From Dolichospermum flos-aquae CCAP 1403/13F (GTDB lineage: Bacteria > Cyanobacteriota > Cyanobacteriia > Cyanobacteriales > Nostocaceae), in the NCBI RefSeq assembly GCF_012516395.1, contig NZ_CP051206.1, forward strand, positions 1,780,501 to 1,844,500: 64,000 nt of DNA, in the 5' to 3' direction. Position numbers and translations under genes: made by a program. This document shows, in pieces, positions 1 to 64,000 of this stretch. A model generated the notes under the pieces. That model did not search any database, was not told where the DNA came from, and was given only the letters and a program-made list of their open reading frames with translations. Every line of letters begins with the position of its first letter. Positions within the stretch are counted from its first letter, which is position 1.

Positions 1-1
1 T

Positions 2-46
2 GGCAAATCTGCTCATGTTGGTGTAGCAGAAAAATCTAGAGTTTAA
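2..46 (+). CDS. possible 3' end of an unidentified gene (partial)
   Basis: From the left edge one frame stays open for 14 codons (GKSAHVGVAEKSRV) and ends at a TAA at 44-46. The residues look protein-like, but the piece is too short to assign. It would converge on prxQ, with the hairpin at 62-92 lying between them. Confidence 0.2.
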   Translation, partial: GKSAHVGVAEKSRV

Positions 47-61
47 TTATCGAGAGTCTCA

Positions 62-92
62 GATCCCCGACTTCTCAGAGAAGTCGGGGATC
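62..92. terminator. perfect hairpin between convergent ends; likely bidirectional terminator
   Basis: A 14-bp perfect inverted repeat (GATCCCCGACTTCT and its complement) with a 3-nt loop. It lies just past the prxQ stop and is followed by TTAATTTA. A degenerate relative (CCCAGACTTCT...AAATCGGGTATC) occurs near 53265, so this is also a dispersed genomic palindrome. Confidence 0.6.
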
Positions 93-97
93 TTAAT

Positions 98-556
98 TTA
101 TGCTGCTAGTTGTTGCAGGGTTTTCAATGCTTCTTCAACGTGGCCTTTAAAGTTCAACATGGAATCAAGTACATACTGAACCACACCATTTTGGTCAATC
201 ACATAGGTAACTCGGCCGGGAATAAAACCAAAAGCAGTAGTTGCACCATATTGTTTTCGGACTTTATCACCTTGATCACTTAAAAGTGTAAAAGGCAAAT
301 TGTATTTATTTGCAAACTTTTGATGAGAGTCGCTAGAGTCACCACTCACACCAATAACTTCAGCACCAGCGGCTTGAAATACTGCATATTGATCTCGAAA
401 AGCGCAAGATTCTATAGTACATCCTGGTGTATCATCCTTGGGATAAAAATAGAGAACAACGGATTTTTTACCCCGAAAGTCTGCCAAGCTAACATTTTCG
501 CCGTTTTGGGTAGGTAGACTAAAATTAGGTGCGGTATCTCCAACTTTGATAGCCAT
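98..556 (-). CDS. bcp: peroxiredoxin Q (Bcp/PrxQ-type thioredoxin-dependent thiol peroxidase)
   Basis: Reduces H2O2 and alkyl hydroperoxides, using thioredoxin as electron donor; in cyanobacteria a soluble antioxidant enzyme. The AhpC/TSA thioredoxin fold covers the whole 152-residue protein. The signature DDTPGCTIESC contains the peroxidatic Cys46 and the resolving Cys51 five residues later, the PrxQ subtype spacing. The longer frame starts seven codons upstream (MKFKFFN...), but family members begin at MAIKVGDTAPNF, so 556 is chosen as start. Monocistronic; a strong hairpin follows the stop at 62-92. Length is typical. Confidence 0.95.
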   Translation of the reverse strand: MAIKVGDTAPNFSLPTQNGENVSLADFRGKKSVVLYFYPKDDTPGCTIESCAFRDQYAVFQAAGAEVIGVSGDSSDSHQKFANKYNLPFTLLSDQGDKVRKQYGATTAFGFIPGRVTYVIDQNGVVQYVLDSMLNFKGHVEEALKTLQQLAA

Positions 557-682
557 ATTAAAAAATTTAAACTTCAAACATTACTTAATAAAAGTTTACC
601 CTGTAACTTAGCTTCTAGGATTTTCCTTGATAAAGTGCATCAGGAGGAGTAAGGTGAGATTCTTAAATAAGATATTCCGTCT

Positions 683-1819
683 ATGCGTCTGAGTTCCCTT
701 GATGTGTTTCGTGGTATTACCATCGCTGCAATGATTCTTGCTAATATGGCCGGAGTTGCAGGTGATGTTTATGTTTATCGTCCCCTCAGTCATTCCGAAT
801 GGCACGGTTGTACACCCACTGACTTAATATTTCCCTGCTTTTTATTCATTGTTGGTGTGGCTATGACGTTTTCTTTAGCAAAATATACCGCAGAGAACAA
901 GCCCACCAAAGCAGTTTATTTACGCATCCTGCGCCGCACTGCGATTCTGTTTATATTGGGTTTAGTATTAAATGGTTTTTGGAATCAAGGTGTTTGGACT
1001 TTTGATTTAAGTAGTATCCGCTTGATGGGGGTATTGCAACGGATTGCTTTAACTTATCTTTTTGCATCTTTAATAGTTTTAAAATTACCTCGCAAAAGTC
1101 AATGGTTAGTAGCAGGAGGATTACTAATTGCTTATTGGTTGACAATGATGTATATTCCTGTTCCTGATTATGGTGCAGGAGTGCTAACGAGAGAAGGTAA
1201 TTTTGGCGCATTTATTGACAGATTAATTATTCCCAAGGCACATTTATATAAAGGTGATGGGTTTAATTTCCTGGGAGATCCTGAAGGACTTTTCAGCACT
1301 ATTCCGGCAATAGTTAGCGTTTTAGCCGGTTATTTTACTGGGGAATGGATTAAAGATAAAAAACAGGCTACTTCACAAACTAGCATGGATTTAGTCTTGT
1401 TTGGTTTGTGTTGTTTGGTAATTGCAATTATTTGGGATGTGGCATTTCCCATTAATAAGAAAATTTGGACGAGTTCCTATGTTTTATTTACCACTGGTTG
1501 GGCGTTAATGTTATTAGCAGCTTGTTATGAATTGATAGAAGTGAGGTTAATTAAACGCTGGAGTAAGCCTTTTGAGATCATGGGATTAAATGCGATCGCT
1601 CTTTTTGTAGCATCTGTAATCTTGATTAAAATCACTGCAAAAACCCAACTTGGTACAGGTGAAACTGCTGTGAGTATCTATAATTGGATTTACCAAAATA
1701 TCTTTGCATCTTGGGCAGGAAATTTCAACGGCTCATTTTTGTTTGCACTTGTTACCCTGTTATTTTGGTATGGTGTTGCTGTATTGATGTATCAGAAACG
1801 CTGGTTTATTAAAGTGTAA
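683..1819 (+). CDS. DUF5009/HGSNAT-like membrane acyltransferase (COG4299, NagX-like)
   Basis: A 378-residue polytopic membrane protein of the heparan-alpha-glucosaminide N-acetyltransferase-like family. The hallmark N-terminus is present: RLSSLDVFRG, then a conserved SEWHGCTPTDLIFPCFLF segment with the His thought to act in acyl transfer, followed by about ten hydrophobic segments. Family members transfer acetyl groups across a membrane to sugars, but the substrate here is unknown. An in-frame TAA at 668-670 leaves ATG 683 as the only good start. A GGAGGAG tract at about 643 is too far away to be its ribosome site. Divergent from prxQ. Confidence 0.8.
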   Translation: MRLSSLDVFRGITIAAMILANMAGVAGDVYVYRPLSHSEWHGCTPTDLIFPCFLFIVGVAMTFSLAKYTAENKPTKAVYLRILRRTAILFILGLVLNGFWNQGVWTFDLSSIRLMGVLQRIALTYLFASLIVLKLPRKSQWLVAGGLLIAYWLTMMYIPVPDYGAGVLTREGNFGAFIDRLIIPKAHLYKGDGFNFLGDPEGLFSTIPAIVSVLAGYFTGEWIKDKKQATSQTSMDLVLFGLCCLVIAIIWDVAFPINKKIWTSSYVLFTTGWALMLLAACYELIEVRLIKRWSKPFEIMGLNAIALFVASVILIKITAKTQLGTGETAVSIYNWIYQNIFASWAGNFNGSFLFALVTLLFWYGVAVLMYQKRWFIKV

Positions 1820-1833
1820 ATAAACCTATTGTG

Positions 1834-1854
1834 GGACGGGCATCTTGCCTGTCC
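1834..1854. terminator. GGAC/GTCC hairpin after the acyltransferase
   Basis: GGACGGGCA-TCT-TGCCTGTCC, a 9-bp stem with one G-T pair 15 nt past the stop. This is a common Nostocales intergenic palindrome; it has no strong T-run, so terminator function is inferred. Confidence 0.4.
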
Positions 1855-1893
1855 AAATTCTGTAAATTCACTAATGAAACCTTTGAGGAAAAT

Positions 1894-2478
1894 TCATTCT
1901 TTCGCTTCAAAATTAACTTTATCATAGATATCTTCCAGTGAAATTTGACAATCAATAGAAGCTAAATTTAAAGAATCCTGACTATTTGAATATTCTGAAA
2001 AAATCCATTTGTTATTATCAGTTTTGGAATATTGTTCAACGTGCATTGTATATTGGTCAATTAAAATATATTCTTGAAAACTAGAAATAGTTCGATAAGC
2101 AGCAAACTTTTCATCTTTATCATAGCTTTTAGTTGAATTTGATAACACCTCAGCAATCATCACAGGATTAGTAATAGTGTCTTTTCTTCCTTCTTCAAAA
2201 ACTAAAGGAGTTTGGACAACCATAATATCAGGATAAGTGTGAATTTTTCTGTTAGGAATCCAAAGCCGTTGATCTGTAACAAAAACTTGATAAGGTTGAC
2301 GTTTAAGAAGAAAATTGAGTGTACCGCTGAAATTAAGTGCAAGTTGGTTGTGATCTGGTGTTCCGCCTGTCATGGGTATAATCAATCCATCAATATATTC
2401 ATGTCGTTGATCAGAATTAACTTCTATTTCTAGATATTCTGCGGGTGAATAGTAGCGTGTTTCTTGTGCAATAGTCAT
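1894..2478 (-). CDS. Uma2 family (DUF820) putative endonuclease
   Basis: A 194-residue protein of the Uma2 family, hugely expanded in cyanobacteria and related to PD-(D/E)xK nucleases. The typical order is visible: SPAEYLEIE near the N-terminus, HEYIDGLI, then HNQLALNFSGTLN, the acidic YPDIMVVQ segment and PVMIAEVLSNST. Biological role is unknown; these genes often occur in mobile or toxin-rich regions, as here next to a PIN module. ATG 2478 is the natural start. Confidence 0.85.
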   Translation of the reverse strand: MTIAQETRYYSPAEYLEIEVNSDQRHEYIDGLIIPMTGGTPDHNQLALNFSGTLNFLLKRQPYQVFVTDQRLWIPNRKIHTYPDIMVVQTPLVFEEGRKDTITNPVMIAEVLSNSTKSYDKDEKFAAYRTISSFQEYILIDQYTMHVEQYSKTDNNKWIFSEYSNSQDSLNLASIDCQISLEDIYDKVNFEAKE

Positions 2479-2512
2479 GATATTTTAACTCCCAAGGTTG
2501 CAAGTTGTTGAT

Positions 2513-2923
2513 TCATTCAAATAGTGTAGTAAATCCTTCTTGGGTAAAGTGTCTGTCATGAGTTAGTATTTCAGTAATGCCTAATTGCTTCATAGTTTGC
2601 ATAGAAATACAATCTGTGAGGCTGTATTCTTTGTCAGCACGTTGTTTATAAAGTTCAAGCCCTGCTAAAAATGTTTCATGAGTTTGGGGGATAATCTGCA
2701 CATAATCATTGTGCAAAATATCTTGAACTCTATTAATAGCATTTTGCCTTGTTTTACTATCATAAGTTGAGAAGAAATTGAGAAACTCTGTTAACACTTC
2801 ATCCGTTGTTACTAGATAAACAGAAGCAAGGTTTTTACTATAATTTATTACGGTTAAATGCCATTCATCTTTAGGATTAAATAAGGCAACCCAGTAAAAA
2901 GTATCTACGAATAATGTTTTCAT
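2513..2923 (-). CDS. PIN-domain protein, probable VapC-like toxin
   Basis: A 136-residue single PIN domain, a Mg-dependent ribonuclease fold typical of type II toxins. Acidic residues are at the expected places: FVDTFYW at the N-terminus, a central TTDEVLTEFL, KEYSLTDCIS and the closing LTHDRHF. It lies 2 nt downstream of a small antitoxin-like gene (2926-3219), with which it would be translationally coupled. A similar toxin (57301-57714) in this window carries the same YSLTDC motif. Confidence 0.8.
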   Translation of the reverse strand: MKTLFVDTFYWVALFNPKDEWHLTVINYSKNLASVYLVTTDEVLTEFLNFFSTYDSKTRQNAINRVQDILHNDYVQIIPQTHETFLAGLELYKQRADKEYSLTDCISMQTMKQLGITEILTHDRHFTQEGFTTLFE

Positions 2924-2925
2924 AA

Positions 2926-3219
2926 TTATTGTTTGGGTTTACCGTAAAGATAATGATCAATTTGTGCTGCACCATCTGTAGGTAATTGGGCAATAACTTC
3001 TTCTGGTAAATCTTGATTACCTTCTGCAAATATTTCCCAAATTGGTTTACTTTTATGTTGATCTTCACTAGATTCTATAGTTAATTGATTCGCAGAATTA
3101 GACTCATTAGTTTGTTGATTTCTTCTGTTTTTAGCAAATAATAAAAAATCCAACAATTCTTCAATGAGATTTTCTGATGTTTGTTCGATTTCTCTGATTA
3201 GTTGTTCTTTAGCTGTCAT
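2926..3219 (-). CDS. DUF2281-like antitoxin of the PIN module
   Basis: A 97-residue acidic protein just upstream of the PIN toxin. The N-terminal helix pair (QLIREIEQTSENLIEELLDF) resembles DUF2281 antitoxins. The C-terminus IDHYLYGKPKQ matches the tail of the antitoxin at 57711-57920 (HDHYLYNK), although the N-terminal domains differ. That suggests a conserved toxin-binding tail; this is inference. Antitoxin and toxin form a two-gene operon. Confidence 0.7.
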   Translation of the reverse strand: MTAKEQLIREIEQTSENLIEELLDFLLFAKNRRNQQTNESNSANQLTIESSEDQHKSKPIWEIFAEGNQDLPEEVIAQLPTDGAAQIDHYLYGKPKQ

Positions 3220-3240
3220 GGTTTTACCTCATTTCAGATT

Positions 3241-4890
3241 TTATTCATCTAGGGAATTAATACCCAAGGCTGCAAGTTGTTGGTTTATCCAAGCTGTGGC
3301 TGTGGCTTCGTCGGTTTCAATGGCTTTTTCTACTCCTATTTTAGCAATTTCTAGGAGTTGTTTGGATTTTAGTTTTAGTGAAAATGATGATTTTATATTC
3401 TCAACAATCTTTTGCTGTTGATTTCTTGGCAAGATTGGAATTAGTAAATTGGCTAAATCTGGTTGAGAAATACTGTAGTAAGCTACACCATGAACTCTAC
3501 GCTCAACCTGTAAATAACCAAATTTTGAATTTAGAAATAGGCTAACATACTCTGGCAGAATTGTTTCTTTATAGATCGAATTTAAACGTACAAGCATAAT
3601 TTCACTACTAATAATTCCGTTAACTTCTAGTTCTGTAACTACTGCGGAATTACCAAAGCTGCCTTTTCGAGTAAAAAGGATATCTCCTACTTGTAAACCT
3701 ACAGGTTTATCAACATCATTCATCGAGATGGGGATTTTTACAGCACTTTCAAGATTAATTAGTCCGTTTTTTACATCACCAACACAAATATAAGGTGCAG
3801 GGCAAGCGCATCTTATTTTTAGAATGCTTACTGGACAAAGGTTTTGACGATTGTTAATTTTTGTAACTAAAGGTTGAAACCCTTGCTGGGCATGGATTAC
3901 AGAATTTAGGTGCGTTTGCCCTGATATAAGGTGTGCCTTCTTCTGTATATTCCCGATAATCAAAACCATTTTGAATTGGTTCAATTAATGAGCCTAAATT
4001 TTCAGATTGAAAGCCACAGTTTTTAATGAATTTTTCTGCTTGATCATATTTCGGTTGATAATATTCAGCATAAATACCCCTTCCCAATGTTTTTTCGCCC
4101 TATCAAATAAATCTTGAATCTTATTTTTTAATGCTGTTTCTGTTTGTCCAGTATTTCTAAATTCTAATAAGCGAGTTTTCTTATTATTTCCTCTACCAGA
4201 AAGCCATTCATCATATAATTTAGTAAAAATCAGTTTGAATAATTCTTCAAAAACGTCAACTCCAGCATTAGCTAAAACCTCATCTTCCATTTATTCAATT
4301 AAGGCTTTTAGAGATTTTTTCTCGTTGACGAGTTTATCTTTTTTGATTAAATCTTCTAATGTAAATCTTTCATTGAGAATATCTGCTAAAGTTTGGTTCG
4401 CATTAGGAATATCTGTAATATCTTCAAAATAATTGGGATCTTTACGCTGATAATAAGAAATTTGATTTCCATTTGTCCAAACCCCAATCGGTGCGCCTGT
4501 TGCATTACAATAGGAACGTAATTGGTCTTTACCGTCTTTTAACTTTGGCTTTTTTAGTTCGACAATAATATAAGGTACATTTGGTCTGTCTTTATCAAAA
4601 ATAGCAATATCAGCCTTTTTCTTTTCTCTTCCAAAGGTGACAGCATACTCAATTGCTATCCGATTAACTGGATAATGATAACGTTGAGTTAAGACTTGTA
4701 GATAAAGCTGTCTTACCGCTTCCTCTGGTGTTAATTTAATTTCTTTATCACGCACTAAGCAGTTAATATAAGCTACATCACCGCTTTTTGTTTGCTTAAT
4801 GGTAATAGATTTTTCCAAGGTGTCAATTTCTTGGGGTGTGAATTGAGAAAGCTTGTAATTAGAGTCTTTGAAAATTGCAGCAAGATTCAT
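3241..4890 (-). pseudogene. remnant of a type I-like restriction-modification-specificity gene
   Basis: Reading from 4890, about 199 codons encode an HSDR_N-type nuclease domain (PYIIVELKKPKLKDGKDQL). A TAA at 4291-4293 then interrupts the same frame (SLKALIE-stop-MEDEVLANAGV). After AKKHWEG near 4085 the methylase core is missing and the sequence jumps, in another frame, into a specificity domain (IYAEYYQPKYD...NGFDYREYTEEGTPYI). A 126-bp element with 10-bp duplication interrupts that part at 3798-3923. The specificity domain resumes as VGDVKNG and ends with LAALGINSLDE. There are thus three lesions: nonsense, internal deletion with frame change, and MITE. No functional enzyme is possible. 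Confidence 0.85.
3798..3923. mobile_element. 126-bp MITE with CAGGGCAA termini inside the specificity domain
   Basis: Ends are inverted repeats: CAGGGCAAGCGCATCTTA on the left and, complemented from the right, CAGGGCAAACGCACCTAA. It is flanked by the direct repeat ATATAAGGTG at 3788-3797 and 3924-3933. Removing 136 nt (element plus one repeat) brings the two hsdS-like frames back into register, so the insertion is clean. CAGGG termini with 8-10 bp duplications fit the ISAs1 family; that parentage is inference. No transposase is inside. Confidence 0.85.
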
Positions 4891-5015
4891 AGAGTTTTTA
4901 GTTTTAATTCAATTCGCTAAATGCTGAGAAGTTCCAGGAATATAGGAACTCTCAATCTAGCTTAAATTAGTATAAAACTAATGGGGACTTTTACCCAACA
5001 AAATCAACCCATCAA

Positions 5016-6112
<1,097 letters not shown>

Positions 6113-6120
6113 CAACTAAT

Positions 6121-6795
6121 TTAAATATAAGGTGTAACATCCTCGCCACAGTCATCTGCTAGGTAGGAAAGGGCGCGAAAGCGTAAACCTACCATTTGTT
6201 CATAAAGGGGGTTAATTTTACACAATGGCGGAATATGAACTATTTTCCGGCCGAATAGAGTTACATCTCTTTCAAAGGGACACTGGGAAGGAATCATCTT
6301 ACACAAAAATTTCGCCACTCTGGGGTCTTGAATATCTAAACCGTCTAACCACTGACGCAAGGGACGTAAGGCATCTGGGTGTGGGGCTTGAAGTCCAGTA
6401 GAGGGGAAATTGTTTGTTTGTGCGGTATCTTCTAGGGTATGACGTAGAGCCGTGAGTAAACTTTCTTGCAGTTCTAATTTTTGACACAATTGCTGAAGCA
6501 GGTCATCTTCACTAGGTGAGTATATACCATCAGCGATCGCTACCATTACCGCTGTCCGCAAGAAATTTTCCGCTACAGGCGTACCTTTACCCAATATAGC
6601 CGCTAATTCATCTGGTTCAATTATCTCTAGAGTATTCCAATCAACAGCAGGGGCTAATTCATCTTTGGTCAGATTAGTAATTAATTCCTGTTCTTGAGTA
6701 TCAAAGTTACCATCAGCCCAAGCAATGGTCAGTAATCCACGTAACCAAGCAATAATTTGTTCGCTACTGTAAGGAGTTTGAGCAGTAGTTGTCAT
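6121..6795 (-). CDS. TerB-like / 'Mo-dependent nitrogenase' C-terminal domain protein
   Basis: A 224-residue cytosolic protein. Residues 1-125 look like an all-helical TerB/DjlA fold (LLTIAWADGNFD... and VMVAIADGIYSPSEDDLL, both acidic metal-binding-like loops). The C-terminal part (SQCPFERDVTLFGRKI...INPLYEQMVGLRFRALSYLADDCG) is the Pfam Mo-nitro_C domain, named from annotation history; it is not a nitrogenase component. Members are common in cyanobacteria, function unknown. Same strand as obg, 76 nt upstream of it. Confidence 0.8.
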   Translation of the reverse strand: MTTTAQTPYSSEQIIAWLRGLLTIAWADGNFDTQEQELITNLTKDELAPAVDWNTLEIIEPDELAAILGKGTPVAENFLRTAVMVAIADGIYSPSEDDLLQQLCQKLELQESLLTALRHTLEDTAQTNNFPSTGLQAPHPDALRPLRQWLDGLDIQDPRVAKFLCKMIPSQCPFERDVTLFGRKIVHIPPLCKINPLYEQMVGLRFRALSYLADDCGEDVTPYI

Positions 6796-7043
6796 AAAAA
6801 CTCAGTCCTGTAATTTTTATTAGTCAATATTAAGTTACCTTGAAGATAACTAAATTTCTGTACATTTAATTGGTGAAAATAAAGTAAATGTAGTCCAACA
6901 TGATCAGGAATTTTGTTGGGTTTCCTTGCTTCAACTCAACCTCCGAGATAAAAACTTTTTAGCCTGAACTAAGCAGTATTGATTCACAACGACATAAAAT
7001 ATGGATATAATTGATTATGTTTCTCATTAATTAGGTATAAAGT

Positions 7044-8144
7044 ATGTTCTCCTTTGGTATTGAACATGAAGTTGCTTTTCTCAATCATCAAGGAAAATTC
7101 GCAGATTTCCAGAATACAAAATTTGCAGATTTTCAGCAAATTGTTGACAAATTACCTATCTATCCCACTGACTACCCACAATTAAGAGTTGGTGATGCTG
7201 GGATTAAGAAAAAGCGGTGGTATATTGAAGGATTTGAAAGATTTAGCGACTCTGAAGAAGTAATTGACTGTGTAGCTAAAGGTATTGAAATTAGAACAAC
7301 TATCCACTCTACTATTCAAGGAGCAATTGATGAATTAACCGCAAGTTTTATTTTATTACGTGATGTTGCTGCTAATTTTGGTTTTTCACCTGTTTTAGCC
7401 AGTTTTAATCCCTATACTTGCGTATTTAAACCACAACCCCCATTAAATGATTTTGAAATTAGGCAATTACAAGCTTATCCAGATGAACAAACTGCTCATA
7501 TTTATATGGTTTCCTATGGACCAGATTTAAATATTTCTATGGCAAATTTATCTACTGAAAGGTTAATTGACATTGGTAAAAAGTTAACTTATTACAGCCC
7601 TTACATCATTCCTTTTAGTTATAGTTCTCCTTTTTATAATGGTGGTTTATGGGAAGGTTTATCAGTGAGGACATTTATTAGAACAGGAAAAAGATCCGCA
7701 ACATTAGTTTTTTTAGAAACAGCAGAAGAACTGATTAAAAGTGTGCCTTCATTAACAAAAATTGCCCGCATTCCCTCAGAAGTAGGACGGATAGAATTTA
7801 AAGCTTGTGATAGTTGTGATAATTTCGCTATTTATGCAGGTTTATTAGCTTTATTAAAAGGTTTAGTATTAGATGAAACTTTACCAGGTAGAGCTATGAT
7901 ACCTGATGCTAATTTACACCAAATTTCGGCAAAATCAGGCTTTGAAAATGAAGACATTTTCCTTAACTCTTACAAACTTTTACAAGTTGCTGAAATTGCC
8001 CTTAAAGATGATCCCGATCTTGAATTTTTAACTCCATTAAAAGTCATTTTATCCGAGAAAAAAACAAAATCTCATGAATTAATTCAGTTGTTCCAAAATT
8101 TAGGTTCAATTGAAGCCACTCTCAAGAAAAGTTATAACAGGTAA
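7044..8144 (+). CDS. glutamate-cysteine ligase family protein (GCS2-like)
   Basis: A 366-residue protein with the glutamine-synthetase-like fold of carboxylate-amine ligases. It opens with FGIEHEVAF, the conserved FGxE-E substrate/metal motif, and contains IEIRTTIHSTIQGAIDEL and GRIEFKACDSCDN, typical of cyanobacterial glutamate-cysteine ligase relatives. Whether it is the main GshA (first step of glutathione synthesis) or a paralogue cannot be told here. ATG 7044 has only a weak ribosome site. Convergent with ftsI. Confidence 0.65.
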   Translation: MFSFGIEHEVAFLNHQGKFADFQNTKFADFQQIVDKLPIYPTDYPQLRVGDAGIKKKRWYIEGFERFSDSEEVIDCVAKGIEIRTTIHSTIQGAIDELTASFILLRDVAANFGFSPVLASFNPYTCVFKPQPPLNDFEIRQLQAYPDEQTAHIYMVSYGPDLNISMANLSTERLIDIGKKLTYYSPYIIPFSYSSPFYNGGLWEGLSVRTFIRTGKRSATLVFLETAEELIKSVPSLTKIARIPSEVGRIEFKACDSCDNFAIYAGLLALLKGLVLDETLPGRAMIPDANLHQISAKSGFENEDIFLNSYKLLQVAEIALKDDPDLEFLTPLKVILSEKKTKSHELIQLFQNLGSIEATLKKSYNR

Positions 8145-8182
8145 TAGGTAATATTTACCAATCACCAATGACCAATGACGAA

Positions 8183-10015
8183 TTACTTTTTCTTTTCCTC
8201 CTTTTCCTGACTAGGAGGAATTTGTTCAATAGGAATTAGTGATTCCATCACAGTTTTCACAATTGGTGCAGCTACTGTAGAACCATAGGCATTTTCTCCC
8301 TTTGGTTCATCCACAACTGCAAACACTACATAACGAGGAGATTCCACGGGCAAAATAGCGACAAAACTGGTAATTCTTGCACCCTTAATATATCCACCAT
8401 TAGGACTAGCTTTTTGGGCCGTTCCCGTTTTTCCACCAATGCGATATCCGGAAATTTTTGCAGCTTTACCAGTACCCACATTCACTACTGTTTCCATCAT
8501 TTCCACAACCTTTTGAGTAGTTGTAGCTGAAAAAATTTGCCGTGGTTCTGGGAGAGTCAGTGAATAGTGCGTTACTCCTTGACTATCAATTAATCCTCGG
8601 ACTACATGAGGTGTCACTAATTTGCCCCCATTAGCTAATGCACCATGTAGTTGTACCAGTTGTAGTGGAGTTAGAGAAAAACCTTGTCCAAAAGATGTTG
8701 TGGCTGGTTCAATGGTTGAAGAGATAAATTGTTCTTGACTTTTTAGTTGACCCATAACTTCAAAGGGTAAATCCGTTTCAACTTTTTGTCCTAGTCCTAA
8801 ACGTTCTAGCCAGTTGTAGTATATGGATGGTTTTAATCGTTGAATGATTCTCACCATGCCAATGTTACTAGAAGTTTGTAAAATCTCAGGAATAGTTAAT
8901 CGGCGATAACCAGTTTTTTCGGCATTTTTGATCGTATGTATCCCGATTTTAATCGAACCAGGATCTTCAAAAGTATCGTCTGGTTTGATTGCACCATTTT
9001 CTAGAGCGATCGCCACATTTACAGGTTTAAAAGTTGATCCCGGTTCATAAAGATCAGCCACAGTCCAATTTCTAAACAGAGAAATATCAGATTTAGCATA
9101 TTGATTTGGGTTATAGGTAGGTTGGGAAACCAAAGCAAGTATTGAACCATCAACCGCATCCATGACAACCACTGCGCCTCGTTTGGCACTAAATTTAGTC
9201 ATTTGTTCTTTTAATGCCCCACGGGCTACCCGTTGCACACGGCTATCAATAGTTAATTGCAGTTTTAAATCATCAAAATGCAGAAATCCCTCAGTCGCAT
9301 AATCCGGCATCAATGACCCATTACCAGACTTACTCATCCGAACTGTTTGTCCAGAACGTTCTAGTAACTTCTCCTGACTATATTCCACACCAGCCTGACC
9401 ACGACGGTCAAGATTAACATAGCCCACCACATCTGCTACCAAATCATCTTGGGGATAAAATCGAGAGTATTTTTGAATAAACTCGAACCCATTCAAGCGG
9501 AGTGATATCAACTTATCAGTAATATCTTCAGAAACACCAGAAGCTAGTAAAATTCCACTGCGTTTACTTTGGAATATTTTAACTAAATCAGCCTTTTCTC
9601 TGCCAATAACTGGACCAATTTTCTCAGCAATTTCCTCCTGGGATAGATCAAATAACTTGGGATGGCTATAGACATTATAAACAGGACGGTCAATAGCCAA
9701 TATATTATTACCCCGATCTACTACCGGACGACGGGGCATATAAGGGCGTAAATTGACCATTTGCTGGTTTCGTGCCTTTTGAGTCAGCTTTTTTCCCTGA
9801 ACAATTTGTAACTGATATAAGTTAAATGCCAACCCTAGCATGGCAATCATTAACACACCCCACACAGCCAACAATCGTAATTTAATATTGGGTGGGTTTT
9901 CCGGTATTTTCGGATCAATATTTCCTATTTGAGATTGTTTAGAGAACTTTCGTTGTCGTCTGAATTCTAAATTACGTAAATTTCTCAATTTTGTTTTAAT
10001 TGATGACTTCACCAT
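8183..10015 (-). CDS. ftsI: FtsI-type class B penicillin-binding protein (septal transpeptidase)
   Basis: A 610-residue bitopic inner-membrane D,D-transpeptidase that cross-links septal peptidoglycan. A basic cytoplasmic tail is followed by one membrane helix (about residues 47-68, LLAVWGVLMIAMLGLAFNLY). Next come the PBP dimer domain (RPYMPRRPVVDRG...) and the transpeptidase with the active serine in PGSTFKP (about 330), SSN (about 377) and KTGTAQ (about 528). The FtsL-like gene 57 nt upstream on the same strand completes a small division operon. Confidence 0.95.
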   Translation of the reverse strand: MVKSSIKTKLRNLRNLEFRRQRKFSKQSQIGNIDPKIPENPPNIKLRLLAVWGVLMIAMLGLAFNLYQLQIVQGKKLTQKARNQQMVNLRPYMPRRPVVDRGNNILAIDRPVYNVYSHPKLFDLSQEEIAEKIGPVIGREKADLVKIFQSKRSGILLASGVSEDITDKLISLRLNGFEFIQKYSRFYPQDDLVADVVGYVNLDRRGQAGVEYSQEKLLERSGQTVRMSKSGNGSLMPDYATEGFLHFDDLKLQLTIDSRVQRVARGALKEQMTKFSAKRGAVVVMDAVDGSILALVSQPTYNPNQYAKSDISLFRNWTVADLYEPGSTFKPVNVAIALENGAIKPDDTFEDPGSIKIGIHTIKNAEKTGYRRLTIPEILQTSSNIGMVRIIQRLKPSIYYNWLERLGLGQKVETDLPFEVMGQLKSQEQFISSTIEPATTSFGQGFSLTPLQLVQLHGALANGGKLVTPHVVRGLIDSQGVTHYSLTLPEPRQIFSATTTQKVVEMMETVVNVGTGKAAKISGYRIGGKTGTAQKASPNGGYIKGARITSFVAILPVESPRYVVFAVVDEPKGENAYGSTVAAPIVKTVMESLIPIEQIPPSQEKEEKKK

Positions 10016-10071
10016 TAGAGCAACATATAAGTTAGGGAATAGGAAATAGAAAGAATTTGACCAATTACCAA

Positions 10072-10743
10072 TTAATATCCTAATGGAGAAGCAGGTTCAG
10101 GTTGTAATTCTGGTTGAGAAGTTGAAAATGACGATTTGGGATAATTATTAGATGTTGGTGGTAAGAAAATTGTCCCTTCAGAAGTTGGTGATACCATTTC
10201 CGTCCCAGGCTGTTCGGCTTCCTGTGCCATTTTGCTAGTCAGTGTCGCATTGGCAGTATTTAACTGTCGCTCATGACGTTGTAAGCTTTGTAGTTTACGG
10301 TACGAGTCACTCCAAAGCTCTTGAGAATATACTGTACAACCATAAACTATTAATGTCGCTACCACTAATAAAAATGTGAAAACGGATGAATAGCGATTAA
10401 CTGTATACATACGTAGCAACCATGTTGGCATAGTCGCAGCATTACTCATTTTATTTAGAGTAGCAGTTGATTGTTTATCGGTCCCGGTAGGTTGTTTTTT
10501 ACTCGTTTCTAAGCTGGAAATGCGGGTTGCTGTCTTATTTCTGCGAGAACCTAAAAAATTTAAATTTATCCAAGCATTCCGGGAAATAGGTGATTTAACT
10601 GCTATCGGTTCACTCAGAAGTCGGGAGAAATTCTGTGTCTTTTTATTCGGACTTCGAGAACGTCGTCTATTCAATGACAAAGGAAACTTGCCCCATAACC
10701 AGGCATTTTTTGGGGAAACTGCTGATTTACGTTCAAAAACCAT
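10072..10743 (-). CDS. FtsL-like bitopic division protein
   Basis: A 223-residue protein: a long basic cytoplasmic part (about residues 1-120), one membrane helix (FTFLLVVATLIVYGCTVY), then a short coiled coil (YRKLQSLQRHERQLNTANAT) and a Pro/Ser-rich periplasmic tail ending PASPLGY. Topology, size and position directly before ftsI fit the cyanobacterial FtsL/DivIC analogue that scaffolds septal enzymes. The frame extends upstream, but MVFERKSAV at 10743 is the better start, the stretch before it being hydrophobic junk without a ribosome site. Confidence 0.7.
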   Translation of the reverse strand: MVFERKSAVSPKNAWLWGKFPLSLNRRRSRSPNKKTQNFSRLLSEPIAVKSPISRNAWINLNFLGSRRNKTATRISSLETSKKQPTGTDKQSTATLNKMSNAATMPTWLLRMYTVNRYSSVFTFLLVVATLIVYGCTVYSQELWSDSYRKLQSLQRHERQLNTANATLTSKMAQEAEQPGTEMVSPTSEGTIFLPPTSNNYPKSSFSTSQPELQPEPASPLGY

Positions 10744-11097
10744 AATTTTTCTGATGGTAAATACTTTATTTTTGACTTGATTGAATTTTACAAGAAAGAC
10801 TGGGAAGTTTGAAAGCCCCTGAATAAGCATTGCGTAGCAATGCCTTATATGCTTTAGACAGGGGATGAAAAACGACTCAGGTGGTTTTAACCTAAAGTTG
10901 CATTAATTAGATCAAGAATTTGAAGCTATTCTAACTCTTAATCATGATCTATTCGTGTTACATATAATCTACAAAAATGTTACAAAAAAGAATGAGTTGA
11001 AATATGTAATCAAAAAGTCCTAAAAAAAAATCAATAAATAAGGTATCTTATTCAACAGGCTGCATATTTTATTGCCACAATTGGTGAAAGAGGAGTT
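10744..11097. other. 354-bp intergenic region, no gene seen
   Basis: AT-rich spacer between divergent genes. It holds an imperfect palindrome (GCATTGCGTAGCAATGC at about 10828-10844) and AT-rich stretches that probably contain promoters for both sides. A good ribosome site (AGAGGAG) lies just before ATG 11098. Confidence 0.5.
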
Positions 11098-11358
11098 ATG
11101 AAGACAAGAATTTTTGGTTTGGCTCTAATGTTAAGTCTGGCTACCATGCTTGGAGCTTGTGAAGGTGGTAGTGAACCAGCAGGTACTACCAGTTCTCCAG
11201 CAGCAACCACAGGTGGCGAACCAGCAGATACTGGTGCTACCCCTGCGGCGACAACCTCTCCTGCGGCGACAACCTCTCCTGCAGCGACAACCTCTCCTGC
11301 GGCGACAACTTCTCCTGCGGCGACTACCTCTCCTGCGGCTACTCCCAAAAAACCTTAG
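11098..11358 (+). CDS. small lipoprotein with TSPAAT tandem repeats
   Basis: An 86-residue protein with a lipoprotein signal peptide: MKTRIFGLALMLSLATMLGAC, lipobox LGAC with Cys at 21. The mature part is low-complexity Gly/Ser/Ala/Pro/Thr, with five near-identical TTSPAA hexapeptides encoded by an 18-bp DNA repeat, ending PKKP. Such tails usually serve as flexible envelope linkers; no catalytic domain is possible. The repeat array is likely to vary in copy number. Strong ribosome site AGAGGAG upstream. Confidence 0.75.
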   Translation: MKTRIFGLALMLSLATMLGACEGGSEPAGTTSSPAATTGGEPADTGATPAATTSPAATTSPAATTSPAATTSPAATTSPAATPKKP

Positions 11359-11522
11359 TATAGGGTAATACATCGCCCTCGTGATTAGTTGACTCTTTAA
11401 AAATTATTTTTCACAAAACTCTACTGAGAAAGTTAGCTTAATTTGTGGATAAAGACTAAAGATTCAACTGCCTAATGGTATCAAGTTGGGTAAAAAACAG
11501 GAACATTCATCAGGTTTTGCTT

Positions 11523-11561
11523 CTGGGCTAGATTCAGTTCTCGCCCAGTTTGATTTTTTTT
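11523..11561 (+). terminator. intrinsic terminator-like hairpin in the 11.4-11.7 kb gap
   Basis: CTGGGC (11523-11528) pairs with GCCCAG (11543-11548) and is followed by TTTGATTTTTTTT. It could end the lipoprotein transcript. Nothing else was recognised in the 347-bp gap 11359-11705. Confidence 0.55.
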
Positions 11562-11705
11562 ATGTTCGTTTTCACTTAGTCTAGAACCTAAAAGCTCTCC
11601 TTACGAGTAAGGTCAATCAGAGAGCGAATTATCAGCAATTAACGCTGTTTGACCAAGGTTAAACTACGTTACTTGTGTATCTCAGTAACCAAGTAAGATC
11701 AATGT

Positions 11706-12395
11706 ATGTTGTTACTGCAATTTAGTACATCTCATTATTGTCGCAAAGCCCGATTGGCATTGGGTTATAAGGGAATTAGTTATCAAGTTGAGAATTTAAC
11801 TCCAGGGCTGCATATTTTAAAGGTCAAGCCCTTAACTGGGTTAACGACACTACCGGTACTGTTACCCCAAATTGTCGGACAACCCCAAACTATTGCTGAC
11901 TCTACAGAAATTTTCAAATTTTTAGAAGGCTATCAACCTGAACCTGCTCTATTTTTACCCAATTCAGAACAGCAAACTCAAGCTGCGATGTTGGAAGATT
12001 GGTTAGATGAAAGTATAGGAACAGCTACTAGGTTTGTATATTATCAATTTCGCGCTAGTGAAGGTAAGTCAATTGACCCTTCGCTATTTAGCCAAATGGT
12101 GATTAAAATAGTTAGACAACAATATGGTATTAATGATACTACCGTTGAATTAGCGCGAAAAAGACTCGCCAATGCTTTGTTAGTATTATCTGCATATTGG
12201 CAAAAAAGTGATTATTTAGTGGGTAGCCGCTTGAGTATAGCTGATATTGCGGCGGCGGCTTTATTGAGTCCTTTAGCATTGATTCCCGATTATCGTCAGG
12301 AGTATCCACAGGTTTTTGAACGAATTATCAATATCCACCAGCTATGTGCTGAACCATTACCACCTGGACTTGAGAAATTAAAAATTAGAAATTAA
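11706..12395 (+). CDS. glutathione S-transferase family protein
   Basis: A 229-residue cytosolic GST. The N-terminal thioredoxin-like half starts MLLLQFSTSHYCRKARLALG, with the SxxYC redox-site region, TTLPVL as the cis-Pro loop and ADSTEIFKFLE for glutathione gamma-glutamyl contact. The helical C-terminal half contains LVGSRLSIADIAAAALLSPL, the classical GST N-capping motif. Probably detoxification or thiol repair; substrate unknown. The next gene (12436) follows after 40 nt on the same strand. Confidence 0.88.
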   Translation: MLLLQFSTSHYCRKARLALGYKGISYQVENLTPGLHILKVKPLTGLTTLPVLLPQIVGQPQTIADSTEIFKFLEGYQPEPALFLPNSEQQTQAAMLEDWLDESIGTATRFVYYQFRASEGKSIDPSLFSQMVIKIVRQQYGINDTTVELARKRLANALLVLSAYWQKSDYLVGSRLSIADIAAAALLSPLALIPDYRQEYPQVFERIINIHQLCAEPLPPGLEKLKIRN

Positions 12396-12435
12396 AAATT
12401 AAAAAAAATAGAATTTAGAACTCCAAGAGAAATTG

Positions 12436-12750
12436 ATGAAACGCATACTGCTGCTTATTTTGAGCGTGACCACTAGCATTTTAATCGTATTAGTGGGTCA
12501 TAGTGGTAAAGCAGTGATGGCATTACCACCACAAGAAGATATACCAGAAGAGATATTGCGGACAGAGATTATTCTAACAGTGCGATCGCCCATTGATGGC
12601 AGAATCCTCACGCCCGCAGAATATGCCGAATTGCAAGCACAAATCCAAATAAGTCCACCACCACGTTTAGCCTCCGGTATCCGCGATAAAGTATTTTTGC
12701 TGCAACTACGCAAAACATTATTACAACTTTTCCCATTTTTAAGTATTTAA
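12436..12750 (+). CDS. small conserved exported protein, function unknown
   Basis: A 104-residue protein with an N-terminal hydrophobic segment (ILLLILSVTTSILIVLVG) that is a signal peptide or anchor, then about 70 polar residues (EEILRTEIILTVRSPIDGRILTPAEYAELQ). The 'SPIDGxxLTPAEYAxLQ' string is typical of an uncharacterised cyanobacterial envelope family. ATG 12436 is preferred over the TTG one codon earlier; AAGAGA lies upstream. Probably co-transcribed with the GST gene. The G-rich repeat array begins 11 nt after the stop. Confidence 0.6.
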   Translation: MKRILLLILSVTTSILIVLVGHSGKAVMALPPQEDIPEEILRTEIILTVRSPIDGRILTPAEYAELQAQIQISPPPRLASGIRDKVFLLQLRKTLLQLFPFLSI

Positions 12751-12760
12751 TCAGGGAATA

Positions 12761-12935
12761 GGAGGTAGGGGAGGTGGGGGAGGTTGGGGAGGTTGGGGAG
12801 GTTGGGGAGGTTGGGGAGGTTGGAGAGGTTGGGGAGGTTGGGGAGGTTGGGGAGGTTGGGGAGGTTGGGGAGGTTGGGGAGGTTGGGGAGGTTGGGGAGG
12901 TTGGGGAGGTTGGGGAGGTTGGGGAGGTTGGGGAG
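12761..12935. repeat. 9-bp G-rich tandem repeat (GGGGAGGTT), about 19 units
   Basis: An almost perfect array of the 9-mer GGTTGGGGA over 175 bp, with degenerate units at the left edge and one variant (GGTTGGAGA) near 12820. Every unit supplies GG and GGGG tracts on the + strand, so it can form G-quadruplexes. All frames through it are open because 9 is a multiple of 3; the resulting GEV, PTS, PNL and PQP repeat 'proteins' are artefacts. Confidence 0.95.
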
Positions 12936-12946
12936 AAATTTCTTTC

Positions 12947-12986
12947 TGACAACTGACAACTAACAACTGACAACTGACAACTGACA
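12947..12986. repeat. heptameric TGACAAC/TAACAAC repeats
   Basis: Five to six tandem heptamers directly after the 9-bp array; the STRR class seen elsewhere in this window. Confidence 0.85.
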
Positions 12987-13063
12987 GTGGCGACAAAGAT
13001 GCAAGAATATGAATAGTTAAAAAGTAGATTTAGTTAATCACCATATATCACATAGGTAGCTTC

Positions 13064-15355
13064 ATGTCCACAACCACGGTCGCCCCTGAACAGGTTAATC
13101 GCATTGTTGGCAATCAACATCACGATCCCTTTGAAATTCTGGGTTCTCATCTCATCGAGCAAAATGGTAAAACTGTCTGGGCTGTGCGAGCCTATCTCCC
13201 AAATGCCAGCGCTGCGTGGGTAGTAGTTCCAGAAGAACGGAAAGAATACCCCATGGATACAGTGCATAATCCACACTTTTTTGAATGCACCATTGAAACC
13301 CCAGAACTAAAAAATTATCAGTTACGCATTAAAGAAGGGGAACATGAGCGAGTGGTTAATGATCCCTACGCTTTCCGTTCTGCCCACTTAACAGAATTTG
13401 ATCTACATTTATTTAGTGAAGGCAACCATCACCGCATTTACGAGAAATTGGGAGCGCACACCACAGAAGTAGATGGTGTCAAAGGCGTTTATTTTGCCGT
13501 TTGGGCCCCCAATGCCCGCAACGTTTCCTTATTGGGAGATTTTAACCTGTGGGATGGACGCAAACACCAGATGCGGAAAGGACACACAGGCATTTGGGAA
13601 TTATTTATTCCCGAAATCGGTGTAGGAGAACATTACAAATACGAAATCAAAAATTTTGAAGGGCATATTTACGAAAAATCCGATCCCTACGGTTTCCAGC
13701 AAGAACCCCGGCCAAAAACCGCATCTATTGTCACTGACTTAAATTCCTACACCTGGAAAGACGAAGACTGGCTGGAAAAGCGGCGACACAGTGACCCCTT
13801 GAGTCAACCCATTTCCGTTTACGAAGTCCATTTAGGTTCTTGGTTACACGCTGCTAGTGCTGAACCTGCCAAATTACCCAATGGGGAAACTGAAGCTGTA
13901 GTTGTCGTTTCTGAACTAAAACCCGGCGCTCGGTTTCTGACTTATCGGGAACTAGCAGATAAACTCATTCCCTACGTTAAGAAATTAGGATATACCCATT
14001 TAGAACTCCTCCCAATTGCCGAGCATCCCTTTGATGGTTCTTGGGGTTATCAAGTAACCGGTTATTTTGCGCCTACTTCCCGTTTTGGTACACCCGAAGA
14101 CTTCATGTACTTTGTGGACGAATGCCATAACAATGGTATTGGTGTCATTGTAGACTGGGTTCCTGGCCACTTCCCCAAAGATGGACATGGTTTAGCTTTC
14201 TTTGATGGTAGTCACTTGTATGAACATTCTGATTCCCGCAAAGGTGAACATAAGGAATGGGGGACTTTAGTATTTAACTACAATCGCCATGAAGTCCGTA
14301 ATTTCTTGGTGGCTAATGCCCTGTTCTGGTTTGATAAATACCACATTGACGGAATTCGGGTTGATGCGGTTGCTTCCATGCTCTACCTTGATTATTGCCG
14401 AGAACCAGGAGAATGGTTGCCTAACGAATACGGTGGTCGAGAAAATTTAGAAGCTGCTGATTTTTTACGTCAAGTTAATAGCTTGTTATTTAGTTATTAT
14501 CCTGGTGTGCTTTCCATTGCGGAGGAGTCCACATCTTGGCCAATGGTATCTTGGCCTACCTATACGGGCGGATTGGGCTTTAACTTAAAGTGGAATATGG
14601 GCTGGATGCACGATATGCTGGATTACTTCAGCATGGACCCCTGGTTTCGCCAGTTCCATCAAAACAATATTACCTTTAGTATGTGGTATAACCACAGCGA
14701 GAACTTCATGTTAGCTCTCTCCCATGATGAAATCGTCCATGGTAAGAGTAATATCATCGGCAAGATGCCCGGTGATGAATGGCAGAAGTTAGCTAATATC
14801 CGCTGTCTGTTCGCTTATATGTTCGCTCACCCCGGCAAGAAAACCATGTTTATGAGCATGGAATTTGGTCAGTGGAGTGAGTGGAATGCTTGGGCTGATT
14901 TGGAATGGCATCTATTACAGTTTGAACCACACCGACAGTTAAAGGATTTTTTCCAGTCTCTTAACCATTTTTACCGTTCTGAACCTGCTTTATACACTCA
15001 AGATTTTGACCAAGCAGGGTTTGAGTGGATTGATTGTACTGATAACCGCCATAGTGTGGTTTCTTTTGTCCGTCGTGACAAAAATTCTGACGATTTTATG
15101 ATTGTGGTTTGTAATTTTACACCTCAACCCCATTCTCATTATCGTATTGGTGTGCCAGAAAAGGGTTTCTACACTGAGTTGTTCAATAGTGATGCGCGTC
15201 AGTATGGCGGTAGTAATATGGGCAATTTAGGTGGTAAGTGGACTGATGATTGGTCTTTGCATAATCGTCCTTATTCCTTGGATTTATGTTTACCTCCTTT
15301 GGGTGTGTTGATGCTCAAGTTGGATAAACAGAAATCTGCACAGGTAATGGAATAA
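13064..15355 (+). CDS. glgB: 1,4-alpha-glucan branching enzyme (GH13)
   Basis: A 763-residue cytosolic enzyme that makes alpha-1,6 branches in glycogen. Order: N-terminal beta-sandwich (about 1-110), CBM48 ([21 protein letters not shown]), GH13 barrel and C-terminal beta domain. Catalytic motifs are visible: [13 protein letters not shown] (Asp nucleophile), SIAEEST (acid/base Glu) and [10 protein letters not shown] (transition-state Asp). Length matches long-form bacterial GlgB. A hairpin follows the stop at 15361. Confidence 0.98.
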
Positions 15356-15360
15356 TCCTG

Positions 15361-15393
15361 TAGGGTGGGCATTGCCTACCCTATATTGTTTTT
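15361..15393 (+). terminator. terminator after glgB
   Basis: TAGGGT...ACCCTA hairpin five bases past the stop, followed by TATTGTTTTT. Confidence 0.6.
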
Positions 15394-15433
15394 ATGATTT
15401 ACAGCACTTCTCGGTATTATGAGGTATAAGAAC

Positions 15434-15609
15434 CGCCCCCTAACCCCCAATTCTGGGGGAACAAGAATTTGAAAGTCCCCCAAACTTGGGAGATTTAGGG
15501 GGCGAAATAGGCACAAAACTAAGATAGATAGGACTTGTGTGTACACCGTAGCTTAGAAAGGGGGGAAATTAATCAAAGTCCCCCTTTTTAAGGGGGACTT
15601 AGGGGGATC
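15434..15609. repeat. two nested G/C-rich palindromic intergenic repeats
   Basis: First palindrome 15434-15504: CGCCCCCTAA pairs with TTAGGGGGCG, with inner CCCCCAA/TTGGG arms. Second, 15576-15609: AGTCCCCCTTTTTAAGGGGG followed by an ACTTAGGGGGAT arm. Both are dispersed palindromes typical of Nostocales; no ORF. With the MITE at 15708 they occupy most of the 546-bp gap. Confidence 0.65.
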
Positions 15610-15707
15610 TAGAAGGCTTATTATAACTAGCAACTTGGGTTAATACAAGCGTTTGGGATTTTTCACGTCTGCAAGTTGGGATATCGCATTTTCATTTTGA
15701 CATCTAA

Positions 15708-15880
15708 GAGGGTGTTTGAAAAGTTATGGTTGATGTATCAAATATTTTTTACCCCACCCTAACCCTCCCCTTGTAAAGGGGAGGGAACTGGATTTTTATT
15801 GTTTCCCCCCTTTACAAGGGGGGACTAAGGGGGGTAGCAATGTGATGAAAATTACGGAATACCACTTTTCAAACATCCTC
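15708..15880. mobile_element. MITE copy 1 (GAGGGTGTTTGAAAAGT family), 173 bp
   Basis: Inverted ends GAGGGTGTTTGAAAAGT and, complemented, GAGGATGTTTGAAAAGT. Flanked by the 3-bp duplication TAA (15705-15707, 15881-15883). The interior is two C/G-rich hairpins. It stops 21 bp before the ATG of the 1156-aa gene and so lies in its promoter region. The 3-bp duplication suits an IS5-type parent (inference). Confidence 0.85.
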
Positions 15881-15901
15881 TAATACGCAAGGACAAAAAA
15901 A

Positions 15902-18900
15902 ATGATGCTAGGTAAAATTGTTTGGTTTGGTGGGTTTAATAATCAAAAAAATAAAGTCAATAATTTTGGTTTTATTGCTCCTTTGGGGGAAGAAAATACA
16001 GGAGATATTCGTGTTGATCGAGATGATGTTCCATTAGATGTACAAGAAATTATAGAGGGTAATAAAGGAAGGGGCGTATACGTTCAATTTGATATTGATG
16101 CAAAGCGTAATCGAGTAATCAACCTGAAAGTACCAACCTTTATTGGTGTTGTTAAGAGATATCAATTTGGGGGTGCATGGCAGATTACCTATAACGATAA
16201 TTGTAAAATTAATTTCAGAAGTAAGACTCACTACGAAAGCGAAAGCCTTGTTGCTTTCAGTATTAAGGAAACTAAGGATAGGGAAGCTATGGAAATGGCT
16301 GAAATATTCGGAGAGGACGAAGAAATAAAATATAAACTAGCACCATTCCTATTAAGGACAATTAATGATGTACGAGAAGTTGATAATGATGAAAGAATAG
16401 TTGAGAAGTATGCTAATAGTAATATATTTCCACTGTTTAAAAAATTTATTATTGAATATTTATTATCTTTGCCCTTGGAGATAGCCGAAACTTTCGTTAT
16501 TAATAAACTCAAAGATTTAAATGAAAATCAACAAGATTTTATCATTAAGGAAATCGCCGAAAAACTGCCAAATCTTCTAATTATTTCTGCGACATTGCGT
16601 TCGTACTTAAAATTTGATTCTTCTAGTCCAAATAGTTATATTGAATTCATAAATAGACAGATTAATCTAGTAGAAGAACATTTAAGAAAAGAATTGATAG
16701 ATGAACTAATTAAGAAAGTAGAGCAAGCGGAAGAAAATGCACTTAATATATATTGGCAAGAGGTTCAATATTTACAAGATAACTTAGCTTATAAAAATTT
16801 CCTCTGGCATATTGCACCAGCAGAAAGAAAAATTCCAATAATTGCTGAATACACATCATCTATAGCAAAAGATGTTGCTGAGAAAGTGGTTCTTGAACAT
16901 CTTAACCAGTTTAATCAACAAGAGCAAGATAAGTTGATTAATGAACTCATCAGAAATGCACCAAAAGTTATCTTGGCTTCTTCTAAGTTACGTTCTTATT
17001 TAAAATTTACAGAATACTATTTCAAATTCCAAATAACAGACAATAATTACGGCATTTTTATCAATAAGTACCTTCATATTGTAGATGATGAATTATTCAA
17101 CGAGATAATAAATGAACTAATTGAAAGAGTAGAACAAGCAGAAGAAAAAGAACGTAATATATATTGGCAGCAAGTTCAATATCTACAAGATAACTTAGCT
17201 TATAAAAATTTTATCTGGCATATTGCACCAACAGAAAGAAAAATTCCAATAATTGTTACATATACATTATTTAGCACAGAAGATGTTGCTGAAAATGTGG
17301 TTCTTGAACATCTTAACCAGTTTAATCAAAAAGAGCAAGATGAACTGATTAATCAACTTATTAAAAATGCACCAACAGTTATCTTGGCTTCTTCTAAGTT
17401 ACGCTCTTATTTAAAACTTACAGAATACGATTACAATAGTTATGGTATCCTTATTAATCAGTATCTTGATAGCGTAGATGATGACTTATTCAATGAGATA
17501 GTAAATGAATTAATTGAAAGAGTAGAACAAGTAGAAGAAAAAGAACGTAATATATATTGGCAGCAAGTTCAATATCTACAAGATAACTTAGCTTATAAAA
17601 ATTTTATCTGGCATATTGCACCAACAGAAAGAAAAATTCCAATAATTGTTACATATACATTATCTAGCACAGAAGATGTTGCTGAAAATGTGGTTCTTGA
17701 ACATCTTAACCAGTTTAATCAAAAAGAGCAAGATGAATTGATTAATCAACTTATTAAAAATGCACCAAAAGTTATCTTGGCTTCTTCTAAGTTACGCTCT
17801 TATTTAAAACTTACAGAATACGATTACAATAGTTACGGTATCTTTATTAATCAGTATCTTGATAGCGTAGATGATGACTTATTCAATGAGATAGTAAATG
17901 AATTAATTGAAAGAGTAGAACAAGCAAAAGAAAGAGAACGTAATATATATTGGCAGCAAGTTAAATATTTGCAAAATAATTTAGCTTATAAAAATTTTCT
18001 CTGGCATATTGCGCCAACAGGAAAGAAACAAGAAATTGTTCAACAGCGTGTTAAAACTTTTTTTGATATTATCTCTCGCTTTGAAGATAGCAATTATCCT
18101 TACGAGGAATATATTACTCATAATTGGCGTGAATTATATCAGTTCAACCAATCAGATAATTCGTTAATAAGGGAATGGGATGCTGATGTAAATTTTAATG
18201 ATAATAAAGCAGCACAAATGATTTCAGCGCGTGGGGCTGAGAAGTTAGTAATTCGTTTTTATCAAGCTTTAGGTTATCAGGTAGAAGATATTTCAATTCA
18301 TCAAGTTACTCAAAAAAGCAAAACCTGGACATTGGGGGATATTAGATTAGATTCTCAATATTTACTTGATGTAAAAAACAGTAGAAAAAGTGTTAATTCC
18401 AATTCTTACTCAGAATTTTGTGTTCCCCAATTCAAAGAATCTCGTGGTAATGATGTCAAAATCGTTGGTGTTTTATCACCGTACCTTCAAAAAAAATATA
18501 TGCAGGGAAGAGAAAACCCTAAATTTCATGTTAAGAATCCTCAAGTACTAGGTGCTTTTGATAAAGCAAAGCTGAGTGAACTAGAAACAATCTTTAGTGA
18601 CCGATTCATTAGTATAAATATGCCTAGAGAGTCTGATACTAATAAATACTTACCACCTTGGCTATTTGATTATGATCAGCGTTATTATAAACAACAGTGT
18701 GAAATTTTAATAGAATTGCAAAAGTTAAGCGACCAGGATATACCTAGTTGGGAAGATATATCAGTTGTTGCTCAAAATTCTATACCTTTATTTGTAGCTG
18801 CAAAACGTCCATTACCTCAAAATTGGGTTAATAATTTACCCCAGTGGCAGGTCAATTTCATCAATTTTTTGATTAATCTTCCTATAGAACGAATTACTTT

Positions 18901-19372
18901 GCCATATTTATTCCTGTCTATATTGAGGCATTTTTTATCAATGCTTTCTTACCGTGGAGGTGATTATAGTCCTAAAAGATATTTAGAAGTTTTCTATCTA
19001 AGTGAAAAGCAAATTAAGCCACTAAAATTATACGATCCTTTAAATATTATCGAAGATTTTTGTGATACTTTACAAACTCTTTGGGACAATCGTCAAGCAT
19101 CTAGACTAGATGAATTCAAAATATTTAAATTCTCTGGTCAAGGATTACTGCAAGGTAAACGTACAGAATCCGAACGTATCCTGACAACAATTTTAGCTTA
19201 TTGTGGTGGATGGGTAGATGGGATGGGAAAATGCGGATTTAGACCATTAGTAATTGGTAGAGAGCAAAATTGCCCCGGTTGTGGTCGTCTCATCTGCCCT
19301 CAAGATAACTGTGGTTTCTGTAGTGATAGATGTTCTGATTACATTGAAAGGAAAAAAAGGAAAAATAAGTAA
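15902..19372 (+). CDS. 1156-aa cold-shock-like / repeat / PD-(D/E)xK-like nuclease / zinc protein, unknown function
   Basis: Not a family I can name. Residues 1-70 resemble a cold-shock OB fold (GKIVWFGGFN...NNFGFIAPL). Four copies of a repeat of about 131 residues follow, recognisable by YWQQVQYLQDNLAYKNF at about 284, 420, 551 and 682; the last three are nearly identical at DNA level (393-bp period). Then comes a nuclease-like domain: GAEKLVIRFYQALGYQVED at about 777, GDIRL and DVKN at about 822. A C-terminal four-Cys cluster (CPGCGRLICPQDNCGFC) lies at about 1123. Inference: nucleic-acid-binding effector, possibly defence. Composition is more AT-rich than glgB, suggesting transfer. AAGGA precedes ATG 15902. 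Confidence 0.75.
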   Translation: MMLGKIVWFGGFNNQKNKVNNFGFIAPLGEENTGDIRVDRDDVPLDVQEIIEGNKGRGVYVQFDIDAKRNRVINLKVPTFIGVVKRYQFGGAWQITYNDNCKINFRSKTHYESESLVAFSIKETKDREAMEMAEIFGEDEEIKYKLAPFLLRTINDVREVDNDERIVEKYANSNIFPLFKKFIIEYLLSLPLEIAETFVINKLKDLNENQQDFIIKEIAEKLPNLLIISATLRSYLKFDSSSPNSYIEFINRQINLVEEHLRKELIDELIKKVEQAEENALNIYWQEVQYLQDNLAYKNFLWHIAPAERKIPIIAEYTSSIAKDVAEKVVLEHLNQFNQQEQDKLINELIRNAPKVILASSKLRSYLKFTEYYFKFQITDNNYGIFINKYLHIVDDELFNEIINELIERVEQAEEKERNIYWQQVQYLQDNLAYKNFIWHIAPTERKIPIIVTYTLFSTEDVAENVVLEHLNQFNQKEQDELINQLIKNAPTVILASSKLRSYLKLTEYDYNSYGILINQYLDSVDDDLFNEIVNELIERVEQVEEKERNIYWQQVQYLQDNLAYKNFIWHIAPTERKIPIIVTYTLSSTEDVAENVVLEHLNQFNQKEQDELINQLIKNAPKVILASSKLRSYLKLTEYDYNSYGIFINQYLDSVDDDLFNEIVNELIERVEQAKERERNIYWQQVKYLQNNLAYKNFLWHIAPTGKKQEIVQQRVKTFFDIISRFEDSNYPYEEYITHNWRELYQFNQSDNSLIREWDADVNFNDNKAAQMISARGAEKLVIRFYQALGYQVEDISIHQVTQKSKTWTLGDIRLDSQYLLDVKNSRKSVNSNSYSEFCVPQFKESRGNDVKIVGVLSPYLQKKYMQGRENPKFHVKNPQVLGAFDKAKLSELETIFSDRFISINMPRESDTNKYLPPWLFDYDQRYYKQQCEILIELQKLSDQDIPSWEDISVVAQNSIPLFVAAKRPLPQNWVNNLPQWQVNFINFLINLPIERITLPYLFLSILRHFLSMLSYRGGDYSPKRYLEVFYLSEKQIKPLKLYDPLNIIEDFCDTLQTLWDNRQASRLDEFKIFKFSGQGLLQGKRTESERILTTILAYCGGWVDGMGKCGFRPLVIGREQNCPGCGRLICPQDNCGFCSDRCSDYIERKKRKNK

Positions 19373-19646
19373 GAGTAAGAGGTATAGATACAAAAATTAT
19401 AGGCGATCGCCCCCTCAAATCCCATAGACGATCCCTAATCATTAGTATAATCCCCCACTCAAAACAAACTCAACTGCTTTCCTACATCACCTTGAGGTTC
19501 AACAACCGAAAGTAACTCATCTCGTTTTTTAGCTATCAACTCCAAATAATACCCACTGGAGTGCTTATGACTGTATCTCATTCGAGTGCATACCGCTATA
19601 ATGATTGCAATGAATTATAATAATAATGGTTCAGAGGATGATAAAT

Positions 19647-19892
19647 ATGAGTGTAGTTATTCCTAATGAAATACTAACCACAACTCGCATGAATGAAGAG
19701 GAAATGAAACGAGAAATTGCGATTATGCTGTTTCAAAAAGAAAAGTTAACTCTTGCTCAAGCTAGTCGCTTTGCTGGTATGAATCGTATAGCATTTCAAC
19801 ATTTACTTGCAAGTTATCAAATCCCTATTCATTACGGAGTAGAGGATTTTGAACAGGATATCAAGAATTTGCGGGAGATGGGTAGACTGTGA
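19647..19892 (+). CDS. UPF0175 family antitoxin
   Basis: An 81-residue protein with a UPF0175 helix-turn-helix (EKLTLAQASRFAGMNRIAFQHLLASYQIPIHYG). These small DNA-binding proteins are antitoxins of DUF3368 PIN-like toxins. The frame extends to 19626, but AGAGGATG places the start at ATG 19647. Its stop overlaps the GTG start of the toxin gene (GTGA). Confidence 0.85.
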   Translation: MSVVIPNEILTTTRMNEEEMKREIAIMLFQKEKLTLAQASRFAGMNRIAFQHLLASYQIPIHYGVEDFEQDIKNLREMGRL

Positions 19893-20380
19893 TTGTTGTC
19901 AGCGATACTTCACCCATTAATAATCTTGCAGCTATTAACCAGCTTCACTTATTACAACAGCTTTACGGAACAGTTCTAATTCCTGAAGCCGTTTATCAAG
20001 AATTAACCGATCCTGATTTTCCCGTAGCGGGTGCAAAGGAAGTACAAACTTTTACTTGGATTCAAATCCGTGCAGTTGAAGATCGGACGATGCTTAAAGC
20101 ACTTAGCAGTGAACTTGATCCTGGAGAAGCAGAGGCTATAGTTTTAGCCTTAGAAATGAAAGCAGAACAAGTTTTAATTGATGAACGTCGTGGCCGCATG
20201 ATTGCTGCTAGACTTAATCTCCATTATACCGGAATTTTAGGAGTTTTAGTAGAAGCCAAAAGTCAAGGTTTCATTTCTACTGTTAAACCTCTGTTAGATG
20301 ATCTTATTAATAAAGCAGGATTTTGGGTTACTGAACCCTTGTATAAAAGTGTCTTACGGCTAGTTAATGAAACAAAGTAA
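19889..20380 (+). CDS. DUF3368 PIN-like toxin
   Basis: A 163-residue nuclease-like protein. Conserved acidic motifs of the PIN-like fold are present: VVSDTSPINNL, LDPGEAEAIVLALE and VLIDERRGR. Partner of the overlapping UPF0175 antitoxin; the pair is a stand-alone toxin-antitoxin operon. GTG start inferred from the 4-nt overlap. Confidence 0.85.
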   Translation: MIVVSDTSPINNLAAINQLHLLQQLYGTVLIPEAVYQELTDPDFPVAGAKEVQTFTWIQIRAVEDRTMLKALSSELDPGEAEAIVLALEMKAEQVLIDERRGRMIAARLNLHYTGILGVLVEAKSQGFISTVKPLLDDLINKAGFWVTEPLYKSVLRLVNETK

Positions 20381-20432
20381 AATCAGGTCAGAAGATTATG
20401 GGTAATTATTGAATCATAGATGCGATCGCCAG

Positions 20433-20461
20433 TAGGGGCAAACCCCCTGTGGTTGCCCCTA
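20433..20461. repeat. TAGGGGCAA...TTGCCCCTA palindromic repeat
   Basis: Inverted repeat with a short loop, common between Nostocales genes; it may end the DUF3368 transcript, but there is no T-run. Confidence 0.5.
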
Positions 20462-20540
20462 ATACCGGGGTAGGCACGGAGGCGCTACCTTTATTTAAAA
20501 TATTGAGTTATTAAATACACAAGAACATTATTTAGTCTAA

Positions 20541-20573
20541 GAATATCAGCCGATAAAGTTTCTTAACAAAAGC
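20541..20573. repeat. left copy of a 33-bp direct repeat flanking the RHH operon
   Basis: GAATATCAGCC[G/T]ATAAA... matches 21458-21490 at 30 of 33 positions in the same orientation. The two copies bracket about 0.95 kb holding the RHH operon, as would an inserted unit or segmental duplication. Confidence 0.6.
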
Positions 20574-20670
20574 TCTACTGTTTAAGCTAAAAGTTAGACA
20601 GTGAAATGCTTTGAGAACTGTCACCTAACAGTTGAGGGTGGAGAATGTGGGATATATACTATGCTAGGGA

Positions 20671-20820
20671 TCAATAGGTGATCCCCTTCTCAGTTTCCCC
20701 CAAGTGAGTTTCCCAACCTTGCTGGTAAATATGCTCAATGTCTTGCTCACTAGGACATTTACCCCGTCTTAACGCCTTTCTCCCTCTGAGAAAAGCTTCT
20801 GTATATCCTGGTCTAGTCAT
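20671..20820 (-). CDS. 49-aa hypothetical protein in the RHH operon
   Basis: ATG at 20820, TGA at 20671-20673. The protein starts MTRPGYTEAFLRGRKALRRG, continues KCPSEQDIEHIYQQGW and ends EKGITY. It lies 16 nt downstream of the RHH gene on the same strand. The N-terminus is basic and the centre helical; no family recognised. Codon usage and coupling suggest a real gene, too short for common ORF cut-offs. Confidence 0.55.
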   Translation of the reverse strand: MTRPGYTEAFLRGRKALRRGKCPSEQDIEHIYQQGWETHLGETEKGITY

Positions 20821-20836
20821 TTAAGGTTGGCGATCG

Positions 20837-21010
20837 CTAAATTTTCCCTGCTGTTTTTAATTCAGTTTCAACTAACTCAGTTATACGCTTACTCATATCC
20901 GTATTTTGTTCGGTGCAATATGCCTTAAACAGCCTACGGTAATCTTCTGGTAAGCTAACGCGGACTTGTACCATATCTGTTTTATTGACTTTCTCGTTGT
21001 TTTTATCCAT
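20837..21010 (-). CDS. 57-aa ribbon-helix-helix DNA-binding protein (CopG/ParG-like)
   Basis: ATG 21008-21010, TAG 20837-20839. A basic/polar arm (MDKNNEKVNKTD) precedes MVQVRVSLPEDYRRLFKAYC, then DMSKRITELVETEL: the beta strand and two helices of an RHH domain. Such proteins repress their own operon or act in plasmid copy control and partition. Upstream lie four copies of TAGCCACTA (21151-21276), probable operators. First gene of a two-gene operon with 20671-20820. Confidence 0.7.
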   Translation of the reverse strand: MDKNNEKVNKTDMVQVRVSLPEDYRRLFKAYCTEQNTDMSKRITELVETELKTAGKI

Positions 21011-21150
21011 AAGGGACTTCCAAGAAATAAATTATCCTGATTAACGAACCACAGAGGCGCAGAGGACACAGAGGAATAAGGGTTTGAGAGATTTTTGCAT
21101 TAGGTTGTTGAGTATTTTTTTATTTGGAAGTCTCTAAGTATTTTCCTATA

Positions 21151-21276
21151 TAGCCACTATAGCCACTAATTTCCAAAATAGCATTAGTGGCTACATAGCA
21201 TTTTATTACCATTTAGCCAATAAAATATAAGAATTGTCTATATATCCACTGTAGTCAAAACTGGCTATAGTGGCTA
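21151..21276. promoter_or_regulatory. repeated TAGCCACTA operator-like sites upstream of the RHH gene
   Basis: Exact TAGCCACTA at 21151-21159 and 21160-21168 (adjacent direct repeats), and its complement TAGTGGCTA at 21185-21193 and 21268-21276, plus partial sites near 21241 and 21262. Clusters of short repeats before an RHH gene are typical autoregulatory sites or iterons. Confidence 0.6.
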
Positions 21277-21457
21277 TGTTAAATATAAAGCCAATTAACG
21301 ATTTATTACTGATTAATTAAGACTAGGAGTTACGCATTGACAAGAAACTTTAAATGACTGGTTTGTTGTATACGTTTGAACTGCAAATTGCGATCGCCCG
21401 GTAAATGCACAGGCTAACACTTAGTTTCTAGCTTTACAAAAAGATTACATAGCTGGA

Positions 21458-21490
21458 GAATATCAGCCTATAAATTTTCTCAACAAAAGC
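21458..21490. repeat. right copy of the 33-bp direct repeat
   Basis: Pairs with 20541-20573 (30/33 identical, same orientation). It lies about 130 bp before the aldolase start. Confidence 0.6.
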
Positions 21491-21618
21491 ACCCACTACT
21501 AGATATAATTTTCTGTAAGTTGAAAAAAACATTAAGATTAGCGTAAAAATTACATTAAAATAAAGATTACGCTTCTATTAAACTGACTAGCTAAATACCC
21601 AAATTAGGAGGAATATAT

Positions 21619-22692
21619 ATGGCTCTCGTACCAATGCGGTTGCTTTTGGATCACGCTGCTGAACACGGTTATGGTATCCCCGCTTTTAACGTCAACAACT
21701 TAGAGCAGATTCAAGCAATCATGAAGGCTGCGGTGGAAACAGATAGCCCCGTAATCTTACAAGCTTCTCGCGGCGCTCGTAATTATGCCGGAGAAAACTT
21801 CCTCCGTCACCTGATTTTGGCTGCGGTAGAAACCTATCCTGAGATTCCCATTGTCATGCACCAAGATCATGGTAATGCTCCTTCTACCTGCTATTCAGCT
21901 ATCAAGAACAACTTCACCAGCGTCATGATGGATGGTTCTTTGGAAGCTGACGCTAAAACCCCTGCCAGCTTTGAATATAACGTGAGAGTTACCAGCGAAG
22001 TTGTCAACGTTGCTCACTCTTTGGGTGTCAGTGTTGAGGGTGAATTGGGTTGTTTGGGTTCTCTAGAAACCGGCGCGGGTGAAGCTGAAGATGGTCATGG
22101 TTTTGAAGGGACTCTTGACCATTCTCAACTATTAACTGACCCTGATGAAGCTGTTGACTTCGTAGAAGCAACTCAAGTAGATGCTTTAGCTGTTGCTATC
22201 GGCACAAGTCACGGTGCTTACAAGTTTACTCGTAAGCCTACAGGTGAAATCTTGGCTATTAGCCGCATTGAAGAAATTCACCGCCGTTTACCTAACACCC
22301 ACTTGGTTATGCACGGTTCTTCTTCTGTACCTGAAGATTTATTGGCACTCATTAACCAATATGGTGGCGCTATTCCTGAAACCTACGGTGTACCTGTGGA
22401 AGAAATCCAAAAAGGTATCAAGAGTGGTGTGCGTAAGGTAAATATTGACACCGATAACCGTTTGGCTATTACTGCGGCTGTGCGTGAAGCTTTGGCTTCC
22501 AATCCCAAGGAATTTGATCCTCGTCACTTCCTCAAGCCTTCTATTAAATATATGCAAAAGGTTTGTGCTGACCGTTATGTACAATTTGGTACTGCTGGTA
22601 ACGCAAGCAAGATTAAGCAAGTTTCTTTAGAAGATTATGCTGCTAAGTATGCTAAAGGCGAATTAGCAATGAGAGCGGCTGCTAAAGTTTAA
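21619..22692 (+). CDS. fba: class II fructose-1,6-bisphosphate aldolase
   Basis: A 357-residue zinc aldolase interconverting fructose-1,6-bisphosphate (and sedoheptulose-1,7-bisphosphate) with triose phosphates in the Calvin cycle, glycolysis and gluconeogenesis. Zinc ligands lie in MHQDHGN, VEGELG and MHGSSSV; substrate-phosphate loops are AIGTSHGAY and KVNIDTDNR. Length fits the CbbA-type class II subgroup of cyanobacteria. Strong ribosome site AGGAGG before ATG. A terminator follows at 22744. Confidence 0.97.
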
Positions 22693-22743
22693 TTTGGCAG
22701 TATGAGAATTAGGGCATAGCATTGCTATGTCCCTACAACAATA

Positions 22744-22780
22744 AACCAGGTAACGTTAATGTTTCCTGGTTTTATTAATT
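22744..22780 (+). terminator. terminator of fba
   Basis: AACCAGG (22744-22750) pairs with CCTGGTT (22765-22771), followed by TTTATTAATT. A smaller hairpin (GGGCATAGCATTGCTATGTCCC) precedes it. Confidence 0.65.
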
Positions 22781-22823
22781 AATGTGATAGACTTAAGTAA
22801 TGGCATAAATAAGGCTATCTGTT

Positions 22824-23303
22824 ATGACTACCAATTTACAATCTACATCCTTGAGTAGTTATCTTTATGAGCAGGATTATTGTTCGTGGCTAGAAACGAC
22901 AGCTAAGTTATTGCGTAATCATCAATTAGATCACGTTGATTTTGAGCATTTGATTGCAGAAATAGAGGACATGGGGAAAGAGAAAAGACGTGAACTTAAA
23001 AACCGACTCATAGTTTTACTCATGCACTTACTCAAGTACCAATATCAATCTGAAAAACGTTCTTCTAGTTGGGTAAGTACAATTTGGGAACAGTTTTATC
23101 AAATTGAATCTTTATTGGAGGATAGTCCTAGTCTCAAACCTTATTATTTAGAACTATTTTCTGATTGTTATTTAAAAGCTGTTCGCGCTGCTAGTACGGA
23201 AACTAAATTACCTATTGATTCTTTTCCCACAGAGTCTTCTTTTCTCCCTGATGATCTGACTAATCCTGATTTTATCACCATGCAATTAAGTTCAGAAATT
23301 TAA
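22824..23303 (+). CDS. DUF29 family protein
   Basis: A 159-residue all-helical DUF29 protein, a large family in cyanobacteria. Signature: YEQDYCSWLETTAKLLR, then DFEHLIAEIEDMGKEKRREL and LLMHLLKYQYQ. Function unknown; often encoded in many paralogues. Stand-alone gene. Confidence 0.9.
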   Translation: MTTNLQSTSLSSYLYEQDYCSWLETTAKLLRNHQLDHVDFEHLIAEIEDMGKEKRRELKNRLIVLLMHLLKYQYQSEKRSSSWVSTIWEQFYQIESLLEDSPSLKPYYLELFSDCYLKAVRAASTETKLPIDSFPTESSFLPDDLTNPDFITMQLSSEI

Positions 23304-23404
23304 TCGCAAATCCAGTTTCTTTAATTGATTGCCTAAAGATACTAATAATAGTAAGATGTGAAATTTATTGATTGCAATGGGCAATAAATCTGTTGGGAAA
23401 AAAA

Positions 23405-23439
23405 GGCCAAAAAATAGGGGGAAGTTGAACTTTCCCCCT
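23405..23439 (-). terminator. minus-strand terminator without a clear gene
   Basis: AGGGGGAA.../...TTCCCCCT stem (one bulge); on the minus strand it is followed by ATTTTTT. Upstream on the same strand is only a 21-codon frame (MATKKTKTDAQTETQRKSKVK) starting near 23522 and ending just before the hairpin. An overlapping 78-codon frame reads straight through the hairpin and is therefore unlikely. Something short is probably transcribed here; nothing else was recognised in 23304-23661. Confidence 0.5.
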
Positions 23440-23563
23440 GTTTATCGTTGTGATGATCATTTGACTTTTGATTTTCTTTGAGTTTCTGTCTGAGCATCTG
23501 TCTTTGTTTTTTTAGTTGCCATTTTCTCGCAGCACCACCTCGGCCTTTATCGTTTCTGCCCTT

Positions 23564-23591
23564 GTAGAGACGTTCCATGGAACGTCTCTAC
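23564..23591. repeat. 28-bp perfect palindrome (GTAGAGACGTTCC half-site)
   Basis: GTAGAGACGTTCCA joined to its exact complement, followed on the + strand by GATTTTTTT. A dispersed Nostocales palindrome that may act as a terminator on either strand. Confidence 0.7.
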
Positions 23592-23661
23592 GATTTTTTT
23601 CGGAGATGTCTACTGTATTTTGGATTCAGTGAGAAAATATTTCAATCTGCAAGTAATTGTT

Positions 23662-24459
23662 TTAATTTTGTTGAATATGACTATGTAACATCACCAAGGT
23701 TTCCGCTAATTGACTCAAGCGATTTTCTAGGTCTTGTTTGCGTCCTAAGAGTTGCCTTAATCTTTGGTGACGAGCGATCGCTATACTAACACTAGGAACT
23801 TGTTCAACTGGACAGGGACGAGACCAGACCTGACCGGCTTTATCTACTCCACATAGTCGGTAGTCAGTATGTAGTGGTTTATGAGATTCTTTTTCACCAT
23901 TAGCACAAATTTCTTCTACATAGTCCATGAGACGCTCTACTTCTGCATGGCGTAATGCTGCTGTTCCTACTGTTTCTGGCTCTTGGGCATTGGATTCCAA
24001 CCAGCCATTAATAATTGGACCTTCTAAGTAAATATCTTGAATATTTTGGACTATTCTTTGTAATTCTATTTGCCAACTAGCAACTTTTTCTTGGATTTCT
24101 TGGAGCATATTCATCGCCAGGGCTGGGTTAGCGCCGTGACGATGATTGCTGAATGATGGAGTTTTAAATTTAGGCAGAGTTGGCGTTTTTTCTCCATTGT
24201 CTTGGGCTGGAAAAGCTGGGACAGAATCATGGTGGGGAAATAAATTTGCCTCTGGAATTTTATGATTAACTGGATCTGCTTCTAAGTTATTATTGGTTTG
24301 GGCGGTAGTTGGGGAATTTTCTCTAGATTCCTGGGGACGGATACTAATGCGAAAGGAAAAGGAACGTTTGGTTTCATCACCTATTTCTGTGGTGACTTCA
24401 TCATTGCGAGTTCCTAAATCATGTAATGTTGCCTCGATCCGTTTTAACCCTGGTTTCAT
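23662..24459 (-). CDS. conserved cyanobacterial hypothetical protein, 265 aa
   Basis: No known domain. An N-terminal part (MKPGLKRIEATLHDLGTRND) with beta-like SFSFRISIRPQ, a Pro/Asn-rich linker (about 50-105), then a helical C-terminal half ending in a likely coiled coil (RHQRLRQLLGRKQDLENRLS). DYRLCGVDKAGQVWSRPCP contains two cysteines. Soluble. Divergent from cobU, sharing the 121-bp gap with its promoter. Confidence 0.65.
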   Translation of the reverse strand: MKPGLKRIEATLHDLGTRNDEVTTEIGDETKRSFSFRISIRPQESRENSPTTAQTNNNLEADPVNHKIPEANLFPHHDSVPAFPAQDNGEKTPTLPKFKTPSFSNHRHGANPALAMNMLQEIQEKVASWQIELQRIVQNIQDIYLEGPIINGWLESNAQEPETVGTAALRHAEVERLMDYVEEICANGEKESHKPLHTDYRLCGVDKAGQVWSRPCPVEQVPSVSIAIARHQRLRQLLGRKQDLENRLSQLAETLVMLHSHIQQN

Positions 24460-24580
24460 AAGAATATCCTCAAATTTATGGTCTTGATCAAGAAAGAATT
24501 CAGGAGTACAAAAAGGTGGCGATTGTGGGGATACTTGATTTAACTCGTGTATTCTTTCTGTTTAAATATTATATGATCAA

Positions 24581-25171
24581 ATGATGAGTAAAGTGATTTT
24601 GGTGACTGGTGCAGCCCGTTCTGGTAAAAGTGAATGGGCGGAAGATTTGGCGATAAATTCCGGCAAAACTGTAGTGTACATCGCCACGGCTACACAAAAT
24701 CCAGATGATCAGGAATGGCTTGCACGGATTCAAAAACATCAACAACGTCGTCCTCAAGATTGGATAACTCTGTCTGTACCTGTGGAACTGACTGCTGCGT
24801 TGGCTCAATCTCAGCCTAATACTTGCCTGTTGGTTGATTCTTTGGGAACTTGGGTGGCTAATTTTCTCGAAGATGAAGATTTAGTTTGGGAAAATACTGT
24901 GAGGGAGTTCCTGGAAATTCTGCCGTTAGTTGCGGCTGAGGTGATATTTGTGGCAGAAGAAACTGGTTGGGGTGTAGTTCCAGCTTATCCTATGGGGCGC
25001 AAATTCCGCGATCGCTTGGGTGCATTAGTTCGACAGTTAGGGACAATTTGTGAACCTGTTTATTTGGTTACGGGTGGTCATGTTCTGAATTTGAGTTTAT
25101 TAGGTGTACCGTTACCAGCAAAGAATAGGACATTAAATCTTCAGACATCTATTGACATTTCTTCACAATAG
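24581..25171 (+). CDS. cobU: adenosylcobinamide kinase / adenosylcobinamide-phosphate guanylyltransferase
   Basis: A 196-residue bifunctional enzyme of the late B12 pathway: phosphorylates adenosylcobinamide, then transfers GMP. P-loop GAARSGKS at residues 10-17; the GMP-accepting His is in the ARIQKHQQRRP stretch; LLVDSLGTWV and EETGWGVVPAYPMGRKFRD are family motifs. ATG 24581 or the next codon 24584 may be used. No B12 riboswitch seen upstream. The organism also has a B12-dependent ribonucleotide reductase (43868-47377). Confidence 0.95.
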   Translation: MMSKVILVTGAARSGKSEWAEDLAINSGKTVVYIATATQNPDDQEWLARIQKHQQRRPQDWITLSVPVELTAALAQSQPNTCLLVDSLGTWVANFLEDEDLVWENTVREFLEILPLVAAEVIFVAEETGWGVVPAYPMGRKFRDRLGALVRQLGTICEPVYLVTGGHVLNLSLLGVPLPAKNRTLNLQTSIDISSQ

Positions 25172-25487
25172 GTTCATTATATTAAATATATACGAGAGTT
25201 TTGTAGTTAGTTAATTTAAAGTCAATAAATATTTTGAGTAACTATAATGGTTCCGAATAGACTTGAATGGCTACAAAGAAAATAAACCTTTCTTTTTGAA
25301 AACTTGGTAGTTCTAGAGAAAATTTGCGTATTGAACTCGTTGACAGACAATCAAGAGCCTGAGAACATAATTCTAAGGCATATAGGATACCACCTTCACT
25401 AACTCAGTTGGTGATGTTGTACTAGATATTCACGACATCTCAGATGTCGGGGAATGTCCCGGTTAAAAGTATCAGTTAACCCATGCC
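25172..25487. other. 316-bp intergenic region with a GACATC hairpin
   Basis: AT-rich leader with a small hairpin (GACATCTCAGATGTC near 25431) about 45 bp before ATG 25488. It may be a leader element of the downstream membrane gene; no gene or known RNA motif recognised. Confidence 0.35.
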
Positions 25488-25865
25488 ATGTTTGACATAT
25501 TGCCTTTTCGCGTTGAATTAGATACAGTTGCCATCGCTGGAGCTTGTTTATGGGCTTTAGCATTATATTTGAGTTTTTCCCAAGTTAGAGAATGGGTAAC
25601 GACACAACTCAATCGCTGGTTCAATTTTGCTGAACAGTCCCTTTATACCAGTCAGTCAGAATTTGAAAAGACACGCAAAGCCAGAGAAGCGCAAAATTCC
25701 TTCTATGCTTCACTATTTAGCATTTTCCCGTTTTTAATATTTGGTGGTTTATCTAACTGGATTTTAGATATCAGTTTAGGTAATAGTTGGGGAATTAGCA
25801 TTGGGATACTTGCTTGTATGGGTGCTGGTGTTTATGAACTAGGACGCAGACAAGGGGAAGAGTAA
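25488..25865 (+). CDS. small membrane protein conserved in cyanobacteria, unknown function
   Basis: 125 residues: an N-terminal hydrophobic segment (VAIAGACLWALALYLSF), a central amphipathic/charged region (YTSQSEFEKTRKAREAQNSFYAS), then two hydrophobic segments (LFSIFPFLIFGGLSNWIL and ISIGILACMGAGVY). No recognised domain. Ends 8 bp before the stop of the convergent type IIG gene. Confidence 0.6.
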   Translation: MFDILPFRVELDTVAIAGACLWALALYLSFSQVREWVTTQLNRWFNFAEQSLYTSQSEFEKTRKAREAQNSFYASLFSIFPFLIFGGLSNWILDISLGNSWGISIGILACMGAGVYELGRRQGEE

Positions 25866-25873
25866 ATTTAAGT

Positions 25874-28800
25874 TTATGTACTTTGAATACTTTCAATCAT
25901 AGTTATTTCTGCATCAGTTAATTCATAGAGTTCATAAACTAATTGATTGATTTGTCTATCAGTAGCTTGTATTTGTTGCTGAATCATTCTTTTGGCTGGG
26001 GGTGTGTTTGCTTGATTGAGTTGTTGATGAAGATAAAGCATTTGTTGTACTAAATTAACAATTAAATCATGTTTTTGCTTTTCTGAAATTTGAGAATTAT
26101 CAATAATTTTAATAGGAAGATTGCGAATAAACCGAGATTCAAAACTATAGTAACCACCTCTCATTGATGTAGATGATTTTTTGAGATAAAATTCTAGAAC
26201 TTGACTATTTAACAATCCTAAAATGTATTCCCATGAATAAATAGATTTAACTAAAATTCCATATCCTCCAGCGACACCACCCGTAAAAAATATCTCCCCT
26301 GTTTTATCCCATGTAAATGATGAACCAGTCGCAATATCAGGAGTAAATATTTTTGGTAAAGCCATGACATTTAAAGCTTGAAATCTACTATATCCATACC
26401 AATTTTCTCCTAACATTTTACTATTTTCTCTACTTTCTAAATAATCTTTATTATCTAGTAAATAATTCCGGGTTAAAGGATATTCTTTTTCAAAGGTATT
26501 CATAGAAATTAATTCCATTGAACCATTATTTTTAAGCATATAGGGAAAAATAATCAACTTATTAGTTTTAGACAAATAATATCTTTTACTATCACCACCT
26601 TTAATCAAAGGATGTAGTAAATTAGATTCTAACCAGTATGCTATTTGTTTTTCTTTTGAAAAAACCTGGATTAAATTATCTTCCCGTGATAATTCTTCGA
26701 CGATATATATTTTATCAGCACTGGTTTTAATTCCTTGAAAAATCCTTTCTGTTACATCTTCTAGTCTAGATTTAATTTGTTGTAATTTTGCAAATAAATT
26801 AGCATCTTCTCCCAAAATAAAATTCCATGCTAACCCAGAAGCTAACGAATGATTAATAATTCCTGTTTGACTATTATGATTATTTTTCCAATCTATTAAA
26901 TCAGTAACTCTTTCCATTTCTAAATCAGATTGTTGTGATTTTCTCAAGAAAAGCAAACAAGTATAAGTTGAAACTTTTGGAAACACTTGTTGATCTCCAA
27001 AATGCACTATTTTATGAAGATATTTACCTTCAGCAATTAATTTTCTGATAGATTCCCCATATTGAGCATTAAAAAACTTATGGGGTAAAATAAAACCTAA
27101 ATAGCCATCTTTTCTTAATAGCTCTAATCCCTTTTCCACAAAGACAACATAAATATCATAGTTTCCCTTACTAGCAGAAACATACTGTTGTTTATAAAAT
27201 TCAACTTCTAAAGCAGCCCATTCTTTTAAAGCTTGGATTCTAATATAGGGAGGATTACCAATAACTACATCAAAACCACCTCGTTTCATAATAACAGAAA
27301 AAGCCGATTTCCAGTCAAAAATATTAACTCTATAAGCCGTATTTTCGTCTAAAAAATTTAATTGAGTATGTTGATAAAATTCTGCGTCTATCAAGGTATT
27401 ACCACACTGAATATTATAATCTAAATCAGGTAAAGCCCTTTCCTTAAATAGCTGTAATTGTCTGCTAATTGTTTCTCCTGATTCTCCTTCTAATACCTTT
27501 AATAACAAAGATAGTTTAGTTGTTTCTACCGCTTGTTGATCAATATCAACACCATAAATATGAGTTAATAAAATTTGCTTTCTCTCACTTGCGGTTAAAC
27601 GCCATTGATGATCTGAAATTTGATAGAATTTATTTTTGTATTTCTTGGGATTTTGCAGATATTGTTCTAAATACCAATCTAGGAGAAATTGATAGGCCAC
27701 AATTAAAAAAGAACCCGAACCACAAGCAGGATCAAGAATTGTTATATCTTGGATTTTATCTGGTTTCTTATTTTTTAAAACCTTACCAATAGTTTGTTTA
27801 ATAATATAATCAACAATATAACTAGGAGTATAATAAACACCTCCAGCTTTTCTTACTTCCGGTTTATCTTCAATAACTGCTTGACGACTTGCAGATATTT
27901 GAATGACTTTACCTAAAAATTGTTCATACACTTGTCCTAAAATTTCCACAGGAATCACAGAAAATTCATAAGGACTTTCTGGAGGATAGAGTTTTCTAAT
28001 AATTAATGTTAAAATAGCATCATCTATAGTTAAATTCAAAGTAAAATCATCAGGATTTTCTCGTCTTTTTTCACCTTGAAAATGGAATAAACCCGAATTA
28101 TAGCGATAATCTGCATTGATAAATAACCGCCCTAATTCTTGATAAAAATTTTCAAACTTTAATAAATTATATAACTGTTGATAAGGTTCAATTCCTCTAT
28201 CTTCACAAATGCGTAAAAAGACAATTCTATTAATCGTCATTTGGACAGCAAAATTTAACTCTCTTTGTTCAATTTGGGGATTTCTCCAAACAATATTAGC
28301 AGCTAAATTTTCTCGCCAAATTTCAATTTCTTGGAGAAATTTTTGATCAACAGTAATCCCAGCTTTAACTTTAGTTTCCGCAAATCTTTCTAAAGAACCA
28401 TTTAAGACAGATTCCTTAGAAAAAAGATCATAAATCTCTTGCCATTTTTCCACATATTTTGTATAATTAAAATGTTTGATTCTCGCTATCAATGGAGAAT
28501 CATTTTTATTTGGCATAATTCGACAATCATAAACTGCAAATTCTTCAAAATCTGTTAAAATGCTTAAAGGTAATTTTGCAGACCAGCCATAACGTCTGAC
28601 TTGAAAGGCTGCACTCATATTATTACCAACATTAACAGCGGGTTTTTTCGCTTCCACAAAAAACTTTCTGACTCCACCAACCCAAAAACTATAATCAGGT
28701 GCTTTGGCTTTGTTTGCGTCGCTAATTTTTAAAGAATCTTCATGAACAACGTCTTTATAAATATCAGAAATTTGTCGTTCATTATTAATATCCCACCCTA

Positions 28801-28927
28801 AAGCAGCAAAGAAAGGATTGATAAATTCAATTCTAGTTTGTGTTTCATTAATTCCCCCTGCACGATACAATTCTATCGAAGAGTGAAAATGTTCAACAAG
28901 TTTAATAATGGTATCAGGTGCTTTCAT
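25874..28927 (-). CDS. type IIG (Eco57I-like) restriction endonuclease-methyltransferase
   Basis: A 1017-residue single-chain restriction-modification enzyme that both cuts DNA and methylates adenine at its site. The N-terminal PD-(D/E)xK nuclease shows APD at 76-78 and EAK at 92-94. The helical connector is followed by an N6-adenine methylase with SAM motif DPACGSGSF (about 397) and catalytic NPPY (about 557). The C-terminal TaqI-like specificity region runs to about 1010. Frame is intact, so probably active, unlike the wrecked system at 3241-4890. One gene can suffice for protection and cutting. 29 bp downstream of the lpxB-like gene on the same strand. Confidence 0.9.
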   Translation of the reverse strand: MKAPDTIIKLVEHFHSSIELYRAGGINETQTRIEFINPFFAALGWDINNERQISDIYKDVVHEDSLKISDANKAKAPDYSFWVGGVRKFFVEAKKPAVNVGNNMSAAFQVRRYGWSAKLPLSILTDFEEFAVYDCRIMPNKNDSPLIARIKHFNYTKYVEKWQEIYDLFSKESVLNGSLERFAETKVKAGITVDQKFLQEIEIWRENLAANIVWRNPQIEQRELNFAVQMTINRIVFLRICEDRGIEPYQQLYNLLKFENFYQELGRLFINADYRYNSGLFHFQGEKRRENPDDFTLNLTIDDAILTLIIRKLYPPESPYEFSVIPVEILGQVYEQFLGKVIQISASRQAVIEDKPEVRKAGGVYYTPSYIVDYIIKQTIGKVLKNKKPDKIQDITILDPACGSGSFLIVAYQFLLDWYLEQYLQNPKKYKNKFYQISDHQWRLTASERKQILLTHIYGVDIDQQAVETTKLSLLLKVLEGESGETISRQLQLFKERALPDLDYNIQCGNTLIDAEFYQHTQLNFLDENTAYRVNIFDWKSAFSVIMKRGGFDVVIGNPPYIRIQALKEWAALEVEFYKQQYVSASKGNYDIYVVFVEKGLELLRKDGYLGFILPHKFFNAQYGESIRKLIAEGKYLHKIVHFGDQQVFPKVSTYTCLLFLRKSQQSDLEMERVTDLIDWKNNHNSQTGIINHSLASGLAWNFILGEDANLFAKLQQIKSRLEDVTERIFQGIKTSADKIYIVEELSREDNLIQVFSKEKQIAYWLESNLLHPLIKGGDSKRYYLSKTNKLIIFPYMLKNNGSMELISMNTFEKEYPLTRNYLLDNKDYLESRENSKMLGENWYGYSRFQALNVMALPKIFTPDIATGSSFTWDKTGEIFFTGGVAGGYGILVKSIYSWEYILGLLNSQVLEFYLKKSSTSMRGGYYSFESRFIRNLPIKIIDNSQISEKQKHDLIVNLVQQMLYLHQQLNQANTPPAKRMIQQQIQATDRQINQLVYELYELTDAEITMIESIQST

Positions 28928-28956
28928 ATTTGAAAAAATGTTAGTTTTATATAAAT

Positions 28957-30198
28957 CTATAATAACTCTTTTTTGACCAAAATTGCCAACTTTTCCGCAG
29001 CCCCACCTTCACCCCTAACACTGCGTAACTTATCCCGAATAGCTGCTAATTTTTCGGGATTTTCTAACAAATCTAAAACCATTTTCCCCACAGTTTCGGG
29101 TTGCAATTTACCTACCAATTCTGGAACAATTTCTGCTTGCGCCCAAATATTCGGCCAAGCTAACAAACCCTTATTTTTTATCATCCACCAATTAATTAAT
29201 TTAGCAAAACTAGAACCTACTCCCGGTAAATTTGCTAATATTCCTGGTAAACCATCCCAAGAACGCATAGCATCTAATTGTTGAGTTGGTAATAGGACAA
29301 TCATCGGGACAGCTAATGCACCTAATTCTGCGGTATTTGCACCAACTGTAGTCAAACAAATAGAACATTGAGATAATAAATGATAAGCGGGATTTTCTGA
29401 TTTTAATGCTACTATTAAACCTGTAGAAGTCACCAAATTATCACCTATTAAATCAGCACCTTGAAAGTTAAAAGCTTTAGCCAATGGGTTATTTTCAGGT
29501 TTAGCAAAATCAGCTAAAGTTGATAGATCTAAAGTTGGTGCAACAGGAATAAAAAACTTTGTTTGGGGTAATTTACTGTGAATATATTCAGCAATAGCTA
29601 AAGTTAAAGGTACACCTTGGGTTAATTTTGCTGCTTTTGAACCTGGTAAAATGCCAATAATGTTAATTTGGGATTTGGGATTTTCAATTTTAGATGTTAT
29701 TTCATTCTCTGCTGCTTCTAACATTAAATCACCAACAACAGTGAATTTATCTATATATTTAGGAGAAACATTTTTCGCAACTTGAACTTTCATAATTGCA
29801 AATTTATCTATAAAATTGTGCCAACGCGCTGACCATTCGGCGTAAACTACTGTTTTATATCCTAACTTCTTACCAATAATAACGGGAAAAAGTTGATCAC
29901 CACCTAAAAATACCACTGCACCTTGATTTCTCCAATCCCAATTTTCTGCGGTTTTTCCCCATAGTAAAAATTGCCAAAAATCTGCTGCTGCTTGAACTCT
30001 ATCAACCTCTGGGTAGCCCAACGCTATAGCAGCTTCTTTTCCACTAGCATGGGGACAAGGTGATAATATTACAGAAATTCTTACTTGAGAAATATCATGT
30101 CCTAATTGTTCTCTCAATGCTTTGACAACAGGACGTACCCAAGTTGTAACTTCTCCTGGTCCATTGGAAAGAATGAGAATATCTACCGATGAAGTCAT
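28957..30198 (-). CDS. LpxB-like (lipid-A-disaccharide synthase-related) glycosyltransferase
   Basis: 413 residues with the two Rossmann halves of the GT-B fold. It starts VDILILSNGPGEVTTWVRPV, where the SNGPGE signature replaces the AGExSGD of true LpxB. It contains IIGILPGSKAAKL at the hinge and LTTVGANTAELGALAVPMIVLLP near the nucleotide-sugar site. This is the cyanobacterial LpxB-related family, whose substrate is not established; classical lipid A is absent from many cyanobacteria. Confidence 0.8.
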   Translation of the reverse strand: MTSSVDILILSNGPGEVTTWVRPVVKALREQLGHDISQVRISVILSPCPHASGKEAAIALGYPEVDRVQAAADFWQFLLWGKTAENWDWRNQGAVVFLGGDQLFPVIIGKKLGYKTVVYAEWSARWHNFIDKFAIMKVQVAKNVSPKYIDKFTVVGDLMLEAAENEITSKIENPKSQINIIGILPGSKAAKLTQGVPLTLAIAEYIHSKLPQTKFFIPVAPTLDLSTLADFAKPENNPLAKAFNFQGADLIGDNLVTSTGLIVALKSENPAYHLLSQCSICLTTVGANTAELGALAVPMIVLLPTQQLDAMRSWDGLPGILANLPGVGSSFAKLINWWMIKNKGLLAWPNIWAQAEIVPELVGKLQPETVGKMVLDLLENPEKLAAIRDKLRSVRGEGGAAEKLAILVKKELL

Positions 30199-30495
30199 TT
30201 AATTATTACCTGATAAGTTATAAAATTCAATTATACCGATATAATGAATGAAGAGAATAAAACAGAATCTAGAAGTGAGCATCTCAATTAAATCTAGTAA
30301 CCGGGTATCTAAAGTTTTGTATCATAGTTAATTAAATTAATAACAAAATCAAATAACAATGTATCATGGTGGTTAGTAGTGTAAATGTTTAATGCTTTCC
30401 TTGCTGTTTTCAAAGGGTATCAGGTAAGCTACGCCCTGATTTACCAATAGCAGAATGTGGAAGCTTTAACGGGTAAACTTAGTTGGGTAATACTG

Positions 30496-30603
30496 ATGTC
30501 TAAGGAAAAAAAAGGTAATAAAGAAACTAAAAAGCCTAAGAAAGATGCCAAGGACAAAAAAGAGAAAAAAGACCCAAACAGATATGATGGTTTAGGCAAG
30601 TAA
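30496..30603 (+). CDS. 35-aa lysine-rich small protein
   Basis: ATG 30496 to TAA 30601-30603. Begins MSKEKKGNKETKKPKKDAK and ends DPNRYDGLGK. Nearly half the residues are Lys; the uncharged ending looks conserved rather than random. Could be a nucleic-acid-associated small protein. No clear ribosome site. The gap 30199-30495 before it holds nothing recognisable. Confidence 0.45.
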   Translation: MSKEKKGNKETKKPKKDAKDKKEKKDPNRYDGLGK

Positions 30604-30865
30604 GAAATAGCAAGCAAATTCCTGAGAATTTCTTGTAGGGTATAACAAGGGTTTTAGGCTCACAGATTAATGGAATTATCCGTGTAGATAGATGGATAAT
30701 TCCATATTTTCGCTCAATGATCATCATAAGTTACAGATGCTTTTTTACAGGGCTGTTTTTGAGTGATTTTAGTGTTATCGTACCAGTTTTAACAGATATC
30801 AAACCATTGATTTATCAAGGTTTTAGGTTTATATGGTTAACTCCACGCTAATGATTAAACCCTAA

Positions 30866-31027
30866 GAGGTTGTTTGAAAAGTATTAGATGAAACCAACAA
30901 TCTCCGAAACCTAACCCCCCTTCCCCCCTTCCCTACAAGGGAATGGGGGTTTCAAAGCCTCTCCCCGCGTCGGGGAGAGGTTTGGAGAGGGGTTTATTGA
31001 TACATTAAAAACTTTTCAAACATCCTC
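30866..31027. mobile_element. MITE copy 2, 162 bp
   Basis: Ends GAGGTTGTTTGAAAAGT and the complement of ACTTTTCAAACATCCTC; TAA duplicated at 30863-30865 and 31028-31030. The interior contains a CTCTCCCCGCGTCGGGGAGAG hairpin, so it belongs to the same subtype as copy 3. Lies 23 bp outside the left end of the Tn7-like element. Confidence 0.85.
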
Positions 31028-31050
31028 TAAATAAACTTCAACTCTAATTA

Positions 31051-31205
31051 TGTGACTTTACCCATAACTTTGCCGCTACTGGAAGCATAACTTTGCCGTC
31101 AACAACATTATAACCCTCATTCTTGCGTCAGCTAATTTTGGATGAAACTGACAGTTTGGAATCATAACTTTGCCGCTAGTCCAAATTGGAAGGATAAGCT
31201 TGCCG
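31051..31205 (+). promoter_or_regulatory. left end of the Tn7-like element: four TnsB-like sites
   Basis: The terminal repeat 31051-31076 contains CCCATAACTTTGCCG. Further sites in the same orientation: GGAAGCATAACTTTGCCG at 31081-31098, GGAATCATAACTTTGCCG at 31158-31175 and GGAAGGATAAGCTTGCCG at 31188-31205. Spacing of sites resembles the left end of Tn7. Confidence 0.7.
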
Positions 31206-31390
31206 TGAGTCCATTTAAGCATAGTAAGCTGGAAAGCGGAGATTTCTTATAGAATGGAGCAGAAGCGGTTCGTGCTGGTATGGCATAGAAACTTTCATCC
31301 ATCTGTAAATTTCCATCTATGACAGCAGTATTAATTCAGAGTGAGGAATAATTTAACCAATTATTTTACAATCGAGAAGGATTCATATTT

Positions 31391-31800
31391 ATGGCGGAGA
31401 ATAGTGAAGAAGATAAGAATTATCTGATTTTTATTAAGGTATTTCAGCAAGCGATGAAAGGAAACTTTGCTAAAATGTATGCCAAAGCAGAAGCAGGAAA
31501 AGACCCTCCAATTAAGAAGAAGGTTGAACGATTAAAAGCAGAGCTAAACAATTGTTATGATGAATTGTCTTTTAAGGAATATTTATCAGATTTTTTAGTG
31601 AGAGGGGGATTAAATAGGTATTTTAATCAGCATCAAGAAGAAGTTTCACTACTTATTAAAAAAACACCTTGACAAGAATTAAGAATTTGGTCTTTGTTGG
31701 CGATCGCTAGTTATAAACCCAAGGATAAACCCACCATTATTGATGATAGTTCATTACCAAACAATCAACAACTAGAAGAAATAGATGTTGTTATCTTTGG
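31391..31800 (+). pseudogene. broken gene, possible Cas8-like C-terminal fragment
   Basis: Frame 31391-31672 (MAENSEEDKNYLIF...RGGLNRYFNQHQEEVSLLIKKTP) ends at TGA 31670-31672. The same frame then continues QELRIWSLLAIASYKPKDKP... to about 31797, so one CGA-to-TGA-type nonsense probably splits it. Helical, charged. The family is not certain: position just before the Cas5-like gene and the 'FKEYLSDFLVRGGLNRYF' style suggest the large subunit of a type I Cascade. I hold this only as a hypothesis. GAGAAGGA lies before ATG 31391. Confidence 0.35.
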
Positions 31801-31841
31801 TAGGGGAAACAGATGTTTATCGCCACTGTGGGGTAGAATTG

Positions 31842-31870
31842 GCGATAGCGAAGCGCTCCGTAGGAATCGC
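31842..31870. repeat. 29-bp HIP-type palindromic repeat inserted in-frame in the Cas5-like gene
   Basis: GCGATAGCGAAGCGCTCCG...AATCGC is the exact complement of the core found at about 62027 and close to those at 57.2, 58.1 and 60.9-61.1 kb. It adds about seven codons (KRSVGIA) without breaking the frame. Confidence 0.75.
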
Positions 31871-32040
31871 TATGTTGTCTAGTCCCAAAAAGTCACAAAT
31901 TTTGCGTCAAATGAGACGGTTTAAGAATGCTGATTTTAGCCATCCAGAGAATGTTATTCCCTGTTATCAAGAAATTTTGTCTAATCTAAAATGTTTGATT
32001 TGGGTTCGTTCTGAAGGGGAGAAGATACAACCAAGTTTAA

Positions 32041-32203
32041 GAGGTTGTTTGAAAAGTATCAGATGAAACCCATAATCTCCAAAAACCTAACCCCCCTGCC
32101 CCCCTTCCCTACCAGGGAATGGGGTTTTCAAAGCCTCTCCCCGCGTCGGGGAGAGGTTTGGAGAGGGGTCAATTTATACATTCAAAACTTTTCAAACATC
32201 CTC
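32041..32203. mobile_element. MITE copy 3, 163 bp, in the Cas5-like gene
   Basis: Ends GAGGTTGTTTGAAAAGT / ACTTTTCAAACATCCTC complement; TAA at 32038-32040 and 32204-32206. Very similar to copy 2. Precise removal restores the host frame, so this was a recent clean insertion. Confidence 0.9.
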
Positions 32204-32525
32204 TAAGGGAGAGGATACAGTTAGCGTTTGACTATCCTGAGAGAGTAAAACGGTTTGGTTGTTTATTTTTGGGAGAAAGTGACAAGTTGATTAAAACGAT
32301 CAAAATTGTTGCGGAAGATTATCTAAAAGGGGTGAGACGGTGGTCAATTAGGGATAATAGAGGTAAGTTAACTTTACCCTATTGGGTTGATCATGTGGGG
32401 TCAAGAAATACCCGATTTTTGAGGTATCGGATTGAGGAAATACCAAGTTCACCACCTCCTGATTTGGCGTGGACGATGATTCAATCTCCAAGTTGAAACC
32501 TCAGTTATTAGTGATTCGTGGCTTG

Positions 32526-32553
32526 ATGCCGTTAGGCGATCGCCTAACGGCAT
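32526..32553. repeat. 28-bp perfect palindrome centred on HIP1
   Basis: ATGCCGTTAGGCGATCGCCTAACGGCAT is self-complementary in full, with GCGATCGC at its centre. Confidence 0.85.
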
Positions 32554-32554
32554 T

Positions 32555-32736
32555 CCTACACTAACAAAGTGATTATTATATTTAGCTTCAATTACTGCCA
32601 GTGGTACACCGGGTTTGTAATACAGCACATAATCTCCTGCGACTGTTGATAAATGCGTAAGCAGCCGCAGGCATCGTGACAGAAAAAGCATTGCAGCTAA
32701 TTGTCCTTTATTTGATGTACTATCAATATTTAGCAA
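32555..32736 (-). pseudogene. remnant of a type I restriction HsdR N-terminal domain
   Basis: A short minus-strand frame carries GDYVLYYKPGVPLAVIEAK followed by YNNHFVSVGMP, which matches the conserved core of HsdR N-terminal nuclease domains (the IEAK is the ExK of the active site). Both sides are unrelated sequence (the palindrome at 32526 and AT-rich DNA), so only about 60 codons survive. It shows that the element once also held, or received, an R-M locus. Confidence 0.5.
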
Positions 32737-32765
32737 ATCACAATATATAGTTTAAAACATAGTAT

Positions 32766-33140
32766 ATGAGAAACTTTGAATTAGTAATTAGAGGCACAGG
32801 TGCTGAGGAAGCAGCAAAAGATTTAAACCAATTATTAGCAGACGTTGGCATATCAGGTACTCTAGATGTTCCTGATGAAGTAAAGCAAAAGACAAAAGCC
32901 GAGCCTATTGAGGCCATAATCCTTAGTTTTGTACTTAATGTTACAGCATCGGTTGTAGCAGACAGAATCAATGAGTTTATTCGCCAGCATGATCGCAGCC
33001 GCTCTAATAACACCAATATTGAGTATATAATCTTTAAAAATAAGAGTGAAAGAAAAAGAGAGCAAATTTCCTTCCCGCTTGATGACCCACAAAATACATC
33101 AGAAAAAGTTAATAAAGTTTTAGAAGATGAAGATTTTTAA
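32766..33140 (+). CDS. 124-aa protein upstream of the CHAT-STAND gene, unknown
   Basis: Starts MRNFELVIRGTGAEEAAKDL, with a ferredoxin-like beta-alpha start, has a moderately hydrophobic stretch (IEAIILSFVLNVTASVVADRI) and a charged C-terminal tail (SEKVNKVLEDEDF). Lies 105 bp before the CHAT gene on the same strand, so the two probably form an operon. It resembles small effector-associated partners that accompany CHAT and TIR proteins, but no family can be named with certainty. Confidence 0.55.
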   Translation: MRNFELVIRGTGAEEAAKDLNQLLADVGISGTLDVPDEVKQKTKAEPIEAIILSFVLNVTASVVADRINEFIRQHDRSRSNNTNIEYIIFKNKSERKREQISFPLDDPQNTSEKVNKVLEDEDF

Positions 33141-33245
33141 TTAATGTAAATTGCTAAAGGGGAGACAGAAAAGTTAGTCTCACCCCCTTATCACATAGGG
33201 ATTATAAATAGGCCAAATTTGAAATACCAAAATGACTGACTGGAA

Positions 33246-34856
33246 ATGCCAATTTTACATATAGACCTCAGAAAAATAGATAATAATTACGTTGAATTAC
33301 GTTACTTTCGGGATAATCCTAATCAGTACGATTCCCGTCAGGTTTCCTTAAACGAAATACAACAACAAATTAATCTGATAAACAGGGACTATTACGAAGA
33401 TTACAATATACAACCAGAAGATTATGCCAGAATAGGTCAGGTACTTTATAATTTCTTGGATGGGAGTGAACGTTTCCTTCAAAAAGCTATAGATGAGTAT
33501 AGCCGTGATGGTCTTGTGCTTGCTATTGCTACATCCGAAGAACTAGCTCATCTACCTTGGGAAATTCTACATGATGGTAAAAAGTTTTTGGTAGAAAAAA
33601 AACCAGGTATTATTCTTCCATTACGATGGAACCCTGATAAGAGCAACCCATTAGAAGAACAGAATCAGCCAAAAAATAGTGCGCTGAATGTCTTGTTTAT
33701 GGCGACTTCCCCAATAGATTCCAACTTACCAGAGCTAGATTTTGAAGAAGAAGAAGCACGCATTTTAAAGGCAACATCTGGCAAACCCTTATCTTTAATT
33801 GTAGAAGAAAGCGGTTGTCTGGAAGAAATGCATAGTTTGATTGAAACTTATTACCAGCGTAATTACTTTGATGTCTTTCATCTGACTGGTCATACAGGTG
33901 AAAAAGATGGAAATACCTACTTTATCACGGAAACAGAATTAGGAGAAAAAAAGTATAGCAGCGCAGAAGATATTGCTGAGGCACTGGGATTCCCAATGCC
34001 AAAATTGATTTTCCTCTGTGGCTGTCAGACCGGATATTCTCCACGCAAAGGGACAGTTCAATCAATGGCAGAAGCTCTATTAATGGAAGGAGCAAATGCT
34101 GTTCTAGGTTGGGGTAAGAAAGTTTCAGATAAAGATGCAACGGAAGCAGCAGCAAATTTATACGAAAAGTTATCAGGAGGGTATACAGTCATTGAAGCAA
34201 TTGCCACAACTTACCGCACATTAATTAAAAATAAAGCAACAGGTTGGCACTTGTTGCGATTTTATGTGGCTAAAACTCTACCAGGACAATTAGTTGAAAG
34301 AGGACAAGAATCCATCCCTCGTAATTCTTTTACTACCGAGTTCTTCGACTCTGAAGGGAAAGTTAGAGTTGCTAATCGTGAGAGCTTTATTGGTCGTCGT
34401 CGTCAATTACAAAATTGCCTACGGAGTCTCAAAATATCTTCAAGCGAGATTGGTGTTTTAATTCACGGCATGGGAGGATTAGGCAAAAGTACCATTGCCG
34501 CTCGACTATGTGACCGATTATCTGGGCATAAGAAAATAGTTTGGTGGCGACAAATTGATGAACCTAGCTTAGTCAAGAAGTTGGCAGACCATCTCCAATC
34601 TCAAGAACAACGAACACTACTTAGAGGAAATCAAGAAGAACTAAAACAGCGATTAAAAAGAGCTTTCAATACTTTGGGGCGATCCGTTCTGGTATTTGAT
34701 GACTTTGAATGGAATTTAAAACCTCGTGATCAAGGCTATGTTCTCAACCCTGATGCTGCTGAAGTATTGAGTGCTTTAATATGGGCAATTAGAAACCAAG
34801 AAAATATTACTCATCACCGTATTATTATCACATCTCGTTATGACTTTGAATTCTAA
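33246..34856 (+). CDS. CHAT-protease / STAND NTPase protein, N-terminal part (frameshifted)
   Basis: 536 residues. A CHAT (caspase-like) peptidase domain covers about 1-345 with catalytic His in HLTGH (about 211) and Cys in FLCGCQTG (about 255). A STAND/NB-ARC-like NTPase follows: P-loop GMGGLGKST (about 408-416), Walker B VLVFDDF, and IIITSRYDFEF at the end. The frame stops at 34854-34856, exactly where the NTPase continues in another frame from 34840. Known: CHAT-NTPase fusions act as NLR-like immune or death effectors in bacteria. Here it is cargo of the Tn7-like element. Confidence 0.8.
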   Translation: MPILHIDLRKIDNNYVELRYFRDNPNQYDSRQVSLNEIQQQINLINRDYYEDYNIQPEDYARIGQVLYNFLDGSERFLQKAIDEYSRDGLVLAIATSEELAHLPWEILHDGKKFLVEKKPGIILPLRWNPDKSNPLEEQNQPKNSALNVLFMATSPIDSNLPELDFEEEEARILKATSGKPLSLIVEESGCLEEMHSLIETYYQRNYFDVFHLTGHTGEKDGNTYFITETELGEKKYSSAEDIAEALGFPMPKLIFLCGCQTGYSPRKGTVQSMAEALLMEGANAVLGWGKKVSDKDATEAAANLYEKLSGGYTVIEAIATTYRTLIKNKATGWHLLRFYVAKTLPGQLVERGQESIPRNSFTTEFFDSEGKVRVANRESFIGRRRQLQNCLRSLKISSSEIGVLIHGMGGLGKSTIAARLCDRLSGHKKIVWWRQIDEPSLVKKLADHLQSQEQRTLLRGNQEELKQRLKRAFNTLGRSVLVFDDFEWNLKPRDQGYVLNPDAAEVLSALIWAIRNQENITHHRIIITSRYDFEF

Positions 34857-36123
34857 TAATTTATCCAAAAGCTTCTATAAGCAACCATTAGAAAGCTTTC
34901 AAAACACTGATTTACAAAAGAAGCTAAACAAACTAAGCAACTTTAATTCTAATAACATTGATAAGGAGTTAATTGACCGAGCTTTAAGACTTGCTGATGG
35001 CAATCCTCGTTTATTGGAATGGTTAGATGGAGAAGTGCTATCACAGAGAGATGCAGATTCACAAATCCGTGAATTTGAATTTAACTCTGAAGGTTGGAGA
35101 CAAAGGGTTATTTGGGAAAGAGAAGACACTGCTAGATTAAACATAGACCGGTCTATTGAGAGAATTGTCAGTAGATGCTTGGTATTTGAAATTCCTGTTC
35201 CTTTGTCAGCATTAGAAGCTGTTTGTCACTCTATTGATGATTCTAAACAACTCTTAAATAAAGCAATTGCACTAGGACTGATAGAAGTAAATTCGGAACG
35301 AGAAGAATCTAATCGACTTTATCGAGTTTCCCGCATCATACCTCACATTATTCCCAATATCCAACTGCCTGAAGCACCAAAAGTTTATTCTCTCTACCAA
35401 AAAGCTAATGAAAGCTTATATCAGTTATGGGGTAATGAAGAGAACCACAGCAAAGAAAAATGGCAAGAAATTTTTCGGTTGAAATTCGCCAATAGGGAAA
35501 ATCCTGAACGATTCAGGCAAGGCTTTGCTCAGCTGTTGGCAGTTCAACATAACTCAGAAGCTGATCAAGTTTTTGAATTTAAATTGAGAAAATGTGCTGA
35601 TGATTTGGTAGAAGATGGATTATGTGAAGTATTGGCAAATTATCTGAAGCAGAAACAGTGGCGAAAGGCAGACGAGGAAACAGCTTGGATTTTTTACCAA
35701 GTCATGGTTAAAGGAAAATATGAAGATTGGTACGATTTGTTAGATCAATTTCCCTGTGAAACTCTCAAGAAAATTGATCAACTCTGGCTTGACAATAGTA
35801 ACAATACATTGGGTATTAGCATCCAGAGTAGAATTTACCAGAGTCTAAGTGGAGAGAAAAAATGGGAACAGTTTTGCGATCGGGTTTGGGGATCGGGAAA
35901 ATCGTATAATGAGATAATCAGGGACATAGGGAAGAAGATGATACCAGGGGCATCATCAGGAACATCAGCATACTTACCAGTATCAATTTATACCAAGTAT
36001 TATGTTAAAGGATTAGGAGACTGTGGGTGGGGAGTGGGAGTGGTGTTCGGAGAAGATATGGTGGTGGGGGTTGGGGACTTGGGGTGGGGTGGGGACTCTC
36101 TTCTCTCGCGCAGAGACTTGTAG
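34840..36123 (+). CDS. C-terminal part of the CHAT-STAND protein, 3' end damaged
   Basis: 427 residues. SFYKQPLESFQNTDLQKKLNKL...DRALRLADGNPRLLEWLDGE is the ARC/winged-helix continuation of the STAND module; then a helical sensor region (KKWEQFCDRVW). From about residue 385 the sequence becomes Gly-rich filler (GDCGWGVGVVFGEDM) produced by low-complexity DNA, so the true 3' end is lost. It overlaps the previous frame by 17 nt (ATG inside TTATGACT). Most likely one gene with a 1-nt frameshift; translational coupling of two subunits is the alternative. Confidence 0.7.
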   Translation: MTLNSNNLSKSFYKQPLESFQNTDLQKKLNKLSNFNSNNIDKELIDRALRLADGNPRLLEWLDGEVLSQRDADSQIREFEFNSEGWRQRVIWEREDTARLNIDRSIERIVSRCLVFEIPVPLSALEAVCHSIDDSKQLLNKAIALGLIEVNSEREESNRLYRVSRIIPHIIPNIQLPEAPKVYSLYQKANESLYQLWGNEENHSKEKWQEIFRLKFANRENPERFRQGFAQLLAVQHNSEADQVFEFKLRKCADDLVEDGLCEVLANYLKQKQWRKADEETAWIFYQVMVKGKYEDWYDLLDQFPCETLKKIDQLWLDNSNNTLGISIQSRIYQSLSGEKKWEQFCDRVWGSGKSYNEIIRDIGKKMIPGASSGTSAYLPVSIYTKYYVKGLGDCGWGVGVVFGEDMVVGVGDLGWGGDSLLSRRDL

Positions 36124-36470
36124 AGTGTAGTTAACTCTTCTAAAACAGTGACTAACTTTGCTGTCATTTCTCGCATTCCGTTGATAGCTGGTTTAGCGTC
36201 GCTATTTCCCAATAGGTGACTTAGATTTTTTGACAATAGCTCAGATTTATCCTCATCTTTGAGAATAAGTGGCGCAATTTCTCCCATAACGAGCTTTTGA
36301 GAAGTTAAACAATGCGCTTGCGCTAAACGATGGAGATAACTACTAAGACTTTCTGTGTAGGGAGTTCCCACCGCCACAGGTTCAAGGGAAAATAACCGAC
36401 TCCGTGGCGGGATTTCTGGAGGTTTTAGGCTCCAATGTTCTGAGTAAATAGTCATTCCTCTGGGATTCAC
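36000..36470 (-). pseudogene. tniQ: TniQ/TnsD-family N-terminal fragment
   Basis: From 36470 (or ATG 36455) the frame reads MTIYSEHWSLKPPEIPPRSR, then LFSLEPVAVGTPYTESLSSY, LHRLAQAHCLTSQKLVMGEI, the opening of the TniQ domain. In Tn7-like and CRISPR-associated transposons TniQ/TnsD recognises the target (att DNA or Cascade). After about 120 residues it runs into a Pro/Ser/Thr low-complexity tail (36000-36110) and stops; the zinc-ribbon core and C-terminal DNA-binding region are absent. It is fused tail to tail with the damaged CHAT gene. This is the best single marker of the element's identity. Confidence 0.75.
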
Positions 36471-36500
36471 CTCAACGCTGGTACTTTGGGTTTAAAAGCC

Positions 36501-36615
36501 TTTACCCCCCTTATGAAGGGGGGAAATAATAAAATCCAGTTCCCTCCCCTTAACAAGGGGAGGGTTAGGGAGGGGTAAAAATATTTGATACATCAATTAT
36601 TTTTCAAACACCCTC
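36501..36615. mobile_element. MITE copy 4, truncated
   Basis: The complement begins GAGGGTGTTTGAAAAATAAT and follows the interior of copy 1 (GATGTATCAAATATTTTTACC, CCCTCCCCTTGTTAAGGGG) in inverse orientation. The far end is missing beyond TTTACCCCCC at 36501. TTA follows at 36616-36618. Confidence 0.75.
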
Positions 36616-36643
36616 TTAGAGAAGCGAATCGTGAACTTGAGTT

Positions 36644-36990
36644 TTGACACTCTCAGGGAAGACAGCCACTGAGATTCTACTGACAGAATTAAATTAAGAG
36701 TTTAGCTCAATCTAATCTCGCTGCGACCGTCAAACGCCGCCTAAACGCTCAAAACAACTGCCAATCAAGGTGTCGAAATTGCGCTTACTTTTATGGTTTT
36801 CAGTGTTTTTAGAATCCATCACTAAGCCAAGACGCGGTACGCTCCACAACCTGCCATTACTCGCTCTTTCAAGTCAATACTGCCGTTAGGACTTAAACCT
36901 AACCGTTGTTTCATAGGAGCCGGAATTTCTCCGTACTAGGATGCTTCAACACGTAGATGTTTTTTGTTCTTACTCACAATTTAATTCTAA
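36644..36990 (-). pseudogene. right-end remnant of a second TnpB (IS200/IS605-type) element
   Basis: The minus strand ends with AGAATCTCAGTGGC...CCCTGAGAGTGTCAA (36644-36679), the form of IS605/TnpB right ends where the omega-RNA scaffold meets the guide. Upstream are short broken frames (MKQRLGLSPNGSIDLKERVM... and KSKRNFDTLIGSCFERLGG), with stops between. No TnpB catalytic motif survives. Inside the Tn7-like element. Confidence 0.4.
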
Positions 36991-37100
36991 CATACCACAG
37001 GGATTAAAATCCCTCGTGCCGTTTCCCTCTCAGGTCTAAAGACGCGCTCGTTTCCCACTTACCGCGAGGTCTTATGAAGCTTAAAAATTACCCATGAATT

Positions 37101-37173
37101 GGAACCATAACTTTGCCAATTTCTATTGGAAGCATAAGTTTGCCGTCGCGGCAAAGTTATGGGTAAAGTCACA
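37101..37173 (-). promoter_or_regulatory. right end of the Tn7-like element: TnsB-like sites
   Basis: Terminal repeat 37148-37173, reading TGTGACTTTACCC inward on the minus strand. Two inner sites, GGAACCATAACTTTGCCA (37101-37118) and GGAAGCATAAGTTTGCCG (37128-37145), point the other way, in the same orientation as the left-end sites. Such mixed orientation is unusual. Confidence 0.65.
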
Positions 37174-37204
37174 GAAAGCTAAACTTGAAAATATTATAAT
37201 CTAA

Positions 37205-37277
37205 TGGAGCTAAGCGGATTCGAACCGCTGACCCCCTCAATGCCATTGAGGTGCGCTACCAACTGCGCTATAACCCC
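37205..37277 (-). tRNA. tRNA-Ala (GGC)
   Basis: A 73-nt cloverleaf: acceptor GGGGTTA pairing with TAGCTCC, D arm GCGC...GCGC, anticodon stem CCTCA/TGAGG with loop ATGGCAT (anticodon GGC), T arm GCGGTTCGAATCCGC. CCA is not encoded. Attachment gene of the Tn7-like element, which ends 31 bp beyond its 3' end. Confidence 0.95.
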
Positions 37278-37699
37278 GAAATTCCAATGCAGTAAGCTTT
37301 TTGGCTTATTGGTTAGTTCTTTTATTTGTCTCTTTTGTGATTATACATTAATCTATGTCAATTCAGTCAAGAAAGTTATATTAAGAAATATTAAGCAGCA
37401 AATTAACCTTGACACCGATAAACCAAAACAAAAAAAATAGATGTGGTTTTCAACCTAATTAATCTCCAACCGCCTAGAATCATGCTGGAGAACATGAAAA
37501 AAAGGCTAGTACCGCAGTGCGGAATTAAAAATTAAAAATTAAAAATTAAAAAAGCAGATTACACAAGCTTTTGTCAAATTTTTAATGGTTGATTGACTTA
37601 CGCCATTGTGTACTAGGGAAATGTTTATTTGATAGCTGAATGCTGACAGTTACGCAATAGGACTGCTATAGTAATTTAATCATATTTTTGCAAATACTT
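37278..37699. other. 422-bp intergenic region upstream of the methyltransferase
   Basis: Holds the tRNA-Ala promoter side, a run of AATTAAAA repeats (37523-37552) and AT-rich DNA. An open frame overlapping the tRNA (37204-37440) is spurious. No other gene seen. Confidence 0.5.
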
Positions 37700-38710
37700 A
37701 TGGCAGCAAATAAATTCTTGAAAAATATCATTATTAAACTACTGACTGGGGGATCAAAACCAGAGTATGCTCCACAGACTAGTCAACTAACTTTAGCAGA
37801 TGCGATCGCCAAAATTGACGGGCTTTTTGATTGTGAGGCTGTTTTAAAAGAATTTGATGCAGATGCTACCATATCTTACTACACCCAAAGCGAGTGGGGT
37901 TATCAAATCTATCACTCTGGACAAGATGCTATCCACATGGCATTAAACCCTGATGGTATATTTGACCCAGATGGTTATTATGCTCAACCACGAGTAGTTG
38001 CTGAACAAATTCATAAACTTGATGCCAAGACCGTTTTAGAATTAGGATGTGGTAAAGGATTTAATAGCTGTTTTTTAGCGCAGCAGTATCCAGAAGTACA
38101 TTTCACCGGAATTGATTTAACACCATCGCATATTAAAATAGCACGTCGCAAAGCCGATAAATTTTCTAATCTATCTTTTCAAGAAGGTAACTTTAATCGC
38201 CTAAACTTTTTAGATCAATCCTTTGATATTGTTTTTGCCTTTGAGTGTTTATGTCACGCCTCTGAAGCAGAAACACCACTGGCAGAAATTTTTCGGGTGC
38301 TGCGTCCAGGTGGACAATTAATTATCTTCGATGGTTATCGTAAAATTAAGTTTACACAACTCCCTAAATTACTGCAAACCGCAACTCAACTTGTAGAAAT
38401 ATCAATGGCAGTTCGTCATGGATTTTCAGAAATTAATGATTGGAATGCTATCGTCCAATCAATTGGCTTTCAAATTCAAACTATTGAAGATATTTCTTTA
38501 GCAATTCAGCCGACATTATTAAAATTACAAAAATTATCCTGGAAACTTTTTTCCTTGTCTTGGCAAGTCAAAATACTTATTTATTTGTTACCTAAATATT
38601 TAATTAGAAATTCAATCGCTGGTCTTTTAATGCCTTTTACTGTCAGTCCTAAAGGGGAAGCTTTTGGATATTATAAATTAATCTTAGAACGACCTTTAGA
38701 AGAGAGTTAA
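37700..38710 (+). CDS. class I SAM-dependent methyltransferase
   Basis: 336 residues. A Rossmann methylase core in the middle: VLELGCGKGFNSCFLAQQ (motif I), FTGIDLTPSHI (acidic loop), FDIVFAFECLCHA (motif II) and RVLRPGGQLIIFDGY (motif III). The C-terminal 120 residues are hydrophobic/helical. The pattern resembles small-molecule C- or O-methylases (sterol/tocopherol-type fold); substrate unknown. ATG 37700 (MAANKF) is preferred over TTG 37688. Confidence 0.8.
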   Translation: MAANKFLKNIIIKLLTGGSKPEYAPQTSQLTLADAIAKIDGLFDCEAVLKEFDADATISYYTQSEWGYQIYHSGQDAIHMALNPDGIFDPDGYYAQPRVVAEQIHKLDAKTVLELGCGKGFNSCFLAQQYPEVHFTGIDLTPSHIKIARRKADKFSNLSFQEGNFNRLNFLDQSFDIVFAFECLCHASEAETPLAEIFRVLRPGGQLIIFDGYRKIKFTQLPKLLQTATQLVEISMAVRHGFSEINDWNAIVQSIGFQIQTIEDISLAIQPTLLKLQKLSWKLFSLSWQVKILIYLLPKYLIRNSIAGLLMPFTVSPKGEAFGYYKLILERPLEES

Positions 38711-38763
38711 ACTCGATGAATTTGAACTTTGAGCGCAGATAATTCCTGCGCCCCTACAATTTC

Positions 38764-39123
38764 CTAATATTGTGGCACAGAAGGATCAACTAAAATCGAA
38801 TAAGCAGAAATTCCACCCTTAATATTTTTAACATTTGTAAATCCTTGAGTAACTAACCACCCACACATCTGAGCAGAGCGGATACCATGATGACAGAGAA
38901 CAAGAGTTTCTGCATGAATATCAAAGCGGATAGGCACTTGTTCACTCCATTGCTCATATTCACTCAAAGGAAGATTGACAAAACCATCTAGCCGTGATAA
39001 AGCAATTTCCTGGGGTTCACGCACATCTATTAACTGAAGCGTTCCTTCATTACTGGAAAGACGTTTGGCTAGTTCCTCAACAGTAATTTCGGAAAAGGGT
39101 TGATCAAATGATGTATTTGTCAT
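38764..39123 (-). CDS. single-domain rhodanese-like sulfurtransferase
   Basis: 119 residues. Rhodanese fold with VREPQE near residue 35 and the active Cys loop LCHHGIRSAQMC (about 75-87), followed by GFTNVKNIKGGISAYS. The catalytic Cys suggests persulfide transfer; the CHHGxRS loop is the GlpE/PspE-like short form. Soluble. Divergent from the DUF3352 gene with a 30-bp gap. Confidence 0.9.
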   Translation of the reverse strand: MTNTSFDQPFSEITVEELAKRLSSNEGTLQLIDVREPQEIALSRLDGFVNLPLSEYEQWSEQVPIRFDIHAETLVLCHHGIRSAQMCGWLVTQGFTNVKNIKGGISAYSILVDPSVPQY

Positions 39124-39153
39124 GCAGTTTTTCTAAAAAATCCTATACTATTC

Positions 39154-40851
39154 ATGTTTGCAGAAAAACTAAAAAATATAAAGAATGTGAACAGTCAACA
39201 CTTAACAAAAAATATTAAACTTGGTTTCCTTATAGCTGGCATAATCACGCTTGTGCTAGTTTGTGTAGCTAAATTCTCCTGGTTTTCGGGGAAAAGTCCA
39301 GTTAGTCTTGTCGTTCGCAACTCTCAACCCGCTGCGGCTATATTTGTCTCCAAGTCTTCACCAGCAATGGTATCATTATTGGTCAATCCCGACGGGTTAC
39401 AGACAATAGCAGCAAAAGGAGAATTTTCTCAACTCAAAAATAGTCTATTGGCAAAAAATAATATAGATTATTCAAATGATCTTAAACCCTGGTTGGGTGA
39501 TGAAATTACCCTAGCTGCAACTACCATAGATATAGACCGTGATCCAGACAACGGACTACAAACCGGGTATTTAATGGCACTTGCAACTACAAAACCAGAG
39601 AAAAGCCGTGAGTTTTTGGAATTATTATTTTCTAACCGGGCTTTTAGTGGGACTAATTTAGGAATTGAACGTTACAAAGGTGTCAAGGTTATTTCTGATC
39701 ATCCCGAATATGCACCAGACTTAAAAACCCAAAATAGTTTAGCAGGTGCAGTTGTTAATAATTTTGTTTTGCTGGCTAATCATCCTCAAATTATCAAAGA
39801 AGCAATTAATAATTTACAAGCACCAGATTTAAACTTAATTAGTTCTCTAGAATATCAAAAAGCTACTCAACAAATCTCTAAAAATGCTGTAGCTGTAACT
39901 TTCTTGAATTTACCAGAAGTTGGTAAATGGCAAGGATTAGAATTGGCAGAATCAACTTATAATAGCCAAATTCTCTCCTTCGTTTTAAATTCCCAAGGGT
40001 TGCTCACAGAAAGTACATTTTTAACAAATTCCCCAGTTGTACCTTCATCTTTACCCCTATCTCAATCTGTAGGAGCATTACAGTATATTCCAGAATCAAC
40101 AGCTTTAGCGATCGCTGGCACAAATTTGAATAAATTAGGTAATAGCGATATAGCAAAACTGTGGAAACAAGTAACAGCAAGCATTTACGGTTCTAGTGAA
40201 GAAGGGATTTCTCGATTACTACAACCCTTCGTAAAAATCCAAAACAATTGGAATTTAAACTTTAGCGAAGATATTTTCAATTGGATAACAGGAGAATACG
40301 CTTTAGCCTTATTACCCAATTCAGAAAATACAAGCCCTAATTGGTTATTTGTTATCGAAAAAAACCCAGAATTAGCAGCAGGAATCACACATCTAAATAA
40401 TATTGCCAGTAGAAGTGGTTTTAACCTTAGTTCCCTAACTTTAGATCAACAAAAAATAGCAGCTTGGACAAAAATTACAGCCACAAGTGAAAATAACACA
40501 TCTATTAATGTGGACACGAAAGTTAAAGGAGTGCATACAACCTTAGATAATTATGAAATTTTCAGTTCTGATTTAAAGACGCTAACAGCAGTTTTGAGTC
40601 AAAAGCAAAAATCTCTCCTAGAAAATCCCCAATTTAAAAATAGTATTGCGACAATTCCCCAACCCAACCAAGGGTATATTTATCTAGACTGGGAAAATAG
40701 TCAAGATATTCTCAAGCATCAATTACCTTGGATAAAATTTGCAGAAGTATTGGGTAAGCCACTTTTTGATAATTTAAAATCCCTGACAGTGAGTAGTTAT
40801 AGCAGCGAACCAGGAACACTCAAAAGCGGAGTATTCTTACAACTGCATTAA
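39154..40851 (+). CDS. DUF3352 family exported/anchored protein
   Basis: 565 residues with one N-terminal membrane helix (LGFLIAGIITLVLVCVAKF) after about 24 cytoplasmic residues. The rest is predicted extracytoplasmic. The DUF3352 signature (AAAIFVSKSSPAMVSLLVNP, later LKPWLGDEITLAAT and WITGEYALALLP) is widespread in cyanobacteria; function unknown. Monocistronic; heptamer-like repeats follow at 40928. Confidence 0.85.
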   Translation: MFAEKLKNIKNVNSQHLTKNIKLGFLIAGIITLVLVCVAKFSWFSGKSPVSLVVRNSQPAAAIFVSKSSPAMVSLLVNPDGLQTIAAKGEFSQLKNSLLAKNNIDYSNDLKPWLGDEITLAATTIDIDRDPDNGLQTGYLMALATTKPEKSREFLELLFSNRAFSGTNLGIERYKGVKVISDHPEYAPDLKTQNSLAGAVVNNFVLLANHPQIIKEAINNLQAPDLNLISSLEYQKATQQISKNAVAVTFLNLPEVGKWQGLELAESTYNSQILSFVLNSQGLLTESTFLTNSPVVPSSLPLSQSVGALQYIPESTALAIAGTNLNKLGNSDIAKLWKQVTASIYGSSEEGISRLLQPFVKIQNNWNLNFSEDIFNWITGEYALALLPNSENTSPNWLFVIEKNPELAAGITHLNNIASRSGFNLSSLTLDQQKIAAWTKITATSENNTSINVDTKVKGVHTTLDNYEIFSSDLKTLTAVLSQKQKSLLENPQFKNSIATIPQPNQGYIYLDWENSQDILKHQLPWIKFAEVLGKPLFDNLKSLTVSSYSSEPGTLKSGVFLQLH

Positions 40852-40927
40852 CAAATCAGAATTAACTCCACTTTAACAGTCCAGAAGCCTTAGATACTAA
40901 GGCATAGATGATTTAGTCCCCAATTAA

Positions 40928-41011
40928 CAATCACCAATCACCAATCACCAATTACCAATCACCAATTACCAATCACCAATCACCAATTACCAATTACCAA
41001 TCCCTAATTAC
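40928..41011. repeat. CCAATTA/CCAATCA heptameric repeats
   Basis: About eleven tandem heptamers of CCAATCA and CCAATTA type upstream of cysE; STRR class. Confidence 0.85.
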
Positions 41012-41066
41012 CAAGTCACGATAATATGAGAGAGTAGCTTGTTATGCTATCAAGGGTACTATCTCA

Positions 41067-41819
41067 ATGTTCTCTAGACTCCGTACCGATTTTCGCATCA
41101 TCTTTGAACGTGACCCCGCAGCCCGGAATTGGTTGGAGGTTTTGTTTTGCTATCCAGGTTTGCAAGCCCTAGTTTTCCACCGCTTTGCACACTGGTTGCG
41201 TCGTCTTGGTCTTCCCTTTTTCCCCCGCTTGATTTCTCACATTGCGCGGTTTTTAACAGGTGTAGAAATTCACCCAGGGGCTACAATTGGTGAAGGCGTA
41301 TTTATTGATCACGGAATGGGAGTAGTAATTGGGGAAACAGCCATTATTGGTAACTACGCGCTGATTTATCAAGGTGTCACCCTGGGGGGAACAGGTAAAG
41401 AAAGCGGTAAACGTCACCCCACATTAGGCGAAAATGTCGTCGTTGGTGCCGGTGCAAAAGTTTTAGGAAATATCGAAATTGGTGATAATGTCCGCATTGG
41501 TGCAGGTTCAGTGGTGTTGAGAGATGTACCATCTAGTTGTACCGTTGTCGGTGTCCCTGGTCGCATTATCTACCGTTCTGGAGTCCGGGTTGCACCTCTA
41601 GAACACAGTAACTTACCAGATTCAGAAGCCCAAATAATTCGCACCTTAGTTGACCGCATTGAAGCCTTAGAAGCACAAATTCAAGCTTTACAAACTCCCG
41701 CCAAAACTCCAGTTTTAGTTGGTAAATTCCTTCCAGAAGATGAATTACCAAAAGAACACAATTTTTGTAATATCCGAGATAAACAGATTCAGGAATTTTT
41801 TGATGGTGCGGGAATCTAG
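41067..41819 (+). CDS. cysE: serine O-acetyltransferase
   Basis: 250 residues. Makes O-acetylserine from serine and acetyl-CoA, the committed step of cysteine synthesis. Short helical N-terminus ([19 protein letters not shown]) followed by a left-handed beta helix of hexapeptides: [20 protein letters not shown] with catalytic His, [36 protein letters not shown]. The truncated N-terminus relative to the E. coli enzyme is normal for cyanobacteria. The C-terminal tail ends FFDGAGI; a terminal Ile is characteristic for docking to cysteine synthase. Confidence 0.95.
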
Positions 41820-41843
41820 GAAGTTAAACACTAAAAATTAAAA

Positions 41844-42425
41844 TTAAGGGTTTATTGCTTCAGTCAACCATTCTTGGTTTTCATTGCGGTGATAAACCCA
41901 TCTATTTTGTGGTTCACCCCGCAATTGTAAATGATCTACTTTTACTGGTTCAAGTAATAATAAACAAAAATTTTCTAATGGTTGAATATTGTCTGGTGCT
42001 GGTGGTGTAAAAGCTTCCGGTGTTTGTACTCTCATCTCACCAGGAATAGGCCAAGCAAATTGTAATCTAGCTGCATCACTTAATTCTTGCCACATTTTGA
42101 TTCTCGCAGGTTGTAAATGGGGGTGAGAATCAGCACTTATTAATATTAATTTTCCAGTAATCCGAAATTGTTCTCTGGTGTTAGGAAAATACCAGCAAAT
42201 TTCCGCTGCGGATTGTTTTGATATTTGTTCAGCTTTTTCACTACGAATATCGGTAATAAATTTTAGCTGATTGGTATCGTCTAGAAAGCCCCGAAATACG
42301 ACGGTACGATTAGCAGGAAAACCATTTTCTCGCAGCGTTGCCAGTTGTACGTAACGGGCATAAACGAGGCTACGATTTTGATGTAGGGCGCGAGTGATAA
42401 GACTTCGCCAAGGTGCTAGGAACAT
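41844..42425 (-). CDS. pyridoxamine-phosphate-oxidase-fold flavoprotein (Npun_F5749 type)
   Basis: 193 residues. Starts APWRSLITRALHQNRSLVYARYVQLATL and carries GFPANRTVVFRGF, SEKAEQISKQSAAEICWYFP and ending NRWVYHRN. This is the cyanobacterial FMN-dependent PPOX-type family; a true PdxH has a different C-terminus. Substrate unknown. Convergent with cysE. Confidence 0.8.
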   Translation of the reverse strand: MFLAPWRSLITRALHQNRSLVYARYVQLATLRENGFPANRTVVFRGFLDDTNQLKFITDIRSEKAEQISKQSAAEICWYFPNTREQFRITGKLILISADSHPHLQPARIKMWQELSDAARLQFAWPIPGEMRVQTPEAFTPPAPDNIQPLENFCLLLLEPVKVDHLQLRGEPQNRWVYHRNENQEWLTEAINP

Positions 42426-42603
42426 TTTTTATTTTGCTTGTAATGAATATCCCTACCGAATAAGAATTGTTTTAATTGTAAGGGAAACGCACCTTAATCA
42501 TAGGTCAGTTGCGTAAGTCCTAATTATAAATCTGAAAAAATTAATCAAACGATAAATTGGGATTTATTGGTTAAAACATTAAAACAGTATTTTGTCAATA
42601 GAT

Positions 42604-42640
42604 TTTAGATCGGTTTTCTCGTACGGGAATCCGATCTAAA
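42604..42640. promoter_or_regulatory. 10-bp inverted repeat upstream of the 98-aa gene
   Basis: TTTAGATCGG (42604-42613) and CCGATCTAAA (42631-42640) form a perfect stem 60 bp before ATG 42701. It could be a terminator, leader hairpin or operator; otherwise nothing is seen in the 275-bp gap. Confidence 0.4.
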
Positions 42641-42700
42641 TATCCTTCTACCGCTAAAATCCCCTTTCTAAGTTGGGAATGTAAACAAAAAAATTTAATT

Positions 42701-42997
42701 ATGAAAAAGCAAGTCGATAAGACTGGAATTTTCCAGCCACCGTTTCCGACTGTTGAAAATCAGTCATCTAGTATCCTTGTAGAAAATACACTTAACAAAC
42801 CAGGAGAAGGGGAAAATTTGCTGATAGCTGCTAATTCTACAAATACTTCCATACAACCAAATGCAGGAGAGATAATACCTATACTCACCTATGGAGGTGT
42901 GTCCGTAGCTGTGATTATTGCAATGGCTTGGTTCGTGAAGATATTGCTTGCCTCTGTATCTGAATTATTCGAAGCAATGCCCAAACCTAAGAAATAA
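42701..42997 (+). CDS. 98-aa single-pass membrane protein, unknown
   Basis: A polar, Asn/Ser-rich N-terminal half and one membrane helix near the C-terminus (LTYGGVSVAVIIAMAWFVKILL), ending AMPKPKK. No family recognised. It has its own upstream region with a 10-bp hairpin. Confidence 0.5.
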   Translation: MKKQVDKTGIFQPPFPTVENQSSSILVENTLNKPGEGENLLIAANSTNTSIQPNAGEIIPILTYGGVSVAVIIAMAWFVKILLASVSELFEAMPKPKK

Positions 42998-43252
42998 TTT
43001 TGAGTAAAACCTCTATCCCGCCTGGGAATGAATTCCCAGTTTAATAGCAAAAGTTGTCTTTTGATGACTAAATAACCAGAAAATTTTTTAAATTGTTTAG
43101 TAAACTTTAGTTTACTTTGGCTATTAGCCCGGAAATTCATTTCTGGGCGGGTGTGGAAGCAAACAGATAAGCCACTTCTAACTTAAGTTGACACCTATGA
43201 GCAGTGCTAAACCCCTACCCCTACGCATCAAAAACTTTTTAATAGCAGAGCT

Positions 43253-43609
43253 ATGGCAATGAAAATTAAACTAATGGCTGATTATGAATGCTACCCACTC
43301 TGGTGGGCTAGTTCTGATAAAGTTGGAGATATTGATCCAGAAACGATGCCATTAACTGAAGAAACTATTAGCCGTTTGGAGAAATGGACAGATATTTATA
43401 ATGCCACATTAAATTGGCAAGATCCTGGTAATTCACCTGATTTGAGTCCAGAAGCAGAAGCAGCTTTTGAACAAGAAGGGATTAGTTTGTGGAAACAACT
43501 GCAAAAAGAACTTGCACCCAATTATGAAGTTATCTATTTCAGTGAGCAATTAAATCAAGTTGTAACTAATACAAATGAATTGGCATCTTTACTGACTATC
43601 TCTGCTTGA
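43253..43609 (+). CDS. 118-aa conserved hypothetical protein
   Basis: Soluble, acidic. MKIKLMADYECYPLWWASSDKVGDIDPETMPL and LNWQDPGNSPDLSPEAEAAF are typical of a small family seen near other cyanobacterial stress or immunity-type genes; function unknown. The start could be ATG 43253 or ATG 43259. The 258-bp gap after it (43610-43867) shows nothing recognisable. Confidence 0.55.
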   Translation: MAMKIKLMADYECYPLWWASSDKVGDIDPETMPLTEETISRLEKWTDIYNATLNWQDPGNSPDLSPEAEAAFEQEGISLWKQLQKELAPNYEVIYFSEQLNQVVTNTNELASLLTISA

Positions 43610-43867
43610 TGAATAGTCAAGGCAAAAATTACACAAACAGCACCATTACACAGATAGACCATTCCGCGAAAACTTACAGGTAAAACTTTGAGATTCTATT
43701 ACCCTGATAATGCACTGTCGGGGTTTTATACTTAAACAAAAAACAAAAATATAGTTATAATTGACACAGACTCAGCTATAGCGCAAAGTGGTAAATTTTT
43801 CAATCTTTAATCCTAAATCTACTTGGCGTATAGTCATAGTTTGTCCATAAGAAATCATACTCAAATT

Positions 43868-46800
43868 ATGCTTCAAGAACTTGATAGCCTGCGTGACGAC
43901 GTAGGAGTCATACGTCAACGTCAGGGTGCAAAATTTCCAGAATCCGCCCCAGCAGCCAATCCCGTGTTTTTTAGAACCTACAGCCGCCGGACAGATGCAG
44001 GTTTGAGAGAAACATGGGATCAGGTGTGCGATCGCACTTTACGCGGTTTAGTAGAACTGGGAAAACTCACCCGTGAAGAAGCTGCCATTTTAGACAAGAT
44101 GCAGCGAAACATGAAATCCCTCCCCAGTGGGCGCTGGATGTGGGTTGGTGGCACAGATTGGTTAGCCAAACCCAAAAACTTCTCCGGTGCTTATAACTGC
44201 ACCTCTACTAACCTTGTAGACTGGAGTGCTTTTGGATTGATGATGGATCTAGCCATGATGGGCTGTGGTACAGGTGCGATCATCGAACCACAATATATTA
44301 ATCAACTTCCCTCTATCCGTAATCGCCTAAATATCACTATTAAAGGTGAAATTGGCAGCACACCCCAAGCACAGCGTCGTGAATTTACACAAACCCATAT
44401 AGAAGCTAACACCGCTACTATCCACGTTGGAGACAGCCGGGAAGGTTGGGTAAAATCCTATCAAACCCTTTTAGAACTTTCTACAGATGAACGCTTTACA
44501 GGTGACGTTCAGGTAATTGTTGATATTAGCGATGTGCGCCAATCTGGGGAAACCCTCAAAGGCTTTGGCGGTATGGCTAATCCTGTGAAGTTGCCTGGAT
44601 TGTATCAGCGTTGCGCCTCTATTCTCAATAAGGCAATAGGCAGACAATTAAACTCAGTTGAATGCTGCTTATTAATTGATGAAGCTGCTGTGACTATTGT
44701 TGCAGGAAATATTCGGCGCTGTCTTCCTGAAGAAGCCTTAGTTCATACAGAATCAGGCTTAGTTCCCATTGCTAAGGTGCGTGTAGGCGATCGCGTTCTC
44801 ACCAGCAAGGGTTTTTATCCTGTTACTAACTTCTTTATTCAAGGTGAACAATCTCTCTGCCGAATTCAAACTCAAGATGGTAGCTTTGAATGTACAGCCG
44901 ATCACAAAGTTGCCGTTTTCACGGATGTGTACGGCAATTATAAAATGGTTAAAGCTCAGGATTTGCAATCAGGCGATCGCTTGATATTCGTGCCACAAAC
45001 TATACCCGGTACACCCACTGAACTGCCTGAGTTTCGGGGTAAAGTCGAAGGTAAAACCAAGAAAATTACTGTTCCTGCATTAACTCCTGATGTTGCTTAC
45101 TTCATCGGCTATTTGCATGGTGATGGTTCAGTTAGTTCTGATGGATCAAGAGTTAGATTTCGAGTTCATGAAGATAGCCCCAATATTTTGGAACGTTTAA
45201 TTGCTGTTGGGAGCGACTTTGGTTTAGAAACTCACACACTGCGGACTCCCGAACAGTGCCGAACCAAAGCCTACGAACTACAATTTAACTCATCAGCCTT
45301 AAATCAATATCTCAAGTCATTCAAACAAGCATTCCAGCCATTAAATATTCCTGATTGCATTCTGTTGGCTAAAGCCGACATTCGTAAAGCTTACTTAGCT
45401 GGTCTTGCTGACGCTGATGGGTGTCATTCTCAAGGAGTTTTAGTAGCTTCAGTTCACCAGCGATTTTTACAGCAAATTCAAGCACTTTACGCATCCCTGG
45501 GAATTACAACCCGGATGTGTAGTTCAATTCGCAAGCGAACGGGCAAATGGGAAGGCGAACTAGTAACAGTTGGTGCAGCAGCATATCAATCTGTTGAAAA
45601 CTGCTTTGAAAAATATTCCCTTCAGTTTTCTAGCCAGAAACGTCAGACTCCCAAATCATTTAAAGACCACGGCTTCCCGAAAGCTATGGTTCGCCCTATT
45701 ATTAACACCACTCAATATCACTGGGGTGCTATTCATCAACAAATGATACTCCCCACCCTGAAAAAATATATTCCTGAAGCTACTGATTTAGTACCAGTCA
45801 AGGTTTTAGGTGTAGAGCTAAATGTACGCTCTGCACCTACTTATGATATTGAAGTTGCGACTGTTCACGAATTTGTCTGCGAAGGCATTTTAGTTTCTAA
45901 CAGTGCCGGGATGAGACAATTCCTTTCTGAAGACGAGCGAGGCGCAACTGCCAAAGATAATTTATGGCAACAAGACGCAGAAGGTAACTGGCGTATAGAT
46001 CCAGAACGCGATTCTTTGCGAATGGCCAACCATACAAGAGTATTTCACCGCAAACCAACTTTAGAAGAATCCATTGCTGCTGTTCAAAAACAATATTACA
46101 GCGGTGAAGGAGCAATTCAATGGGCTGGTGAAGCAGTTGCTAGAGCTAATGCTGATTTATTAAATACACCAGAACTTAAAAAAGACTTTTTGCAAGCTTA
46201 CGAGCAAGAAAAAGCCAAGTATTGGATAAAAGAATACTATCCTGAAATTGATGCTGATGAGCTAGAACATAGAATAGGTAGGTTTGGTTTAAATCCGTGC
46301 GGAGAAATTATTGGTAGCAATTTTCACTGTAATTTGTCCGAGGTACACTTAAACCAACTCGATCCCGACAACTACAAAGAACAAAAAGAGGCATTTACCG
46401 CTGGTGCGCTTTCCGTCGTCGCCCTGTTAAATCACCAATTTCTCGAACCCCGCTATCAATACAGCCGGGAACTTGATCCCATTGTCGGTGTATCATTTAC
46501 CGGTTTATTTGACTTCTTTGTTCATGCTTTTGGTACAGATTGGTTACGCTGGTGGGAAGCAGGAAGACCCGAAACTCCTGAAGGACTGATTTTTAAACGT
46601 GGTGAACAAAAATATCTCAACTTCTGGAAAGATGTAGTTCATAAAGTAGTGTGGGAATATTGCGATCGCCATCAGATCAAACGCCCCAACCGGTGTACTA
46701 CCGTGCAACCAGCCGGCACCAAATCCCTCTTAACAGGAGCATCTCCCGGTTGGCATCCCCCCAAAGCTCAAAGATTCATTCGTCGGATTACCTTTGGCAA

Positions 46801-47377
46801 AAATGACCCCGTAGCCCTAGCTTGTATAGATTATGGTTACAACGTCATTCCTTCCCAATCTGACAAAGATGAAAACGGCAACTTACTTAATGATCCTTTT
46901 GATCCTCGCTGTACAGAATGGTTAGTAGAAATACCCGTCGCTGTATCTTGGGCTGATTTACCCGGTGCTGATGTCATTGATGTATCTCAGTTTTCCGTTT
47001 TAGCCCAACTAGATTTTGTGATGCAAGTCCAAAGTCATTACGTCACCCATAACACCTCTGCTACCTTAGAACTCCGTTCTGAGGAAGTTGAATTATTGGG
47101 AACACGCATCTATGAAGCTATCCAAAATGATGAAGGCTATATTTCTGCCGCGCTGTTAGCCCGGTTTGACGATTTGCAATCATTCCCCCGTCTTCCCTTT
47201 GAACCCATAGACAAAGCCACTTATGAACGCCTATCTAAAGAAGTCAAAGCCCGACGCAGAACAGATGATTTCTGTGGGGCGCTAAGTCGTTACGACTTGG
47301 GAGAATTATCAGAAGCAGGACCGAGTGGTTGCGACTCTGATAAGTGTATGTTCCCAGAACAGCCACCCACATCATAA
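43868..47377 (+). CDS. nrdJ: adenosylcobalamin-dependent ribonucleoside-triphosphate reductase (class II) with intein
   Basis: Reduces ribonucleotides to deoxyribonucleotides with a B12 radical, independent of oxygen. The host protein (about 775 residues without the intein) shows YNCTSTNLVDWSAFG and MGCGTGAIIEPQ near the active-site barrel, GLNPCGEIIGSNFHCNLSEV (radical-transfer Cys/Glu) and QPAGTKSLLTGASPG. The C-terminal SGCDSDKCMFPE carries the redox cysteines. A 394-residue intein lies in the barrel (44720-45901). The frame extends to TTG 43823; ATG 43868 (MLQELDSLRDD) is favoured. Works with cobU-supplied cobalamin. Confidence 0.93.
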   Translation: MLQELDSLRDDVGVIRQRQGAKFPESAPAANPVFFRTYSRRTDAGLRETWDQVCDRTLRGLVELGKLTREEAAILDKMQRNMKSLPSGRWMWVGGTDWLAKPKNFSGAYNCTSTNLVDWSAFGLMMDLAMMGCGTGAIIEPQYINQLPSIRNRLNITIKGEIGSTPQAQRREFTQTHIEANTATIHVGDSREGWVKSYQTLLELSTDERFTGDVQVIVDISDVRQSGETLKGFGGMANPVKLPGLYQRCASILNKAIGRQLNSVECCLLIDEAAVTIVAGNIRRCLPEEALVHTESGLVPIAKVRVGDRVLTSKGFYPVTNFFIQGEQSLCRIQTQDGSFECTADHKVAVFTDVYGNYKMVKAQDLQSGDRLIFVPQTIPGTPTELPEFRGKVEGKTKKITVPALTPDVAYFIGYLHGDGSVSSDGSRVRFRVHEDSPNILERLIAVGSDFGLETHTLRTPEQCRTKAYELQFNSSALNQYLKSFKQAFQPLNIPDCILLAKADIRKAYLAGLADADGCHSQGVLVASVHQRFLQQIQALYASLGITTRMCSSIRKRTGKWEGELVTVGAAAYQSVENCFEKYSLQFSSQKRQTPKSFKDHGFPKAMVRPIINTTQYHWGAIHQQMILPTLKKYIPEATDLVPVKVLGVELNVRSAPTYDIEVATVHEFVCEGILVSNSAGMRQFLSEDERGATAKDNLWQQDAEGNWRIDPERDSLRMANHTRVFHRKPTLEESIAAVQKQYYSGEGAIQWAGEAVARANADLLNTPELKKDFLQAYEQEKAKYWIKEYYPEIDADELEHRIGRFGLNPCGEIIGSNFHCNLSEVHLNQLDPDNYKEQKEAFTAGALSVVALLNHQFLEPRYQYSRELDPIVGVSFTGLFDFFVHAFGTDWLRWWEAGRPETPEGLIFKRGEQKYLNFWKDVVHKVVWEYCDRHQIKRPNRCTTVQPAGTKSLLTGASPGWHPPKAQRFIRRITFGKNDPVALACIDYGYNVIPSQSDKDENGNLLNDPFDPRCTEWLVEIPVAVSWADLPGADVIDVSQFSVLAQLDFVMQVQSHYVTHNTSATLELRSEEVELLGTRIYEAIQNDEGYISAALLARFDDLQSFPRLPFEPIDKATYERLSKEVKARRRTDDFCGALSRYDLGELSEAGPSGCDSDKCMFPEQPPTS
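44720..45901 (+). other. intein with LAGLIDADG homing endonuclease inside NrdJ
   Basis: Splice junctions: GNIRR|CLPEEALVHTESGLVPI at the start (Cys1) and VHEFVCEGILVSN|SAG at the end (terminal Asn, +1 Ser). The usual penultimate His is replaced by Ser, but block F (HEFVCEG) has its His. Blocks A (CLPEEALV), B (DGSFECTADHKV, with TxxH) and two LAGLIDADG motifs (FIGYLHGDGS and LAGLADADGC) are present, so the homing nuclease looks intact. 394 residues. It sits in the class II reductase at a site commonly invaded by RIR1 inteins. Confidence 0.92.
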
Positions 47378-47429
47378 AATCCGTTTTCAAAGAAACAAGA
47401 ATCCCCGTCCCTCTATAGGGCGGGGACTA

Positions 47430-47678
47430 TCAGCAAGCCCTAAATAATTGCTTGTTAACTCACCCAGCATATAGTACATTAGTACCTAATACAAGAGAAA
47501 TCCGTTCTATAAAACTTACCCAAAATTACCAAAGTCTAGACACATCTGGACAGCGATAACCTTAGTGCTTATTTCCTGTTTAATCACGGTCTTAGAATGA
47601 CTTCTAAGAGGTTTGTCCGCTCCACAGGCTATCTCGGTAGAACTTACCGTTTCTGACCGTAGTTCCTCAAAGGAACCG
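47430..47678 (-). ncRNA. candidate omega-RNA/right-end region downstream of tnpB
   Basis: About 250 nt of non-coding DNA between the tnpB stop and the right-end hairpin. It contains stem-loops on the minus strand, including GGTTCCTTTGAGGAAC and the perfect TCTTAGAAGTCATTCTAAGA. In TnpB systems the guide RNA is made from exactly this segment. Location and structure only; boundaries unknown. Confidence 0.45.
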
Positions 47679-48797
47679 CTACGCTACAGGGATAAAAATA
47701 TCCGCAAACCATCGGTCAATGTTTTTAGCGGCGTTGAGGTCACGATCCTCTGTATGTCCGCAATCAGGACAAATATAAACGCGGTTTTTTAATGGCATTT
47801 TATGACGATGATTACCGCAGTTAGAGCATATTTGAGAACTGGGGAAAAACCGATCCACAAGGATTAGTTCACTCCCGAATTTCTCAGTTTTATACTCTAA
47901 CTGCCGTTTAAATTCATACATACCACAGTCAGCGATAGCACCCGCTAATTTATGGTTTTTCAAAAATGCCTTAACGTGCAAATCCTCTATCCTGACAATG
48001 CTGTGATTTTTAGCTAGATAGTAGGTTAATTTGTGTATGGAATCCTGGCGAATATTAGAAACTTTGGCGTGCAATTTAGCCAATTTTCTCACAGCTTTTT
48101 TACGATTATTAGGCCCCTTGACCTTCCTGCTAACGCTACGCTGTAAACGTTTCATGCGTTTACTCATCCGGCGGTAGGCTTTGGGGTTTTTGAATACTTC
48201 ACCATTACTGCAAACTGCTAATTCTTTGATACCAATGTCAACGCCAATGGTCGGTCGGTCTGCAAGTATAGGAGGTTTTTCAACTTCGTATTTAACAGAA
48301 ACAAACCATTTATCAGCCTGTCTAGAAATCACGCAATTATGAGTTGCTGTAATCGGTAAAGGTATGGCTAAACGTACCCAGCCGATTGACGGTAATTTAA
48401 TTCTTTTCCCATCGTTTTTAATTAACGGTTTCGCCTTAGTCCCTGACTCTAAATAAAAAGAATCGTGCTGTCCTTTTTTCTTGAATCGGGGTTGTTTCGA
48501 TGTTTTGGAAAAACACCTATCCCATGCTTGGCGTAAGTCAGTTAACGCCTTTTGTGGGACATTTTTGTTAACTTCGTAATACCAAGCGTGTTCAGATTTA
48601 ACCTCGGCGACTAACTTTTTATGCAAGTCAATCGCTGATGGTAATTTAAGTTTTTCGCCTTCTTTGCGAGTAGCTAAAATATCTATGATTTGAGCATTTG
48701 CCCAGTTGTAAGCGTGTCTAGCGACTCCAGAAGCCTTGCGAAAAGCTGTAATCTGTCGGTTATTTGGAATTAGTGCAGTTTTGAATGATAAAAGCAT
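47679..48797 (-). CDS. tnpB: TnpB family RNA-guided endonuclease
   Basis: 372 residues. N-terminal HTH_OrfB region (LSFKTALIPNNRQITAFRKA), RuvC-like nuclease with Asp in GVDIGIKELAV, Glu in VRIEDLHVKAF and final Asp in DRDLNAAKNI, and a four-Cys zinc ribbon (CSNCG...CPDCG). All catalytic residues are present, so it may be an active omega-RNA-guided nuclease. ATG 48797 chosen (MLLSFKT); the TTG five codons upstream is weaker. No tnpA in the window: a stand-alone (IS1341-type) copy. A small gene starts divergently at 48859. Confidence 0.92.
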   Translation of the reverse strand: MLLSFKTALIPNNRQITAFRKASGVARHAYNWANAQIIDILATRKEGEKLKLPSAIDLHKKLVAEVKSEHAWYYEVNKNVPQKALTDLRQAWDRCFSKTSKQPRFKKKGQHDSFYLESGTKAKPLIKNDGKRIKLPSIGWVRLAIPLPITATHNCVISRQADKWFVSVKYEVEKPPILADRPTIGVDIGIKELAVCSNGEVFKNPKAYRRMSKRMKRLQRSVSRKVKGPNNRKKAVRKLAKLHAKVSNIRQDSIHKLTYYLAKNHSIVRIEDLHVKAFLKNHKLAGAIADCGMYEFKRQLEYKTEKFGSELILVDRFFPSSQICSNCGNHRHKMPLKNRVYICPDCGHTEDRDLNAAKNIDRWFADIFIPVA

Positions 48798-48858
48798 TGA
48801 TTCGACCTTCAATGTTGGGCTATGATATCTAGTATATCAGACATATTAGGATTTGGCA

Positions 48859-49027
48859 ATGCCTCGGATTAAATTTAAACCACAAAATCAAGTAGCCTAC
48901 GATAAATCACCCTTGCAATTTAAGGTTTTACCTGGAGTCAGGGAAAAAATTAAAACTGTCCCTGACACAGCAGCAACGGTTGAGGGATTTTGTTGATCAA
49001 CTTATTGAAGACTTGGACAAACAGTAA
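48859..49027 (+). pseudogene. small protein divergent from tnpB, frameshifted
   Basis: Frame 1 from ATG 48859 gives MPRIKFKPQNQVAYDKSPLQ and FKVLPGVREKI, then becomes nonsense and stops at 48996. A second frame takes over with KLSLTQQQRLRDFVDQLIED and ends LDKQ at 49027. Joined, they form a 55-57 residue protein with a basic start and helical end. Its start lies 61 bp from that of tnpB, so it shares the promoter region and may be a regulator or antitoxin-like partner (inference). Confidence 0.55.
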
Positions 49028-49142
49028 TATATGGATAGTTATGGGTAGAAATTATCAAGCTGTTTCTACCCCCCATTCTTGAAGGTGGGGCTTTATTGAC
49101 TATCAGATTTTGTTAAAATCGCATTCACCAAATAGAACGAAA

Positions 49143-49205
49143 GGCACGGAAGCCACTTGGCAATAGATGCGTGGAGGAAGTGCCAACGGCGAATTTATTC
49201 ACCGT
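49143..49205 (+). ncRNA. structured leader-like region upstream of a small ORF/avtA
   Basis: Two adjacent stems: GGCAC...CCAC...GTGG...GTGCC (49143-49184) and ACGGCGAAT-TT-ATTCACCGT (49186-49205). They lie in the 305-bp gap 49028-49332. No match to a riboswitch class I know; may be a 5' leader or part of the IS left end. Confidence 0.3.
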
Positions 49206-49332
49206 GACATGATAGAATTAATTAGCAAGTAGGAATAACCATCAACGCCAAGAAGTGTTTTATTAAGGAGAAACCCCTGATTTATCTCGTCTCGGCATAG
49301 CCGTAGCCTGGGTAAATAAGCAATGGTAAATC

Positions 49333-49440
49333 ATGGAGCGTTTAACATTAAAAATTGATGGACTCACAAAAGCAGCAAAAAAATCAAAAGTAAGCGCAAT
49401 TGCAATACCTGTCGTACTGGTAGTTGCCTTGAGCGTCTAG
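49333..49440 (+). CDS. small ORF with a possible -1 frameshift site
   Basis: ATG 49333 gives MERLTLKIDGLTKAAKK, then in-frame SKVSAIAIPVV... to TAG 49440. Directly at A-AAA-AAA (49375-49383) a -1 shift would read IKSKRNCNTCRTGSCLERLG then G-stop, which is Cys-rich and protein-like. The related remnant at about 36.75-36.83 kb has the equivalent SKRN...GSCFERLGG frame. So the functional product is likely the shifted form, by programmed slippage or after a recent A deletion. Confidence 0.4.
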   Translation: MERLTLKIDGLTKAAKKSKVSAIAIPVVLVVALSV

Positions 49441-49551
49441 GAGGATAATTGACTATCCTTTTTAAGCAGGTCTTAAAGAATCTGCGTGTCTTTAGACCGC
49501 AGAGTGTCAATGGTTTAACCACTTTTGCGATTAATTCAGTCTGTAACAAAC

Positions 49552-50838
49552 ATGATAAAACCTGCCCTTACTAAAATTGGCGCTCAAATGTCCAACTTAA
49601 CTGGCGTAAGAGCGATTATGAAAGATATTAATGAAACCCTCAGAGCTAGTAAGGGACAGGAATTATATAATTTGAGCGCTGGCAATCCGTTGATTTTACC
49701 AGAGGTAGAACAGTTATGGCGGGATTGTACGGCAGATTTATTAGCCAGTTCTGAATATGGTGAAGTTGTTTGTCGTTATGGTTCAAGTCAAGGTTATTCA
49801 CCATTAATTGAGGCGATTGTTCAGGATTTTAACCAGCGTTATGGGTTAAGTTTAACTGAGCGGAATATTTTAATTACTGCGGGTAGTCAAACTATCTATT
49901 TTTACGCCGCTAATGCTTTTGGTGGCTATACTGAAGATGGCAATTTGAAAGAAATTGTGTTGCCGTTAAGTCCAGATTATACTGGCTATGGTGGTGTTTG
50001 TTTGTTCCCAGAGGCTTTGGTTGCTTATAAGCCTACTCTGGATATTGACGCAGACGCACACAGATTTAAATATCGCCCTGATTTTAACCAACTCTCGATT
50101 ACAGAAAATACTGGTTGTGTGATTTTTTCCCGTCCTTGTAATCCAACGGGTAATGTTTTGACTAATGATGAGGTAAATAAAATCACTGATTTAGCTGCAC
50201 CCCATCATGTACCTGTATTGATTGATTCGGCTTATGCACCTCCTTTCCCAGCTTTGAATTTTACAGAAATGACTCCGGTATTTGGGGAAAATATTCTCCA
50301 CTGTATGAGTTTATCAAAAGCAGGTTTGCCTGGAGAACGGATTGGGGTAGCCATTGGAGATGAAAACCTGATTCAAGTTTTGGAATGTTTCCAAACCAAT
50401 GTGGGAATTCATTCTTCTCGATATGGTCAAGCGATCGCAGCCCGCGCGATAGAATCAGGTACATTAGCAAATATCGCGGAAAATGTGATTCGTCCTTTCT
50501 ATCAGCAAAAGTTTGATGTCTTAAAAAGTACCCTAGAAGCAGCAATGCCTAAGAATATACCCTGGTTCTTACATCGTGGTGAAGGGGCGATTTTTGGCTG
50601 GTTGTGGTTGCAAGATCTACCCATGACTGATTGGGAATTTTACCAGGAATTAAAGAAAGTGGGTGTAATTCTTGTCCCTGGTAGTAGTTTCTTCCCTGGT
50701 TTAAAGGAGGACTGGGAACACAAACACCAATGTCTGCGAATTAGTTTAACTGGTAGTGATGAGGAAATTACTATTGGTATGCAGCGTTTAGCAAAAGTTG
50801 CTGAACGGGTTTATCAAAGTGCGGCTGTAAGTGTGTAA
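49552..50838 (+). CDS. avtA: valine-pyruvate transaminase (AvtA-like PLP aminotransferase)
   Basis: 428 residues, fold-type I PLP enzyme transferring amino groups between valine or alanine and keto acids. Motifs: YNLSAGNPLILPEV at the substrate loop, NPTGNVLTNDEV, DSAYAPPFP (PLP-binding Asp) and SLSKAGLPGERIG, in which the Lys binds PLP. Starts at ATG 49552 (MIKPALTKIG); the nine codons before it are not conserved-looking. A strong convergent terminator follows. Confidence 0.88.
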   Translation: MIKPALTKIGAQMSNLTGVRAIMKDINETLRASKGQELYNLSAGNPLILPEVEQLWRDCTADLLASSEYGEVVCRYGSSQGYSPLIEAIVQDFNQRYGLSLTERNILITAGSQTIYFYAANAFGGYTEDGNLKEIVLPLSPDYTGYGGVCLFPEALVAYKPTLDIDADAHRFKYRPDFNQLSITENTGCVIFSRPCNPTGNVLTNDEVNKITDLAAPHHVPVLIDSAYAPPFPALNFTEMTPVFGENILHCMSLSKAGLPGERIGVAIGDENLIQVLECFQTNVGIHSSRYGQAIAARAIESGTLANIAENVIRPFYQQKFDVLKSTLEAAMPKNIPWFLHRGEGAIFGWLWLQDLPMTDWEFYQELKKVGVILVPGSSFFPGLKEDWEHKHQCLRISLTGSDEEITIGMQRLAKVAERVYQSAAVSV

Positions 50839-50901
50839 GAGATAATGAACCACGAAAACGCAAAAAATGTTGATTATCTTCAACAATATTGTTAAAATAC
50901 A

Positions 50902-50946
50902 ACATGCCCCCGCTATAGCCGTTAGATTGACATAGCGGGGGTATGT
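50902..50946. terminator. bidirectional terminator between avtA and the convergent gene
   Basis: ACATGCCCCCGCTAT and ATAGCGGGGGTATGT form a 15-bp stem with one G-T wobble, 64 bp past avtA and 7 bp before the stop of the convergent gene. Confidence 0.85.
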
Positions 50947-50953
50947 TGTATTA

Positions 50954-51283
50954 TTACTGTTTAGCTAGTAAAGCTTTCTTATCTTGAATCAGAGCATTAA
51001 TTTCGGAATTAATGTTTTTCAACTGTTCTTTTTTTTGCTCTATTGATAGTTCGGTGTTTTGAGAAATACCGTTTTTTTGGTCTCTATAATATGCAATTAG
51101 TTTGTCAATGTCTGCAACGGTTTGGGTGGGGGCTGGCGCAGTTGCAGCAGCAGCATATTGTACAGGAGCGGTATATACTGAAGCAGCAAGAGCGGTAGGC
51201 ACGTTTAACAGCAAACTACAGAACGCGAATAATAACACGATTGAATGTAAAAACACGCGTTTGGCAGAAGTGAAAAGTTTCAT
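50954..51283 (-). CDS. small exported coiled-coil protein, unknown
   Basis: 109 residues: signal peptide MKLFTSAKRVFLHSIVLLFA...NVPTALA (cleavage near ALAA), an Ala/Pro-rich linker (YAAAATAPAPTQ), then a short coiled coil (QKKEQLKNINSEINALIQDK). Probably periplasmic. ATG 51283 chosen over 51301, since the signal peptide starts there. Confidence 0.6.
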   Translation of the reverse strand: MKLFTSAKRVFLHSIVLLFAFCSLLLNVPTALAASVYTAPVQYAAAATAPAPTQTVADIDKLIAYYRDQKNGISQNTELSIEQKKEQLKNINSEINALIQDKKALLAKQ

Positions 51284-51663
51284 TTTTTCTTGGATGATCA
51301 TAAATTTTCAGTTCGCATACTATTATATTGTCAGTGATATTACGTCGAATTTTCAAATAATTTAACAATTAAGATTTTTTTACGCATTCCCTGTATTTTA
51401 TATTACAAATAGTCTAACAAAATTAAATTCACTCATTGAGAGAGGGAACAGAGAACTAAGTAGGTTAGCATTAAAAATTGTTGTTATCGCAAGGCAAGAG
51501 GCAAGAAGCACTCATGCAAGAGTGAAGAGGGTTTGGGCGATTTTACTTTTCTTTACACAGATTGGTTTTATTGTGTTCACCTACTTAAAAAATTAGTGTT
51601 ATTTAACCTAATCTACAAACGTGAAGTGGTAAAATGGAGACAAAGTGAGCAATTAACTAATTA
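51284..51663. other. 380-bp intergenic region before rimM
   Basis: AT-rich; contains a short GCAAGAG-type repeat (51490-51505) and a likely promoter stretch TTGTGTTCACC...TAAAATGG before rimM. No gene seen. Confidence 0.4.
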
Positions 51664-52320
51664 ATGAACCACGAAGACGCGAAAAAGAAGCAGGGGAGCA
51701 AAGAACCGGGAGTAGGGGGAAAAGTTAAAAACTCTCCAGTCCCCAATCTTGATGATTGGTTGGAAATTGGCAAAATTGTCTCTCCTCAAGGTTTAACTGG
51801 GGAGTTGCGGGTTTATCCTAATACGGATTTTCCTGAACGCTTTGAAGAACCGGGAAAACGCTGGTTGTTACGTCCTGGGGAAACGGAACTGCAACCTGTG
51901 GAGTTGTTAAATGGGCGATATATTGAGAATAAGAATCTTTATGTGATTAAATTGAAGGGAGTGAGCGATCGCCATCAAGCTGAAAATATGCGTGATTGTC
52001 GGTTTTTTGTGCCTGTGAGCGATCGCCCAGAATTGGATGAAGGTGAATTTCATGTGTTAGACTTGCTAGGGTTGCAGGTCTTTATGCAATCATCTGGGGA
52101 ATTTGTGGGAACGGTGGTGGATATCTTACCTTCTGGTCATGATTTATTGGAAGTTAAATTTGATCCTGCTTTTATCACTAATAACGAAGAATTGACAACT
52201 GATAAAGCACAAAAAACAGTTTTAATTCCTTTTGTGATGGAAATTGTTCCTGTTGTAGATTTAGAATCCCGTCGAGTTGAAATTACTCCTCCCCCCGGTT
52301 TATTGTCAATTAATAATTAA
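51664..52320 (+). CDS. rimM: ribosome maturation factor RimM
   Basis: 218 residues. Binds S19 and assists 30S head assembly. RimM N-terminal barrel (LEIGKIVSPQGLTGELRVYPNTDFPERF) and PRC barrel (FHVLDLLGLQVFMQSSGEFVGTVVDIL) are complete. The first 30 residues (MNHEDAKKKQGSKEPGVGGK) are an unusual extension: its DNA starts with the dispersed AACCACGAAGACGCGAAAA repeat. The real start may be further in. Confidence 0.93.
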   Translation: MNHEDAKKKQGSKEPGVGGKVKNSPVPNLDDWLEIGKIVSPQGLTGELRVYPNTDFPERFEEPGKRWLLRPGETELQPVELLNGRYIENKNLYVIKLKGVSDRHQAENMRDCRFFVPVSDRPELDEGEFHVLDLLGLQVFMQSSGEFVGTVVDILPSGHDLLEVKFDPAFITNNEELTTDKAQKTVLIPFVMEIVPVVDLESRRVEITPPPGLLSINN

Positions 52321-52323
52321 CAG

Positions 52324-52431
52324 TTGTAGGTTGGGTTGACGTATGTTACCCAACATAATCAAAATTTTGTTGGACACAACAAGATAATCAAAACTTTGTT
52401 GGGTTGCGCTGTTGCTTAACCCAACCTACAA
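52324..52431. repeat. 108-bp inverted repeat with TTGTAGGTTGGGTT ends
   Basis: TTGTAGGTTGGGTT at 52324-52337 and its complement at 52418-52431; inner arms GTTACCCAACA/TGTTGGGTT. A common cyanobacterial MITE-like palindrome, here between convergent genes. Confidence 0.75.
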
Positions 52432-52452
52432 ATACTACAAATATATTTATAA

Positions 52453-53193
52453 TTACCTTCTAAATTTGCGTTCCAAGAAAGCAATAATTTGTTCCCAAGC
52501 AGAAGTAGCTGCAACAGCATCATAACGATAACCATCATCTCTCATAAAAGTATGTTCCGCTTCATAAGAGAAAAATTGATGATGAACTTTGGCATTTTCC
52601 AAAGCACCAATTATAGTATATCTATCATGTTCAGAAATATGTGGATCTTCCGTTCCAAATATTAACAGCATTTCTCCTTTAATTTCTTCAAATCTGTGAA
52701 TAGTATCTGCTATACCTTTACCTAATTTACCGCTAGGAACACCTGTAGGATAACAACAAACAGCCGCTGCAATTTCCCTTTCAAAAGCTGCGCGAACAGC
52801 CAAATGTCCACCAATACAAAAACCTAAAGTACCGATTTTATCAGCAATAACTGAATTGTCATGTTTGAGAAAATCAATTACCGCACGAGTATCAGCATCA
52901 TATTCAGATATTAATGTGCGTCGTGCATCATCATTACCGCGCATTCTCCCAAGATCATTCGGTTCAATGACAGAACCCACAGGTTCAATGCGGTGAAAAA
53001 TTTCCGGCGCTGCGACAACATAACCAAATCCAGCTAAATAATTAATTAACCGAATTATGGCATCTCCTAATTGATAAATATCACTGTAAAAAACAATTCC
53101 TGGATATTTACCTGCTGGTTTCGGAGAAGCAACATAAACCCGCATTAAACTATCATCAACTCTTAATTCAATATTGCGTTTAACAATTTGCAT
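52453..53193 (-). CDS. dienelactone hydrolase family protein
   Basis: 246 residues, alpha/beta hydrolase. Nucleophile in LGFCIGGHLA (Cys, as in true dienelactone hydrolases), acid Asp in FGTEDPHIS, His in EAEHTFMRDDG. Cytosolic. Role in cyanobacteria not established; substrate likely a lactone or ester. Confidence 0.9.
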   Translation of the reverse strand: MQIVKRNIELRVDDSLMRVYVASPKPAGKYPGIVFYSDIYQLGDAIIRLINYLAGFGYVVAAPEIFHRIEPVGSVIEPNDLGRMRGNDDARRTLISEYDADTRAVIDFLKHDNSVIADKIGTLGFCIGGHLAVRAAFEREIAAAVCCYPTGVPSGKLGKGIADTIHRFEEIKGEMLLIFGTEDPHISEHDRYTIIGALENAKVHHQFFSYEAEHTFMRDDGYRYDAVAATSAWEQIIAFLERKFRR

Positions 53194-53336
53194 TTTTCAT
53201 ATTTTGGTAATGTGTTAATTTTTAATTCTTCAGATTTAATAATAATCAGTATATTTTTCTAATATCCCAGACTTCTTTAACAAATCGGGTATCTCTGAGT
53301 TATGATATACAGAAACAGGGTTATTAAAGCAACATC

Positions 53337-54532
53337 ATGATGATTGGTAATATCCTCCGTCAACGTTATAAGATTGTTAAACAACTAGGTGCAGGTGGAT
53401 TTGGTGAAACTTACCTTACAGAAGATTTAGATATTCCCGTTACTCCTAAACCTGTTTGTGTGGTTAAACGGTTACAACCTACAGCTATTGACCCAGATAT
53501 TATCCGTTTATTTGAACAAGAAGCACAAATTTTATATCAATTAGGACAAAATCATGATCAAATTCCTAAATTGTATGCCTATTTTCAGGAAGGTCAAGAA
53601 TTTTATTTGATTCAAGAATTGATTGATGGATATGATTTAAGTCAGGAAATCAGTCCTGGTAAAAAGTTAACTGAAAGTGAAGTAATTCAACTATTAAGAG
53701 ATGTTTTAGAAATATTGGTTTATGTCCATGAAAATAAGGTGATTCACCGAGATATTAAACCAGCCAATATCATGCGTCGTAAGGATGGTAAGTTAGTATT
53801 AATTGATTTTGGGGCAGTCAAACAAATTAATACTACTATTACTATGAAATCCGGGTTTACCAGTAGCACTATTAGCATTGGTACAGTGGGATATATGCCT
53901 TTAGAACAAGCTGGATGTAAGCCTAAATTGAGTAGTGATATTTATGCTTTGGGGATGACAGCAATTCAGGCATTAATAGATATGTCTCCCCGTTTGTTAC
54001 CAGAAGATGATGATGGTGAAATTCTTTGGAATAATAAGGTTCAAGTCAGTGATAAATTAGCAGAATTTATTACTAAAATGGTGCGCTATGATTGGCGACA
54101 ACGTTATAGAAATGCAAAAGAAGCATTGGAGGAATTAAATCAAATTTTTGGAGTTGTTAAACAACAGAATATACATCCAGCAAGATCAACCGAATTAAGT
54201 AAAATTTGTTTTAAACATGGAAATCAACTATAGAATCCTATGATCAAGCTATTACTATTAATCCCGATTACTATTATGCTTGGGATAGGAGAGGTGATGC
54301 TTTATATTATTTAGAAAAATATGAAGAAGCAATAGAATCCTATAATCAAGCTATTACTATTAATCCCGATTACTATTATGCTTGGGATAGCAGAGGTGAT
54401 GCTTTATATGATTTAGAAAGGCATGAAGAAGCACTAAAATCATACGAAAAGGCAATTAGTATTAAACCAGATTATCAACCAGCAATCAATAGTCGTAATG
54501 ATTTATTAACGCAATTAGGGCGTTCAAATTAG
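53337..54532 (+). pseudogene. Ser/Thr protein kinase-TPR gene broken by a frameshift
   Basis: The first frame (53337-54233, 298 aa) encodes a complete kinase domain: GAGGFGETYL, VVKRL (Lys), HRDIKPANI, DFGAVKQ, GTVGYMPLEQ. It ends FKHGNQL-stop. A second frame picks up immediately with IESYDQAITINPDYYYAWDR and continues through about 2.7 TPR units to TAG 54532, with a near-identical 102-bp DNA repeat. About 8-9 TPR residues appear deleted at the join. The kinase part could still be made on its own; the sensor TPR tail is disconnected. Confidence 0.8.
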
Positions 54533-54881
54533 TTAGTTACAGTAGGAATCAATTTCGTTATCTCATCAACTTTACTATAGAGAATATCTAACTCTTTTTA
54601 GTTTTTAGTTCTTGACAGACTACTACTTACTGATGAAAAAGCAGAAAATGATAGGCTTACCTTTAATAAAATCTTTCATTCCCTCAGATACAACGAAATT
54701 ATCGAAAAACAACCCAATAATCAACCCTCTCCTCCTGATTTAACTTACCGATAAAATATTGCCCGTCAACCTATTCACAAAATTAGAGGCTATGATCAGA
54801 ATAGCAGCACTGCAATTTTAGTCCCTGTTGATAGTTCCCAGCCTCAACACTGGATTAATTGGTATATCAGGAAGTATGAGT
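54533..54881. other. 349-bp region with decayed coding traces
   Basis: Short frames look protein-like (DEKAENDRLTFNKIFHSLRY; then KIRGYDQNSSTAILVPVD...WINWYIRKYE), interrupted by TAA near 54757. Possibly a lost toxin or kinase-linked gene before the zinc-finger gene. Not identifiable. Confidence 0.3.
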
Positions 54882-55124
54882 ATGAAAAACCAAAAATGTC
54901 CCACTTGTCAAGGTGAGTTAGAAACTAGGCAAATTGAAAAAATGCTAAAAGGAGGAAATAACACCGCCATTATCCATGTAGAAGCAGAAGTTTGTTCAAA
55001 ATGTGGAGAAAAGCTCTATAAACCAGACGTTGTTAGCCAATTTACTCAAATTCGTGCCAAACTTAGAAATCAACAAACAGAAGATTTTCAAGTGATTGGT
55101 CAATCCTTCCGCATTTCTGTTTAA
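54882..55124 (+). CDS. YgiT-type zinc-finger protein (MqsA-like antitoxin family)
   Basis: 80 residues with CPTCQGEL near the N-terminus and CSKCGEKLYKPDVVSQF in the middle, the two Cys pairs of YgiT-type fingers, then RAKLRNQQTEDF. Such proteins are usually antitoxins beside a DUF4258-like toxin; here the expected upstream partner is degenerate or absent, so it may be an orphan. AGGAAG lies 9 nt before ATG 54882. Confidence 0.75.
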   Translation: MKNQKCPTCQGELETRQIEKMLKGGNNTAIIHVEAEVCSKCGEKLYKPDVVSQFTQIRAKLRNQQTEDFQVIGQSFRISV

Positions 55125-55293
55125 TTAATCAAGGAAGGCTGAAGAATTTTATTCTAAGTTTGATAACTGTGAAGATGTTAATAAGTTTTTAGGCTGATCT
55201 CAATCACTTGTCTAAGATCTTTATTACCAGATGTCTTATGAATAATCTTACATCTTGCAATTGTCACAGGCAATTATACTTGAGTCTTGAGAA

Positions 55294-55365
<72 letters not shown>

Positions 55366-55427
55366 TTTTGCTGTTTTTCCAACTTTATCAATATACCATC
55401 AACAGCCATGGTTTTGTCAAGGGGTTT

Positions 55428-56297
55428 TCAAAAAAGATTTGCCGTTAATCCAAAAGAAGCAGTACAAATAGCTCCAGGAGCTAACACAGTCAGGTTTTCA
55501 CCAGTGTTGAAAGCATTGCGGGTGGCACTCCAAGGCTCTAGACAGTAGAATTCTTTGCCTTTAACAGTCCAAAACACCAACCAGGTAGAGAAATCATCGT
55601 AATCGAGGGTTAGCTTCAACCTGCGGCTGTTATCTGTGACCGTGGCTGATTTGCTGGTTAGTTGTCCAAAGGCAAAATCAATTTCATCTTGATTAAAGTC
55701 AAATTTGCCGTTAAAGGCGTGGATTTCCTTAGTTTTGTTATCTTGATATCGTGTAGAAGGAAGTTCCACTTCTAGCTGATTTTTGTCACCACAGAGAAAA
55801 TAAGGGTGGAAACCAGCGGAAAATGGCATGGGTGTAGATGACAGATTTTTATATTCCTGACGCACTACTAAGGTATTACCTTGGAGTTCGTAGGTAAAAG
55901 CCAATTGAAAATCAAAAGGATAAACTGCCTTTGTTTCCTCGTTGCTGCTGAGAACTACAGTTAGACTAGCCTTACCTTCAGTATTTTGCGCTGTTGCTGT
56001 CCAAGGCAATTCCCGCGCAAAGCCATGTTGTTTAATGGTATACTCTTTTCCATCAACAATGTAAATATTATCAGGTAAATTACCGCAAAGAGGAAACAAA
56101 ATTGGATTGCCGCCCCTGACGCTCAAATCAGGATGAGTAAAGCGTTCAGCGTCTAGGTAAAATATTTCTTGACCTTGCACTAGCCAACGAGTGATGATAC
56201 CACCTCTTTCTGGGACAACTTCTATTTGTGTACCAGCGGTTTTATCTGACAGGATGTAAGTTTTGTATTGTCTTTGTTGAATGTCAATGGTAAACAT
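55428..56297 (-). CDS. aldose 1-epimerase (galactose mutarotase-like)
   Basis: 289 residues, beta-sandwich mutarotase fold. VPERGGIITRWLV near residue 30, GGNPILFPLCGNLPDN for substrate contact, a catalytic His in IKQHGFARELPW, and SAGFHPYF with the second His. LEPWSATRNAFNTGE near the end provides the conserved Glu-like region. This is the YeaD/hexose-6-phosphate or aldose epimerase-type family; substrate sugar not determined. Confidence 0.88.
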   Translation of the reverse strand: MFTIDIQQRQYKTYILSDKTAGTQIEVVPERGGIITRWLVQGQEIFYLDAERFTHPDLSVRGGNPILFPLCGNLPDNIYIVDGKEYTIKQHGFARELPWTATAQNTEGKASLTVVLSSNEETKAVYPFDFQLAFTYELQGNTLVVRQEYKNLSSTPMPFSAGFHPYFLCGDKNQLEVELPSTRYQDNKTKEIHAFNGKFDFNQDEIDFAFGQLTSKSATVTDNSRRLKLTLDYDDFSTWLVFWTVKGKEFYCLEPWSATRNAFNTGENLTVLAPGAICTASFGLTANLF

Positions 56298-56651
56298 GAT
56301 TGTATTTAAGTAGGTTGTTAGTTGTCAGTGGTCAGTGGTCAGTGGTCAGTTCCAATTAACAGCTTGCCACAGTTACTCAAGCGCGTCAAAGGAATGGGAT
56401 CTCAGGTTTCTCCTAGCGACGATTCCTGCGGAGTGCTTCCCGATCGCACTTTATCAATCTAACCTACAAGCGAATCGCACTTTATCAATTTAACTCACAA
56501 GCGATTCCTAGGTCGCGCTAGTTCCCTCCGGGACGCAATGCGTTCGCTATCACACCAAAATATCACAATATTTTCCGCTCCAATGCTTTATTATACATAG
56601 ATCGCCTATCAATTTCTTGATTTGGCGATCGCTATTCCTGTGAACGAAGTG
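56298..56651. repeat. 354-bp gap filled with heptamers and HIP-type repeats
   Basis: GTCAGTG heptamers (56322-56349), then copies of GCGATTCCTA...TCGC and GCACTTTATCAATCTAACCTAC segments, the dispersed 51-bp family of 57-62 kb in degenerate form. No gene. Confidence 0.75.
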
Positions 56652-56846
56652 TTAGGTTATATTTGGATCTGGCACTTGTAAATCGCGACATATCTTTCTA
56701 GCAAGTAAGTTGTTAATCTCACGATGGCGTGGAATAGACGTTGATCTCTGTGCAGCCCGATTGACATAAATAGTATGGCTACCACCTTCTCTTAAAAACT
56801 CACAACTATTGGCTTCAAGATGACGAACTAAGTCTACACGCTTCAT
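56652..56846 (-). CDS. hicA: HicA-family toxin
   Basis: 64 residues: a double-stranded RNA-binding fold mRNA interferase. VRHLEANSCEFLREGGSHTIY contains the conserved Gly-Gly-SH catalytic His; ends SIPRHREINNLLARKICRDL. Overlaps the hicB stop by 4 nt (ATGA). Confidence 0.9.
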   Translation of the reverse strand: MKRVDLVRHLEANSCEFLREGGSHTIYVNRAAQRSTSIPRHREINNLLARKICRDLQVPDPNIT

Positions 56847-57067
56847 GCAACTGATAAAAAAATAGGTTCACGAATAACGTCCTGATCTTGAAGTAGTTCC
56901 TCTGTTAAAAAGCGGTTAGCTTCTAGTACCAACTCAATAGCTTCCTCCAGATTAACTCTTGCTTCATCAAGAGTATCACCCTGAGTATTTGCTCCAGGCA
57001 GTTCTTCGACAAAACCTATGTAGCCTTCAGAGACTCTCTTGAACACTTTAGTTAATTTAAAATTCAT
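56843..57067 (-). CDS. hicB: HicB-family antitoxin
   Basis: 74 residues with the HicB partial RNase-H fold: GYIGFVEELPGANTQGDTLDEARVNLEEAIELVLE. The order antitoxin-toxin, with hicB first, is the reverse of E. coli hicAB. No C-terminal DNA-binding domain is visible, so autoregulation may need another factor. Confidence 0.88.
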   Translation of the reverse strand: MNFKLTKVFKRVSEGYIGFVEELPGANTQGDTLDEARVNLEEAIELVLEANRFLTEELLQDQDVIREPIFLSVA

Positions 57068-57139
57068 GGTTAGACATTATATATGTTTTCAACAAGTATA
57101 TCACCAAAATTGGGGCAAAAATTGCAGCAAAACGGCTAT

Positions 57140-57255
57140 TTACAGATCGCACTTTATCAATTCAACCTATGAGCGATTCCTGCGGAACGCTTCGCTATCG
57201 CACTTTATCAATCCAACCTACGAGCGATTCCTAGGTCGCGCTTCGCTATCGCACT
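57140..57255. repeat. two units of the 51-bp HIP-type repeat
   Basis: GCGATTCCT at 57173 and again at 57224, exactly 51 bp apart, each followed by TTCGCTATCGCACTTT; a partial unit precedes. Confidence 0.85.
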
Positions 57256-57300
57256 TTCTGCACTAATCGCACAAATCACTGAAGAATCGAAAACATAAAA

Positions 57301-57714
57301 TTATGATGGTAAAATTTTAAATCCTGCTTGACGAAAATGATTATCTAAGGTCAAGGCTGTAGAAATTTTTCGGTCTTGCATGACAATGAAGGATAAACAA
57401 TCTGTCAAAGAGTAAGACTTATCCTGATATTTTTGAAAATATTCCCATCCTTGGTTGAATAAAACCTGATCTATCTCAACTAATTCTATGTCTGGACTTT
57501 CTAGTAACTGATTACCAATTTCAACAGCTTTATGATGAAGATTTCGGCTATTTAAAAAAGTGACTATTTCATCAAAAACATAAGTTGTCGTGACTAAAAA
57601 TGGTTTTGAAATCGCTAAATTAGACCAGTTTTGTATTACTTGGTGATGAGCATATTCATTTTTTATTTCCAAAGCTAAAATATAGCTTGTATCTAAAAAA
57701 TATATGTTTTTCAT
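57301..57714 (-). CDS. PIN-domain toxin
   Basis: 137 residues; PIN acidic positions FLDTSYIL, VFDEIV, SYSLTDC and LTLDNHF. Overlaps its antitoxin gene by 4 nt. Paralogue in style of 2513-2923. Confidence 0.85.
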   Translation of the reverse strand: MKNIYFLDTSYILALEIKNEYAHHQVIQNWSNLAISKPFLVTTTYVFDEIVTFLNSRNLHHKAVEIGNQLLESPDIELVEIDQVLFNQGWEYFQKYQDKSYSLTDCLSFIVMQDRKISTALTLDNHFRQAGFKILPS

Positions 57715-57920
57715 TTGTTATACAAATAATGATCATGATTAACCGCTCCATCTTGTACATCACATTCTACAGGATTTTTGCCTAAGTCCCAGATTGACGA
57801 TGACTTTTTGATCCGAGTGATTATCAGCTTTTCGTGGTCTGTAATAATTTCAAATTCTTGAGCTTCCCCTAATAGTTCTTTAGGGATAAATAAGCCTTGA
57901 GCAGTTGCTTTTAACCTCAT
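57711..57920 (-). CDS. AbrB/SpoVT-type antitoxin of the PIN module
   Basis: 69 residues: a swapped-hairpin AbrB-like DNA-binding start (KATAQGLFIPKELLGEAQEFEI) and a C-terminal toxin-binding tail ending NHDHYLYNK, matching the tail of the antitoxin at 2926-3219. Operon of two overlapping genes. Confidence 0.8.
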   Translation of the reverse strand: MRLKATAQGLFIPKELLGEAQEFEIITDHEKLIITRIKKSSSIWDLGKNPVECDVQDGAVNHDHYLYNK

Positions 57921-57989
57921 GTTTAATTACCTAGTTAATTTTGTAGATATATGATAATTTTAGCGTGTTATTGAGTTTTTCGCACTTGG

Positions 57990-58150
57990 TCAGAGTGTAA
58001 ATAGCGATTCCAACGAAACGCTTTGCTATCGCACTACAAGATCGCCGATTACACCTAACCCCAACAGGCGATCGCACTTTATCAATCCAACCCACGAGCG
58101 ATTCCTAGGTCGCGCTTCGCTATCGCACTTGGTCAATCCAACCTACCAGC
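57990..58150. repeat. 51-bp HIP-type repeat units in the gap before the HEPN operon end
   Basis: GCGATTCC at about 58005 (variant) and 58099 (TAGGTCGCGCTTCGC form), with CACTTTATCAATCCAACCCAC linkers and GCGATCGC cores. Confidence 0.8.
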
Positions 58151-58178
58151 GATCGCATTGCTTTATGTTTCTCAATCT

Positions 58179-59270
58179 TCACTCACTAAATATTTGACAT
58201 AGTACCTCACGAAGCAAGGGTTCAGCAAATTCAACAACGAATCCTTCATCATCGTTAGACATAACATACTCACCTATGCGATTGTGAGCAGTACAACATC
58301 TCACACGATATATACAATAGGCTGAAAAATCTATTACTAACCCTTTATAGTTATTTTCTGTTATGCCTGTAATAGATGAATCTCTGGAATTACTTCGGGT
58401 AAATCCTCCCCTGTTCATCAAATCTTGAAATGGAATGATATTATTGATTTTGTTGTAAGGATTACCGTCTTTACCATAATCGAAAAAAATCTTCATTCCC
58501 TTATCTAAATAATCTGGAGAGTTAATTTTATTTAGACAATCTGCAATTTTATCAACTTTGTTCTGATCATCACATTTACTTTTAAGTAACTTTTTTAAGC
58601 TATCAATTTCCTTATTGTTGCTATATTGATTGAGTAATTGTCCTATTCCTTGTAAATCATTATCTAAACTTTTTATTTGCTGAACTAAGTTCCAGTCGAA
58701 AATCAGTTCCAGAAGGTGATAAAGCTTTAAAAATCTTTCAAAAGCATAGGGTTGAACTACTGAACGAATGCAACTTTCTTTATGATAGGGAGTTGGAAGT
58801 ACAATGCTAGGTCTAGCAATCAATCTAGAAGGCTTAAAACGATATGCTTGATGTAAATTAGATGCTGCATTTGAGTGGAAAAATCCTCCCCAAATAGGTG
58901 CAGAATCCATATAGTTATTTTTATAATCTTCATACTCACATACATCAATCACTAAGTAGTTTTTAATAAATTTGTAGGGAAACCGAAACGTATCTTTGTC
59001 AACTTCATTAATATAAGCAATATATCTTGCCTCTGTTAGACTTGCAATATTTATATCAGTATTAGATTTACATATACAGAGAACACCCAAAAAGTTATCA
59101 CGCTCATTATAAATTTCAATGTCTTCATCACCCTCGTAGGAAAAGGATACCGCATCTACTGGTATCGGTATCATTCCGTTGAGAGTGCAAATACCATCAT
59201 GTTCAGAGAAGTGAGTTATATCATAGGGAAGATCACTATCATCAAGTTCTTCTAAATCATCATATTTCAT
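58179..59270 (-). CDS. HEPN-like protein, second gene of a putative defence operon
   Basis: 363 residues, no named family. The N-terminal half is acidic/beta (LNGMIPIPVDAVSFSYEGDED); the middle is helical (LLELIFDWNLVQQIKSLDND). The C-terminus carries YRVRCCTAHNRIGEY, an R-x4-H motif in a predicted helix, the signature of HEPN ribonuclease domains. The start is placed at ATG 59270, 2 nt after the stop of the upstream gene (59273); a TTG at 59297 inside that gene is less likely. The pairing with a DGQHR-like protein suggests a sensor-effector or toxin-antitoxin-like unit (inference). Confidence 0.6.
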   Translation of the reverse strand: MKYDDLEELDDSDLPYDITHFSEHDGICTLNGMIPIPVDAVSFSYEGDEDIEIYNERDNFLGVLCICKSNTDINIASLTEARYIAYINEVDKDTFRFPYKFIKNYLVIDVCEYEDYKNNYMDSAPIWGGFFHSNAASNLHQAYRFKPSRLIARPSIVLPTPYHKESCIRSVVQPYAFERFLKLYHLLELIFDWNLVQQIKSLDNDLQGIGQLLNQYSNNKEIDSLKKLLKSKCDDQNKVDKIADCLNKINSPDYLDKGMKIFFDYGKDGNPYNKINNIIPFQDLMNRGGFTRSNSRDSSITGITENNYKGLVIDFSAYCIYRVRCCTAHNRIGEYVMSNDDEGFVVEFAEPLLREVLCQIFSE

Positions 59271-59272
59271 AG

Positions 59273-60436
59273 TTACTCTGCTGCTGTTATCCAACAATTA
59301 ACAAAACTTTCTTTTCCTGCCTCACGAAAGTATTCTTTGAAGCCATTTGTCAGAAGTTTCCTTTTTGCAAAGCCCAGACTTACCTTACGCGCATTAAATC
59401 CACTTTCTAACTCCTGTAATTTTTCCAATGCTAGAGGATCATCTCCTTCTTGAGTATCTCTAAGTGATTTTAGAAGAGTATCTAAAGCTTTTTGTACTCG
59501 CTCTGAATTATTATTGCTAGATGCAAGGGCAAGGGCAGCAAAAAAAGAGTTCATAACACTTTCTTCTCCAAACCATTTTATACCATTTGGTATTTCTTGT
59601 TCAGCTTTTATACTATTGAGTATTTCTTGATCAGCATTTCCTGTATATATTCGAGATATTTCAACATCTAAATCGGCATAGATTCTTAGATAATTTTTGA
59701 AATCTTCAAACTGATCTCCAAGTTCCTTTTCTGTAGAATCTAAAATTTCTTCTTCAACTAATTTCTGTGCGACAACATTCTGTCTCTGAATTTCTGCACT
59801 TTTAGTTATAAAGCTTTGATATGCGGTGGCAATTCTATCTAGATGGTATCTTCTAGCCTTTGTTCGGCGTGCAGATTCTTTTTCTTTGAAAATTTCAATA
59901 TCTGGTATTTCAGTCTTAAGTGTGTCATTTAGAGTGATGAACAAAAGACCAATCTGATGTTTCATAGTCATCGGTTTCTGTCCTGCATTTAGGACAATAA
60001 TTCGATAAATAAGATTTCGGATGTTACCTTCAAGCCAGAACTCCACAAGAACTTTCTGTTCTGGATTAAAGTTAAAACTCTCCTTAGCTATGTCGCTTAA
60101 AATAAAAGTCCGTTGCAATCCATCCAAAATATCTACTTGTCCTGGTTTACTTAAAGCAGTTTCAAGTTCTTTATTATCCGGTTCTTTTAACAGAGGTAAG
60201 AGATTACTGACTAATTCTGGTTTTACTGCGAGAGTTATAGAAGGTAATAAAGCACCGCGCTTGATATCCAATTTCATTCGATCATATGCTTTGTATTTCT
60301 CGCGCCTTCTTTGAGGTTCATAATCATCAAAGTTATCTCCAACTAAACATAAATAGTCTTGTATGGATAATTGAGCATAAAGAATATCTGTATTTGTCCG
60401 TAAATCTTTTGCTTGTCCAATGATTTTTACTTGCAT
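59273..60436 (-). CDS. DGQHR/DndB-like protein, first gene of a putative defence operon
   Basis: 387 residues. N-terminal DYEPQRRREKYKAYDRMKLD then IKRGALLPSITLAV resembles DGQHR/DndB-type domains; VDILDGLQRTFIL replaces the canonical DGQHR string. VLNAGQKPMTMKHQIGLLF is also typical. DndB-type proteins regulate or act in DNA-modification defence, and ParB/DGQR-like domains bind nucleotide or DNA. Here no dnd genes are nearby; it is coupled to the HEPN-like gene. Function inferred only. Confidence 0.6.
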   Translation of the reverse strand: MQVKIIGQAKDLRTNTDILYAQLSIQDYLCLVGDNFDDYEPQRRREKYKAYDRMKLDIKRGALLPSITLAVKPELVSNLLPLLKEPDNKELETALSKPGQVDILDGLQRTFILSDIAKESFNFNPEQKVLVEFWLEGNIRNLIYRIIVLNAGQKPMTMKHQIGLLFITLNDTLKTEIPDIEIFKEKESARRTKARRYHLDRIATAYQSFITKSAEIQRQNVVAQKLVEEEILDSTEKELGDQFEDFKNYLRIYADLDVEISRIYTGNADQEILNSIKAEQEIPNGIKWFGEESVMNSFFAALALASSNNNSERVQKALDTLLKSLRDTQEGDDPLALEKLQELESGFNARKVSLGFAKRKLLTNGFKEYFREAGKESFVNCWITAAE

Positions 60437-60637
60437 AGCCTTATTTGTACCTAAAATTGGGCCTTTGAATAACTCATAAAAATTAAATATATTGTATCAC
60501 CAGGTACGTCCTGTTCGCTGTGCCGTAGCCAATCTCGAATCCAGTTTATGGATATCACTATTTTTAACAGAAACTTGACAATTGGTAATGGGTAATTAAA
60601 AAGATGAATTTTTATCCCCCTGATTAGCTCTTACCTA

Positions 60638-60856
60638 TCAATTAGATGATTGCAACTTAATACCCAAAACTTGAGTATATGCACCTCTAGCTTGAGTCAC
60701 CCCAATTGTCCTCTGTGCTGATTCTATCATCGGACGGCGCAAGCTCACAACTATAAACTGTGCCTGTTCTGCCTGTTGTTTGATCATTCTCGCTAATCGT
60801 TCCACATTTGACCCGTCTAAAAACATATCCACTTCATCAAAGGCGTAAAATGGCGA
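60638..60856 (-). pseudogene. C-terminal fragment of an SMC ATPase
   Basis: Reads [20 protein letters not shown], then [20 protein letters not shown] and [16 protein letters not shown], to TGA 60638: Walker B and D-loop of chromosome-segregation SMC. Everything upstream (over 1000 codons) is missing; the fragment begins at a GCGATCGC and is abutted by the 51-bp tandem array. The functional smc must lie elsewhere. Confidence 0.85.
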
Positions 60857-61063
60857 TCGCACTTTATCAATCCAAACTACAAACGATTCCTAGGTCGCGC
60901 TTCGCTATCGCACTTTATCAATCCAACCTACAAACGATTCCTAGGTCGCGCTTCGCTATCGCACTTTATCAATCCAAACTACAAACGATTCCTAGGTCGC
61001 GCTTCGCTATCGCACTTTATCAATCCAAACTACAAACGATTCCTAGGTCGCGCTTCGCTATCG
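60854..61063. repeat. tandem array of the 51-bp HIP-type repeat, four units
   Basis: ACTTTATCAA recurs at 60861, 60912, 60963 and 61014, a 51-bp period. The unit contains CGATTCCTAGGTCGCGCTTC, GCTATCGCACTTTATCAATC and CAAACTACAAA. Units differ at one or two bases. 51 = 17 codons, so frames stay open through it (repeat peptide [17 protein letters not shown]), a coding artefact. Together with flanks it fills the 345-bp gap to 61195. Confidence 0.95.
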
Positions 61064-61195
61064 CTTGACATTCAAAACAGTCGCTACAAACTTTTGGGGA
61101 CTCATTGGTGATTTAAAAGTGTTAGTATAAATAATTCCCAAAAGTTCACAAACTTGATATAATGAACATAAAGACTATTTAGTGAGGTAATAATT

Positions 61196-61492
61196 ATGTT
61201 ATCAACTGATATGAAACAAGAATCAATAATTAAGAGAATTGAGAATGTTGTTGCTATTTTAATGGAAGAACGTCCTTTATTTAAAGAGGATCTAAATTAT
61301 AGGAAAATGGTTCAAGATTTAGTAAAAGTATTTAAAGAAAACTTTTCTTTAGAAGAATTTAGTCAGATATCAGAAGAAAGTCTTAAAAAGCGTTGTAGTG
61401 GTATCATGGCTCTACACCTTTTGGCTAAAATAGGAGAGGATTTTACTCCTGAACAAATGGCAATTTTTGATGATGCAGTTAAAAGAAAATAG
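61196..61492 (+). CDS. putative antitoxin-like protein upstream of vapC
   Basis: 98 residues, helical, acidic/basic mixture (MKQESIIKRIENVVAILMEE... FTPEQMAIFDDAVKRK). No family recognised, but it is 7 nt upstream of a PIN toxin, on the same strand, with a GAGG ribosome site, so it is the likely cognate antitoxin. Confidence 0.65.
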   Translation: MLSTDMKQESIIKRIENVVAILMEERPLFKEDLNYRKMVQDLVKVFKENFSLEEFSQISEESLKKRCSGIMALHLLAKIGEDFTPEQMAIFDDAVKRK

Positions 61493-61499
61493 AAAATTT

Positions 61500-61904
61500 A
61501 TGAATTATTTATTAGATACTAATATTGTTTCTTTAGCACTCAAACAAAATTCCCAAATTCTTCACAAGATTACAATTAGTGAGTCTAAGGAAGAAAAGAT
61601 TTTTATTAGTTGTATCACCTATTTTGAAATTAGGCGAGGTTTTTTAGCGGTTGATGCACCAAAACAAAGAGCAAGATTTGAGGAATTTTGTCAAGAATAT
61701 CCGATTATTTTCTTAGATGATTTGGCAATTTTAGAAAAAGCTGCCCAAATTCATGCTAATTTGAGATTAAGGGGTGTACCAATTCAAACTGAAGATGTTT
61801 TAATCGCTGCTACTGCTATTCTTAAAGATTTAATTGTGGTTTCTAATGATAGTGATTTAGCCAGAGTTGAGGGTTTAAGTTTAGAGAATTGGGTAGAATT
61901 ATGA
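61500..61904 (+). CDS. vapC: VapC-type PIN toxin
   Basis: 134 residues. MNYLLDTNIVSLALK, SCITYFEIRRG, QTEDVLIAATA and VVSNDSDLARVEGL give the four acidic PIN positions. ATG 61500 is chosen because the codons before it lie in the intergenic gap. A third PIN module in the window. Confidence 0.92.
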   Translation: MNYLLDTNIVSLALKQNSQILHKITISESKEEKIFISCITYFEIRRGFLAVDAPKQRARFEEFCQEYPIIFLDDLAILEKAAQIHANLRLRGVPIQTEDVLIAATAILKDLIVVSNDSDLARVEGLSLENWVEL

Positions 61905-62143
61905 TGATTAAATTATTTTTTGGCTGATGTATTTAAAACTGTAGGTTCGGTTAAGCTGTTATTGGGTTTTTCGCATTTGGTCAGGGTGTAAGTGGCGAAC
62001 TCGTACTTTATCCATCTAACCTGCGAGCGATTCCTACGGAGCGCTTCGCTATCGCAATTTATCAATCCAAGCAACAAGCGATCGCACTTTATTAATCTAA
62101 CCTACTGAGGACAAGCACAAGAGGAACAGCACTAGGCTATGAT
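61905..62143. repeat. gap with a 51-bp family unit
   Basis: GCGATTCCTACGGAGCGCTTC at about 62027, with ATCGCAATTTATCAATCCAA and GCGATCGCACTTTATTAATC following; no gene. Confidence 0.75.
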
Positions 62144-62767
62144 TCATCTGGTAAATATCTGATCCTTGATTTTAGTAAATAAGCGATCGCAATAAGGAGA
62201 AGCTTGACGAACCTGAGTTACATCTAATGATTCTAATAGTTCAGAGGCGTGTTTTATTTTGTGATATTCTCCCTTAGTAGTTCTACCAGTCGCAGTTTTG
62301 AGAGTAGGTTCTAAATTATCTTTTGCAATAGTTTCCACATTAGCGTTTTTGGGAATAGCATTTTCTTTAAAACCTTGGCCATAAAATTTTTTCAGCGTTG
62401 CAAAATCAGCAATAAACCAAGCTTCCATTGTTTGTACCATTAAATGACAATTATCATCATCAACTTCTGTTGGTTTATCCCAATTATCTCTAAATTTTAA
62501 ATGTTCCCAAGGAGATTTTTTATTTACAGGTGCTTCAGCATCAACTAATAATACATTAAAAGCATCAGGATGAGATTTTAAAGCATTTTTGAAATCACGG
62601 AAAGTATTATTCCGAGTACCACACATAATGATATTCCATTTAATGTTTTTGGTTGTTGCTTCCTTTACTAATTCTAAAAAAAACTTACTAAATCCCTTTC
62701 TAAGTGAAGATTTCTGATTTTTGGAATCTCCACCACCTTCTATATAAATTCTAATCTCTTTTACCAT
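62144..62767 (-). CDS. DUF4276 (TOPRIM-like) protein paired with AAA ATPase
   Basis: 207 residues. IRIYIEGGGDSKNQKSSLRKGF gives the TOPRIM-like Glu; later NVLLVDAEAPV (DxE-like acidic pair) and MVQTMEAWFIAD, typical of DUF4276. Such proteins accompany OLD/AAA15-type ATPases in anti-phage loci. Its start overlaps the ATPase stop by 7 nt, so the two are coupled. Confidence 0.8.
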   Translation of the reverse strand: MVKEIRIYIEGGGDSKNQKSSLRKGFSKFFLELVKEATTKNIKWNIIMCGTRNNTFRDFKNALKSHPDAFNVLLVDAEAPVNKKSPWEHLKFRDNWDKPTEVDDDNCHLMVQTMEAWFIADFATLKKFYGQGFKENAIPKNANVETIAKDNLEPTLKTATGRTTKGEYHKIKHASELLESLDVTQVRQASPYCDRLFTKIKDQIFTR

Positions 62768-63948
62768 CTGTTTCCACCTATTTCACCCATCCGCCACAAA
62801 TCACCTAAAGTATAATTTTCTAACCAGTCTTTGAGTTTATCTGGTTTAAGTCTCCTTAAATGAGTTCCTGTATTATCTCTTTCACAAACTACGACAGATT
62901 CAGGATATTCACTCAAAGCAGAAACCAAAGCATCAGAATGAGTCGTGACAATTAATTGAGTTCTCTGAGATGCTTCAATTAATAATTCGGCAATAGTTGG
63001 TAAAATATCTGGATGTAAACCTAATTCTGGTTCTTCAATACAAATTAGTGGTGGTGGAGTAGGATCTAAAAGTAACGCCATTAAACATAAATACCGCAAT
63101 GTTCCATCAGATAAACGAGTTGCTGGAATTGGTTGAATTACACCTTCTTCCCGAATAAATATTTGTATTGAATTACCATATACTTGTCCATGTATATCTT
63201 CTGCTGATTCATAGAATTTTTTCAGGGTTTCAATAATTTTACTTCTACCTATCTGGTAGTTTAAATCATTTAAAACTAAACCTAAATTACTACCATCTTC
63301 TAATAAAGGATGTTGAGGTAAATCTGTAGGTTGAGGTTTACGCGGTTGAGAATTTCTGCCTATAGGTAAATCTCTATATATACTTATTTTATTGAAGCTA
63401 TCACTCAGATAAGTAATCTCTGGATATTTACGTGCTGCTTTTAATTGGGATAATATAGATTGATCATATTTTAAATCATTCTTATTCCAAGTTTCTTGAG
63501 ATATTTTCTCTATCCCCGATAAATCTTTTTCTCGAACATTAAAAACAGGTTCAAGATTTTTATCATTGTAAGAATAATGAACGAAATCATCACTATGGAT
63601 ATATTCATCTATCAAGAAAAACCTCTGATTCATTTCACTAAATTCTAGTTTATATTTCAGTGTTTGTAATCCTGATTGATAATTTACAGTGACTTTAATT
63701 TTTGCACCTAGAGTATCTTTATTACCTTTCCATAAAAATTCATTAATACCTCCACCTTGACGAAATGCGGCTGGTAAATCTGTCGGTGTTGCGCGTAAAA
63801 TACCAATAGCTTCTATTAAATTAGATTTTCCAGATGTATTAGCACCAATTAACACATTTAGCGGTTGTAATTCAATTTCTTCCCCTTCACTTCCATAGGA
63901 GAGAAAATTTTGTAATTTGATTTTATGAATAAATCTTTTACCTTCCAT
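62761..63948 (-). CDS. AAA15/AAA21-family ATPase of the DUF4276 pair
   Basis: 395 residues, ABC-type/OLD-like ATPase: Walker A GANTSGKSNL (33-42), signature RLSDGTLRYL, Walker B LICIEEPELGLHPD, and switch His in IVTTHSDALV. The pair AAA ATPase + TOPRIM-like protein resembles PARIS/OLD-like abortive-infection systems. Promoter region lies in 63949-64000 at the window edge. Confidence 0.85.
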   Translation of the reverse strand: MEGKRFIHKIKLQNFLSYGSEGEEIELQPLNVLIGANTSGKSNLIEAIGILRATPTDLPAAFRQGGGINEFLWKGNKDTLGAKIKVTVNYQSGLQTLKYKLEFSEMNQRFFLIDEYIHSDDFVHYSYNDKNLEPVFNVREKDLSGIEKISQETWNKNDLKYDQSILSQLKAARKYPEITYLSDSFNKISIYRDLPIGRNSQPRKPQPTDLPQHPLLEDGSNLGLVLNDLNYQIGRSKIIETLKKFYESAEDIHGQVYGNSIQIFIREEGVIQPIPATRLSDGTLRYLCLMALLLDPTPPPLICIEEPELGLHPDILPTIAELLIEASQRTQLIVTTHSDALVSALSEYPESVVVCERDNTGTHLRRLKPDKLKDWLENYTLGDLWRMGEIGGNRW

Positions 63949-64000
63949 TTACTTCTCCTAATATTAAATAAAACTATATTGTTGCTAATATTTTGGGTAT

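Follow-up and report, generated by a model that had tools for sequence, protein, structure and literature searches.

The analyzed window is a stretch of 64,000 bp of Dolichospermum flos-aquae CCAP 1403/13F (contig NZ_CP051206.1). Its region 31051-37173, situated next to a tRNA-Ala(GGC) gene, is bounded by inverted repeats and retains (i) pieces of cas6, cas8/cas11, cas5 and tniQ, (ii) one partial CRISPR repeat, (iii) the end of tnsD and (iv) a group of putative cargo ORFs. The features of the region are presented in Table 1, in which L034 and L151 denote intact relatives found in genomes G066 and G018, respectively.

Table 1. Features identified within the region 31051-37173 of the window and the adjacent tRNA gene.
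Feature	Position	Strand	Basis
Left end, 26-bp terminal inverted repeat	31051..31076	+	26/26 identical to reverse complement of 37148-37173
Putative TnsB-type sites of left end (31063, 31086, 31163, weaker ~31193)	31063..31205	+	repeat family D2, motif scan
cas6 5' remnant, 44 bp	31307..31350	+	91% identity to L034 18800-18757
cas8 3' part including cas11 reading frame, stop-interrupted	31351..31780	+	88% to L034
cas5 remnant, residues 39-211	31784..32496	+	8fcj_A (Cas5) matches in both pieces
Single partial CRISPR repeat, 28 nt	32511..32538	+	14 bp after cas5 end
Small EACC1-like ORF (by analogy), 124 aa	32766..33140	+	resembles 109-aa ORF directly before CHAT in L151
CHAT protease-like + STAND/NB-ARC NTPase, N-terminal part of frame-broken gene	33246..34856	+	Pfam
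C-terminal part, GUN4-like domain, other frame	34840..36123	+	Pfam GUN4 6e-15
tniQ remnant, residues 1-109 of 329	36129..36455	-	92% identical to L034 TniQ
tnsD last 35 bp	36613..36647	+	94% identical to L034 431-397, tnsD 3' end
424-bp repeat after tnsD remnant	36648..37071	.	absent from L034; multicopy in own genome
Putative TnsB-type sites of right end (37106 +, 37133 +, 37149 -)	37106..37161	.	motif scan
Right end, 26-bp terminal inverted repeat	37148..37173	-	26/26 identical to left-end repeat
tRNA-Ala(GGC), attachment gene	37205..37277	-	ARAGORN; Rfam RF00005 64.3 bits

The first-pass annotation of this DNA had described perfect 26-bp inverted ends, repeated sites within both of them and a distance of 31 bp between the right end and the 3' end of the tRNA gene, and all three observations were reproduced. 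A motif scan allowing one mismatch revealed six CATAACTTTGCCG-type sites (31063, 31086, 31163, 37106 and 37133, as well as 37149 on the minus strand), which are of the TnsB type and are predicted to be bound by TnsB. The segment 31046-31296 shares 89% identity with the left end of L034. A 24-base end pattern (up to 2 mismatches) was found in 32 of 150 genomes, including that of the host, and the backward control pattern in none (0/150); its occurrence is therefore not a matter of chance. Among the 30 loci fetched from the 53 places where such an end is located, 16 have the end 26-32 bp after a tRNA gene (Ala, Val, Thr or Leu). A spacing of 30-33 nt has been described for the homing of the I-D CyCAST (PMC10293859).

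The cas part of the region had been annotated as a Cas5-like pseudogene. The presence of cas5 was confirmed, but the segment comprises two genes, i.e. the 3' part of cas8 with cas11, followed by cas5. Comparison with PDB entries revealed that the ORF 31391-31672 corresponds to residues 1-93 of the 138-residue Cas11 of PDB 8fcj (E=5.5e-52), and that two pieces, 31784-32041 (E=2.7e-42) and 32204-32496 (E=1.1e-52), match Cas5 of the same entry; they are separated by a repeat insertion at ~32042-32203. The corresponding TIGRFAM matches, TIGR03486 for the cas8/cas11 part (E=7.8e-8) and TIGR02586 (cas5_cmx5_devS) for the cas5 pieces (3.2e-6 and 2.1e-11), all lie under their curated cut-offs. Of the I-B Cascade genes, cas6, cas8/cas11 and cas5 are thus present only as fragments and cas7 is deleted. 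The partial CRISPR repeat is 100% identical to the repeats of L034 and is contained within those of L151; it has one exact match in its own genome, and its 21-nt core has one match in the window, compared with 0.00 expected. In the G066 and G018 elements the first CRISPR repeat lies 248 bp after cas5, and not 14 bp as in the window; the leaderless cas5-to-repeat junction is shared by two sister relics.

A tniQ-like N-terminal fragment had been proposed to lie beside the right end. This assignment was upheld by Pfam TniQ (E=2.9e-7; 31.6 bits versus a cut-off of 27) and by TniQ of PDB 8fcu (E=7.5e-62); the PADLOC profile TniQ_IB (2.1e-15) also matched, and the fragment is of the I-B form. Of tnsD, only the very 3' end has been left in the window. 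The adjacent 424-bp repeat has three other full-length copies of ~100% identity, and 34 matching places occur in the genome (36648..37071 included); it is a later insertion and no part of the transposon.

A search with the ends for full-length relatives identified elements encoding a fused TnsAB, TnsC, TnsD, TniQ and Cas6-8-7-5. One of them, L034 (18.9 kb), is intact, is inserted at the same tRNA gene and is bounded by the same ends, and the order of all pieces surviving in the window is collinear with it. Another, in G018 (L151/L152/L157), is an intact 33.3-kb I-B2 CRISPR-associated transposon (CAST) located at tRNA-Val(GAC) and flanked by a perfect 5-bp duplication, TAAAT; several positions of its left end deviate from the 24-base pattern. 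Both agree with the window in their ends, gene order and tRNA spacing, but differ from it in having intact machinery. Based on these comparisons, we conclude, with a probability of about 0.9, that the region 31051-37173 constitutes the remains of a type I-B2 CAST inserted downstream of tRNA-Ala(GGC), as the first-pass annotation had supposed in calling it a probably CRISPR-associated Tn7-like relic homed at this gene. Since TnsAB and TnsC are missing from the window, the subtype assignment rests on the surviving pieces and the relatives, and it is the gene content of the full-length relatives with the same ends that allows the name I-B2 to be used.

One of the related elements, L035 (G030), has the same terminal repeats, tnsAB, tnsC and tnsD, and lacks cas genes and a tniQ of its own, its single TniQ-like match being the tnsD frame. 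The presence of such ends is thus not sufficient to identify a CAST, and the proof comes from the cas and tniQ pieces. L035 might point to a different kind of Tn7-like element, such as a TnsD-only element whose cas genes are ordinary cargo, an I-B1 CAST or an I-D CAST, the last of which also combines a tRNA-targeting TnsD with a fused TnsAB (PMC11406308). Such an origin is highly improbable: the cas pieces are of the I-B/MYXAN type, TniQ is of the I-B form and 92% identical to that of L034, and the gene order matches both L034 and the G018 element.

The element was also expected to be non-autonomous, having lost tnsABC and most cas genes, and this agrees with our results. No tnsAB, tnsC or cas7 was found in 31051-37173; elsewhere in the genome TnsAB had no match at E<=1e-30, and TnsC had none in the genome at E<=0.001 in a search that contained no internal positive control. 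By inference from the family, TnsD would have bound the tRNA gene and set the right end ~31 bp downstream of the 3' end of this gene, TnsAB would have cut and joined the ends, TnsC would have linked them, and the RNA-guided route would have relied on TniQ together with Cascade (Cas5, Cas6, Cas7, Cas8/11). Deletions following the insertion eliminated tnsAB, tnsC and cas7, almost the whole of tnsD and the greater part of tniQ, cas6 and cas8, and repeats entered cas5 and the site beside the tnsD remnant. The relic is no longer able to mobilize itself; its ends could in principle serve a related TnsABC(D) in trans, but the above searches of this genome found no TnsAB or TnsC match.

The arrival of the region as one unit was not confirmed, as its borders carry no target site duplication (AATTA at 31046-31050 versus GAAAG at 37174-37178). 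No empty tRNA-Ala site was found among 15 congeners: the two flanks share a contig in 4 of them (0.25-2.1 Mb apart) and are on separate contigs in 10; for the remaining one tRNA-Ala is not listed. The missing duplication and the distant flanks would suit a chimaera, in which the left end and cas part derive from one insertion, the right end stems from a different insertion at tRNA-Ala, both being of the same CAST family, and recombination that also rearranged the chromosome joined the two. The 69 bases of the left end are 97% identical to those of tRNA-Val(TAC) elements of congeners G003 and G015 (also G007), compared with 90% and 94% for the tRNA-Ala elements of G066 and G075, and, of the loci compared, only the tRNA-Ala elements L034 and L046 match positions 37072-37104, inside the right end. 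However, the 69 bases of the right end do not separate the tRNA types (91% G019, Val; 90% G075, Ala, and G024, Val; 88% G066, Ala), the host's own tRNA-Val(TAC) site is unoccupied (an empty site was found for the sister relic at tRNA-Val(TAC)), and no third end was found in the genome. Moreover, every surviving piece fits one intact element in order and orientation, and duplications are absent from most elements examined: of the seven compared (the window, G066, G030, G019, G134, G018 and G075), only G018 has a perfect one, G066 is off by one base and the other five have none. We therefore regard a chimaeric origin as unlikely and a single I-B2 insertion as the preferred explanation.

The cargo contains two fragments of one frame-broken gene. 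The first matches CHAT (4.8e-21), a domain belonging to the caspase clan, as well as AAA_16 (1e-9) and NB-ARC (1.3e-8), and is 60% identical to an intact 943-aa ORF of L151; the second shares 66% identity with the same ORF and has the same C-terminal residues. The preceding 124-aa ORF is 26% identical to its L151 counterpart (E=3e-4, single comparison), and neither it nor the ORFs of two relatives had a Pfam match at the thresholds used. The G018 CAST carries two CHAT-STAND-GUN4 modules (intact ORFs of 943 and 960 aa; CHAT 3.1e-23) between the cas genes and tniQ, i.e. in the same interval as in the window. The cargo is probably an abortive-infection-type pair, comprised of an EACC1-like small component and a CHAT protease under the presumed control of a STAND NTPase, with a GUN4 domain at the C-terminus. 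The earlier view that the relic had kept an immune cargo thus holds with a qualification: a probable defence pair is present, but its main gene, being frame-broken, is probably either non-functional or reduced to a pair of fragments. The same break makes it rather doubtful that the element is a domesticated defence island, retained for the protection that the pair continues to give the cell. In favour of this view, the small 5' ORF is open, the CHAT-STAND half retains 536 residues with all three domain matches, the reading frame of the second half extends to the C-terminus of the family and an intact CAST carries the module as well; the halves, however, lie in different frames, against long uninterrupted ORFs in G018.

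A wider scenario may be put forward only tentatively. Loss of the CRISPR leader in an Anabaena-clade sublineage of I-B2 CASTs might have brought the array directly next to cas5. The sublineage would then have dispersed solely through homing to tRNA genes, in part in the form of shortened derivatives mobilized in trans. Three relics would be products of this phase, namely the region 31051-37173 (tRNA-Ala), one in G005 (tRNA-Val) and one in Anabaena catenula, and the CHAT-STAND-GUN4 pair would be an interchangeable defence cargo found repeatedly in I-B2 CASTs. The region represents an end stage of an RNA-guided transposon: the core genes for transposition and the majority of the cas genes have disappeared, while the two ends, a scar of the CRISPR repeat and a probable defence cargo are still found next to the tRNA gene. 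Together with the sister relics and intact elements it forms a graded series, from 33 kb intact to derivatives of ~1 kb, which allows one to ask whether remnants of CASTs are mobilized again in trans and whether a defence cargo survives the loss of the element that carried it.

The CHAT-STAND-GUN4 pair extends the range of cargo observed in I-B2 CASTs. In the collection of papers searched, none contained both "GUN4" and "Tn7"; among the matches listed, one combined "CHAT domain", "Tn7-like" and "CRISPR-associated transpos" (PMC10028731, on Csx29), and according to its abstract its topic is not transposon cargo. The layout resembles the EACC1-caspase two-gene conflict system of Kaur et al. 2020 (PMC7159879), in which a small 5' gene encoding a single membrane helix precedes a caspase-domain gene with variable parts. 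The same paper mentions GUN4 among the domains of conflict systems in cyanobacteria, and "CHAT" does not occur in its main text (PMC7159879). The name "EACC1-like" reflects our reading of an analogy in size, position and a hydrophobic stretch; the likeness is one of layout only, the small ORF of the window having no Pfam match of its own.

The TniQ, Cas11 and Cas5 pieces match chains of a solved type I-B CAST of Nostoc sp. 'Peltigera membranacea cyanobiont' 210A (8fcu, 8fcj), which we take to be PmcCAST. I-B2 elements combine a fused TnsAB with a tRNA-targeting TnsD (PMC11406308). PmcCAST (Tn7744, type I-B2) and the region 31051-37173 have in common that they attach at a tRNA gene, tRNA-Val on the PmcCAST target plasmid (PMC10293859) and tRNA-Ala(GGC) in the window, and the region differs in lacking tnsAB, tnsC, almost all of tnsD, cas7 and most of cas6/cas8. 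The element is therefore derived from a known kind, that of PmcCAST, of which it is no longer a working member.

A complete element of 18.9 kb (locus L034 of genome G066) lies beside tRNA-Ala(GGC) between two ends of the kind that bound the relic, and its order is: tRNA, end, tnsD, tnsC, fused tnsAB, tniQ, cargo, CRISPR repeats, cas5, cas7, cas8, cas6 and end. From the reading of its ORFs, its cargo may be restriction-modification-like. The pieces present in the window match this element in the same order and orientation (see table), and the TniQ, Cas11 and Cas5 pieces match by sequence the chains of the solved type I-B CRISPR-associated transposon (CAST) of Nostoc sp. 'Peltigera membranacea cyanobiont' 210A. 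According to PMC11406308, type I-B2 (PmcCAST) is characterized by a fused TnsAB and a TnsD that targets a tRNA. The first-pass annotation, which described a Tn7-like, CRISPR-associated relic and called for full-length relatives with the same ends, was therefore correct: L034 is such a relative, and the collinearity, the matches to the solved CAST and the published description allow the relic to be named as I-B2.

Positions of the described features (window coordinates unless a locus or contig is named) and identity to the intact element L034
Feature	Position	Identity to L034 (BLAST)
Relic	31051-37173	
Left end		89%
cas6, first 44 matching bp (all that survives)		91%
cas8, 3' part		88%
cas5, two parts		87% and 89%
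CRISPR repeat		one, partial
tniQ		92%
tnsD, last 35 bp (all that survives)		94%
Right end and tRNA		84%
MITE-like repeat, two copies	30862-31030 and 32038-32206	
Stretch partly similar to the MITE-like repeat	near 36585-36622	
Palindrome at the CRISPR repeat remnant	32526-32553	
424-bp repeat	36648-37071	
Second TniQ-family frame (L095)	G000:C1:2838228-2838581	
Element with the same terminal repeats (G030)	L035 753-9913	
Relic of G005 (L163)	G005:C1:1807500-1827400	
Fused cas frame of A. catenula, contig88	L194 3914-6280	
1-kb derivative (G019)	L038 605-1723	
tnsD-like stretch (G006)	L143 from 9549	
Small ORF and CHAT-STAND pair (G069)	L155 14544-19988	
Stretch spanning the frame break of the cargo gene	34800-34900	
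Intact cargo module of G018	L151 9272-12435	

As first noted, the two termini of the relic are identical across 26 bases, repeated CATAACTTTGCCG-type sites are present inside both ends, and a 31-bp gap separates the right end from the 3' end of tRNA-Ala(GGC). This tRNA was the sole Rfam match over window 30500-38000. The 24-base end (≤2 mismatches) is present in 32 of 150 genomes, the native one counted, and its backward control pattern in none of the 150. This search listed 53 places, from which 30 loci were retrieved. Sixteen of them have an end located 26-32 bp beyond a tRNA (Ala-GGC, Val-GAC, Val-TAC, Thr-TGT or Leu-TAA). The remaining 14, which include the left end of the relic itself (L018), have no tRNA at such spacing. 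In L019 and L021 a tRNA-Val is present in the opposite sense, the end there being the distal one of a short element. An I-B2 CAST could not be recognized from its terminal repeats alone, because L035 of G030 carries them around tnsAB, tnsC and tnsD without a cas match or a separate tniQ; no tRNA was found within this locus, which is either a non-CRISPR relative or a derivative.

The relic lacks tnsAB, tnsC and cas7. Of tniQ the first 109 residues survive, a stop interrupts the cas11 frame, and cas5 has lost its first 38 residues and contains a 21-bp in-frame addition and a repeat insertion. Full-length copies of the genes broken here are present in G066 and G018. Mobilization in trans from the same genome was considered and rejected, since no match to TnsAB was found there at E≤1e-30 (38 of the 150 genomes have one) and none to TnsC at E≤0.001, in a search run without an internal positive control. 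A second TniQ-family frame (181 aa), located away from the relic, may belong to a type V-K element, as we suspect from its size.

Several repeats were observed in and around the relic. The 424-bp repeat that follows the tnsD remnant has three other full-length, approximately 100% identical copies in the genome (34 matching places in total), and its appearance suggests a non-autonomous insertion sequence that was active recently. The two copies of the MITE-like repeat (94% identity over 124 nt), which has AGAGGTTGTTTGAAAAGT-type inverted ends, are placed just outside the left end and inside cas5. The CRISPR repeat remnant continues into a perfect 28-bp palindrome, its inner part recurring in inverted orientation around GCGATCGC.

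Comparison with G066 and outgroups, with sites at which the outgroups disagree dropped, assigned 67 changes to the window branch, distributed over codon positions 1:2:3 as 16:15:36 (position-3 excess 36/67, p=4.6e-4); this branch includes a part common to G005 and Anabaena catenula, both left out of the count. The corresponding figures for the G066 branch are 10:4:17 (p=0.011). The position-3 excess argues that coding constraint lasted for much of the window branch and that decay was comparatively recent; judged from these substitutions, it is young relative to the split from G066.

No target-site duplication flanks the relic (AATTA versus GAAAG). Among seven elements compared, G018 has a perfect duplication, that of G066 is off by one, and the other five have none (the window, G030, G019, G134 and G075, the ends of the last being located on two contigs). 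A position could be assigned to the left flank in each of the 15 congeners and to tRNA-Ala in 14 (G004 was not among the matches listed), and the respective stretches were fetched from nine and ten of the 15. None of the fetched neighbourhoods joins the flanks at an empty tRNA-Ala site, an adjacency that short draft contigs could hide. The left flank is conserved up to approximately 30670-30705 (nine stretches), the sequence following tRNA-Ala varies among species, being alike only in a few close ones, and in the four congeners with both on one contig they are 0.25-2.1 Mb apart. Compared over 69 bases in each case, the left end shows 97% identity to the tRNA-Val elements of congeners and 90-94% to tRNA-Ala elements. 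The missing duplication, the split flanks and the likeness of the left end therefore sustain a live rival, in which the left end with the cas part and the right end come from two insertions joined by recombination. However, the right end, tried as a mark of tRNA type, does not separate the types over the same 69 bases, so that this rival weighs less and seems to us rather improbable. We prefer to read the interval as one decayed I-B2 CAST.

A second I-B2 CAST relic of the genus was identified at tRNA-Val(TAC) in congener G005. It comprises cas6 and cas8 fragments, an in-frame cas8-cas7 fusion ORF (272 aa), cas5 and one CRISPR repeat; its right end, which is degraded and separated from the tRNA by 30 bp, adjoins a gene that we take to be Uma2-like. 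The tRNA-Val(TAC) site of CCAP 1403/13F is unoccupied, with matching flanks, and G005 has about 3.9 kb more there; an empty-site comparison thus exists for the G005 relic. On contig88 of A. catenula FACHB-362, parts of cas6, cas8 and cas7 form, via deletions, one 488-aa frame; next come cas5 (212 aa) and a CRISPR array of four repeats that lacks the leader stretch normally present. No end within 5 mismatches and no tRNA were found on this contig. Over 525 bases, cas5 of the window shows 95.0% identity to G005, 95.4% to A. catenula, 91.6% to G066 and 91.0% to G018. The first repeat is located 14 bp after cas5 in the window, G005 and A. catenula, versus 248 bp in G066 and G018. A contig scan with 26 bases across this junction, in which the genomes closest to the window may be omitted, yielded a single record, A. 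catenula. On the 3' side of cas8, the deletions of the window and G005 begin only a few bases apart but end at different places; a common deletion was therefore rejected, and the one feature regarded as shared is the cas5-to-repeat junction.

Shorter Uma2-bearing derivatives, with a left end at the same tRNA-Val, occur in G003, G010, G015 and probably G007, where the contig stops. Derivatives of about 1 kb with CAST-family end(s) around a Uma2-like gene at tRNA-Val(TAC) were observed in L038, which retains two perfect 24-bp ends, and in L047-L050. A stretch beside tRNA-Ala(GGC) in G006 resembles, by eye, the 3' end of tnsD, and is perhaps a further, almost erased relic.

As cargo the relic carries, between cas5 and tniQ, an ORF of 124 aa together with a CHAT-STAND/NB-ARC-GUN4 gene split over two frames. 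G018 has an intact I-B2 CAST of 33.3 kb at tRNA-Val(GAC) with a perfect 5-bp duplication; the cargo in the same interval of this element includes two modules of this kind, each composed of a 109-aa ORF followed by a CHAT-STAND-GUN4 protein (943 or 960 aa). The two halves of the window gene share 60% and 66% identity with the first copy, and 50% and 57% with the second. Homologs of the CHAT-STAND half (E≤1e-60) are present in 26 of the 100 genomes searched, the native one counted. Among 11 other fetched loci (L121-L131, with L127 and L131 cut short by the locus end), the GUN4 part is matched beyond residue 400 in two, within the first 221 residues at most in eight, and not at all in one. In the CHAT tree the window groups with G033 (86/87), apart from the G018 copies, and the window and one G018 row form long branches; an origin of the cargo from a G018-like CAST is not supported by this tree. 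A small ORF and CHAT-STAND pair, its CHAT gene also broken and with a possibly TPR-like C-terminus as read, was observed in G069, at most about 5.5 kb away from an end located at tRNA-Ala(GGC).

The layout of the cargo resembles the EACC1-caspase pair of PMC7159879. Since Pfam gave no match for the small ORF at the thresholds applied, its assignment as EACC1 was dropped and kept as an analogy. PADLOC found the GUN4 region similar to PD-T4-6 (2.5e-18); at 0.01 it matched nothing in the CHAT half. Because the likeness to EACC1 concerns layout and PADLOC matches the GUN4 region rather than the CHAT half, we infer only that the cargo may function in defence. Literature searches combining GUN4 with Tn7 gave no match, so that a GUN4 cargo is undescribed within the literature covered, and neither it nor this relic was described among the matches listed (10 of 110) for CHAT domain with Tn7-like or CAST terms. 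Among the matches listed for CAST remnants in cyanobacteria, none gave an account of this relic, as judged by title or abstract. Since TnsAB and TnsC are missing, it is not a working member of the I-B2 (PmcCAST) group; it is a decayed derivative of this known kind.
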